Shown here piece after piece: positions 1 to 37,091 of a DNA stretch of 37,091 bases. Positions within the stretch are counted from its first letter, which is position 1. Each line of letters opens with the position of its first letter. The notes below the pieces were generated by a model. That model was not told the DNA's origin. It saw only the letters and a list, made by a program, of their open reading frames with translations, and searched no databases. Both the position numbers and the translations under genes were made by a program. Origin of the DNA: Terriglobia bacterium (GTDB taxonomy: Bacteria; Acidobacteriota; Terriglobia; Terriglobales; Acidobacteriaceae); the NCBI GenBank assembly GCA_020073185.1, contig JAIQFT010000040.1, positions 1 to 37,091 of the forward strand, in the 5' to 3' direction.

Positions 1-21
1 TTTTCCCAAAGTGCTGAGGGT

Positions 22-402
22 GTGGTAGCTTCGCTTCAAGGCGGTTCTCCTTTCGTTGAGAAAGTTTCCAACCCGACTCTATCAAGAGCCGGGTCGAGAA
101 CCGCCCCTCAACCTTCAACTATGGATGGGACACCCTCCACCGAAAACGGCGTTGCTACATACGCTCCCCGAGCATCGGGCGTATACGGCATCTACAACAA
201 CAATCAATGGATTTACGTCGGCGAAGCGCAGGACATGGAAGCTCGTCTCTATGCTCACCTTCGCGGTGAATCAGACCAAAGCCCGTGCATCCTGCATCGC
301 AACCCTTCGTTCTTCATTCTTGAGCGTTGCGACGAAGCGACGCGGAAGGTTCGGGAGCGGACTCTGATTCTGGAACTGCGCCCAGCGTGCAACCAGACGT
401 AA
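22..402 (+). CDS. GIY-YIG domain protein (possibly 5' incomplete)
   Basis: Small GIY-YIG nuclease-superfamily protein. The core is visible: GVYGIYN, then WIYVGEA, an arginine in MEARLYAHLRG, and a C-terminal ERTLILELRPACNQ that supplies the conserved glutamate and the typical ELRPxCNQ ending of short stand-alone GIY-YIG proteins. The first ~40 residues look unlike a domain. The frame is open to the window edge, so the true start could lie outside, at the GTG at 22, or at the ATG at 121; none has a good ribosome site. Its 3' end overlaps a convergent small gene by 89 bases. The fold is confident; nuclease activity and biological role are not known. Confidence 0.7.
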   Translation: MVASLQGGSPFVEKVSNPTLSRAGSRTAPQPSTMDGTPSTENGVATYAPRASGVYGIYNNNQWIYVGEAQDMEARLYAHLRGESDQSPCILHRNPSFFILERCDEATRKVRERTLILELRPACNQT

Positions 403-709
403 GGCCCACACCGTCGATTGACCCGGTGAGTCGGTGGAAGAAAATCTCCAAGCCGTTGACCTGGACAATCGCATACAAATCACGGACGCGTACCTTGACA
501 TGCGCGTTCGTGATTCCAGCTTGGTAGTCGCACTCCCTAACCAAACCCGGAATTCCAGCGAGATTGTAGAGCTGACCGAACAGAACGCGCATTCTTAGCC
601 GCAATCTGCTCCTGAAACGGCCCAAGAGCGATTTCACATCCCCCGTCCCTAGGACTGTCACTTTATTGGGATGCGCGATGTGGTTCGCGGGTTCGTTTTC
701 GGTTGCCAT
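314..709 (-). CDS. Small conserved-looking hypothetical protein
   Basis: 131 residues, no recognised domain. The part outside the overlap (residues 1-~105) is coherent: a basic segment KSLLGRFRSRLRLRMRVLFG followed by a mixed alpha/beta stretch ending in VQVNGLEIFFHRLTGSIDGVG. The last ~28 residues are antisense to the GIY-YIG gene and are low-complexity, so they may be a read-through tail. The ATG at 709 is preceded by GGAG nine bases upstream, better than the in-frame ATG at 724. No function is proposed. Confidence 0.45.
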   Translation of the reverse strand: MATENEPANHIAHPNKVTVLGTGDVKSLLGRFRSRLRLRMRVLFGQLYNLAGIPGLVRECDYQAGITNAHVKVRVRDLYAIVQVNGLEIFFHRLTGSIDGVGLTSGCTLGAVPESESAPEPSASLRRNAQE

Positions 710-747
710 CCAGACACACTCCATGTAACGATCTGTGTGTCCGAACG

Positions 748-794
748 CAGACCTTCACCCAAACCCCGCTGGCAGGCGGGCGTTTTGGTGTCTG
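748..794. repeat. Long imperfect palindrome between divergent genes
   Basis: A 47-base imperfect hairpin: CAGAC, CACC, AAA and CCCGC on the left pair with GCGGG, TTT, GGTG and GTCTG on the right around the loop TGGCAG. It lies upstream of both flanking genes, so it is not an obvious terminator. It may be a REP-like unit or a leader structure. Confidence 0.4.
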
Positions 795-906
795 GGCGGA
801 TTAGACCATTTTCAGCCTGTCGCCGCTATTAACTTTCAAACTGCACCACCACCGACTCTTCGTCCCATTTGCGGTGGCGGCGGTCCAGGCTTGATAATTG
901 AGACCT

Positions 907-1578
907 ATGTACTGGTCGAAAAGCCGCCTGTGGCTGATGAGTATCGTGCTGCTGCTGGCGACGCTGGCCGTTGCCAGCAAGGAATATACGCCGCCGAAGA
1001 CATTTCCGGCGAAGACCTACCCGGCGCGTGACGAACACCCGACGGAAAACGTCGCCATCGCGGCCGATCCTTACGACATGCCGGACAAGACGGCGCCGGT
1101 GTTCACGCTGCCGTACCGGGAGAAGGGCTACCTGCCGATCTACTTGGTCATCACCAATGACGGCGAGCAGCCGGTTTCGCTGGTGCGCATGGAATTCAGC
1201 CTGGTAACGGCAGACCGCAGCAAACTGCGGCCGGCGAACACCGACGATCTCTATCGGCGGTTCTCGCGCGTCAAACATCGTGGCGACGAGCCCAGCCGCA
1301 ATCCGCTGCCCATTCCGCTGCCGCGCAAGAGCGATGCCGGGCTGCCCAAGGGCGGCGCCGAGGAAATCCAGAACTCGCAGTTTCGCGCCAAAGCGGTTGA
1401 GCCGCACGGCACGCAAGCAGGATTCCTGTTTTTCGACGTCGGCGGAATGAGCCAGCCGCTGGCGGGCGCGCACCTCTATGTCACCGGGGTACGCGACGGC
1501 AACGGTTCCGAATTGATGTTCTTCGACATCCCGCTGGAGAAATACCTGACCTACCGCCCCGCAACTTCCGCTAAATAG
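907..1578 (+). CDS. Secreted or membrane-anchored hypothetical protein
   Basis: 223 residues from the ATG at 907; a TTG at 898 is the alternative, and neither has a clear ribosome site. The N-terminus has a basic start (YWSKSRLW) and a hydrophobic run LMSIVLLLATLAVAS, so export is likely. The rest is soluble and beta-rich, with YLPIYLVITNDGEQPVSLVR resembling an immunoglobulin-like strand pattern, and GFLFFDVGG and LYVTGVRDGNGSELMFFDI near the end. No family is recognised. It is followed 71 bases later by a lipoprotein on the same strand, so the two envelope genes could be co-transcribed. Confidence 0.65.
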   Translation: MYWSKSRLWLMSIVLLLATLAVASKEYTPPKTFPAKTYPARDEHPTENVAIAADPYDMPDKTAPVFTLPYREKGYLPIYLVITNDGEQPVSLVRMEFSLVTADRSKLRPANTDDLYRRFSRVKHRGDEPSRNPLPIPLPRKSDAGLPKGGAEEIQNSQFRAKAVEPHGTQAGFLFFDVGGMSQPLAGAHLYVTGVRDGNGSELMFFDIPLEKYLTYRPATSAK

Positions 1579-1649
1579 AAGGGTTGATTCATACCGACCC
1601 CGAGGAAATCTCTAATTCATCCGTTGCTTTCTCTTTTGCGGAGGGAATC

Positions 1650-3050
1650 ATGCGTTCGGCTATTCGCGGCAGAGTTGTCGCCGGGCTCCTCTTCACCTTG
1701 GGTTTGCTCTCCCTGCTGCTGTTGACGGCTTGCGGCAGCACAACCAGCATACAAGGCAGCCTGAATCGGTCCACGGGCAGCATGGTACAGGTCACCATCG
1801 GCGATGCGCCAAGTGACCGCATTGCCGCCTTTTCGATCACCATCAATTCCATCTCGCTGGCCAATGACGCCGGCAATACCGTGTCCCTGGTGTCATCGCC
1901 GGTCGCGGTCGAGATCACGCACCTGACCGGAACCACGCAGCCAGTGGCGACGCTCTCTGTCCCTGCGGGAACCTACACGAAGGCATCGATCACGCTGGGG
2001 ACGGCAACGGTCACGCTGGTAGATTCGGCAACCGGGGAGACATCGCAGAAGACCCTGCCTGCGCCGCCCACGGTGACACTGACGCTGAACCCGGCGTTCG
2101 TGCTGAGTGGCTCGCCGCTGGTGCTGAACCTGGACTTGAATCTGGCGGGCTCGATCGCCATCGATGCCTCCGGAAATGTCAGCTTCAATCCGAGATTCAT
2201 CGAAACCCACGGGCCACTGGGCGGTCCGGGAACCACGCCCAACCCGTTCAACGGCGGCCTGGAGCATCTGTTCGGAAGCGTGAACAGCGTGTCAGGCAGT
2301 TCATTCACGCTGGCGATCGGGAACCAGACGCTGACTTTCACCACCAACAGCAGCACGCAATTTCTGAATCTGAGCGGAGTCGGCCAGATCACCGCGGGCA
2401 TGCTGCTGATGGTCAGCGCGCAAACGCAATCCGACGGCAGCCTGCTGGCCACCCGTGTGGCAGCGATCAATGCGATGCCGACCAGCATCGGAGCGCTAGG
2501 GCTGGTGCGCACGGTCAATCGCACGAACTTGCAATTGCAGCTTTTCGTGCGGCGCGCGGCGGGACCGGCACTCACGACCTCTGTCGGTGCGGGATTGCTG
2601 GTGGACTTCAATAGCAGTACCGCGTTTCGCTTTGACAGCGACGGCGTGGACCTGAGCAATCTGCCATTCGTGCCGACGTTTTCTGCCGACAACATCGCGC
2701 CGGGCCAATTCGTTGAGGTGGATACGACCTCTCCCCCGGTGGGCATGACTCCGGTAATCGGCGGCTTGGGCGGAATCGAGATTGCCGCCACCCAGATCAC
2801 CCTGGAACAGGAGCCGCTGATCGGAATCGTTTCGGACTATTCCGGCGGCAATACGTTCACCTTGAATGTGCCGGCGGATTCGGTGTTCGCGATCGTCACC
2901 AAAGCGACCGCGATAACGGTGTACAAGCAACCGGGCACCGTGAACCTGACGAACATCAGCAACGGCTCAACAGTGATCGTTCGCGGGCTGCTGTTTGTGG
3001 ATGGCGGGACGTACAAAATGGTAGCGGGACGGATCCTGGCAACGCCGTAA
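1650..3050 (+). CDS. Lipoprotein with DUF4382/DUF5666-like domains
   Basis: 466 residues. The start is set by GGAGG with a five-base spacer before the ATG at 1650; an upstream in-frame start has no such site. A basic n-region and hydrophobic segment end in the lipobox LLTACGS, so the mature protein is probably lipidated at Cys and anchored in the envelope. Residues ~35-180 resemble DUF4382 (VQVTIGDAPSDRIAAFSITI, then SVPAGTYTKASITLG). The C-terminal half has repeated beta-barrel-like units starting with glycine-valine and SGSSFTL or GGNTFTLNV, as in DUF5666. It ends just before a strong intrinsic terminator. The molecular role is unknown. Confidence 0.8.
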   Translation: MRSAIRGRVVAGLLFTLGLLSLLLLTACGSTTSIQGSLNRSTGSMVQVTIGDAPSDRIAAFSITINSISLANDAGNTVSLVSSPVAVEITHLTGTTQPVATLSVPAGTYTKASITLGTATVTLVDSATGETSQKTLPAPPTVTLTLNPAFVLSGSPLVLNLDLNLAGSIAIDASGNVSFNPRFIETHGPLGGPGTTPNPFNGGLEHLFGSVNSVSGSSFTLAIGNQTLTFTTNSSTQFLNLSGVGQITAGMLLMVSAQTQSDGSLLATRVAAINAMPTSIGALGLVRTVNRTNLQLQLFVRRAAGPALTTSVGAGLLVDFNSSTAFRFDSDGVDLSNLPFVPTFSADNIAPGQFVEVDTTSPPVGMTPVIGGLGGIEIAATQITLEQEPLIGIVSDYSGGNTFTLNVPADSVFAIVTKATAITVYKQPGTVNLTNISNGSTVIVRGLLFVDGGTYKMVAGRILATP

Positions 3051-3081
3051 AGAAGGACTCGGATTGCCATGGGGGAAGAAC

Positions 3082-3111
3082 GGCGTCAGCAGATTCGCTG
3101 ACGCCTTTCTT
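3082..3111 (+). terminator. Rho-independent terminator of the lipoprotein gene
   Basis: Perfect 9-bp stem GGCGTCAGC / GCTGACGCC with a 6-base loop (agattc), followed by TTTCTT. It lies 32 bases after the lipoprotein stop codon. Confidence 0.85.
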
Positions 3112-3297
3112 CCTGTTTCCGATCCGCGACAACGCCGGGCTCTGGAACTGTCGTCCCATGAGGACTGGCCTCAGCGTCGAAAGCCGGACCACTTATGGCG
3201 AATCAGAACGGGGCCGAAAAGCAGGTTCCTCGCCGCGCCTTCTTCGCCCCGCTCAGTCGGAGCGACTCGGCATGACAACACGCTTGGGACGCGGTGT

Positions 3298-3326
3298 GCG
3301 GCACGACTGAAGTCGTGCCCTGATAC
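3298..3326. repeat. Solitary REP element
   Basis: Palindrome GGCACGACT-GA-AGTCGTGCC followed by CTGATAC. It matches the 30-base repeats flanking the RAYT gene at 21.1-21.7 kb except for one loop base. It lies in the 380-base stretch 3051-3430, which also has the terminator above and a gagcgactcggcatgaca-type sequence but no convincing gene. Confidence 0.8.
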
Positions 3327-3430
3327 GACCGAGTTTTTCAGCAACCGGTGAAGCCGTGACCTTCCCACTCCACCCGGCTTCCAGCTTAAGCAATGCGGCT
3401 ACACTAGTGGCGAAATCGCTCTCAACTGCT

Positions 3431-3925
3431 CTAAGTTCTGCCCATGCCCTGGTCCATGGCGCGGTTGGCGAGCGCGTCGGCCTGCTTGTTCTTACCGCGC
3501 AGCACGTGATGGATTCTAAACCAGTCCAGTTTCGCGATTAGCGCCTTGGCCTGCTGGTGCAGATCCTGCAAGGTGAGGTGGCGGACCTTGTACTGTCCAT
3601 TGATCTGCTTGACCAGCAACTCGGAGTCGCTGATGACCTCCAAAGCGCGTGCGCCGCGCTCGAGCGCGTAGCGCAGCGCGGCGAGCAGGCCCATATATTC
3701 GGCGTAGTTGTTGGTCTGGTGGCCGAGAAAAGTGCTGAGCTCAGCGACGGCGTGCCCGGAGGAGTCCTGGAGCACGACGCCATATCCGGCAGGGCCGGGA
3801 TTGCCGCGCGCGCCGCCGTCAATGTGCGCGATCAGGCGGTCCTGGGGCCAAGCTTCACGGCTTGCGCCAAAGAGTTCCGGCGATCCGGAGGGCTTGCGTC
3901 GTCGGGGATAAGAGCGAAAGGGCAT
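3431..3925 (-). CDS. Ribonuclease HI-family protein (RVT_3 type)
   Basis: 164 residues; predicted to hydrolyse the RNA strand of RNA-DNA hybrids. The domain begins at about residue 30 with IDGGARGNPGPAGYG, which carries the first catalytic Asp. The Glu lies in NNYAEYMGLLAAL, the second Asp in VISDSELLVKQ, and a late Asp in NKQADALANRAMD. This DGGxRGNPGPA form belongs to the short 'reverse transcriptase-like' RNase HI group rather than the E. coli RnhA type. The N-terminal ~28 residues are basic and variable. The ATG at 3925 has no clear ribosome site. It is monocistronic between two repeat-rich intergenic regions. Confidence 0.88.
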   Translation of the reverse strand: MPFRSYPRRRKPSGSPELFGASREAWPQDRLIAHIDGGARGNPGPAGYGVVLQDSSGHAVAELSTFLGHQTNNYAEYMGLLAALRYALERGARALEVISDSELLVKQINGQYKVRHLTLQDLHQQAKALIAKLDWFRIHHVLRGKNKQADALANRAMDQGMGRT

Positions 3926-3930
3926 GGGGG

Positions 3931-4034
3931 AATCATTTGGAGATTTGGGGACTTAGTGATTTAGCGATTTGCCGATTGAGAAGCTGCGGTTTCCTGCATG
4001 AACAAATCGCCAAATCATTGAATCGGCAAATCAC
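3931..4034. repeat. AT-rich island of a repeated GATTTGCCGATT word
   Basis: Low-complexity intergenic DNA in which words such as gatttggg, gatttagcgatt and gatttgccgatt recur in both orientations. GATTTGCCGATT at 3966-3977 has an exact inverted copy, AATCGGCAAATC, at 4021-4032. Confidence 0.7.
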
Positions 4035-4043
4035 CCAGTCGCC

Positions 4044-4799
4044 TCACCGTCCCTGGGCCAGCCTTGTGGCCAGGCGCTCGGGCAGGTCGGCGGCGATGAT
4101 TCTCTGCTGCGCCGCGGCAACGTCGTACTTCACGCGGTAGTAAGTCACGGTTAACGCGTCGGTGTCGAACAGGGCGAAAGCGGCGCGCCAGTCGCCATCG
4201 CGCGGCTGTCCCACCGAGCCGGGGTTGATCATGTAGCGCACGTTCTTGCGGAGCTGGAAGAGGTATTTTTCCGACGCGCCATGCGCGTTATATACCGGAC
4301 GGATGGCGGCGGAGTCGTCGCTGCTGGCGAAGAACCCGCCCTGGACGTGGGTGTGGCCAAAGAAGGTAAGCGTAGGCTCGGCCTCATCGAGAGAGCGCAG
4401 GGCCTCGGGCAGCAACAGCAGGTACTCGTCTTCGTCGTGCGGCGAGCCGTGCACGAGTTGCACTCCGTTGACGCCGTCAATGTGCGCAGGGCCCTGCGGC
4501 AGGGCGCGCAGCCACTCCAGGTTTTCCTTGCGCAGGACGGTGCGCGTCCAGATGACGGCCAATCCGGCAATGGGGTTGAAGTCCTCCATGCTGCTGATGC
4601 CGGAACACGCCTTGTCGTGGTTGCCGCGAACGATGATCTTGCCCAGCGTGCGCGAGCGCTCGATAACCTCGTTGGGACTAGCGCCGTAGCCGACAACGTC
4701 GCCCAGGTTGACGACGACGTCATGCTCCGGCGCCTCGGCCAAGCAGGCGTCCAAAGCTTCCGAATTGGCGTGGATGTCGCTTAACAGGAGAATCCGCAC
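4044..4799 (-). CDS. Calcineurin-like metallophosphoesterase (YfcE/MPP family)
   Basis: 251 residues, a predicted cytosolic dinuclear metal phosphoesterase. All five metal-binding motifs are visible in order: SDIHAN near the N-terminus, GDVVGYG, GNHD, HGSPHDEDEY and GHTHVQGG, followed by INPGSVGQPRDG, which is typical of the YfcE-like phosphodiesterase/metallophosphatase group. The start is a GTG at 4799. A TATAAT box lies about 30 bases upstream. The physiological substrate cannot be told from sequence. Confidence 0.88.
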   Translation of the reverse strand: MRILLLSDIHANSEALDACLAEAPEHDVVVNLGDVVGYGASPNEVIERSRTLGKIIVRGNHDKACSGISSMEDFNPIAGLAVIWTRTVLRKENLEWLRALPQGPAHIDGVNGVQLVHGSPHDEDEYLLLLPEALRSLDEAEPTLTFFGHTHVQGGFFASSDDSAAIRPVYNAHGASEKYLFQLRKNVRYMINPGSVGQPRDGDWRAAFALFDTDALTVTYYRVKYDVAAAQQRIIAADLPERLATRLAQGR

Positions 4800-4827
4800 G
4801 TCGTCATCGCGTCCCGGGCGAAGGGGG

Positions 4828-4833
4828 ATTATA
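4828..4833 (-). promoter_or_regulatory. Putative -10 box of the metallophosphoesterase gene
   Basis: A perfect TATAAT on the minus strand 29 bases upstream of the GTG start. At 17-base spacing the -35 position falls in the heptamer repeat and reads TTCTTA, only a weak match. Confidence 0.45.
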
Positions 4834-4847
4834 TAGCCCCGGGCGGG

Positions 4848-4884
4848 AAGTAAGAATTAAGAAGTAAGAAGTAAGAAGTAAGAA
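4848..4884. repeat. Tandem heptamer repeat (TAAGAAG)n
   Basis: About five tandem copies of TAAGAAG, one with a T variant. Related words occur at 5139-5158 and 13380-13410, where they form the ends of two coding regions. The surrounding stretch 4800-5129 holds this array and a double hairpin, but no gene that I can support. Confidence 0.8.
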
Positions 4885-5036
4885 CCGTGAGGTGGCCCCC
4901 TGGGCTGAGACAACCAGTTAAGTCACAGTTTGCGGTTGGCTGTGACTTCCTACTTGGCTCGGTTGAGATCCTCGCAGGAAGCAAGTTTCACTTCGTGCCG
5001 TGCCTGCGGGACTCTGTGCATTTCAAAGGCAGCTTT

Positions 5037-5081
5037 CCCGGCACTTACGTGCCGGGCCAGGTTCTGTCGCCCCTGCGGGGC
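5037..5081. repeat. REP-like double hairpin
   Basis: Two adjacent palindromes: CCCGGCAC-ttac-GTGCCGGG at 5037-5056, a perfect 8-bp stem, and GCCCC-tgc-GGGGC at 5069-5081. Paired short GC-rich hairpins in intergenic DNA resemble a REP/BIME module distinct from the RAYT-linked type. Confidence 0.55.
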
Positions 5082-5129
5082 TGAGGCCATGCAGTCCGTA
5101 GGAATGCGGCAGCTCGAACGAAGAGGATT

Positions 5130-6152
5130 TCAACAAAGCCTTCTTACTTCTGACTTGTTGACCACCGGGCAGCGCACCAGGCGAGCGGGAGCGATCTCAA
5201 GCAGCGGCGGGACTGTCCGCGCGCAATCGGCGATGCGAAACCCGCAGCGCGGCTCGAAGGCGCAGCCCGGCGGCAGCGACGTCAAAGATGGCACCGAGCC
5301 CTCGATGGTCGGCAGCGGGCGCGTGCGGTCGGTGTGCAGGGTCGGCGCGGAATTCAGCAGGCCGCGCGTATAGGGGTGCGCGGGCGAGGTTAAGACTTCG
5401 CGCGCCGGACCGAGTTCGACGATGCTGCCGGAGTACATCACGGCCACCCGGTCAGACACCTGCGAGACGACCGCCAGATCATGCGAGATGAACAACATCG
5501 CGAGATTGAACTTGCGCCGGAGTTCGGCGAGCAAGTCAAGGATTTGCGCCTGGATGGTAACGTCGAGCGCGGTGGTGGGTTCGTCGGCTATGAGCAGTTG
5601 GGGGCGGTTGACAATAGCCATGGCAATCATCACGCGCTGACGCATGCCGCCGGAAAGCTGGTGGGGATAGTCGCGCGAACGGCGGTCGGGATCAGGAATG
5701 CGGACGTGACGCATGGCGTCGACCGCCAGGGTGCAAGCTTCGTGCTTGGTGAGCTTTTTGTTCGGGCGCGAGGGCGAGCACGCTCCAGCGTGCGCGAGCA
5801 CCGCCTCCGCAATCTGGTCGCCGACGCGCATTACCGGATTGAGCGCGGTCATGGGCTCCTGGAAGATCATGGCGATGCGCGCGCCGCGGATGTCGCGCAT
5901 TTCGTTGTCGGAAGCGGTGAGCAGGTCGCGTCCGTCGTAGCGAATTGCGCCCTCGATGCGCGCCTGCGGCGGCAGCAGGCGCATGATGGCCAGCGCGGTG
6001 GCGGATTTTCCCGATCCTGACTCTCCTACCAGCCCCAGCACTTCGCCAGGCGCGAGCGCGAGGCTGGCGTCCTGCACCGCAGGCATCAGAACGCGGCCGT
6101 CGCGCGCCGGGAAGCGCACGATCAGGCGATTCACTTCCAGCAAGGGAGGCAC
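5130..6152 (-). CDS. Oligopeptide/dipeptide-type ABC transporter ATP-binding protein
   Basis: 340 residues, predicted ATPase subunit of an Opp/Dpp-type importer. Walker A GESGSGKS at 43-50, Q-loop FQEP at 97-100, signature LSGGMRQR at 166-173, Walker B LLIADEPT near 187, and switch His in FISHD. The C-terminal oligo_HPY segment with the Cys-containing [12 protein letters not shown] pattern is present. No permease, binding protein or second ATPase is nearby, so it is an orphan here. The GTG start at 6152 has no clear ribosome site. The last residues ([11 protein letters not shown]) are read from an intergenic repeat word, so the native C-terminus probably ended near RLVRCP. Confidence 0.88.
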
Positions 6153-6169
6153 GCGACCATGGTAGACGA

Positions 6170-6266
6170 ATTGTCGAATTGCGAATTGACGAATCTGTTC
6201 CGAGAAGTCCAGGGAATGCGGAAGAACTCAATTCTTCAATATTCTTCAATTCGCAAATTCGACAAT
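6170..6266. repeat. Inverted repeat upstream of the ABC ATPase gene
   Basis: ATTGTCGAATTGCGAATTGA at 6170-6189 is matched by an inverted copy with one extra A at 6246-6266. The arms are about 20 bases with a 56-base spacer. They are built from a repeated GAATTG word and belong to the same style of intergenic island as 3931-4034. Confidence 0.7.
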
Positions 6267-6538
6267 GTTTTGGTGGTTTCCGCCGAATTTTCCACTTTGC
6301 GTTTGGCAGAGAGCTGGAGGGATAGTGAGTGGGTGCGGCGCGCCCAGCCGCATCGCTACACACGCGGCACATATCTGTCGAAAGCCGGCGGAATGGGGCT
6401 GCACCATTTCCTGGCAGCGGCTTGTGGACGAGCTGCACTAGATTGAAAACAAACAAGATATATATTAGCCAGAAGCACTTGACAGGTAAATCGGCGGGAG
6501 TAAAAAGGCACTCGTTCTTTGACGGTTTCTGAAGTTTA

Positions 6539-6818
6539 CCCGGTTGGTGCGGCGTCCGGGGCTCGAGCCAAGTCACTGTCCGCGCTCTCGAGGCGAAAAG
6601 GACGGAAGGCAAGGCAAGGGTCTATAGCAAAGCGCTGGTCGAGGGGAACAGGAAACTTGATCAAGAGCAGGATAGAGTCCCGAGGCGTCAGTTCAGTTTT
6701 TCCGGTTGGTGGCAAGCCCGGAGCCCGAGCTCGAAAGATCGCGCGTCGCGACCCGCAAGGAAGTGACGAATGCAGGTCGGCAAGGGTCTAAAGCAAGCTG
6801 CTGGTCGAGGAGAACGGG
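6539..6818. repeat. Diverged tandem duplication in a gene-free stretch
   Basis: Two related blocks about 162-166 bases apart. CCGGTTGGTG with a downstream CCGG-GC-CGAGC recurs at 6540 and 6702, and a 38-base block beginning CAAGGGTCTA recurs at 6615 and 6781 with 32 of 38 bases identical. This is the main structure in 6267-6918. I see no convincing protein in it; it may be a decayed gene or a repeated RNA element. Confidence 0.6.
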
Positions 6819-6918
6819 GCCGACATCACCTTGGGGCTCTTAGTGTCTGTACCAAACCCATTTCCAACTGATAAGTCGGCCCGTCGGTTAGCACTGCCGC
6901 GATCTCGATTGGGATCGC

Positions 6919-8343
6919 CTAGGCCCTGCGTTTCGAACCGATTGCTGCAATCGTCTCCTCAGGGCCACGTATGTTCTGGTTCAGATGGAAGATGTTCTCC
7001 GGATCGTAGCGCTTCTTCACCTGCAGCAGGCGGGCGTAGTTACCTCCGTAGGCCGACGCTATGCGGTCACTCTCCTCTTCGGTCATGAAGTTCACGTAGG
7101 CGCCCTGGGACGCATAAGGCGCAGCAGCCTTGAAGAAAGCGCGCGACCACGCTATGCACTTTTCATCCTGGGCTGCGTTTTCCCACCGTCCATGCACATT
7201 CATGACAAACTTCGCGTCTCGGCTGCTATACGCCGTGGCATCGGAGGGCACGCCGTTGGCTACCCCTGCGATCAGACCCAGGAAGATTTCGCACTGCGGA
7301 GACGGTAGCTTGCCTGCGTACTCGATCATGGTGTCCAGCGCGCCATCGCTCAGTTCCGTGAAATTGTGCGACTTCCAGTAGTTCCGCGCGCCGGGTGTGA
7401 GCAGGGGATCAAAGGCCTGCTGCCATTGGGTGTACGGCATCGCGCCTACGTGTTCGCCGAGAACGTCGCCGAAGCGGCGCAGGGGTTGGATGAGCTTCTC
7501 ACCCTGGGCGATCTCGCCGGAGTAAAAAACAGCCAGCACCAGAACTTCCTTGCCGTGCACGTTCTCGGGAAGGAAAGGCAAAGGTGGCGCTTGGCGCAGC
7601 ACGGTCCACACATTCAGCTCCACCGGCGCTGACTTCACGAATTGACGGTATTGGCTCAGCACCTGTTTTGCCTGGTCGAAGGGGAAAACAATCAGTCCGG
7701 CGAGTATTTCGGGACCCACGGTATGGAGTTTGAATTCGAACTGGGTTACCACGCCGAAGTTGCCGCCTCCGCCGCGAATCGCCCAGAACAGGTCGGGGTT
7801 GTCGTTATCGCTGGCGCGCACCGTGTCCCCACCCGCCGTGATCATGTCGGCGGAGACCAGATTGTCGATGGTCATGCCGTACTGACGCGTTAGCCAACCG
7901 AAGCCACCGCCCAGCGTGAGGCCGGCAATCCCGGTGGTTGAATTGATGCCCACCGGAGTGGCGAGCCCATGTACCTGGACCGCTCGATCAAAATCGTGGA
8001 GTGTGGCGCCGGGTTCGACATAGGCACGCCTTGCCTCGGCCTTCACGTGGACATTCTTCATTTGGGAGAGGTCGAGCATGACGCCGTTGTCGCACACCGC
8101 ATATCCGGCGATGTTATGCCCTCCGCCGCGAACCGATATCTCGAGCCCGCTGTCGCGGGCAAAGGCGATCGTCTGGGCAACGTCGTCGGCGCCTGCGCAC
8201 TGCACAATGACAGCGGGACGCCGGTCAATCATGGCATTCCATATTCGGCGAGCCTCGTCATAACCCGCGTCTCCAGGAAGCACTACGTTGCCCTTCAGCC
8301 TGGCTCTCAGATTGTCGATTTTCTCATTCAGTCGCGTCGTCAT
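6919..8343 (-). CDS. FAD-linked oxidase, BBE/PCMH type
   Basis: 474 residues. Berberine-bridge-enzyme-like flavoprotein oxidoreductase. The FAD-binding PCMH domain spans roughly residues 40-215, with VRGGGHNIAGYAV, whose His is the usual site of covalent FAD attachment, and LTLGGGFGWLTRQYG. The second covalent Cys of bicovalent enzymes is not seen (TTGIAGL instead). The C-terminal BBE segment NYARLLQVKKRYDPENIF is intact. No signal peptide is apparent. The ATG at 8343 is chosen because GGAGG precedes it by eight bases; a further ATG at 8358 is less likely. Such enzymes oxidise sugars, alcohols or secondary metabolites; the substrate here is unknown. Confidence 0.88.
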   Translation of the reverse strand: MTTRLNEKIDNLRARLKGNVVLPGDAGYDEARRIWNAMIDRRPAVIVQCAGADDVAQTIAFARDSGLEISVRGGGHNIAGYAVCDNGVMLDLSQMKNVHVKAEARRAYVEPGATLHDFDRAVQVHGLATPVGINSTTGIAGLTLGGGFGWLTRQYGMTIDNLVSADMITAGGDTVRASDNDNPDLFWAIRGGGGNFGVVTQFEFKLHTVGPEILAGLIVFPFDQAKQVLSQYRQFVKSAPVELNVWTVLRQAPPLPFLPENVHGKEVLVLAVFYSGEIAQGEKLIQPLRRFGDVLGEHVGAMPYTQWQQAFDPLLTPGARNYWKSHNFTELSDGALDTMIEYAGKLPSPQCEIFLGLIAGVANGVPSDATAYSSRDAKFVMNVHGRWENAAQDEKCIAWSRAFFKAAAPYASQGAYVNFMTEEESDRIASAYGGNYARLLQVKKRYDPENIFHLNQNIRGPEETIAAIGSKRRA

Positions 8344-8454
8344 CGTGAATGCCTCCATTTGAAGCCTGAGTTCAAACCGCCTTCACAAAAATGGGGTAAG
8401 CAGGTCGCTCCCAGCGATTTCGATGCCGCAGGGCGGGACTTCGGTTCATGACGT

Positions 8455-8476
8455 TTCGGGCTATATTCGGGCTATA
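8455..8476. repeat. Perfect 11-bp tandem repeat
   Basis: TTCGGGCTATA twice in direct succession, about 110 bases upstream of the FAD oxidase start. It could be an operator. The rest of 8344-8670 has only the dispersed repeat below and no gene. Confidence 0.6.
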
Positions 8477-8482
8477 GCAGTC

Positions 8483-8533
8483 TCAGAATTGGTGTCACCG
8501 AGAAACGAAACACCGAGATCGTTCGACTCGTGG
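8483..8533. repeat. Dispersed intergenic repeat, copy 1
   Basis: Begins TCAGAATTGGTGT and continues through GAAACACCGAGATC and TTCGACTCG. A clearly related copy lies at 17832-17887. No coding potential is seen. Confidence 0.65.
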
Positions 8534-8670
8534 TTCCCGCGCCCGATCACCCCAGCACGCGAAAGGCAGGCGTGGCGGGGACACCGGTAAAAACGCGCGG
8601 TAGCCCCCTCGGTCGGGATGAATGAAACGGCTCCGGAGCGACGCGGTCCCGGCGGCGTGCAACGACTCGC

Positions 8671-9039
8671 CTACGTACCCGGCGAGATATGCCGGCCAGT
8701 GCCTACCTGCATCACTGGCTCGGGCCAGTGCATGACCTCAGGATGAGCGCTTCCAAGCTGAGCACCCTCATCTACTACCGCCTCGGGCCAGTGCGTGATC
8801 TCAGGATGAGCGCTTCCAAGTTGAGCGCCTTCATCCATGCGGGCGTCTGCGCTGACGATCTCGTGGGCGGGCCAGTGCGTGATTTCAGGATAGGCGCTTC
8901 CCAGTTGAGCACCTTCGTCAAACTCGAAAGGAACTGTCGCGCGCACCGAGTTCTCTTGTCCAAAAGCCATTGTCAGGAGTACTCCCAGAAGTCCCACAAC
9001 CAGAATTGCTCGCTTCATTTCCAGATTCTTGCGTTCCAT
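8671..9039 (-). CDS. Small secreted protein with three 17-residue repeats
   Basis: 122 residues from the ATG at 9039, which has GGAGG seven bases upstream; a GTG at 9045 is the alternative. A signal peptide (MKRAILVVGLLGVLLTMAFG) is followed by NSVRATVPFEF. That short segment resembles the start of small exported Acidobacteria proteins that read VxVPFxF, but here the rest of that domain is absent. Instead there are three near-identical units, DEGAQLGSAYPEITHWP, DEGAQLGSAHPEITHWP and DEGAQLGSAHPEVMHWP, separated by linkers of 11 and 4 residues, then a Gly/Pro tail. Repeats are also conserved at DNA level (units starting near 8721, 8784 and 8868). Acidic residues plus His-Trp could bind metal, but this is speculation. 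No known family is recognised. Confidence 0.7.
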   Translation of the reverse strand: MERKNLEMKRAILVVGLLGVLLTMAFGQENSVRATVPFEFDEGAQLGSAYPEITHWPAHEIVSADARMDEGAQLGSAHPEITHWPEAVVDEGAQLGSAHPEVMHWPEPVMQVGTGRHISPGT

Positions 9040-9114
9040 GTTCACACCTCCGAGCCGAAGAATTTTTCGGTGATCGACTCACCCTGAAACGAGCCTACGC
9101 AAGCGCCTGTTTGC

Positions 9115-9146
9115 ATGTGTCAAAGCCGTGTCTGAAATGTGTCAAA
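9115..9146 (-). promoter_or_regulatory. Direct repeats of TTTGACACAT upstream of the repeat-protein gene
   Basis: On the minus strand TTTGACACAT occurs at 9146-9137 and 9124-9115, 22 bases apart (two helical turns), with a degenerate TTTCAGACACG between. Each contains TTGACA, so one could be a -35 box; no good -10 follows. This may be an operator. Confidence 0.35.
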
Positions 9147-9321
9147 TGTTGCGAACTTGGATCATCGGGAGCAGGGAAGTTTTCGAATGAGCCGAGCGCG
9201 CCGGCAGACGGGCTTGCTTGGACCCTAGCACCGTCATGCTGGCGGTCGCAAAATTCCAGAACAGGGGAGGCGTCTCGCGCATCTGTTACCTGAGCGCCCG
9301 TTTCCGCCGTCTGCATCCTCA

Positions 9322-10278
9322 ATGCACGAAACTGTTGATTTCCTAATCGAGCACGGTTACTCCCTGCTATTCGCCTGGGTTCTGGCGGAGCAGTTGGGCC
9401 TGCCGATCCCATCGCTGCCGTTACTGCTGGCAGCCGGCGCATTGGCCGGCGCAGGCAAGCTGGGTTTCGGCTGGACAGTGGCGCTGGCGCTGGCGGCTTG
9501 TATCATCGCCGACGTGCTATGGTACGAAATCGGCCGCCGCCGGGGCGGCAAGATCCTCGGCCTGCTCTGCCGCATCGCGCTGGAGCCGGAATCCTGCGTT
9601 CGGCGTACGGAAGACGCCTTTCAGAACCACGCTTCGCGCTCGCTGCTGATCGCCAAGTTTGTTCCCGGCCTGAACACCGTCGCACCGCCCATGGCGGGCA
9701 TGACCGGAATGCCGCTGTGGCGCTTCCTGGTATTTGATGCCCTCGGCGCACTTCTCTGGGCAGGGGGAGCGACCCTGCTGGGGTACATATTCAGCGGCCA
9801 GTTGGAATATCTGGCGCTGTACCTGTCGCGGCTTGGGGATGTCGCGGTTGTCCTGGTGGCGCTTCTGCTGGGCGCCTACATCCTGCGTAAGCACCTGGCA
9901 CGCCGGCGCTTTGAGCGCGAGCTGTGGATGTCGCGGATCACGCCGGAGGAATTGAAAGCCAAGCTGGACTCCGGAGAGCCGGTGACGATCGTGGATTTGC
10001 GCCATCCGCTGGATTTTCTGCCTTATCCGCAAGTGCTTCCGGGAGCGATTCGGCTGTCGCCGAGCGACATTGAGCAGCGCCACAACGAGATTCCGCGCGA
10101 TCGCGAGGTCATCCTGTATTGCACTTGACCCAACGAAGCGACCAGCGCCCGGGTGGCGCAGCAACTGAAACGGCAGGGAGTAACGCGGGTTCGACCGCTG
10201 GCTGGAGGCTTTCATGGCTGGCGAGAGCGGGGTTACCCGCTGCAGGAGTTCTATCCCGAGCTGGCAGCCGCGCAGTGA
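9322..10278 (+). CDS. DedA-family membrane protein fused to rhodanese; in-frame TGA, likely selenocysteine
   Basis: 318 codons. Residues ~1-200 form a DedA/VTT integral membrane domain with several hydrophobic helices and the KFVPGLNTVAPPMAG signature. Residues ~210-318 form a cytosolic rhodanese (sulfurtransferase-like) domain: ITPEELKAKLD, VDLRHPLDF, PGAIRLSP, then the active-site loop. That loop reads YCT-TGA-PNEATSARVAQ, where related proteins usually have YCxCPNE. Translation by the standard code stops at 10128, but the same frame continues for 49 clean codons (QLKRQGVTRVRPLAGGFHGW, then RERGYPLQEFYPEL) to a TGA at 10276-10278. The downstream part is plainly the missing rhodanese C-terminus. 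A hairpin suited to selenocysteine insertion follows the TGA. Alternatives are a recent nonsense mutation or a sequencing error. The convergent methyltransferase ends seven bases further on. Confidence 0.75.
10126..10159 (+). promoter_or_regulatory. Putative Sec codon and SECIS hairpin (DedA-rhodanese)
   Basis: TGA at 10126-10128, then a 5-bp stem GCGCC (10145-10149) / GGCGC (10155-10159) with apical loop CGGGT. The loop starts 22 bases after the TGA and has G as its second base, fitting the general bacterial SECIS pattern. The stem is short. Confidence 0.5.
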
Positions 10279-10284
10279 AGGCGG

Positions 10285-11007
10285 TCATGCGCGACGCGCT
10301 ACAAATCCGGCTAAGCCGCGAAAGAATTTGGACCTTCCATAGCCTCTGATGTTCCGTGCGGTGAATCCCGCGCGCCGTAAGTCCATGAGAATGTCGCGCG
10401 GGGGATAGAGCCGCAGCCGGTGTACCTCTTCGCTGCGCCGGTACCTCTCGCCGATCCTGCGGAAAACCGTCATGCGGCGCGTGAGCTCCTTTGGGCTGCG
10501 GCTTACCTCAAGCAGAATTGCCCAGTCGTCGCCCGCAGTCCACCGGCGCGGCACTCGCCCCAATTCTCGCTCCGGGCCGGCCAGATCGAAGATAAGCACG
10601 CCGCCCGGGCGCAGCGCGTCGTGCACGTGTCGGAAGAACCGCGCCATTTCTTGTCGGTTGTTATCGCCATCAAAGGTGTAATTGAGGACTTCGCCAAGCG
10701 CGGTGACCGCCACACACGGCGGGAGTTTGATTTTCAGAAACGAACCCACATGGAATCGCGCGCCCGGAGCCGATTGGCGGGCCAGCGCGACCATGGCCGG
10801 CGAAATGTCAATTCCCAGCGCGTCGTAGCCGTGGCACGTGAGCAGGTGCGCCCACAGTCCAGGACCGCAGCCGAGGTCCACTACCAGACCGCGATCAATC
10901 CCGTTCCGGTGCAGGATGGTTAGCAAGCCGGGCGTGGCCTCGCGAACGAACCCGCTGTACGCGCGGCCATGGATGTACGCCAAATCGGTCTGGTAGCCAG
11001 GATTCAT
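10285..11007 (-). CDS. SAM-dependent class I methyltransferase
   Basis: 240 residues, a soluble Rossmann-fold methyltransferase. Motif I VVDLGCGPGLWAHLL, acidic residue after strand 2 in GIDISPAMVALAR, motif IV-like VTALGEVLNYTFD, and LRPGGVLIFDLAGP after it. The C-terminal part (RLYPPRDILMDLRRAGF) fits small-molecule methyltransferases; the acceptor is not identifiable. The start at 11007 is preferred over the in-frame ATG at 11046 because a TATAAT box sits between them, 22 bases upstream of 11007. There is no clear Shine-Dalgarno, so the message may have a very short leader. It converges on the DedA-rhodanese gene. Confidence 0.85.
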   Translation of the reverse strand: MNPGYQTDLAYIHGRAYSGFVREATPGLLTILHRNGIDRGLVVDLGCGPGLWAHLLTCHGYDALGIDISPAMVALARQSAPGARFHVGSFLKIKLPPCVAVTALGEVLNYTFDGDNNRQEMARFFRHVHDALRPGGVLIFDLAGPERELGRVPRRWTAGDDWAILLEVSRSPKELTRRMTVFRRIGERYRRSEEVHRLRLYPPRDILMDLRRAGFTARNIRGYGRSKFFRGLAGFVARRA

Positions 11008-11029
11008 GGTGTGGCGGGAACGAGCGGCG

Positions 11030-11057
11030 ATTATACCCGGCTCCACGGTCCTGTCCC
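11030..11057 (-). promoter_or_regulatory. Promoter of the methyltransferase gene
   Basis: Minus-strand GGGACA (11057-11052), 16-base spacer, TATAAT (11035-11030). The -10 is a perfect match and the -35 matches four of six. It places the start site close to the ATG at 11007. Confidence 0.5.
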
Positions 11058-11135
11058 TTCGGCTTCAACTCCGGATTTGCGCTCTCGCGCCGCTACGATA
11101 AGATAGTCGGGACTGCACTGGATGAGGGGGAGTCA

Positions 11136-11303
11136 ATGGCTGATATCGTGGAGCGTCGCAAGGGGGCCCGCCGCAAGGGATCGATTCGCGCCGGCAAGGA
11201 ACGGCGCAATCCCGCTGTCCCGCCTCCGCCCGGAAGCACTCGCAGCGGCCAGGACCGCCGTCGGAAGGATCGCCGGCAAGGGGACCGCCGCGGTAAGCAT
11301 TGA
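11136..11303 (+). CDS. 55-residue highly basic small protein
   Basis: Starts MADIVERRKGARRKG and ends GQDRRRKDRRQGDRRGKH. Nearly half of the residues are Arg, Lys or Gly, with a PPPP linker in the middle. A strong purine-rich ribosome site (GAGGGGGAG) lies just upstream of the ATG at 11136, and third codon positions are mostly G or C as in neighbouring genes. A weak promoter (TTGCGC, 16 bases, TAAGAT) lies upstream near 11078. Repeated DRR motifs resemble tails of some small nucleic-acid or surface-associated proteins, but no family is recognised. It is not in an operon. Confidence 0.5.
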   Translation: MADIVERRKGARRKGSIRAGKERRNPAVPPPPGSTRSGQDRRRKDRRQGDRRGKH

Positions 11304-11384
11304 CGAATTAGGGCCGGAGTTTGCCACCACACAATGCGTTCATATGTCATTTAGGGAATTCCTTTTTCCGACAGATTCTTTCGT

Positions 11385-11414
11385 TCGACATTTCCAATCT
11401 CCTGCGCCTAAAAT
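11385..11414 (+). promoter_or_regulatory. Putative promoter of panB
   Basis: TCGACA at 11385-11390, 18-base spacer, TAAAAT at 11409-11414, about 85 bases upstream of the panB start. Confidence 0.4.
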
Positions 11415-11497
11415 ACTGGTGTCCGCATCTATAGGGACCTAAGCCAAGAACCGGAACAGGTGGTATCCGCTGCGGCGGAACTGCACTGGAGGTCAAA

Positions 11498-12394
11498 GTG
11501 AGCGTCGTTCCCATTGGCGATTCCCGCCAGAAAATCACTGTCCTTTCTCTACTCGATAAGAAGTTTCGTCACGAGCCCATCACCGCGCTGACCGCCTACG
11601 ACTACGCCACCGCGCGCCTGGTGGACGAGGCCGGCATTGACGTCATCCTGGTCGGCGATTCGCTTGCCCAGGTGATGCTCGGCTACGACAACACGCTGGC
11701 GGTGAGCATGGAGGAGATGCTGCACCACACGCGCGCTGCGCGACGCGGCACCAAGCGCGCGCTGCTGGTCGCTGACATGCCGTTCGCGTCGTATCACCTC
11801 GGCGCCGACGAGGCGTTGCGCAATGCTTCGCGGTTTGTGAAAGAAGCAGGCGCGGAGGCGGTGAAGATCGAAGGCGGCGAAAAGCGCGCCGACATCGTTC
11901 GCCGCATCATCGACGCCGAGATTCCGGTCATGGGGCACATCGGGCTGACGCCGCAGTCGGTGCACGCCATGGGCGGCTACAGGGTCCAGGGCAAAACCCT
12001 CAACGCGATCGAACAACTCATGCGCGATGCGGTGGCTTTGGATCGTGCCGGCGTGTTCTCCATGGTGCTGGAAGGCATTCCGCGCGAGGTGGCAGCGATG
12101 ATCACCGCCGAGGTGCACACACCCACGATCGGCATCGGGGCCGGGCCGGATTGCGATGGGCAGATCCTCGTCATCCACGACATGCTGGGCCTGAATTTCG
12201 GCACGCCAGCAAAATTCGTGCGCCAGTACGCGGATGTTGGCGCAGTCATGCGCAGCGCGGTCGAGAGCTACAAGAATGATGTGATTGCGGGCGGCTATCC
12301 TAACGATGAGGAGTCGTACCATCTGCCCAAGGACACGCGCGCGGCGCTGGAGACGATTCTGGAGCGCAAGCGCGGGATGCGATCCGGAGATTGA
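11498..12394 (+). CDS. panB: 3-methyl-2-oxobutanoate hydroxymethyltransferase (PanB)
   Basis: 298 residues. Transfers a hydroxymethyl group from methylene-tetrahydrofolate to 2-oxoisovalerate to give ketopantoate, the first committed step to pantothenate and CoA. Family signatures are clear: ITALTAYDYATARLVDEAG, the Mg-binding VGDSLAQVMLGY, LLVADMPFASY, AVKIEGG, VMGHIGLTPQSVHAMGG, and IGIGAGPDCDGQILVIHD. Length is normal (about 260-300). The GTG start at 11498 has a perfect GGAGG with a five-base spacer. panC follows 61 bases later, so the two form a pantothenate unit; panD and panE are not in the window. Confidence 0.97.
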   Translation: MSVVPIGDSRQKITVLSLLDKKFRHEPITALTAYDYATARLVDEAGIDVILVGDSLAQVMLGYDNTLAVSMEEMLHHTRAARRGTKRALLVADMPFASYHLGADEALRNASRFVKEAGAEAVKIEGGEKRADIVRRIIDAEIPVMGHIGLTPQSVHAMGGYRVQGKTLNAIEQLMRDAVALDRAGVFSMVLEGIPREVAAMITAEVHTPTIGIGAGPDCDGQILVIHDMLGLNFGTPAKFVRQYADVGAVMRSAVESYKNDVIAGGYPNDEESYHLPKDTRAALETILERKRGMRSGD

Positions 12395-12455
12395 GAAATG
12401 TGTAATCTGTAATTTGGACCGGCGGTTTGAAATTGCAGATTGCAAATTCTCTACA
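12395..12455. repeat. AT-rich word repeats between panB and panC
   Basis: Short degenerate repeats such as tgtaatctgtaattt and gaaattgcagattgcaaatt. It contrasts with the GC-rich genes on both sides and resembles the other intergenic islands. Confidence 0.45.
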
Positions 12456-13313
12456 ATGAAGATCGTTCACTCTCCTGACGGCATGCACGCTGCCTGCGCG
12501 CAATGCAAGCGCGAGGGCGGTCGCATCGGGCTGGTGCCCACCATGGGGGCGCTGCACGAAGGACACCTGTCCCTGATTCGCGCGGCGCGAGCGCAGTCGG
12601 ATGTGGTTGCCGTATCCATCTTCGTCAATCCTCTTCAATTCGGACCCAACGAAGATCTCGCGAAATATCCGCGGACGTTGGAGCGCGATTGCCAGTTGCT
12701 GGAAGTAGAAAAGGTTGACCTGCTCTTCGCGCCCTCCAACCAAGACATGTATCCCGCGTGCGCGACCACCTTCGTGACCGTTGAAGGCTTGAGCGAGAAA
12801 CTGTGCGGACGCTCGCGGCCGGGGCATTTCCGCGGCGTCACCACCGTGGTCGCCAAACTCTTCAACATCGTCGAGCCGGACCTCGCTTTTTTTGGCCAGA
12901 AAGACGCGGCGCAGGTCGCCATCATCCGCCGCATGGTGCGCGATCTGAACTTTCCGGTGCAGATTGTGGTCTGCCCCATTGTCCGTGAGCAAGACGGGCT
13001 GGCGTTGTCGTCGCGCAATGCCTACCTCGACCCGCAGCAACGCAAGCAGGCACTCGTGCTCAACCGCTCGCTCATGCGGGTGCAGACGCTGGCCGATACC
13101 GGCGAGCGTAGCGCGGCCAAGCTGGTTGAAGCCGGCAAGCAGGTGATCGCCGACGAGCCCGGCGTGCGGCTGGACTATTTTGAAATTGTTCACCCGGATA
13201 CGCTCGATCCGGTTGCCGACCTTTCCAACGGCGCGCTGGTTGCGGTGGCGGCGTTCGTCGGCGCCACACGCCTGATTGACAATGTTGTGCTGCACGGCGC
13301 CGGGGAAGCCTGA
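12456..13313 (+). CDS. panC: Pantoate-beta-alanine ligase (PanC)
   Basis: 285 residues. Condenses pantoate and beta-alanine to pantothenate using ATP. Motifs: GLVPTMGALHEGHLSLIR (nucleotide-binding HxGH), FVNPLQFGPNEDLAKYPRT, FRGVTTVVAKLFNIVEPD, FFGQKDAAQ, the KMSKS-like LALSSRNAYL, and ATRLIDNVVL at the end. The reading frame is open well upstream into panB, but the ATG at 12456 gives the usual PanC N-terminus (MKIVHSPDGMHA). It has no strong ribosome site because the leader is the AT-rich repeat island. It lies downstream of panB and is probably co-transcribed. Confidence 0.96.
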   Translation: MKIVHSPDGMHAACAQCKREGGRIGLVPTMGALHEGHLSLIRAARAQSDVVAVSIFVNPLQFGPNEDLAKYPRTLERDCQLLEVEKVDLLFAPSNQDMYPACATTFVTVEGLSEKLCGRSRPGHFRGVTTVVAKLFNIVEPDLAFFGQKDAAQVAIIRRMVRDLNFPVQIVVCPIVREQDGLALSSRNAYLDPQQRKQALVLNRSLMRVQTLADTGERSAAKLVEAGKQVIADEPGVRLDYFEIVHPDTLDPVADLSNGALVAVAAFVGATRLIDNVVLHGAGEA

Positions 13314-13379
13314 CCTAAGTCAGAAGTCACAAGCAAAACCGCGGTCGCGGACGCGGGCTGATTCTTGCGCTTGCATTCC

Positions 13380-13411
13380 GCTTCTTACTTCTGACTTCTT
13401 ACTTCCGACTT
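13380..13411. repeat. CTTACTTCT word repeat forming a gene end
   Basis: Repeats of cttcttacttctgactt. It is related to the (TAAGAAG)n array at 4848 and to 5139-5158, and supplies the last codons and the stop of the glycosylase gene. Confidence 0.7.
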
Positions 13412-14086
13412 CCCAGACACAAACGGATTGCCCGCAATCACGTAGCGCAGCTTCGCGTCCGCGGCCTTGGTGATTCCGGTGCGTGGCGTGGTCACAACAC
13501 GGCGCACGCGAAAGCCGTCATCGAGGATGGTGAGATCGGAAAACGTGGTCAGGTCTTTGGCGTTGTCGCGCGCCCGCGTGATTCCCAGCGCTTGCGTCAG
13601 ACGTCCCGGACCGGTGGTAAGCAGGCGCAGATCGGCGATGCGCGGTTCGTCTTCGGGCAGCGGAAGCCGGCGCGCGGCGAACATCTGCGCTAATCCTGCG
13701 GCCGGCTCCAGCGCGCGAAACAGCACGCTTCCCGCCTTGCCTTCCGACATGCAGGAGACGTTCAGGCAAAAGTGATTGCCGTAGATCATATAGACGTACG
13801 TGAAACCCGGCGGGCCGAACAACACCAGGTTGCGCGGGGTGGGGCCGGCGGCAGCGTGCGCAGCGGGATCGTTGGTGCCCATGTAGGCTTCGACTTCCAC
13901 GATGCGCCCTGCGAGCAGCTTGCGGCCATGCTTGCGGACCAGAACCTTGCCCAGCAGTTCGCGAGCCACGCGGCGCGGGTCGCGGTCGTAGAAACGGCGC
14001 GAGAGCGGGCGCGAGAGCGTGATGTCGAATTCCGAATCGCGCATGATTTCAGCCGCCGATAAACGCAGATCTTTAGTGGTTGTCAT
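13385..14086 (-). CDS. 3-methyladenine DNA glycosylase (AAG/MPG family)
   Basis: 233 residues. Base-excision repair glycosylase that removes alkylated purines. Features: SRRFYDRDPRRVARELLGK at the start of the domain, GRIVEVEAYMGTNDPAAHA with the catalytic Glu, FGPPGFTYVYMIYGNHFCLN, VLFRALEP and TTGPGRLTQALGI. The ATG at 14086 is chosen; a TTG at 14137 and an ATG at 14044 are alternatives. The natural end is probably near the VIAGNPFVSG motif, because the last residues (GKSEVRSQK) are read from the same repeat word that forms the end of the ABC ATPase gene. It converges with panC. Confidence 0.92.
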   Translation of the reverse strand: MTTTKDLRLSAAEIMRDSEFDITLSRPLSRRFYDRDPRRVARELLGKVLVRKHGRKLLAGRIVEVEAYMGTNDPAAHAAAGPTPRNLVLFGPPGFTYVYMIYGNHFCLNVSCMSEGKAGSVLFRALEPAAGLAQMFAARRLPLPEDEPRIADLRLLTTGPGRLTQALGITRARDNAKDLTTFSDLTILDDGFRVRRVVTTPRTGITKAADAKLRYVIAGNPFVSGKSEVRSQK

Positions 14087-14206
14087 TTCCCCGCTGAGCG
14101 AAGCGGACGGGGAATCTGTTTTTGCGCCTTTCTCCAACCGCAGATTCCTCGTTCCGCTCGGAATGGCAATTCAATGCTGGTCGATCACAATCAGCGTTCC
14201 TCTGCT

Positions 14207-14674
14207 TTAATCAGCGGCGGACTCCTTCAACGTGGCCAGCACCTCTGCCGCGTGGCCGGCAGCTTTCACGCCGCGGAATTCGCGCAGCAGCTTGCCGTCC
14301 GGGCCGATCACAAATGTGCTGCGCTCGATGCCCATCACCTTCCTGCCGTACATGTTTTTCTCTTTCAGCACGCCGTAGGCCTGGGCGAGTTTCTTATCCG
14401 AGTCGGAGAGCAGAATGAACGGCAAGTTGAACCGCTGTTGGAATTTCTTCAGCGCACGCGGCGAGTCGGGCGAGGCGGCCACGACCTCAGCGCCGGATTT
14501 TTTGAACTTGGAGTATTCGTCGCGAAACTCGGACGCCTCTAGGTTTCAACCCGGCGTGTTCGCCTTGGGAAAGAAATAGAGGACGACGGTTTTGCCTCGG
14601 AATTGCTTCAGGGAGGCGCTCTTTTCGTCCTGGTCGGGCAAAGTGAACTCGGGGGCTTTATCATTGACTTGCAT
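14207..14674 (-). CDS. BCP/PrxQ-type peroxiredoxin with in-frame TGA, likely selenoprotein
   Basis: 156 codons including the stop. Thiol/selenol peroxidase of the bacterioferritin comigratory protein family. From the ATG at 14674 (GGAG seven bases upstream) the frame reads NDKAPEFTLPDQD, then KTVVLYFFPKANTPG, then TGA at codon 43 (14548-14546), then NLEASEFRDEYSKFKKSGAE and on through VVAASPDSPRALKKFQQRF, STFVIGPDGKLLREFRG to the normal C-terminus. In this family the residue after NTPG is the peroxidatic Cys. The usual resolving Cys five residues later is Ser (EAS), and the protein has no other Cys, so without a residue at the TGA it would have no redox centre. A hairpin suited to Sec insertion follows. 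Ordinary gene calling would report only the 91-codon tail from a GTG at 14482. A nonsense mutation or sequencing error is the alternative. Confidence 0.82.
14518..14548 (-). promoter_or_regulatory. Putative Sec codon and SECIS hairpin (peroxiredoxin)
   Basis: Minus-strand TGA at 14548-14546, then a stem of CGTC+CGA pairing with TCG+GACG (one bulged C) at 14535-14518, apical loop GTT. The loop begins 18 bases after the TGA with G first, fitting the bacterial SECIS pattern. Confidence 0.55.
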
Positions 14675-16061
14675 GCAAGTTCTCCGGCGGAAAGACATCT
14701 TACACCGCGGGCTGATGGTAGCGCTGTGCCTGGCGCTGGTAGTCGGCGTGGCGGCTCAGCGCACGTCGCGCAAGAGCAAGGGCCCGCGCGCGCTGGCGCT
14801 GGTGGAGTGGCCCGCAACCGGCGGCAGCCCGCGCGTGATTCCGGTGGCCATCCTGGTGGACGGCCGCTTCTATGACGCATCCATCTACAAAGCCGATCCG
14901 GTGCCGATGGCGCTGGAGCCGGGAAATGTGTACGAGGTCGAGCAAAGCGGTGAGTCCATCGGCATGGCAACCCTGACCGATGCGCGCCAGGCGAAGAATG
15001 GCGCGTGGCTGGCGGACGCGCGTTTCCAGACCAACGAGCAGCTTGCCGCTTCGCGCAAACCCCGCGAAGCGCCGAAGTCCGCCCGCGAAGGTCCGCCGAG
15101 ATTGCGGCGCGGCAGCCGGCGCTCCGCTCCCGACAACACGCCCCAGAGCGCGCCGGAACCGAAGTCAGAACCGCAACCAAGCGAAGGCGACGAGCCGCCC
15201 GTGCTGAGGAAGCCGCCGGCGCAAACGCCAACGCCGGACACAAAGCCGAGCGCGCCGGCATCGCCGGCGCCCGCTGCGCCTTCTCCCGCGAGCACTGCGC
15301 CGAAGCCGGAGGACACGGATCACCCGGTGCTGCGGCGCGGGCGTCCGACGGCTGAGCAGGCGGAGAATCTTCCCGGTGCGGTCGAAACCAAAGCCGCACC
15401 CAAAGCGCCGGCCGCGGCCGCAGGCCCAAGTTCGCCGGCAACGAAAACGGCAGCCGCGGCGCCGGGGCGCGTGCTGGCGGCGATCTCCGATGCCGATGGT
15501 CCCGAGCCGCGCAGCTTCGCCTTGCCGTGGAAGGCGGAAGACCAGGAGAAGCTGAAGACCGCCATGATCCAGTTGGCGAGCGCCGCGCTGGAAGACTGGA
15601 CGCGCACGCATGGCGGCTCACATCCGGAAAAATTGCAGGACGTGCAGGTGCGCGCCTTCGATCTCACCACCAGCAACGAGCCGCAAGTGGTGCTGATGGC
15701 GCGCGCCGTAGAAGCAACCGTTGCGCCGGTGCGTCGAGCGGGCGCAAGAGCGGGGACGACGAAGCCTTCGGCGCATGCATCCGCTTCAACCAGCGCCGGC
15801 GGACTGACGTATTGGATCACGCTGGCGGCGCGGCAGGATTACAACGGCGAGTTGCGGAAGCTGAAAGTGTGGGCGACGGACAGCAAGCATCTGGACGCAT
15901 ATCCGCGGGCGGAGTTGATTGACGCCGTGGATGCCGACGGCAACGGCCGCGGCGAATTGTTGTTCCGCGAGATCTCCGACGTTGGACAGAGCTTCGTTCT
16001 CTACCGCGCCACGCCGGATACGCTGACCCAGCTCTACAACAGCGCGGAACTGGAGCGGTGA
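14673..16061 (+). CDS. Exported Pro/Ala-rich hypothetical protein
   Basis: 462 residues from the ATG at 14673; an ATG at 14715 is also plausible and would remove the overlap with the divergent peroxiredoxin start. The N-terminus carries a signal peptide or anchor (LMVALCLALVVGVAAQ). An N-terminal globular part (~50-140; ALALVEWPATGGSPRVIPVA) precedes a long Pro/Ala/Glu linker (~150-300) containing two PVLR motifs (DEPPVLRKP and DHPVLRRGR). A C-terminal globular domain (~305-462) ends DADGNGRGELLFREISDVGQ, similar to an FG-GAP/EF-hand-like Asp loop. No enzymatic motif is seen. It is presumably periplasmic or surface-exposed. Confidence 0.75.
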   Translation: MQVLRRKDILHRGLMVALCLALVVGVAAQRTSRKSKGPRALALVEWPATGGSPRVIPVAILVDGRFYDASIYKADPVPMALEPGNVYEVEQSGESIGMATLTDARQAKNGAWLADARFQTNEQLAASRKPREAPKSAREGPPRLRRGSRRSAPDNTPQSAPEPKSEPQPSEGDEPPVLRKPPAQTPTPDTKPSAPASPAPAAPSPASTAPKPEDTDHPVLRRGRPTAEQAENLPGAVETKAAPKAPAAAAGPSSPATKTAAAAPGRVLAAISDADGPEPRSFALPWKAEDQEKLKTAMIQLASAALEDWTRTHGGSHPEKLQDVQVRAFDLTTSNEPQVVLMARAVEATVAPVRRAGARAGTTKPSAHASASTSAGGLTYWITLAARQDYNGELRKLKVWATDSKHLDAYPRAELIDAVDADGNGRGELLFREISDVGQSFVLYRATPDTLTQLYNSAELER

Positions 16062-16073
16062 GTCTCCAGAAGG

Positions 16074-17480
16074 CTACTGCATCTTCCGCGGCGGCCGCTG
16101 ATCTGGCGGCAGGTCGCCGATGGCCTCGCCTACGTTCTGCAGCGATGTCTTCGAGCCCGAGATCGTGTTGTGGGTGAGCACGTAGTCAGTGCCCATCACG
16201 ACATTGTGATTGCCCAGAATCAAGTTGCCGGTGGCGGTGCGATTGGGGCGCACGGGATTCAGGCAGGAGTCTTGCGTCAGCCTGATACCGGCGACCTCAT
16301 TCCCCTCCACGTTGTTTCCCACGAATTGGGTGTTGTCGGCGCTGACCAGCATTCCAAATCCATCGTTGGTGAGCCAGTAGTTGCTCTCCGGGGGCTTCGG
16401 CAGATGCACGTTGCCGGTGAAACGATTATTGCGGACCACGGCGCCGTTAGTCGCCGAAGATGGCACGCCACCAGCGCCCGCCGGAGGATCAATGCATGCG
16501 GAGGCAGGGGATAAGTCATTCAGGCTCATCCCCGACTGGCCATTCGATTGGCTATTGTGCTGAATCAGCACCGTGCCCTCAGCAGATAGATGGAGGCCGG
16601 AACTGAAACCGGAAACGGTGTTGCCTTCTACCCGCGCTCCGTTGGCGCCTTGTATACCGATGCCTACGGTAAATGCCCAAAACGGCGAGCCATTCAGCAG
16701 CAGAAACTGCGGGTATGGCCCTGGACCAACCACCGTATTATCCTCGATGACCACGCCAACCGGCGCATCTGGAATATCGGGAAACGCTGAGATGGTGTTG
16801 ATCGCGTTGGCGTTGACTATGAAGGCGAGCGAATCTACATCGGACACACCATCCTTGGCCACGATTTGAATCGTGTTGTTGCGCACGATGAGGTGATTAT
16901 TGGCCCCGAGAGCCGCGATGCCGCTGGTCGAGTTCTCGATGCGGAGATTCTCGATGACGAAATCGCTGGCGCCGGCAGAAAAATCGGCTCCCGGCGCATA
17001 GGCGGCGGTGTAAGAGTCCGGCCCGAATGGCCCCTGCAACAGCCCAATCGCCTGATAAAAATTCCGGAGGATTAGGTTGCGGATGGTCACTCCCGTGACA
17101 CCTGGGCCGTTGATAAAGCCACCGTTAAATGGACCCCCGGGAATAACGTCGGGAAATCCGTCGGAACCAACAGGCCCTGCGATGATGGTCAGCGGTGTGC
17201 CATTGTGCGCCGTCTCGCCGGTGATGGTGATCCCCGAAACCGGGATTGGCAGCCCGACCGGCACCACGAAGGGAGGCACTATGGCGCTGTTCCCCGACCA
17301 ATTGAATGTGCCGGCGCGCAGCAGCACCGTATCGCCGGGACTTGCGCTGGCCAGGGCTGCGCGCACGTTTTCAAAATCTGCGGCCGTGCCCGTCGGAAAC
17401 ACCTCGATAATAGCGGCGGCAGCCAGAACGGATGTGAAACAGAGGATGAGTGCAGCGAAGCAGAGAGTCTTTCTACGCAT
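16074..17480 (-). CDS. Secreted right-handed parallel beta-helix protein
   Basis: 468 residues. The ATG at 17480 is set by GGAGG six bases upstream; the frame is open for another 318 bases but that part is unlike protein. A signal peptide (MRRKTLCFAALILCFTSVLA) is followed by FPTGTAADFENVRAALASAS and DTVLLRAGTFNW, the usual entry of pectate-lyase-like helices, and then many coils with N-rich turns (IVRNNTIQI, VIEDNTVVG, VEGNTVSGF, VRNNRFTGN, FVGNNVEGNE, TGNLILGNHN). It resembles the NosD/PbH1 class. It could be a polysaccharide-active enzyme or a structural surface protein; catalytic residues cannot be assigned. It converges with the Pro/Ala-rich gene. Confidence 0.82.
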   Translation of the reverse strand: MRRKTLCFAALILCFTSVLAAAAIIEVFPTGTAADFENVRAALASASPGDTVLLRAGTFNWSGNSAIVPPFVVPVGLPIPVSGITITGETAHNGTPLTIIAGPVGSDGFPDVIPGGPFNGGFINGPGVTGVTIRNLILRNFYQAIGLLQGPFGPDSYTAAYAPGADFSAGASDFVIENLRIENSTSGIAALGANNHLIVRNNTIQIVAKDGVSDVDSLAFIVNANAINTISAFPDIPDAPVGVVIEDNTVVGPGPYPQFLLLNGSPFWAFTVGIGIQGANGARVEGNTVSGFSSGLHLSAEGTVLIQHNSQSNGQSGMSLNDLSPASACIDPPAGAGGVPSSATNGAVVRNNRFTGNVHLPKPPESNYWLTNDGFGMLVSADNTQFVGNNVEGNEVAGIRLTQDSCLNPVRPNRTATGNLILGNHNVVMGTDYVLTHNTISGSKTSLQNVGEAIGDLPPDQRPPRKMQ

Positions 17481-17831
17481 GGTAAGCCTCCGAGATTTGA
17501 GACGCCCGCGACTGCTGATAGGGCCAACGGATGACAGGGTCACCTGAGAATATGGGTGCAGCTTACTCCCCAATCCGTGCGTTTCAGCCGGCGGAGGCGG
17601 CGCCAGAGCGCGCCGGGAAACCAGGCATCGCTGCCTCCGACACCGAAGCGGCGCTGCCAGAGGCACTTCCGACGTTCCCATATTGGAAAGCAGGCTAGGA
17701 ATAAAGTTGAGTAGGAGGGGTTCGGGAGCTGTTCCGGAGGGACCTAGAGAGGCGGGAAGCGCAAAAACTTTCACCAAAAGAGAACGCTCGGGGGGCACGA
17801 TCCAGCGCCGAGCCGGAGCCTCCAGTATGTT

Positions 17832-17925
17832 TCAGAATTGGTGTAAGGGAGAGAGGAAACATCCGAGATCCCTCGACTCGGGATGACATCGGGTACATAG
17901 CTGACATCGGCTCGGGATGACGTCG
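17832..17925. repeat. Dispersed intergenic repeat, copy 2, with internal duplication
   Basis: TCAGAATTGGTGT through GAAACATCCGAGATC and CTCGACTCG matches 8483-8533. It is followed by a partial duplication: CTCGGGATGACATCGGGTAC then CTCGGGATGACGTCGGCTAC. It lies in the 537-base stretch 17481-18017, which contains no gene I can support. Confidence 0.65.
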
Positions 17926-17959
17926 GCTACGCAAGAGATGAAACGACGCTCGCGCGATA

Positions 17960-17987
17960 TTCACAACCGCAGGCGCCCGTGTACAAT
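17960..17987 (+). promoter_or_regulatory. Promoter of the metallo-beta-lactamase-fold gene
   Basis: TTCACA (17960-17965), 16-base spacer, TACAAT (17982-17987). Each box matches the consensus at five of six bases, 30 bases upstream of the ATG. Confidence 0.6.
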
Positions 17988-18017
17988 GCTCCGCACTTCG
18001 GAAGGTGAGGAGAGCTC

Positions 18018-18929
18018 ATGCGGAAACTGGCGTGGTGCATAGTCCTGTTGGCGGTCGTTGCCGCCGCGCAGGGCCCGGATTTCAGCAAGGTCCAGATCAA
18101 GGTCACCAAAGTTGCCGGAACGGTGTACATGCTGGAAGGCGCTGGCGGGAATATCGGTGTCTCGGTCGGCGAAGATGGCATCGTGGTGGTGGACGATCAG
18201 TTCGCGCCACTGGCGGAGAAGATCCAGGCCGCGCTGAAGGGAATTACCGACAAACCGGTGCGCTTCGTCATCAACACGCACTGGCACTTCGACCACACCG
18301 GCGGCAATGCATATTTTCAGAAGCAGGGGCCGATTATCGCGCAGGAGAATGTGCGTGAGCGCCTGAAGACCGGCGGTCATGCGGCGGGCATGGACATCAA
18401 GCCGGCGCCCAAAGAAGCGCTGCCGATCATCACCTTCAACGACCGCGCCACCGTGCACTTGAACGGCGAGGACATCCGCGCCATCCACTTTCCGCACGGA
18501 CACACCGACGGCGATGCGGTCATCTTCTTTCCGCAGTCCAACGTGGTGCACATGGGCGACGACTTTGTGACCTATGGCTTTCCGTTCATCGACTTGGAAA
18601 GCGGAGGCAGCGTGCGCGGCATGATCGCCGCGTGCGAGAAGGTGATGGCGACGGTTCCGGCGGACGCGAAGATCATTCCCGGACATGGGCCACTGTCGAC
18701 GGTCGCGGACGTGAAGCCATTTGTCGCCATGCTGAAGGATGCGACGGCGCGCGTGGAAGACGGCATCAAGCAGGGCAAGACCGTGGAGCAGCTCAAGCAG
18801 GAGAAGGTGCTTGCGGGATACGAGAGCTGGGGTGGACCGGGAAAGTTTATTACCACCGACAAGTTCATCGAGACGCTGTACAACGACCTGAAGGGCAACA
18901 AGACGGGCGAGTTTGTGAAGCACAACTGA
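18018..18929 (+). CDS. Exported metallo-beta-lactamase-fold hydrolase
   Basis: 303 residues with a signal peptide (MRKLAWCIVLLAVVAAAQ). Zinc ligands: THWHFDHTGG at 87-96, HGHTDGD at 160-166, and GHG near residue 218; the Asp of VHMGDDFV is the usual bridging position. The spacing fits the MBL-fold superfamily, close to the exported hydrolases related to quinoprotein relay-type or subclass B beta-lactamase-like proteins. The substrate is not evident. GAGGAG lies six bases upstream of the ATG, and a good promoter precedes it. The gene is probably monocistronic, with a GNAT gene starting 90 bases downstream. Confidence 0.88.
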   Translation: MRKLAWCIVLLAVVAAAQGPDFSKVQIKVTKVAGTVYMLEGAGGNIGVSVGEDGIVVVDDQFAPLAEKIQAALKGITDKPVRFVINTHWHFDHTGGNAYFQKQGPIIAQENVRERLKTGGHAAGMDIKPAPKEALPIITFNDRATVHLNGEDIRAIHFPHGHTDGDAVIFFPQSNVVHMGDDFVTYGFPFIDLESGGSVRGMIAACEKVMATVPADAKIIPGHGPLSTVADVKPFVAMLKDATARVEDGIKQGKTVEQLKQEKVLAGYESWGGPGKFITTDKFIETLYNDLKGNKTGEFVKHN

Positions 18930-19019
18930 GCACGGATTGCCACGGATTCAATCGGATCAAGAGAGCAGGCATTGAGGGACTGCGCCGACCGCGTGGTCTC
19001 CCTCGGCAGTTTGACCGGC

Positions 19020-19550
19020 ATGAAGCATTTTGAACTGCAACCCCACCTGATTGGCGATGCGCTTGGACTTCGGCCTCTTCGACCGGAAGATTGGGAGGGT
19101 TTGTTCCTGGCCGCTTCCGACCCGATGATATGGGAGCAGCACCCCGCCCGCGATCGCTACAAAGAAGAAATCTTCAAAGCGTTTTTTCAGGAGGCCTTGG
19201 ACTCGGGTGGAGCACTGGTTGCCATCGACCGAAAGACGCAAAGGATCATCGGTTCGTCACGGTACTTTGGATATGAACCCGAGAACAGCGAAATCGAGAT
19301 CGGCTGGACGTTTCTTGCCCGCTCCTATTGGGGAGGAAAATACAACGGGGAAATGAAACGGCTCATGTTGGGCCACGCGTTTCAATCTGTGGATAGCGTT
19401 GTATTCCTGGTGGGACCGGAGAATGTCCGGTCTCGCAGGGCCCTGGAAAAGATCGGCGCCGTTCTCGCCGGCCGGCGGACCAGGGACCTTCAGGGAAACG
19501 CGGTTGAACATGTGGTGTACCAAATCAAGAAACCCATGGTCACGGCCTGA
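19020..19550 (+). CDS. GNAT acetyltransferase (RimJ/RimL type)
   Basis: 176 residues. Acetyl-CoA-dependent N-acetyltransferase fold. LGLRPLRPEDWEGLFLAASD is the typical N-terminal strand-helix of RimJ/RimL-like proteins, followed by IIGSSRYFGYEPENSEIEIGW, the segment WGGKYNGEMKRLMLGHAF at the acetyl-CoA site, and VGPENVRSRRALEKIGA near the C-terminus. The ATG at 19020 lacks a strong ribosome site; an upstream TTG at 18972 is the alternative. The acceptor (protein or small molecule) is unknown. Confidence 0.88.
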   Translation: MKHFELQPHLIGDALGLRPLRPEDWEGLFLAASDPMIWEQHPARDRYKEEIFKAFFQEALDSGGALVAIDRKTQRIIGSSRYFGYEPENSEIEIGWTFLARSYWGGKYNGEMKRLMLGHAFQSVDSVVFLVGPENVRSRRALEKIGAVLAGRRTRDLQGNAVEHVVYQIKKPMVTA

Positions 19551-19573
19551 CTTCCTGGGTCTTCATTCCGCGA

Positions 19574-21040
19574 TCACTGCAGTTTCTTTTCAAGCAATTC
19601 ATTCACCAGCGCGGGACTGGCCTGTCCTTTTGACGCCCTCATCACCTGGCCGACAAAAAATCCCTTCATCGTGGTTTTTCCGGCGCGAAATTGCTCCACC
19701 TGCCGGGGATTGGCGGCGATTACGTCGTCAATCAGTCTTTCGATGGCCGCGGTGTCGGTGATCTGCTGCGGTTTTTCCTTTTCGTAAATGGCCGGAAAAT
19801 CTTCGTTGCGCTCGAAGGCCTTGTCGTAGAGGTCTTTCAGGATTTTGCCGGAGATGGCGCCGGATTCCACCAGGTCGGCGGACATGGCGACGCCCTTCAT
19901 CGAGATCGGCGACTGCTCGATTTCCAGCCCCTGCGCCTTGAGGCGGCCGAGCAGATCGCCGATCACCAGGTTGGCAACACGCTTGGGATTCCTGGCGGCG
20001 CGCGCGGCCTCTTCGAACTGGTCGGCCATGCTCTGAGTGCGGGTGAGCGTGTAGACGTCGTCCTCGGTGAGGCCGTAGTCGCGCATCATGCGCGCGCGGC
20101 GGGCTTCGGGCAATTCGGGCAGCCGGGCGCGAATCTGCTGTTGCCACGCGGCGTCCACCACCAGCGGCAACAGGTCAGGCTCGGGGAAATAGCGATAATC
20201 GTGCGCCTCTTCTTTGGACCTCATGCCGTAGGTTTTGCCTTCGTTCGAGTTGAACAGGCGCGTTTCCTGCACGATGCGTCCGCCGGACTCGATCACGGTG
20301 ATGTGGCGCTCGATCTCGTACTCCAGCGCCTGGCGGATGAAGCGGAAGGAATTGACGTTCTTGATTTCGGTCTTGGTGCCGAATTCCTTTTGTCCGGCGG
20401 GACGCACGCTGATGTTGGCATCGCAGCGCAGGGAGCCTTCTTCCATATTGCAGTCGCTGACCCCGGTGTAGAGGATGATTTCCTTCAGGCGGGTGAGGTA
20501 CTCGTGCGCTTCCTCAGGCGAGCGGATGTCGGGCTCGCTGACGATCTCGATGAGCGGCACGCCGCAGCGGTTCAGGTCAAGATAAGTGCGGTCGTAGGAA
20601 TCACGGAAGCCTTCGTGCAGGCTCTTGCCCGCGTCTTCTTCGAGATGCACGCGGGTGATGCCGATTTTCCTGGCGCCGCCGCCGGTAGCGGGGACTTCGA
20701 TCCCGCCGAACTCGGCGAGCGGCTTGTCGTACTGCGAAACCTGGTAGCCCTTGGGCAGGTCGGGATAGAAATAATTCTTGCGCGCGAAGATGGAACGTTC
20801 GTTGATGCGGCAATTCAGCGCCATGGCGGCGAGCGTCGCGAATTCCACCGCTTGTCTGTTCAGCACAGGCAGGGCGCCGGGCAGTCCGAGACAGACGGGA
20901 CAGACGTTGGCGTTGGGCGGGTCGCCAAAGCGCGTGGAGCAGGAGCAGAAGATCTTGCTGGCGGTCAGGAGGTGGACATGAACCTCCAGGCCGATGACCG
21001 GCTCGTAGCGAACCGCGCGCATGTCCTGAGTGGTGGCCAT
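19574..21040 (-). CDS. gatB: Asp-tRNA(Asn)/Glu-tRNA(Gln) amidotransferase subunit B
   Basis: 488 residues, the tRNA- and ATP-binding subunit of GatCAB, which amidates mischarged Glu-tRNA(Gln) and/or Asp-tRNA(Asn). Near-complete family sequence: YEPVIGLEVHVHL, the zinc-binding CSCSTRFGDPPNANVCPVCL, PDLPKGYQVSQYDKPL, RVHLEEDAGKS, DLNRCGVPLIEIVSEPD, EGSLRCDANISVRP, KTEIKNVNSFRF, DYRYFPEPDLLP, and a C-terminal YqeY-like helical domain ending GFFVGQVMRASKGQASP. Normal length. gatA and gatC are not adjacent. It is separated from yqeY on the same strand by a RAYT element. Confidence 0.98.
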   Translation of the reverse strand: MATTQDMRAVRYEPVIGLEVHVHLLTASKIFCSCSTRFGDPPNANVCPVCLGLPGALPVLNRQAVEFATLAAMALNCRINERSIFARKNYFYPDLPKGYQVSQYDKPLAEFGGIEVPATGGGARKIGITRVHLEEDAGKSLHEGFRDSYDRTYLDLNRCGVPLIEIVSEPDIRSPEEAHEYLTRLKEIILYTGVSDCNMEEGSLRCDANISVRPAGQKEFGTKTEIKNVNSFRFIRQALEYEIERHITVIESGGRIVQETRLFNSNEGKTYGMRSKEEAHDYRYFPEPDLLPLVVDAAWQQQIRARLPELPEARRARMMRDYGLTEDDVYTLTRTQSMADQFEEAARAARNPKRVANLVIGDLLGRLKAQGLEIEQSPISMKGVAMSADLVESGAISGKILKDLYDKAFERNEDFPAIYEKEKPQQITDTAAIERLIDDVIAANPRQVEQFRAGKTTMKGFFVGQVMRASKGQASPALVNELLEKKLQ

Positions 21041-21097
21041 TGGAACGTAGTTTACAACCGATATAATTGAGCTGGCGATGTATCAGGGCAGGACCCT

Positions 21098-21127
21098 TGT
21101 ATCAGGGCACGACTTTAGTCGTGCCGC
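21098..21127. repeat. Left outer REP of the RAYT element
   Basis: TGTATCAG then the palindrome GGCACGACT-tt-AGTCGTGCC. It encodes the last codons and stop of the RAYT gene on the minus strand. The exact inverted copy is at 21681-21710. Confidence 0.9.
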
Positions 21128-21638
21128 CCGCAGCCACCCACGACGGGGCTTTAGCCCCTGCGAATGGATTCTCGTCTAACTCGTAGCCCGGGTGTGCCGA
21201 ACTGTATTCCCATTGCTCAGGCGAAGCGACCAGCCCCGCCCTGACAGGATTCTCGCGAATGTACGTTTGCCGGGCCAGAAATGCCTCGGGAGTAAAGATA
21301 CGCACCTCCGAAAAACCACGCTGCCAAACCTCGCCCTGAAATTGCTGCTCGTGAGAGGCTCGGTACGAAAAGCCGCCTTTGATCAATTGCACTGCCCGTT
21401 CGATGGCAATATCCGCGCCAACCGTGACCAGCGCGTGCAGGTGATCGGGCATGACAACGAAGTCGTGCAAGGTGTATTTGTGCTCGGAACGATAGTGATA
21501 CAGGGCATCAACGAGCAGACGGGCCATGCGGTGACTTTGCAGCAAACGCGCGTGTCCCCATGTGGCGGTGGTCACAAAGAAGGTGCGATTCGCTTGGAGT
21601 GGCTGGCTCGGATCGGCATTGCGGGTTGGGATCGACAT
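21102..21638 (-). CDS. REP-associated tyrosine transposase (RAYT, Y1_Tnp)
   Basis: 178 residues. Single-strand DNA nuclease related to IS200/IS605 TnpA, thought to mobilise REP sequences. Visible signatures: RTFFVTTATWGHARLL near the N-terminus, the HUH motif in VVMPDHLHALVTV, and the catalytic Tyr in RQTYIRENPVRAGLV. The start at 21638 has GAGGG a few bases upstream, partly inside the inner repeat. The C-terminus GGTTKVVP and its TGA are encoded by the left REP itself, tying the gene tightly to its substrate repeat. There is no inactivating mutation, so it may be active. Confidence 0.92.
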   Translation of the reverse strand: MSIPTRNADPSQPLQANRTFFVTTATWGHARLLQSHRMARLLVDALYHYRSEHKYTLHDFVVMPDHLHALVTVGADIAIERAVQLIKGGFSYRASHEQQFQGEVWQRGFSEVRIFTPEAFLARQTYIRENPVRAGLVASPEQWEYSSAHPGYELDENPFAGAKAPSWVAAGGTTKVVP

Positions 21639-21680
21639 GCGTCCCTCAGGGGCTAAAGCCCAAGTTCGCTTTGAGCGTCT

Positions 21681-21710
21681 GCGGCACGACTAAAGTCGTG
21701 CCCTGATACA
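21681..21710. repeat. Right outer REP of the RAYT element
   Basis: Exact inverted copy of 21098-21127: GCGGCACGACTAAAGTCGTG followed by CCCTGATACA. Confidence 0.9.
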
Positions 21711-21804
21711 ACGATCATCGTCCACCTGCCTGTTGTTCGTTGCGCGGCAGCTTTAACGAACGAATCTCGGCGCAACGCCTCGATCAAGGTTGTGGACGTG
21801 AACG

Positions 21805-22257
21805 TCACTTCCCTGCCAACTCCTTCTTCACCGCATCGCTGACCACTTTACCGTCCACGCGGGCGCCGGCGAACTTGGCCATGACGTTTTTCATGACCGC
21901 GCCCATGTCCTTCATGGTGGGGGAGCCCATTTCGGCGATGGTGGCGCGCACGGTGGCCGCGATCTCCTCTTCGCCCACCGCCTTGGGCATGTAGGTTTCG
22001 ATGAGGGTGATCTCGGCGGATTCCTTGTCGGCGAGGTCCTGGCGGCCACCCTCGGTGAACTGCTCGACGGAGTCCTTGCGCTGCTTGATGAGCGTGCTCA
22101 GCACCTGCAGGGCTTCGCGGTCGTCGAGGGGCGCGCGCTTGTCGATTTCCTTGTTTTTGAGGGCGCTTTTGACCATGCGCAAGGTGGAGAGGCGGCGCTC
22201 GTCGCGGGCTTTCATGGCTTCGACCATGTCTTTCTGGACTTGCTCAGGGATGCTCAT
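21805..22257 (-). CDS. GatB/YqeY domain protein
   Basis: 150 residues, the usual length of YqeY. Begins SIPEQVQKDMVEAMKARDER, then RLSTLRMVKSALKNKEIDKR, EALQVLSTLIKQRKDSVEQF, and the C-terminal helical domain shared with GatB (MGAVMKNVMAKFAGARVDGK). Thought to bind tRNA, with an uncertain cellular role. The ATG at 22257 is set by AGGAG five bases upstream; the frame is open further to 22338. A perfect TATAAT lies at 22305-22300 on the minus strand. It is on the same strand as gatB with the RAYT element between. Confidence 0.93.
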   Translation of the reverse strand: MSIPEQVQKDMVEAMKARDERRLSTLRMVKSALKNKEIDKRAPLDDREALQVLSTLIKQRKDSVEQFTEGGRQDLADKESAEITLIETYMPKAVGEEEIAATVRATIAEMGSPTMKDMGAVMKNVMAKFAGARVDGKVVSDAVKKELAGK

Positions 22258-22439
22258 GAGGGCTCCTGGGGTCGCGACACGAAGGTCATCATAGGAGCCA
22301 TTATAGTGTTGCACGGGCGTGAGCCGGGGCCATATCATTCGCGTGCCAAGCCATATTTCCGCGTTACAGCCGGGGAAACCGCAGGGACGCGCATCACGGG
22401 CGGAATGGATTCCGCCGCTACACGATTCCGGACACTCCT

Positions 22440-23657
22440 ATGGGAGCTCTCTCGCCACTCCAGATCGCGCTGTTCATCGTGGCCGGGCTCTCGACGGTAG
22501 GCGTAAGCATTGCATTTGTCCGCTCGCGAATGACTTATTCGGGCTACGCTGAGGTAGCGCACGAGGTTCGCCGGCTGGGACTGACGCTGCACGGCGAAAT
22601 CTTCCGCGACAGTTCGGACCTGGTGGTGTCGGGCAGCTACGAAAGCCTGCCGGCGGTGGTGCGGTTTTCCAACCAGGAGAACACGCCCGGGCTGAACATA
22701 CGCATGCAGGCGCCGGCGACCTTCACGCTGTCGGTGGTACCGGCGGGCACGCAGGTCGCGGAAGGCGGCCGACACCTGGTGAAGACTGCGGATGAACTTC
22801 TCGACAGCCGCTTTGACACGCGCACCGACCAGCCGACGCAGGCGGGAATGTACATCACCAAGCAGAATGCGGCCCTGCTGCAGCGGCTGGCGTGCTCCCA
22901 GCGTACGTTCCTGAGCATCGGCGGCGGCACGATCGAGCTGAGCGAACTGGTAATCCCGGAGCCCAGCACTGCCGAGCACGTGCTCGATCATCTGGAGACG
23001 ATGGCGAAGCTGACCCTGGCACTGCGCGCGATGCCGGGCTCCGACCGGGTGAAGCTGGTAAGGCTGGTGCGCGAGCGATACATCGCGGCGCGAGTCGCGA
23101 TGGTGCTGGGCGCGGCGGTGGCGCTGCTCAGTATTTTCGCGGCGACGCAGGTGCCGAATCGGGCACCGGTCAGCGGTGTCAACCAGACGCTGTCGTCGGG
23201 AATCCTGCCGCTGGACGCGTACCACATTCCCAACACGCGGCATTGGCGCACAGCGACGGTCGACGACATGGATCCGGTGGCAGTGAGCTGGCTGCGGGGA
23301 AACCGGCAACAGCCGCAGGGGAGGATCGTGGGCGACTTCAGTGGCAGGGGCACGGGCCGCGACGTTGTGTACCTGCTGGTGGGCCCTGGCGGCGAGCGGC
23401 GCATCGTGCTGCTGGCGGACAACGAAAATCGCTACGACACCAGGTTTCCCTACATTGGCCTGGCTGCCCGCGTGCCAAAAAGGATTGTGAAATCCATTCC
23501 ATGGGTCGGCGGAAAAGCGCCCGAGGGCGTGGACGGCGACGGCGTGTTGCTGGTGCGCAAGAAGGATGATCCGTCGTCGGCCGTGGTATTGTTCCTGAGC
23601 GGCAACGGAATTGCTTCCGCTTCGCCAGTCAATTATCAGAACATCAGCCTCGAATAG
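22440..23657 (+). CDS. Membrane-anchored hypothetical protein with two hydrophobic segments
   Basis: 405 residues. An N-terminal membrane segment (LQIALFIVAGLSTVGVSIAF) is followed by a soluble domain (~30-215) with beta-rich content (LTLHGEIFRDSSDLVVSGSY), a second membrane segment near 218-240 (ARVAMVLGAAVALLSIFAAT), and a C-terminal soluble domain (~240-405) containing GRIVGDFSGRGTGRDVVYLL and DNENRYDTRFPYIGLAAR. No known domain is recognised. The ATG at 22440 has no obvious ribosome site. It is divergent from yqeY and 56 bases upstream of the serine-pathway genes on the same strand, so it may share their transcript. Confidence 0.75.
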   Translation: MGALSPLQIALFIVAGLSTVGVSIAFVRSRMTYSGYAEVAHEVRRLGLTLHGEIFRDSSDLVVSGSYESLPAVVRFSNQENTPGLNIRMQAPATFTLSVVPAGTQVAEGGRHLVKTADELLDSRFDTRTDQPTQAGMYITKQNAALLQRLACSQRTFLSIGGGTIELSELVIPEPSTAEHVLDHLETMAKLTLALRAMPGSDRVKLVRLVRERYIAARVAMVLGAAVALLSIFAATQVPNRAPVSGVNQTLSSGILPLDAYHIPNTRHWRTATVDDMDPVAVSWLRGNRQQPQGRIVGDFSGRGTGRDVVYLLVGPGGERRIVLLADNENRYDTRFPYIGLAARVPKRIVKSIPWVGGKAPEGVDGDGVLLVRKKDDPSSAVVLFLSGNGIASASPVNYQNISLE

Positions 23658-23713
23658 CAGCGATCAGCGAGTATCCGACGGGATGAATCCGGTCGTACAC
23701 AAGGACGGCAACC

Positions 23714-24904
23714 ATGTTGCGAAAGAACCGGCTCTTTACCCCCGGGCCGACGCCTTTGCTCCCGGCCGCGCAATCGGCCATGGCCGCGGCCAATATCCAT
23801 CACCGGACAGCGGACTTCCGAGCGCTGTACACACATGTGCTCGCGGATTTAAAGAGCTTTGTCGGCACGCAGAATGACGTGGTACTGATGGCGTCGTCGG
23901 GCAGCGGCGCGATGGAAGCGTCGGTGGCGAACCTGACTTCGCCCGGCGACAGAGTTCTGGTCCTCACGGCGGGAAAATTCGGCGAGCGCTGGACGGAGTT
24001 GGCGAAGGCCTACGGGCTGGCGGCGGAGGTGATCGCCGCGCCTTACGGGCAGACGTTTGCGCTCGACGCGGTGCGCGGGCGGCTGACACCCGAGACGCGC
24101 GCCGTGTATATGCAGGCGACCGAGAGCTCGACCGGCGTGCGGCATGACGTGGAGAGCGTGGCGCGGCTGGTGCGCGGGTCGGGGCACGATACGCTGCTGG
24201 CGGTGGACGCGATCACCGGGCTGGGCACGACGGGCTTCGACGTGGACGGCTGGGGAATTGACGTCATCATCGGCGGGTCGCAAAAAGCGGTGATGGTGCC
24301 GCCAGGGCTGGCGTATTGCGCGGTGAGCCAGCGGGCGTGGTCGCGGATGGAAACGACGAAGTCGCCACGGTATTACTTCGATTTGCGGAAAGAGCGGAAG
24401 GCGGGCGCCAAAGGCGAGTCGGCGTTCACGCCGGCCATTGCGCTGGTGGCCGCGCTGGGCGCTGCGCTGGACTACATTCGCGAACAGGGCTCGGGCGACT
24501 TGGCGGCGGGGCGCGAGGCGCTGATCGCGAACGCCGAAACCTGCGCCGAGATGACTCGGGCCGCGGCGCGGGCACTGGGACTGAAGCTGTACGCGAGCGT
24601 GCCATCGAATGCGTTGACGGCGATCGCGTCGCCGGAGGGGCTGGATTCGAGCGTGATTGTAAAGGCATTCCGGGAAAATTTTGGCGCGGTGGTGGCGGCG
24701 GGACAGGGCGACGTGATGAAGTCGGCGCTGTTCCGCATCGCGCACCTGGGGTATTACGATTATCTGGACACGATCGGCATCATCGCGGCGCTGGAGCAGG
24801 TGATGGCGCGGATAGGCAAAGTGGAGTTCGGGTCAGCGGTGGCGGCGGCGCAGGAGGTGTACGCCGCGCGGATGCCGGCGACCAAGGCGAACATCGCCGG
24901 CTAG
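23714..24904 (+). CDS. Class V aminotransferase (alanine-glyoxylate / phosphoserine type)
   Basis: 396 residues, PLP-dependent. LFTPGPTPLLPAAQSAMA, then NIHHRTADF at the N-terminus, SGSGAMEASVANL at the phosphate-binding turn, AVDAITGLGTTGFDVDGWG with the PLP-nitrogen Asp, and GGSQKAVMVPPGLAY with the Schiff-base Lys. Members of this family act on alanine/glyoxylate, serine/glyoxylate or 3-phosphohydroxypyruvate. Because serA follows 32 bases later, phosphohydroxypyruvate is the most likely substrate, making this the transamination step of serine synthesis in place of a classical SerC. That assignment is from context. Confidence 0.9.
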   Translation: MLRKNRLFTPGPTPLLPAAQSAMAAANIHHRTADFRALYTHVLADLKSFVGTQNDVVLMASSGSGAMEASVANLTSPGDRVLVLTAGKFGERWTELAKAYGLAAEVIAAPYGQTFALDAVRGRLTPETRAVYMQATESSTGVRHDVESVARLVRGSGHDTLLAVDAITGLGTTGFDVDGWGIDVIIGGSQKAVMVPPGLAYCAVSQRAWSRMETTKSPRYYFDLRKERKAGAKGESAFTPAIALVAALGAALDYIREQGSGDLAAGREALIANAETCAEMTRAAARALGLKLYASVPSNALTAIASPEGLDSSVIVKAFRENFGAVVAAGQGDVMKSALFRIAHLGYYDYLDTIGIIAALEQVMARIGKVEFGSAVAAAQEVYAARMPATKANIAG

Positions 24905-24936
24905 TTTTGTCATAATTTTCCGAGTGGCAATTCATT

Positions 24937-26562
24937 ATGAAAATAGTTGTAGCGGAAAAAATCTCTTCCTCTGCGATCGAGATCCTGCGCGAAGAAAAGC
25001 GCTGGACGATAGTCACGCCGGACCAGCTTGACGGCCGGCTAGCGACCGAGATCGCCGACGCCGACGCGCTGATCGTGCGCTCGGCCGTGCAAGCCAACGC
25101 CAAGTTGCTGGAACATGCGCAAAAGCTGCGGGTGATCGGGCGGGCGGGCGTGGGCGTGGACAACGTGGACTTGGAGGCCGCGACGCGGCTGGGCATCGCG
25201 GTGATGAACACGCCGGGCGCCAACGCGGTGGCCGTGGCGGAGCACACGCTGGCGATGGCGCTGGCGATGGCTCGTCACCTGTGCCGCGCCGACGTGCTCA
25301 TGCACGCCGGCAAGTGGGAAAAGAAATCGCTGCAGGGCACCGAGCTGCGCGGCAAGACGCTGGGAATTGTCGGGCTGGGGCGGATCGGGATGGAGGTGGC
25401 GCGGCGGGCGCGGGCTTTCGGCATGAAGGTGATGGCGCACGATCCGTTTGTCTCGCCGGAGGTGGCGCACCAGGCGGAGATCGAACCGGCTGCGCTGGAC
25501 AAGGTTCTGGCGGCGGCCGATTACGTCACCTTGCACATGGCGCTGACCGCGCTGAGCGCCGGCATGATCAACGCGGAAACCATCCGCAAGATGAAGAAGG
25601 GCGCGCGGCTGATCAACTGCGCGCGCGGAGAACTGGTGGATGAGCCGGCCTTGGCGGCTGCGCTGCGTGACGGACACTTGGCGGGCGCGGCACTGGATGT
25701 GTTCGCGGAAGAGCCGCCGAAGAATTCGCCGCTGATGGCGGCGCCGAACCTGATCCTGACGCCGCACATCGGCGGCTCGACGCACGAGGCGCAGGAGGCC
25801 GTCGGGGTGCAGATCGCGGTGCAGGTGCGGGAGTTCCTGCGACGCGGGGTAATGCAGAACGCGGTCAACGTGCCGTCGGTTTCCGATGAAGAGTACGCCG
25901 AGCTGCAGCCGTACATGACGCTGGCCGAGCGGCTGGGTTCGTTCATCGCGCAGGCGGCGGAAGGCGGGCTGGAGGAGATCGCACTGCAGTACAGCGGGCC
26001 GGTGGCGAGCGGCAAGACGCCACTGGTACGCAACGCGGCCATCGTCGGCGTGCTGAACTCCGTGCTCGCGGAGAAGGCGAACCTGGTGAATGCGTCGGCC
26101 ATGGCGGAGGAGCGCGGTATCCGCGTGCGCGAGACCTCCAAGGCAAAAGTTTCCGGCGGCAGCGCGGGGAGCGTGATCACGGTCAGCCTGAAGACGCGCG
26201 AGGGCGAGCACGAGGTGAAGGGCACGGTGCTGCGCGGCACGTCGCCGCGCCTACTGCTGGTGGACGGGATTGACGTGGAGGCGCCCCTGGAGCGCAACCT
26301 GATTTACCTGCGCAACCGCGACGTGCCGGGCGTGATCGGGAAAATCGGCACCATCCTGGGCGAGGCGAAGATCAACATTGCGAATTTCTCGCTGGGACGC
26401 GCGGAGCCGGCGGCGCCCGCGCCTTCGTCGCATCCCAGCGGCGGTACGGGCGGCGAGGCGGTGTGCGTGGTGCACGTGGATTCGCGCGTGCCCGACGCGG
26501 TGCTGCAGAAGCTGCGGGCGATTCCGCCGATCACGCTGGCGAGAGCGATCCGATTGGGCTGA
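24937..26562 (+). CDS. serA: D-3-phosphoglycerate dehydrogenase (SerA, long form with ACT domain)
   Basis: 541 residues. Oxidises 3-phosphoglycerate with NAD, the first step of serine synthesis. Catalytic domain with GRAGVGVDNVDLEAATRLGI, the NAD-binding GIVGLGRIGMEVARRARAFG, the catalytic Arg in RLINCARGELVDE and His in LTPHIGGSTHEAQEAV. An ASB domain (~320-450) and a C-terminal ACT domain (~465-541) follow, the usual long-form layout for allosteric control by serine. Unusually, the ACT domain is interrupted at about 488-506 by a low-complexity segment (EPAAPAPSSHPSGGTGG) between NIANFSLGR and EAVCVVHVD. It is in a probable operon with the aminotransferase. Confidence 0.96.
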   Translation: MKIVVAEKISSSAIEILREEKRWTIVTPDQLDGRLATEIADADALIVRSAVQANAKLLEHAQKLRVIGRAGVGVDNVDLEAATRLGIAVMNTPGANAVAVAEHTLAMALAMARHLCRADVLMHAGKWEKKSLQGTELRGKTLGIVGLGRIGMEVARRARAFGMKVMAHDPFVSPEVAHQAEIEPAALDKVLAAADYVTLHMALTALSAGMINAETIRKMKKGARLINCARGELVDEPALAAALRDGHLAGAALDVFAEEPPKNSPLMAAPNLILTPHIGGSTHEAQEAVGVQIAVQVREFLRRGVMQNAVNVPSVSDEEYAELQPYMTLAERLGSFIAQAAEGGLEEIALQYSGPVASGKTPLVRNAAIVGVLNSVLAEKANLVNASAMAEERGIRVRETSKAKVSGGSAGSVITVSLKTREGEHEVKGTVLRGTSPRLLLVDGIDVEAPLERNLIYLRNRDVPGVIGKIGTILGEAKINIANFSLGRAEPAAPAPSSHPSGGTGGEAVCVVHVDSRVPDAVLQKLRAIPPITLARAIRLG

Positions 26563-26603
26563 GAAATTTAGGATGGAAGACTCAAGACACCTGAATTCTC
26601 AAA

Positions 26604-27716
26604 TCATTCCTGCACTTGTTCCTGGTCGTGCTTGAGGCGCTTGGTTTCGGCGAGCAGCGACATGCTGTGCATCAGGTTCTGCAGGGTGACGATGCCGACT
26701 AGACGGCCGCTGTCCACCACCGGCAGCACGGTCACTCCCTGGGAAGTCAGCTTGCGGAAGGCGGCGGCGAGCGTGTCGCCAGCCTGCGACACGGAAAAGA
26801 CGCGGTTCATCACCGACTGCACGTAGCCGTTGCCGCTGGCGCGGAGGGCGTCGAGAATCTTCTGCCGCGAGATGACGCCAACCATATCGCAGCCGCGGAC
26901 GACGGGAAAATCGTCCTGCAGCGTGTGGACGGCCTTGTAGAGCGCGTCTTCCAGGGTATCGGCGGGCGAGAGCGTGGAGAAGTCGGTGAGCATGACCTCT
27001 TGCAGGCGCACCTGTTCGAGCACGGATTGAAAGACCGCCGAACGGTCTTCCAGTTGCGCCGCAACGAAGAGGAAGAATCCCACCAGCATCAGCCAGGTGT
27101 TCCAAATGCCGGCGAGAATGAACGCCATGGCGAAGCCCTGTCCGATGGAAACGGCGCGACGCGTGGCGCGGACCTGGTCCATGCGGCGGGCCAGCAGCGA
27201 GCGCACGATGCGGCCCCCATCGGCGGGATAGGCGGGCAGCAGGTTAAAGACGCCGAGAAAGAGGTTGACCCAGAAAAGACTGCGCGGCAGGTTGCCGGAA
27301 TAAACGAAGGGCTGCTTCCAGAGCGCGGCTTCGGGAGCGACGCCGAGCACGATGGCGGCGGCGATGAAGGCGAAGAAAAGATTGACCGCCGGCCCGGCGA
27401 GCGCGATGCGGAGTTCGCGGTCGGGCTCCAGCTTCTGGCGCGCAGGTTCCTGCAGCAAGCTGACGCCGCCGATGGGCAGCAGCACCACGGAGCGCGCCGG
27501 CAGCCGCTGCTGCAGGGTGGCGAGCATGTGCCCGATCTCGTGCAGGATCACCGAGGCGAGCACCAGCCCGACCAGCGCGAGGCCGCGCCCGAAACCGGAG
27601 GCGCCCAGCCCCGAGGCTTCTGTCATCCATACAAACATCAGAAGGAACGCGAAGGTGAGATGGACGCGGATGTCGATGCCGAAAATTCGACCCGCGGGAA
27701 ACGACCAACTTCTCAT
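26604..27716 (-). CDS. M50 site-2 protease-family protein with CBS domains
   Basis: 370 residues. Intramembrane zinc metalloprotease family. FGIDIRVHLTFAFLLMFVWM starts the membrane domain; the zinc ligands lie in SVILHEIGHMLA and NLLPAYPADGGR. Several more hydrophobic helices follow, then two CBS motifs (DDFPVVRGCDMVGVISRQKI and VTVLPVVDSGRLVGIVTLQN), which usually bind adenine nucleotides and could regulate the protease. The start at 27716 gives the typical N-terminus (MRSWSFPAGRIFGIDI); an ATG at 27740 is also open. The substrate is unknown. It is divergent from rsmD across a repeat island. Confidence 0.9.
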   Translation of the reverse strand: MRSWSFPAGRIFGIDIRVHLTFAFLLMFVWMTEASGLGASGFGRGLALVGLVLASVILHEIGHMLATLQQRLPARSVVLLPIGGVSLLQEPARQKLEPDRELRIALAGPAVNLFFAFIAAAIVLGVAPEAALWKQPFVYSGNLPRSLFWVNLFLGVFNLLPAYPADGGRIVRSLLARRMDQVRATRRAVSIGQGFAMAFILAGIWNTWLMLVGFFLFVAAQLEDRSAVFQSVLEQVRLQEVMLTDFSTLSPADTLEDALYKAVHTLQDDFPVVRGCDMVGVISRQKILDALRASGNGYVQSVMNRVFSVSQAGDTLAAAFRKLTSQGVTVLPVVDSGRLVGIVTLQNLMHSMSLLAETKRLKHDQEQVQE

Positions 27717-27776
27717 CGGTGGGACACCTGCTCGAATCATTGTAAATGGTGGAGGTGGGTTGAGGGAGGCCTTTCG

Positions 27777-27887
27777 GTCTATCGGTCGATTGGCCTTTCG
27801 ATTGAGTCGAATCGGTCACACGGTATTGCTGGCGACGGCCTCGACTCGCGCGATCCGATAGACCAACAGACTGATTGACCGATAGAC
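27777..27887. repeat. GTCTATCGGTCGAT inverted-word island
   Basis: GTCTATCGGTCGAT (27777-27790) has an inverted copy with one mismatch at 27874-27887, and a further CCGATAGACC at 27855-27864. It fills the divergent promoter region between the M50 protease gene and rsmD. Confidence 0.65.
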
Positions 27888-27898
27888 TGAGCGGCGGA

Positions 27899-28471
27899 AT
27901 GCGCGTCATCGCGGGTCAATATCGCAGCCGGGCGCTGCGCTCGCTGCGCGGTAGGGATATCCGTCCGACATCGGACCGGCTGCGCGAAACTTTGTTCGAC
28001 GTGCTCACTGCCGGGCGACCGGACGCGCTGGCCGGCACGGTGTGGCTCGACCTGTTCGCCGGCACCGGAGCAGTGGGCATTGAGGCGCTGAGCCGCGGCG
28101 CACACGCGGTGCATTTCGTGGAATCATCGGCGCGAGCAGCGGCGGTGATTCGCGAGAACCTCCGCGGCCTGGGCATCAGCGAAGGATTTGAAATCCAGGA
28201 GCGCGAGACGGGGCGCGCGCTGCGCCTGCTTGACAGCCAGGCAGTGGCCTGCGACTACGCGTTCCTCGATCCGCCGTACCGGATGCAAGAGGCGTACGAC
28301 GAAATCCTGAGTTTCCTGGCGCAATCGTGCTTGCTGCGGCCGTCGAGCGTGGTGATCGCCGAGCACGAGAAGAGGTACGAACCCGGCGAACGCTTCGGCG
28401 CGTTGCAAAGACATCGCGTGCTGAAGCAGGGCGATGCGGCGTTGAGTTTTTATCGGCTGGTTATGAAGTAG
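27899..28471 (+). CDS. rsmD: 16S rRNA (guanine966-N2)-methyltransferase RsmD
   Basis: 190 residues. Methylates G966 of 16S rRNA during 30S assembly. Family features: MRVIAGQYRSRALRSLRG, RPTSDRLRETLFDVL, the SAM motif VWLDLFAGTGAVGIEALSRG, VHFVESSARAAAVIREN, and the catalytic FLDPPY typical of N2-guanine methyltransferases. The start at 27899 gives the canonical N-terminus; upstream frame is repeat DNA. The partner often adjacent (coaD) is not present. Confidence 0.95.
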   Translation: MRVIAGQYRSRALRSLRGRDIRPTSDRLRETLFDVLTAGRPDALAGTVWLDLFAGTGAVGIEALSRGAHAVHFVESSARAAAVIRENLRGLGISEGFEIQERETGRALRLLDSQAVACDYAFLDPPYRMQEAYDEILSFLAQSCLLRPSSVVIAEHEKRYEPGERFGALQRHRVLKQGDAALSFYRLVMK

Positions 28472-28505
28472 TTGGTGGTTGGGGGCTGGGAGCTGGTAGT
28501 TGGTG
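28465..28505. repeat. GTTGGTGG word repeats after rsmD
   Basis: Purine-rich degenerate repeats (gtagttggtggttggggg, gggagctggtagttggtg) immediately after the rsmD stop. The same style as the other intergenic islands. Confidence 0.5.
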
Positions 28506-28601
28506 TCCGCGGTTGCAAGTGCGAAAGAAATTCTTGCACGCTGGCTGGTTACACGACCGCGGGCGAGGGCGCCCGTGCCACATCACTAACAGCGCGCCCC
28601 A

Positions 28602-29153
28602 TTACATCAGCAATTCGTCGGTGCGGCGCACGATGGGATGCTGGCGCTCGGCGAGGTCGTTTTTCACCTGGTTGAGGCCGAAGACGCACTCTTCGAAGCG
28701 CGCCGCAAGCTTGGCAAATAGGGGCGCGGCGTTGGCGTACTCGAAGAACTCGAACTTGGAGACGATGTAATAACTCTCCTTGCCGGCGCGGATGAAATCC
28801 ACGAAATTTTCCAGGCGCTGGCGGCGCAGGCGGAAGCGATTGATCGCCTCGGGAAACATGCCGGTGAAGAACAGGGTGTAGTCGCCGATGTGCTTACGCA
28901 CGGCGCGCTCGCGATCGAACGACGGCGCTTCTCCAAACACGGGGTCGGCTTCGAGCAGCAATTCGCCGACGTCGTCGAGCGGGCGTCCGGCGGCATCGCG
29001 GATGCGGTACAGTTGCTCGATTTCCGTGAACTCGGTGAGCATGTTGGCGATGTACTCGCTCACCTGCGGATCGCGCAAACCGATGGCGTGGTGGAAATGT
29101 TCGTGGACCAGCTCGAAGAAAAACTGCTGCAGCGGATGCAATTCCGGAACCAA
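28602..29153 (-). CDS. Hypothetical cytosolic protein
   Basis: 183 residues from a TTG at 29153, which has a GGA-rich site (AAAGGACAGAG) just upstream; the frame is open to 29291 but that part reads a palindromic repeat. Mostly helical: LQQFFFELVHEHFHHAIGLR, VSEYIANMLTEFTEIEQLYR, GDYTLFFTGMFPEAINRFRL, and ESYYIVSKFEFFEYANAAPL. No signal peptide, membrane segment or known motif. It lies downstream of the histidine kinase on the same strand, with a 148-base gap, so it may belong to that regulon. No function is proposed. Confidence 0.75.
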   Translation of the reverse strand: MVPELHPLQQFFFELVHEHFHHAIGLRDPQVSEYIANMLTEFTEIEQLYRIRDAAGRPLDDVGELLLEADPVFGEAPSFDRERAVRKHIGDYTLFFTGMFPEAINRFRLRRQRLENFVDFIRAGKESYYIVSKFEFFEYANAAPLFAKLAARFEECVFGLNQVKNDLAERQHPIVRRTDELLM

Positions 29154-29193
29154 GGCTCTGTCCTTTCCCGGCGCTTGTTGTGGTAGATACCGC

Positions 29194-29219
29194 AAGTCGC
29201 TCACAGACGCAAGTGACTT
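29194..29219. repeat. Palindromic element between kinase and hypothetical gene
   Basis: AAGTCGCT / AGTGACTT stem (8 bp with one G-T pair), 10-base loop, with partial direct repeats (GATACCGC..AGTC and GATACTTCCGCGAGT) around it. It may be a REP-like unit or a weak terminator. Confidence 0.4.
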
Positions 29220-29301
29220 TCGATACTTCCGCGAGTGACCTCCGCTGGGAGCGGGCCGCGCCAGCACACGTCGGCTACTTGTTCCATCCACTCGAACCGG
29301 A

Positions 29302-30699
29302 CTAAGCCGTTCTGGCCGGAATCTCCGCCAGGGGAAGCCACACCTGAAACCGAGTATCGCCGGGCCGGGAGGTGACCTGAATGTTGCCTCGGTGCTTCTT
29401 CACAATGCGCTGGACCGTATCGAGACCGAGTCCCGTCCCCTCTCCGACTCCCTTGGTGGTGAAGAAAGGCTCAAAAATACGGGGCCTGATCTCGGGCGGA
29501 ATGCCTGGACCGCTGTCGCCGATCTCGACGACAACGCAAGCGTCCTCTCGATAGGTCCGAACTCGAAGCTCGCCACTGCCCCCCATCGCGTCAATAGCGT
29601 TGTCAATGATGTTGGTCCAGACCTGGTTGAGCTCGCTCCCGAACGAATTCACCAGGAGAGGAACCTGCTCGTATTCGCGCCGCACCACCACTGCGCGCCG
29701 CTTGAGCTTATGGTTCAGTATTGTAAGTGTGTTTTCCAGGCTCTTCACGATGTCCACGTTTTGCACCGGCGCCTGGTCCATGAAGGTGTATTCCTTAATC
29801 GCACGCACCAGCTCGGAGATCCGCGAGGTACTGCTCTCGATTTCGTTCAACAGGGTCGCCACCTCGACGGACGCAGCGATCCGCACCAGAGCGGCCCTGG
29901 CGGTATCTGCGTCGAGGCTGGTAAACAACGATTGCAGGACTTCCGGCTTGACGCCTCTTCGCGCAAGATCGGCGGCCAATTGCCACAAATTGCTCTGCCC
30001 GTGGCTTTGCAACCACGAATCAAGCTGGTCTTCCAAATCGCTGATGGTTAGAGCATCGGGGGGCGGCCCATCCAGCCCGGTGAGCGCAGCTTCCAGCTTT
30101 TCGATTTCCGCTTTCTGTGCCGAGGTGAGGTCGCGCCTTCCCAACTCGTGACTCGCGTCCTTAATCCGTTTCAGAAGGTCGCGCAATTGGCTGGTAGCAC
30201 GTTGGGCGGCAGAAGCAGGATTGTTGAGCTCATGAGCGAGACCCGCGGAAAGCTTGCCCAGAGCAGCCAGCCGGTCACGCTGTTGCTCGATGCGGGTAGT
30301 TTCACGGATTCTATCGGACATCACGCCCACCAGGCGCTTGGCCAACTCCGGCATCTTCTGCACCAGATCCGGAAACAGCGATGCCGGAAAACGCAGGATG
30401 CGGCTGTCTGTCACTGCCCGCGCGGTCACCGCGAGCTGCTTCATCCTGGAGAACGGCAGGGTTCCGGTGACATCGCCCGACTTGTTAGAAAGTACAACCG
30501 TTTCGCCACCAAACTCGCCGCGCAACTGCGTTTCTCCCTCAAGGATCACGTACATCGCGTCCGCAGAATCTCCCTGGCGGAGATAGACTTCACCGGCGTG
30601 CACTTGCATCTCCTGCGACTGGCTTAAGAACCAGGCAATCTGGTCCTCGGGCAGATCGGCGAATGCCGGGACGCGAAGTAATTCCGATTTCTCGATCAT
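29302..30699 (-). CDS. Sensor histidine kinase with N-terminal cyclic-nucleotide-binding domain
   Basis: 465 residues, no membrane segment. The N-terminal CRP-like domain (~1-135; RQGDSADAMYVILEGETQLR, then a DVTGTLPFSRM loop) could sense a nucleotide or act as a docking domain. A dimerisation/phosphoacceptor segment follows with LAALGKLSAGLAHELNNPAS (His near residue 155). An unusually long helical insert (~175-290) precedes a second coiled part. The ATPase domain has NQVWTNIIDNAIDAM (N box), DSGPGIPPEIR (G1), IFEPFFTTKGVGEGTGLGL (F and G2). Its ATG directly abuts the stop of the upstream REC fusion (TAAATG), so the two are translationally coupled and probably partners. Confidence 0.93.
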   Translation of the reverse strand: MIEKSELLRVPAFADLPEDQIAWFLSQSQEMQVHAGEVYLRQGDSADAMYVILEGETQLRGEFGGETVVLSNKSGDVTGTLPFSRMKQLAVTARAVTDSRILRFPASLFPDLVQKMPELAKRLVGVMSDRIRETTRIEQQRDRLAALGKLSAGLAHELNNPASAAQRATSQLRDLLKRIKDASHELGRRDLTSAQKAEIEKLEAALTGLDGPPPDALTISDLEDQLDSWLQSHGQSNLWQLAADLARRGVKPEVLQSLFTSLDADTARAALVRIAASVEVATLLNEIESSTSRISELVRAIKEYTFMDQAPVQNVDIVKSLENTLTILNHKLKRRAVVVRREYEQVPLLVNSFGSELNQVWTNIIDNAIDAMGGSGELRVRTYREDACVVVEIGDSGPGIPPEIRPRIFEPFFTTKGVGEGTGLGLDTVQRIVKKHRGNIQVTSRPGDTRFQVWLPLAEIPARTA

Positions 30700-32370
30700 T
30701 TAAACCTTGCTTAGGTACTGATGGATGAACTGCACCGCCACCGATCCCTCTCCGACTCCGGAGGCCACGCGTTTGACGGAACCGTGGCGCACGTCGCCAA
30801 CGGCAAAAAGGCCGGGGACATTGGTCTCGAGCAGAAACGGATCGCGGTCGAGCGTCCATCCCTTGGGACGTTGCCCGTTGCGAATAAGATCGGGACCAGT
30901 CAGGATGAACCCGCGTTCGTCGCGTTCGACGACATTCGCCAACCAGTCGGTTCGCGGCAGCGCCCCAATGAAGATGAACATGGCATTGGCCGCCACGCGC
31001 TCTGTTTTGCCGGTGTCGGAACACAAGACTGAGATTTCCTCCAAGTGCGATTCACCATGGACTTCGGCCACGGCGGCATGAGTCCACAGTTGAATGTTGG
31101 GTGTCTTTTTGACTTGGTCGATCAAATACTGTGACATGGTGCTGTCGAGGGAGGCGCCGCGCACCAAGATGACGACGCGCTCGGCGTACTTGGAAAAGTT
31201 CATCGCGGCCTGACCCGCCGAATTCGCGCCGCCTACCACATAGACAATCTCGCCCTTACAGGAGAGCGCTTCGGTCGAGCCGCCGCCATAGTAAACGCCG
31301 GCACCCTGCAAGCGATCGATACCCGGAGCGGCCAGGCGCTTCCACTGCACTCCCGCGGCGATCATCAAGGCGTGACAGGAGATCTCGTTGCCGTCCGCCA
31401 GCTTGATGATGCGGTAAGGCCCTTCGATGCGAATGCCGACCGCCTCCTGCGGCGACAAGATTTCCACGTCAAAACGGCGAGCCTGCACAACCGCGCGACG
31501 GGCCAGATCGGCGCCGCTAAGCCCGCTGGGGAATCCGAGATGGTTCTCGATGAGCGAACTCATTCCTGCCTGGCCGCCCGGCGCTTCGCGCTCAATCATT
31601 ACCGTTTTCAGACCTTCCGATGCGCCATAAACGGCAGCGGCCAGCCCGGCCGGACCTCCACCCACGATCGCCAGATCGTAAAAGCTAGTTTGCGCACGCG
31701 TCCGCAAACCAATCTTCTGGGCAACATCCGCGGGCACGCCCTCCAGGAGCTTGGTCCCGTCGGGGAACAGCATGACCGGGAGTTTGGCGGCCTCCGGGCC
31801 CAGAGCCTCCAAGAGGCGTTTAGTTTCCGGATCATTGGCGGAAAGCTCAACGTCGATCCACTGATAGGGAACATGATTGCGGGCGAGGAAATCGCGCAAA
31901 TCATACGAGCGTGGCGACCAGCGCGTGCCCAACAAGCGTATTCCGTCGAAAGTTGGGTGGTAAGAAGCTCGCCAGTCGTCGAGCAAGTCATCCAACTGCG
32001 GATAGAGGTGCTCCGCGGGCGGGTCCCAAGGCTTGAGGAAGAAGTAGTTAATGTTGGCTTGATTGATGGCGCTGATGGCGGCGTTGGTATCGGCGTATGC
32101 GGTGAGCAACGCACGCTTGGCTTCGGGAAAGATCTGAGATGCTTCCTGCAAGAAACCGACGCCGTCCATGCGCGGCATGCGCTGGTCCACAAGAAGCAGG
32201 GCCACACTGTCGTTGCGGACCTTCAGTTGCTTAAGAAGGTCCAGCCCACCCTCGGGAGAATCGCTTCCCATGACTCGGTATTCGGCGCCGTACTGCGAGC
32301 GAAGATCCCGTTCAATCGTGCGCAAGACGTCGGCGTCGTCATCGACACTCAGCAGAATTGGTTTCGCCAT
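30700..32370 (-). CDS. Response regulator fused to glutaredoxin-like and thioredoxin-reductase-like domains
   Basis: 556 residues. REC domain at ~1-125 with SVDDDADVLRTIE, the phosphoacceptor Asp62 in LLLVDQRMPRMDG and Lys113. A glutaredoxin-like region follows (~145-220; RWSPRSYDLRDFL, LPVMLFPDGTKLL), where the usual CPxC is SPRS. The rest is a FAD/NAD pyridine nucleotide reductase (~230-556): LAIVGGGPAGLAAAVYGASE, APGGQAGMSSLIENHLGFP, VYVVGGANSAGQAAMNF, VPGLFAVGDVRHGS. The thioredoxin-reductase CxxC site is replaced by VYYGGGSTEA. So all canonical redox Cys motifs are absent although both nucleotide sites look intact. GAGG lies six bases before the ATG. Such REC-TrxR fusions are known; their signal and reaction are not settled. 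Confidence 0.92.
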   Translation of the reverse strand: MAKPILLSVDDDADVLRTIERDLRSQYGAEYRVMGSDSPEGGLDLLKQLKVRNDSVALLLVDQRMPRMDGVGFLQEASQIFPEAKRALLTAYADTNAAISAINQANINYFFLKPWDPPAEHLYPQLDDLLDDWRASYHPTFDGIRLLGTRWSPRSYDLRDFLARNHVPYQWIDVELSANDPETKRLLEALGPEAAKLPVMLFPDGTKLLEGVPADVAQKIGLRTRAQTSFYDLAIVGGGPAGLAAAVYGASEGLKTVMIEREAPGGQAGMSSLIENHLGFPSGLSGADLARRAVVQARRFDVEILSPQEAVGIRIEGPYRIIKLADGNEISCHALMIAAGVQWKRLAAPGIDRLQGAGVYYGGGSTEALSCKGEIVYVVGGANSAGQAAMNFSKYAERVVILVRGASLDSTMSQYLIDQVKKTPNIQLWTHAAVAEVHGESHLEEISVLCSDTGKTERVAANAMFIFIGALPRTDWLANVVERDERGFILTGPDLIRNGQRPKGWTLDRDPFLLETNVPGLFAVGDVRHGSVKRVASGVGEGSVAVQFIHQYLSKV

Positions 32371-32465
32371 GATCGGCCTCGGATTTGGTGTCAGATGGCT
32401 GCAGCGTTCCGGGCTGCCGTACCTGATTAGATACAGATGCCTGGATTACGTCGCAGATCGCGTCG

Positions 32466-33323
32466 CTATCCGACAATCGCGGTCATCTGCAGCACGTGAG
32501 AGCCGAGTCGAAGATCGCCGATAATCTGGACTTGGGCAGCGGCCGCCTGCCGGTCAATTCCCTTGGTAAAGATGCGCCATGCGATCTCCTGCGGGATGAT
32601 AACTTGAGAGGTTGCTTGCCCCAGGAAACGGTCCACGAGCCGCCAGGATTCGGGGCCTCGATGGAGATACCAGGCGCCGCCGCACTCACCGGCAATCTCG
32701 AATTGCAGCAGCGTTCCCGGTTCAGCCTGCAGGTCACGGTAGGCATGAGGCAAGCCGCGCATGAAGCAATCCAGAACCGGGTGATAAAGCTCCCGCGTCA
32801 TGATTCCCGGCCGATTCAAGGCCAGCCTGATCTGTTGCTGATGGTGCCAGCGTTCCGTGAATTCGCGGGCCGTATCGAACCAGTTCGGCGAGGCCGTGTC
32901 ACCAGCCCAACTTACAGCGAATTTGGCCGGCGCGAACGGGTCCAGCGATTGGTGATATTCGGCGCTCTCTTGCGAAGCCAACTCCATCATCGAAATCAGC
33001 ACGGGAGGACTCAGGCGGCGATACAGCCGCACGCCCTCTTCGTTCAGCCGATTGACGAACGCAACCAAGTCTGCGGGGGAACGGATGACCACGGCCTCGC
33101 CGACATGCCCATCTCGGGCAATCGAGAGCTTGCGCAAATGCGTGTCCAAAAGATGCGCAGCGACATCTTTGACCTTCCACTGCGGGGAGATCGTTTGCTT
33201 CTCCCAATCCTCCGGCGACAGCGCCCGGAGCAAATCGATCAGCAGACCTTCGATCTTCGGAAACAGGTGCGCCGTCCGAATGGGACCGAGGGGCTTAGCC
33301 GGTTCGTCCATCGAAGTAACCAT
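32466..33323 (-). CDS. DinB/maleylpyruvate isomerase N-terminal-like protein
   Basis: 285 residues. Four-helix DinB-like metalloprotein family of the MDMPI_N type: LSPEDWEKQTISPQWKVKDV, AAHLLDTHLRKLSIARDGH and WFDTAREFTERWHHQQQIR carry His residues at the typical metal-ligand positions. A C-terminal beta-rich part (QFEIAGECGGAWYLHRGP, then VIIPQEIAWRIFTKG) resembles the MDMPI C-terminal domain. The function is probably a thiol- or metal-dependent transferase, not proven. The start is uncertain between ATGs at 33323 and 33311; the first lies right after the terminator of the TonB receptor, and neither has a ribosome site. Confidence 0.8.
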   Translation of the reverse strand: MVTSMDEPAKPLGPIRTAHLFPKIEGLLIDLLRALSPEDWEKQTISPQWKVKDVAAHLLDTHLRKLSIARDGHVGEAVVIRSPADLVAFVNRLNEEGVRLYRRLSPPVLISMMELASQESAEYHQSLDPFAPAKFAVSWAGDTASPNWFDTAREFTERWHHQQQIRLALNRPGIMTRELYHPVLDCFMRGLPHAYRDLQAEPGTLLQFEIAGECGGAWYLHRGPESWRLVDRFLGQATSQVIIPQEIAWRIFTKGIDRQAAAAQVQIIGDLRLGSHVLQMTAIVG

Positions 33324-33360
33324 AAAACAGAAAATGCCCGCGAAATGGCAACCTCGCGGG
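33324..33360 (-). terminator. Rho-independent terminator of the TonB receptor gene
   Basis: Minus-strand CCCGCGA / TCGCGGG (7 bp) around a 10-base loop, followed by CATTTTCTGTTTT. It starts 22 bases after the receptor stop. Confidence 0.8.
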
Positions 33361-33381
33361 CAGGATGCTGCACGACTGAGC

Positions 33382-36300
33382 CTAGAAAGTGAACTTGACC
33401 GCGAGTTGCACCTGCCTTGGGTCGCCAACCCCTTGGCGCAGGTAGCCGTCGAAGTTGAACAGCGCCACGGACGTCAACGGATTGACATTGTTCTTGCTGT
33501 TGAAGGTGTTGAACATCTCCACCATGGGAACGATGTTCTTGCCTTCGCCGACCTTGATGGGCCGCATGGCGCGCCAATCAAAGGAGGTGTAAGCATTGTC
33601 CTTCCAGGTGGAGTTGCGTTTGCAGGTGAAGGTCGGGTCGGCAGCGCATGCGCTGGTCGTGATGGGCTGAGGCGTGTGCGCCTGGAGCCGCAGGTTGACG
33701 TTCACATGAGCGGGAAGCTCCGCATAGGTGTAGAGGTTGAACTTGTGACGCTCGTCGCGATTGGAGAAATGGTAGTCACGTGCCGGGCGAAGCGGATCCA
33801 GTCTGAAATCGTCAAACGGGTCGCGCTCGTTGGAATCGTTGTCCAGATCCTCCGATAAAACGTAGTTCCACTCGAGTTGGAAGTGCTGGCTGAAGCGCTT
33901 CCTCATGCCGATGGTGAAGCCACGATACAGGGATTTGCCCCGGCTGTTGGTGAGGTAGAGATCGCCGAGGGCAGGCGAGAAGGTGCCGGCTGGCACAAAG
34001 GTGCCATTATCGGCGTAGTAACCGCCGCCGGCAAATACGCCAGCGCCATTGACGTTATAGAAGCTGGTCATGTGGACGCCCTTGGACCAAGTAAAGTCGG
34101 TGTAGAGCGCCCAGTTGGGAGAAATCTCCTGTTCACAACCGAGGTTGCCGGTGTAGACGCGCGGGTTGGCGTAATGCCTGTCAAAGACACGCACGCCGGA
34201 AAACGGCTGGATACCGGTGCCGGCGGGGGTCAGCAGGTTCGGCCAAACCGGAGCCGCTGCGAAGCCCTGGCGAATGTTATCGGTGCTCGCGAAAATAGTG
34301 AACTGTTGCGCGCCGTTGGTGGTAATGGAGCCCACCTGGCTGAGCATGTTCTGGTGGCCGTTAAAGATTCCGGCGTTGGCGCGCAGGACTGACTTGCCAG
34401 TGCCAAACAGATCCCAGGCAATTCCGACGCGGGGCTGGAACTCGGCTTTCTGGTTGTGCAGTGTGCCGTCGGAGGGAAACAGCGGGTTGCTGAGGAATGG
34501 CCCGTAGGCGGTCTTGCTGGGAGCGATCGCGGGGTCGGGCAAGATCTGAGCTTCCCAGCGCAGGCCGTAGTTCAAGGTGAAATTGCGCGTCACCTGCCAC
34601 TTGTCCTGCACGAACAGCGCATAGTCCTGGTTGGTAATGCTGGAGGCGCCCGGCGGAATATTCACCAGGCCGGTGGGGACGCCGTCCTGGAGGTAGAACA
34701 GGAGCGGGCCGCCGTTGTAAGTCGAACCGGCGGGGCATGCCGCCGGCAGCGTGACGAACGAGCCGTTGCTGCACTCGGCGGTGTTCGGCCCAAAACCGCC
34801 GGCAGCGGCCGGCGAAGCGTAGCGCAGGAACCCGGTCACGCTGTCGAACAAGTAGCGGCCGGTGAAGAATCCGCGGAACGTCTGGGAATTCAGGCTGTGG
34901 ATCCACTCGCCGCCGAACTTGATGTTATGCGAGCCGTGGACGATGGAGTAGTTGTCGCGAATCTGGGTACGCCAGAAGATCTCGTCCACCGTCGGTTGCA
35001 GGAAGAAGGGATTGCCGAAGCGGAAGCTGGGCGCAAAGCCGACGCCGGTGTCGGCGGGCACGTTGGACGGGGTGGTGGCGCGCGGCCGGTTCTCGCGGCC
35101 ATAAGTGAAATGCAGCTCGTTGAGCTGGGTGGGCGAGACGGTGGTCAGCAAGTTCACGTTATACGCCTGGATCTTGGAAGGGCCCTCGGTACCGTTGGCG
35201 GAATCGCCATACGTCGGCACGTCGAACGTCTGGTTCTCATTCTTCGAATAGTCGAAGTTGAACGAGGCGCTCAGCTTGTTGCGCGGCGTAATATTCCAGT
35301 CGTACTTGGCCAGGACGGCTGAATTGCGGGTAGGGTGTTTTACGGGCAATCCTTCCGCCTGGCCGCGGGCGTTCTGGATGAAGTTGACCAAGGCGAGTCG
35401 CTGACAGTCGGTATTGGCGTTAATCAGGGCCTCGTTCGCCGTGATGGTGGGCGCCTGAACCGGGCACGGAGTGGATCCCAGTTGCGCGCTCAGGTTGTCG
35501 CGGGTGAGGTTGGCGAGGATCTGCTCGAAGGCGCCGAAGAAGAACATCTTATCCTTCTTGGTTGGCCCGCCGATGGTGCCGCCGAATTGTTCGCGGCTGA
35601 AGTTCTTAAGGGGCTTGCCGTCCGAGGTGTTGGAACTGAGCGCCTCCAAGCGCTGGAAGTGGAAGACGCTGCCGTGGACGTTGTTGGTGCCGGACTTGGT
35701 CACCACATTGACCACGCCGCCGGCGGTGCGGCCGAACTCCGCCGTCGCTCCACTGGCCACGACCTGGAATTCCTGCACCGCATCCATGGTGATATCGATA
35801 GCGGCGCGCTGGCCTCCCATCTGCTCACCGAAGAAGCCGTTGTTGTAGTCGCCGCCGTCAAGGCTGATATTGTTGAAAATGCCGCGCTGGCCGGCAAAAT
35901 TAATCTCGTCGCCATCCGGCCCCTGCACGATGCTGACACCCGGCGTGAGCGTGAGCAGATCCTCGAATTTGCGCCCCAGCACCGGGGTTGTGCTTACCGT
36001 GACCGGCGCGAGCGTGCTGCTGACCTCAGTCTTGGTTGCGTCCACCGTCGGCGTGGCGGTCACCACCACTTGTTCAGATGTGGCGGAAACTTTTAGCGGG
36101 ACATTGAGCGAGATCGTCTGGCCGACCGTCAGATGGACGTTCTGCTGCACTACCGTGGCGAAACCCTTGGCCGAGATCGTTACCTTGTACCCGCCTGGGG
36201 GCAGGGCCAGAAAAACGAAACGACCGTTGGAATCCGTCGTCAGACTTCGCGTGAAGTTTGTGTCGGGGTTGTTCACCTCTACCGACGCTCCCGCGACCAC

Positions 36301-36423
36301 GGCTCCCGACGGATCTACGACCGTACCCTGCACCACACCAGTCGTGATCTGGCTCTGGGCGAACAGTCGAGGAGAAAGCGTCAGCAACAAGCAGCAAACG
36401 CAGACCAGGCGCAGCGATTTCAT
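33382..36423 (-). CDS. TonB-dependent receptor with carboxypeptidase-regulatory domain (Oar-like)
   Basis: 1013 residues. Outer-membrane receptor or adhesin of the OmpA-related Oar class that is greatly expanded in Acidobacteria. Signal peptide (MKSLRLVCVCCLLLTLSPRL), then a carboxypeptidase-regulatory-like beta sandwich (~25-120; GTVVDPSGAVVAGASVEV, LPPGGYKVTISAKGF), a plug region with LLTLTPGV, GQRGIFNNISLDGGDYNNGF, VQEFQVVASGATAEFGRTAG and VVTKSGTNNVHGSVF, and a large beta-barrel ending in VQLAVKFTF with the C-terminal Phe used for assembly. The start at 36423 has GGAGG seven bases upstream. The substrate is unknown; no TonB, regulator or polysaccharide-utilisation genes are next to it. 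Confidence 0.95.
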   Translation of the reverse strand: MKSLRLVCVCCLLLTLSPRLFAQSQITTGVVQGTVVDPSGAVVAGASVEVNNPDTNFTRSLTTDSNGRFVFLALPPGGYKVTISAKGFATVVQQNVHLTVGQTISLNVPLKVSATSEQVVVTATPTVDATKTEVSSTLAPVTVSTTPVLGRKFEDLLTLTPGVSIVQGPDGDEINFAGQRGIFNNISLDGGDYNNGFFGEQMGGQRAAIDITMDAVQEFQVVASGATAEFGRTAGGVVNVVTKSGTNNVHGSVFHFQRLEALSSNTSDGKPLKNFSREQFGGTIGGPTKKDKMFFFGAFEQILANLTRDNLSAQLGSTPCPVQAPTITANEALINANTDCQRLALVNFIQNARGQAEGLPVKHPTRNSAVLAKYDWNITPRNKLSASFNFDYSKNENQTFDVPTYGDSANGTEGPSKIQAYNVNLLTTVSPTQLNELHFTYGRENRPRATTPSNVPADTGVGFAPSFRFGNPFFLQPTVDEIFWRTQIRDNYSIVHGSHNIKFGGEWIHSLNSQTFRGFFTGRYLFDSVTGFLRYASPAAAGGFGPNTAECSNGSFVTLPAACPAGSTYNGGPLLFYLQDGVPTGLVNIPPGASSITNQDYALFVQDKWQVTRNFTLNYGLRWEAQILPDPAIAPSKTAYGPFLSNPLFPSDGTLHNQKAEFQPRVGIAWDLFGTGKSVLRANAGIFNGHQNMLSQVGSITTNGAQQFTIFASTDNIRQGFAAAPVWPNLLTPAGTGIQPFSGVRVFDRHYANPRVYTGNLGCEQEISPNWALYTDFTWSKGVHMTSFYNVNGAGVFAGGGYYADNGTFVPAGTFSPALGDLYLTNSRGKSLYRGFTIGMRKRFSQHFQLEWNYVLSEDLDNDSNERDPFDDFRLDPLRPARDYHFSNRDERHKFNLYTYAELPAHVNVNLRLQAHTPQPITTSACAADPTFTCKRNSTWKDNAYTSFDWRAMRPIKVGEGKNIVPMVEMFNTFNSKNNVNPLTSVALFNFDGYLRQGVGDPRQVQLAVKFTF

Positions 36424-36526
36424 CGTGCACCCTCCAGTGAACTGAGGAATAAGCACCACTCCCGCATGATGTAAGGACCCAATTACTGAATGCAGACTAC
36501 GGAGAGATTCCTGTTGGAGTTGACGG

Positions 36527-36560
36527 ATTATAGACCCGACTGAAACACTTGCAAGTGTTT
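36527..36560 (-). promoter_or_regulatory. TonB receptor promoter with overlapping perfect palindrome
   Basis: Minus-strand TATAAT at 36532-36527, 16-base spacer, and TTGCAA at 36554-36549 as the -35. The -35 lies inside an 18-base perfect palindrome, AAACACTTGCAAGTGTTT (36543-36560), a likely operator. The ATG is about 100 bases downstream. Nothing else in 36424-36728 suggests a gene. Confidence 0.55.
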
Positions 36561-36728
36561 TGTTGCGCCAATGAAAAGCAGGCTTTCCCTGCCTCGACTT
36601 ATGCTGGGCTTCCGGCTGCGGCCGCCCCTGCGCCGCGTAACCGCGTCGAGTGCCTGCGGAGTGTGGGATCAGCAGCAGAACTGAGGGGCATGTGGTAAAT
36701 TATCGAAAGTAAGCGTTCCCGCCTTCGC

Positions 36729-36822
<94 letters not shown>

Positions 36823-36964
36823 GTTCCTACAATCCCAATCGCTAAGGCCTCGCTGGACCGCCGAGGGTGCTGGCGCTTCCGCCCGGTCCAGTCTCCCGAA
36901 GATGTCCCAACCTGTTAGCCAGTCTGCGTAGGCCCGACATCCTTGGGATACGATTAGAGCGGAT

Positions 36965-37091
36965 TCATGGTTGCTGTACCCTGTAGCCGCAGTGGCGGAA
37001 CCAAGCGACAGCGTTGTCGGCAGTAATCGACGAGATCGCTTCCGCAGCGGCCTGTTCCAGGGCTTCCGCAAGTCGTGCTTTGGCACTGCGG
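36965..37091 (-). CDS. IS630-like transposase, C-terminal fragment (cut by window end)
   Basis: 41 residues plus TGA stop, reading into the window edge. RSAKARLAEALEQAAAEAIS then SITADNAVAWFRHCGYRV resembles the end of IS630-superfamily DDE transposases, which finish with an ITxxDxxxWFxHxGY pattern. The rest, including the catalytic residues, is outside. It lies 142 bases from tRNA-Ser, so an insertion sequence may have settled downstream of the tRNA gene. Confidence 0.55.
   Translation of the reverse strand, partial: RSAKARLAEALEQAAAEAISSITADNAVAWFRHCGYRVQQP

Follow-up and report, generated by a model that had tools for sequence, protein, structure and literature searches.

Results

An In-frame TGA at the Active Site of a PrxQ/BCP-type Gene

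The stretch of DNA that we analyzed (37,091 nt from a soil acidobacterium, termed the window) very probably encodes a selenocysteine-containing thiol peroxidase of the PrxQ/BCP type, in which SelB directs the insertion of Sec-43 and which likely acts as a one-selenol peroxidase reduced by thioredoxin. The gene is located at positions 14207-14674 on the minus strand, with an ATG at 14674-14672 and a TAA at 14209-14207, and specifies 155 residues, as concluded from its translation, Pfam/NCBIfam and PDB sequence matches, orthologs, and a structural model. Its frame contains a single TGA (codon 43; 14546-14548, minus strand) and is otherwise intact. When this codon is read as Sec, it occupies the peroxidatic position of the PxxxTxxC motif, as judged from the sequence and the corresponding ortholog column, and the active-site motif becomes PKANTPGU. 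The preliminary description of this DNA had claimed that conventional gene calling recovers a mere tail of the gene, that read-through of the TGA joins this tail to a proper N-terminus, and that the TGA replaces the catalytic Cys of an NTPGC motif. Our analysis bears out all three points. The ORF list holds only a 91-residue frame (14207-14482, minus strand) beginning with a GTG at 14482; read-through connects it to the ATG, which is preceded at a distance of 7 nt by a probable ribosome binding site, GGAG (14682-14685, minus strand); and many orthologs carry TGC or TGT where our gene has TGA. Two ORFs located upstream (14608-15621, minus strand, and 14592-16061, plus strand) returned no Pfam matches. 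A scan of the complete window found 152 TGAs that satisfy a simple open-frame rule, so that such a frame carries little weight by itself; for PrxQ, homology is decisive.

We next consider this homology, with Sec written as Cys in all family searches and in modelling. The joined frame matches Pfam AhpC-TSA with 135.9 bits (cut-off 26, E 9e-40) and PRK09437, a thioredoxin-dependent thiol peroxidase family, with 142.9 bits, just over the cut-off of 140. The best PDB sequence match is 5enu, aligned over residues 2-149, and an AlphaFold2 model calculated from 24 window and ortholog sequences (pLDDT 94.3) has a BCP chain as its top Foldseek match in the PDB, with a TM-score of 0.98. Pro-36, Thr-40, position 43, and Arg-118, which we take to be the catalytic arginine of PrxQ/BCP enzymes, are invariant in all 24 alignment rows. 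At position +5 from the TGA, where two-Cys PrxQ proteins have their resolving Cys, the window protein contains Ser-48 (TCC; 14531-14533, minus strand), as concluded from the translation and the orthologs. It is thus not of the two-Cys type, which is still compatible with BCP membership. Apart from the TGA position, the frame has no Cys codon at all. Membership in the PrxU subfamily (NF040737 peroxi_PrxU) could be discarded, the score of 49.7 bits lying below the cut-off of 270.

It is conceivable, though unlikely, that the gene encodes a selenoprotein whose main role is not that of a peroxidase but, for example, the sensing of peroxide, chaperone activity, or thiol-disulfide chemistry. The preservation of PxxxTxxU and Arg-118 in 24 of 24 rows and the predicted PrxQ/BCP fold speak against such a role, which in turn could draw on the presence of other peroxiredoxin-like frames in the host genome, with which peroxide removal could be shared, and on the chaperone function reported in the available text of PMC6590489 for Deinococcus radiodurans PrxQ.

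Codon 43 in Orthologous Genes

Orthologs were defined as the best one-way match per genome, and gene neighborhood played no part in this definition. From 100 genomes (including the host's own), 94 orthologs were read and 93 were counted. Genomes G059, G061, G064, G066, G068, and G073 produced weak peroxiredoxin matches only and were left out, so that no clear PrxQ ortholog was found in these 6 genomes, among which 5 have selA over the cut-off; the gene in G082, which has a TGA as well, falls below the score limit of 250. A set from named contigs consisted of the best 80 of 292 confirmed loci, all 80 of which were read, bringing the collection to 174 loci (94 plus 80, with partial overlap, e.g. 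L029 and L058). The nearest relative among these best 80 of 292 is a Terriglobia metagenome-assembled genome (88% identity), and the named relatives belong to the Acidobacteriota; the window itself presumably derives from the Terriglobia.

An ortholog alignment had been suggested in the preliminary description as a check for Sec/Cys exchange, which indeed occurs at exactly codon 43. This codon is TGA in 43 and TGC or TGT in 50 of the 93 counted genomes, and the best 80 named-contig loci (of 292) contribute 19 TGA and 61 Cys codons. TGA, TGC, and TGT are the only codons in column 43 of all 174 loci. One further stop is present in the aligned stretch of 4 of the 94 orthologs, in each case no more than 5 residues from its end. 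A quick tree, calculated from 162 distinct proteins after masking of the Sec and +5 positions, requires at least 18 Sec/Cys changes, on branches most of which are not well supported. The likelihood model assigns a higher rate to Sec-to-Cys than to Cys-to-Sec change, a result that depends on the root (midpoint root, quick tree). Sec and Cys forms are densely mixed among close relatives, and a hairpin is kept in one group only (see below), which makes for a fine-grained record of Sec/Cys exchange.

A SECIS-like Hairpin Downstream of the TGA

A SECIS-like hairpin located at 14518-14535 (minus strand) was identified by folding and by comparison of TGA and Cys forms. Its stem of 7 base pairs has one bulge and is capped by an apical GUU loop (14528-14526), which is reached 17 nt after the TGA. 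Bacterial SECIS elements, as outlined in the available part of PMC13188914, have a loop of 3-9 nt with a G in the first two loop positions, a stem of 4-16 bp, a spacing of 16-37 nt, and an energy of at most -7.5 kcal/mol. Shape, loop G, and the 17-nt spacing of our hairpin are within this rule. Its energy is -5.4 to -6.7 kcal/mol when folded alone, short of the -7.5 limit, and -8.9 kcal/mol over 48 nt with outer pairs included; for a 60-nt stretch, the best fold differs from the SECIS-like hairpin. Compared with shuffled sequences, the z-score is -0.55, and 56 of 200 shuffles fold equally well. The hairpin for which the preliminary description gave a start 10 nt downstream of the TGA and a G as first loop base is correctly placed and has the GUU loop, but it is weaker than had been implied. 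Its marginal energy, together with the different fold preferred over 60 nt, is the weak point of our case. As folding energy does not separate it from shuffles, we did not take energy as proof and compared TGA and Cys forms instead.

For this comparison, the 174 loci yielded 56 TGA and 104 Cys distinct 48-mers. The Gly-47 codon is GGG in 34 of 37 TGA forms, compared with 5 of 71 Cys forms, whereas GGC is the commonest Gly codon elsewhere in both groups. After Gly-47, the next codon is TTC in 36 of 37 TGA and 49 of 71 Cys forms. Where Glu-47 alters pair 20-24, the Phe codon that follows is TTT in 14 of 14 TGA forms versus 8 of 17 Cys forms. A G in the first loop position occurs in 51 of 56 TGA and 21 of 104 Cys forms, and at least 7 of the 8 listed pairs can form in 36 of 56 and 5 of 104, respectively. 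Pairs 14-31 and 15-30 are each present in 89% of the TGA forms, versus 31% and 20% of the Cys forms; pair 16-29 is rarer in TGA than in Cys forms (73% versus 94%), and pair 17-28 is made by only 27% of the TGA forms, other bulges being in use. The best fold of the 48-mer includes the hairpin loop in 45 of 56 TGA forms (it is missing in 11) and in 30 of 104 Cys forms. A brute-force version of the published bSECIS rule is passed by 43 of 56 TGA and 21 of 104 Cys forms. Together, these sequence comparisons indicate that codon choice maintains the hairpin in TGA forms only, and this comparison between genomes is much stronger than the energy of the window hairpin. One TGC-form gene (L063:3001-3453, plus strand) encodes Ser-48, retains all 8 hairpin pairs, and agrees with L064, a TGA form, at 96% of positions when counted without gaps. 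It is probably the outcome of a recent Sec-to-Cys change that left a fossil SECIS behind.

These data bear on whether the TGA could be a true stop codon, with a 42-residue product made either alone or next to a separate 91-residue product starting from the GTG at 14482. We consider this very improbable, despite the energetic weakness of the window hairpin and a plain ORF list that holds the 91-residue frame only: neither half would contain a working active site, 50 of the 93 genomes have a Cys codon in place of the TGA, and the hairpin appears to be maintained by codon choice in TGA forms. In addition, dN/dS values among four genes of the same genus are 0.04-0.20 upstream of the TGA (codons 1-42) and 0.07-0.17 downstream of it (codons 44-148), pointing to purifying selection on either side of the TGA. 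With their intact frames and this selection on both sides, the orthologs are not a collection of pseudogenes, an outcome that the preliminary description had named as one that would speak against a Sec-containing product.

Selenocysteine Machinery and Other In-frame TGA Genes

The host assembly has a size of 4.66 Mb in 121 contigs and is estimated to be 100% complete. We searched it for sel genes, as had been proposed, and found the complete set. Profile searches detect SelA (554.9 bits), SelB (366 bits), and SelD (365.2 bits), each over its cut-off and the last with an in-frame TGA inside its own gene, and tRNA-Sec scores 66.8 bits with the anticodon tca. A second tRNA-Sec candidate at threshold (47 bits) turned out to be a tRNA-Ser with the anticodon tga. 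All 43 TGA-form genomes have selA, 42 of them over the cut-off and one (G071) as a contig-end fragment just under it. The Cys-form genomes divide into 30 with and 20 without selA, and none of the 20 genomes lacking selA has the TGA form (Fisher p 8e-7, kinship being ignored). Decoding of the TGA as another residue, either Trp by a change of the code or Cys by misreading, is consequently as improbable as a true stop, given the full Sec system in this genome, the restriction of TGA forms to genomes with selA, and the lack of any Trp codon at column 43 in 174 loci. A sequencing error or a pseudogene is more improbable still, because the identical TGA recurs in relatives that were assembled separately, among them the 3 genomes detected for the same genus (82-88% identity), and in 43 of the 93 counted genomes, and because the frame is otherwise intact with dN/dS values in the range given above. 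We thus retain the reading of codon 43 as Sec.

Other frames in the window and in the host genome contain in-frame TGAs. At 9322-10266 (plus strand) of the window, a DedA (VTT)-rhodanese frame has a TGA (10126-10128) in its rhodanese motif, LYCTU. Its Rhodanese match of 26.1 bits rises to 50.9 bits on read-through, and the frame scores 91.4 bits against NF041203 rhodanese_LYCAU, a CxU seleno-family, which is below the cut-off of 115; besides PrxQ, the window thus likely encodes another selenoprotein here. Elsewhere in the genome, contig C31 carries selA and an AhpC/PrxU-like peroxiredoxin frame (L202:7753-8259, minus strand) with the motif TPAU at its TGA and a PrxU score of 91.7 bits, below the cut-off of 270; neighboring frames presumably encode a catalase-peroxidase and a Fur-type regulator. 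Contig C35 holds a peroxiredoxin-like frame with a signal-like N-terminus and the motif FTGGU, again with an in-frame TGA (L203:1411-2004, minus strand). It scores 71.7 bits against PRK09437, below the cut-off of 140, and represents a candidate third Sec-peroxiredoxin. Since PrxQ is reduced to its tail by standard gene calling, and since this genome has several redox candidates with in-frame TGAs, acidobacterial antioxidant systems are probably under-annotated.

The window has further features. A 556-residue frame at 30700-32370 (minus strand) has a response-regulator receiver domain and, after it, a thioredoxin-reductase-like oxidoreductase (197.4 bits against TIGR01292, below the cut-off), and it adjoins a cyclic-nucleotide-binding histidine kinase frame (29302-30699, minus strand). 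An Acido-Lenti-1 RNA is located at 5037-5082 (plus strand; 50.7 bits, over the gathering score of 37). A 36-nt inverted repeat (21092-21127 and 21681-21716, 94% complementary) flanks an ORF at 21102-21638 (minus strand).

Loss of the Resolving Cysteine

We compared the occurrence of the resolving Cys between the two forms. Cys occupies position 48 in 44 of the 50 Cys forms and in 19 of the 43 TGA forms, and it is absent from 6 and 24 of them, respectively; in its place, the TGA forms have Ser (13), Arg (7), Asn (3), or Ile (1). Of the 43 TGA forms, 16 contain no Cys apart from the TGA position; among the 50 Cys forms, the catalytic Cys is the sole one in 1 case. An independent-pairs test of Sec against loss of Cys-48 provides 4 pairs on well-supported branches, with a median p of 0.5. 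A likelihood test for correlated change gives an LR of 19.5 (p 6e-4) on a quick tree of ~155 columns with a midpoint root, where a few clades can mislead. The likelihood result is suggestive of a correlated change of Sec and Cys-48 loss. The Ser at the resolving site and the lack of any other Cys, both pointed out in the preliminary description, are confirmed by the translation; absence of the resolving Cys, however, is common among BCPs, and most prokaryotic BCPs aligned in the available part of PMC8945050 are without it.

Discussion

We propose that the window gene encodes a Sec-containing PrxQ/BCP enzyme. The frame, family, predicted fold, machinery, Sec/Cys exchange, selection, and hairpin conservation in relatives were computed, and from these we infer Sec insertion, peroxidase activity, substrate, and reductant as follows. 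SelB with its Sec-tRNA would bind the hairpin just past the UGA and insert Sec-43, allowing for synthesis of the entire 155-residue protein. In peroxiredoxins, the peroxidatic residue attacks the peroxide, which in the case of Sec generates a selenenic acid. Here, the Sec-43 selenolate, positioned by the PxxxTxxU loop together with conserved Arg-118, may attack H2O2 or alkyl hydroperoxides. As the chain contains no resolving Cys, an outside thiol would have to reduce the selenenic acid. Thioredoxin is the likeliest donor, because thioredoxin reductase is present in the host genome (376.5 bits, over the cut-off) and a profile search for glutathione synthetase GshB found no match there, an argument that concerns the glutathione route only. 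Direct reduction by thioredoxin, most likely for a one-selenol peroxiredoxin of this kind, has been described for a 1-Cys BCP (PMC8945050, in the part available).

On the scale of the Terriglobia, we give an even chance to a broader reading, in which Sec at the peroxidatic site frees PrxQ from its resolving Cys, many of these proteins ending up as Cys-free one-selenol peroxidases, and in which Sec has repeatedly been replaced by Cys, leaving at least one fossil SECIS (L063), so that exchange would run mainly from Sec to Cys. This direction would be the opposite of that in the available text of PMC1794560, which counts 12 Sec-Prx proteins with five Cys-to-Sec events and no Sec-to-Cys event for Prx. 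If the broader reading is true, the Terriglobia would lend themselves, as a natural series, to tests of why lineages retain or lose Sec.

The statement that Sec-containing peroxiredoxins are established in other bacteria agrees with the literature, as far as the texts were available. Prx of COG1225 (Bcp) with the motif TxxU is tabulated among Sec proteins in PMC9312934; PMC2398784 has pfam00578 with TxxU and 253 Sec-peroxiredoxins in marine samples; and PMC5029168 reports 91 Sec-peroxiredoxins in 78 organisms. For Acidobacteria, PMC1794560 lists 4 selenoproteins from 3 families, and in PMC12013277, one Acidobacteriota genome is given with 3 genes for known selenoproteins. By title or the start of the abstract, our search of the open-access literature found no paper on an acidobacterial Sec-PrxQ or its Cys-free form.

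We compared the window PrxQ to known systems. It shares fold and active-site motif with the Cys-type PrxQ/BCP proteins of Xanthomonas, Xylella, and Burkholderia (PDB 5iiz, 3ixr, 5enu; ~40-45% identity in the Foldseek rows), which have Cys where the window protein has Sec, and it differs from them in having no resolving Cys. The PrxU of Eubacterium acidaminophilum, reportedly described by Soehling in 2001, is, like the predicted window protein, a peroxiredoxin with Sec as its peroxidatic residue, although the window protein scores below the cut-off of the corresponding family, NF040737. The 1-Cys BCP of Burkholderia cenocepacia likewise has no resolving Cys, and its sulfenic acid is reduced directly by Trx or by GSH/Grx, according to the available part of PMC8945050; it uses a thiol, where a selenol is predicted for the window protein, whose genome yielded no GshB match. 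With the Sec-Prx/Bcp proteins tabulated in the available parts of PMC9312934 and PMC2398784, the window PrxQ has both family and Sec position (TxxU) in common. It may differ from them in lacking the resolving Cys and indeed any Cys, and its host is acidobacterial. As Sec-Bcp is already catalogued in PMC9312934, the window PrxQ adds one more case of a known protein type. A less ordinary feature of the aligned genes is that TGA forms lack the resolving Cys far more often than Cys forms do.
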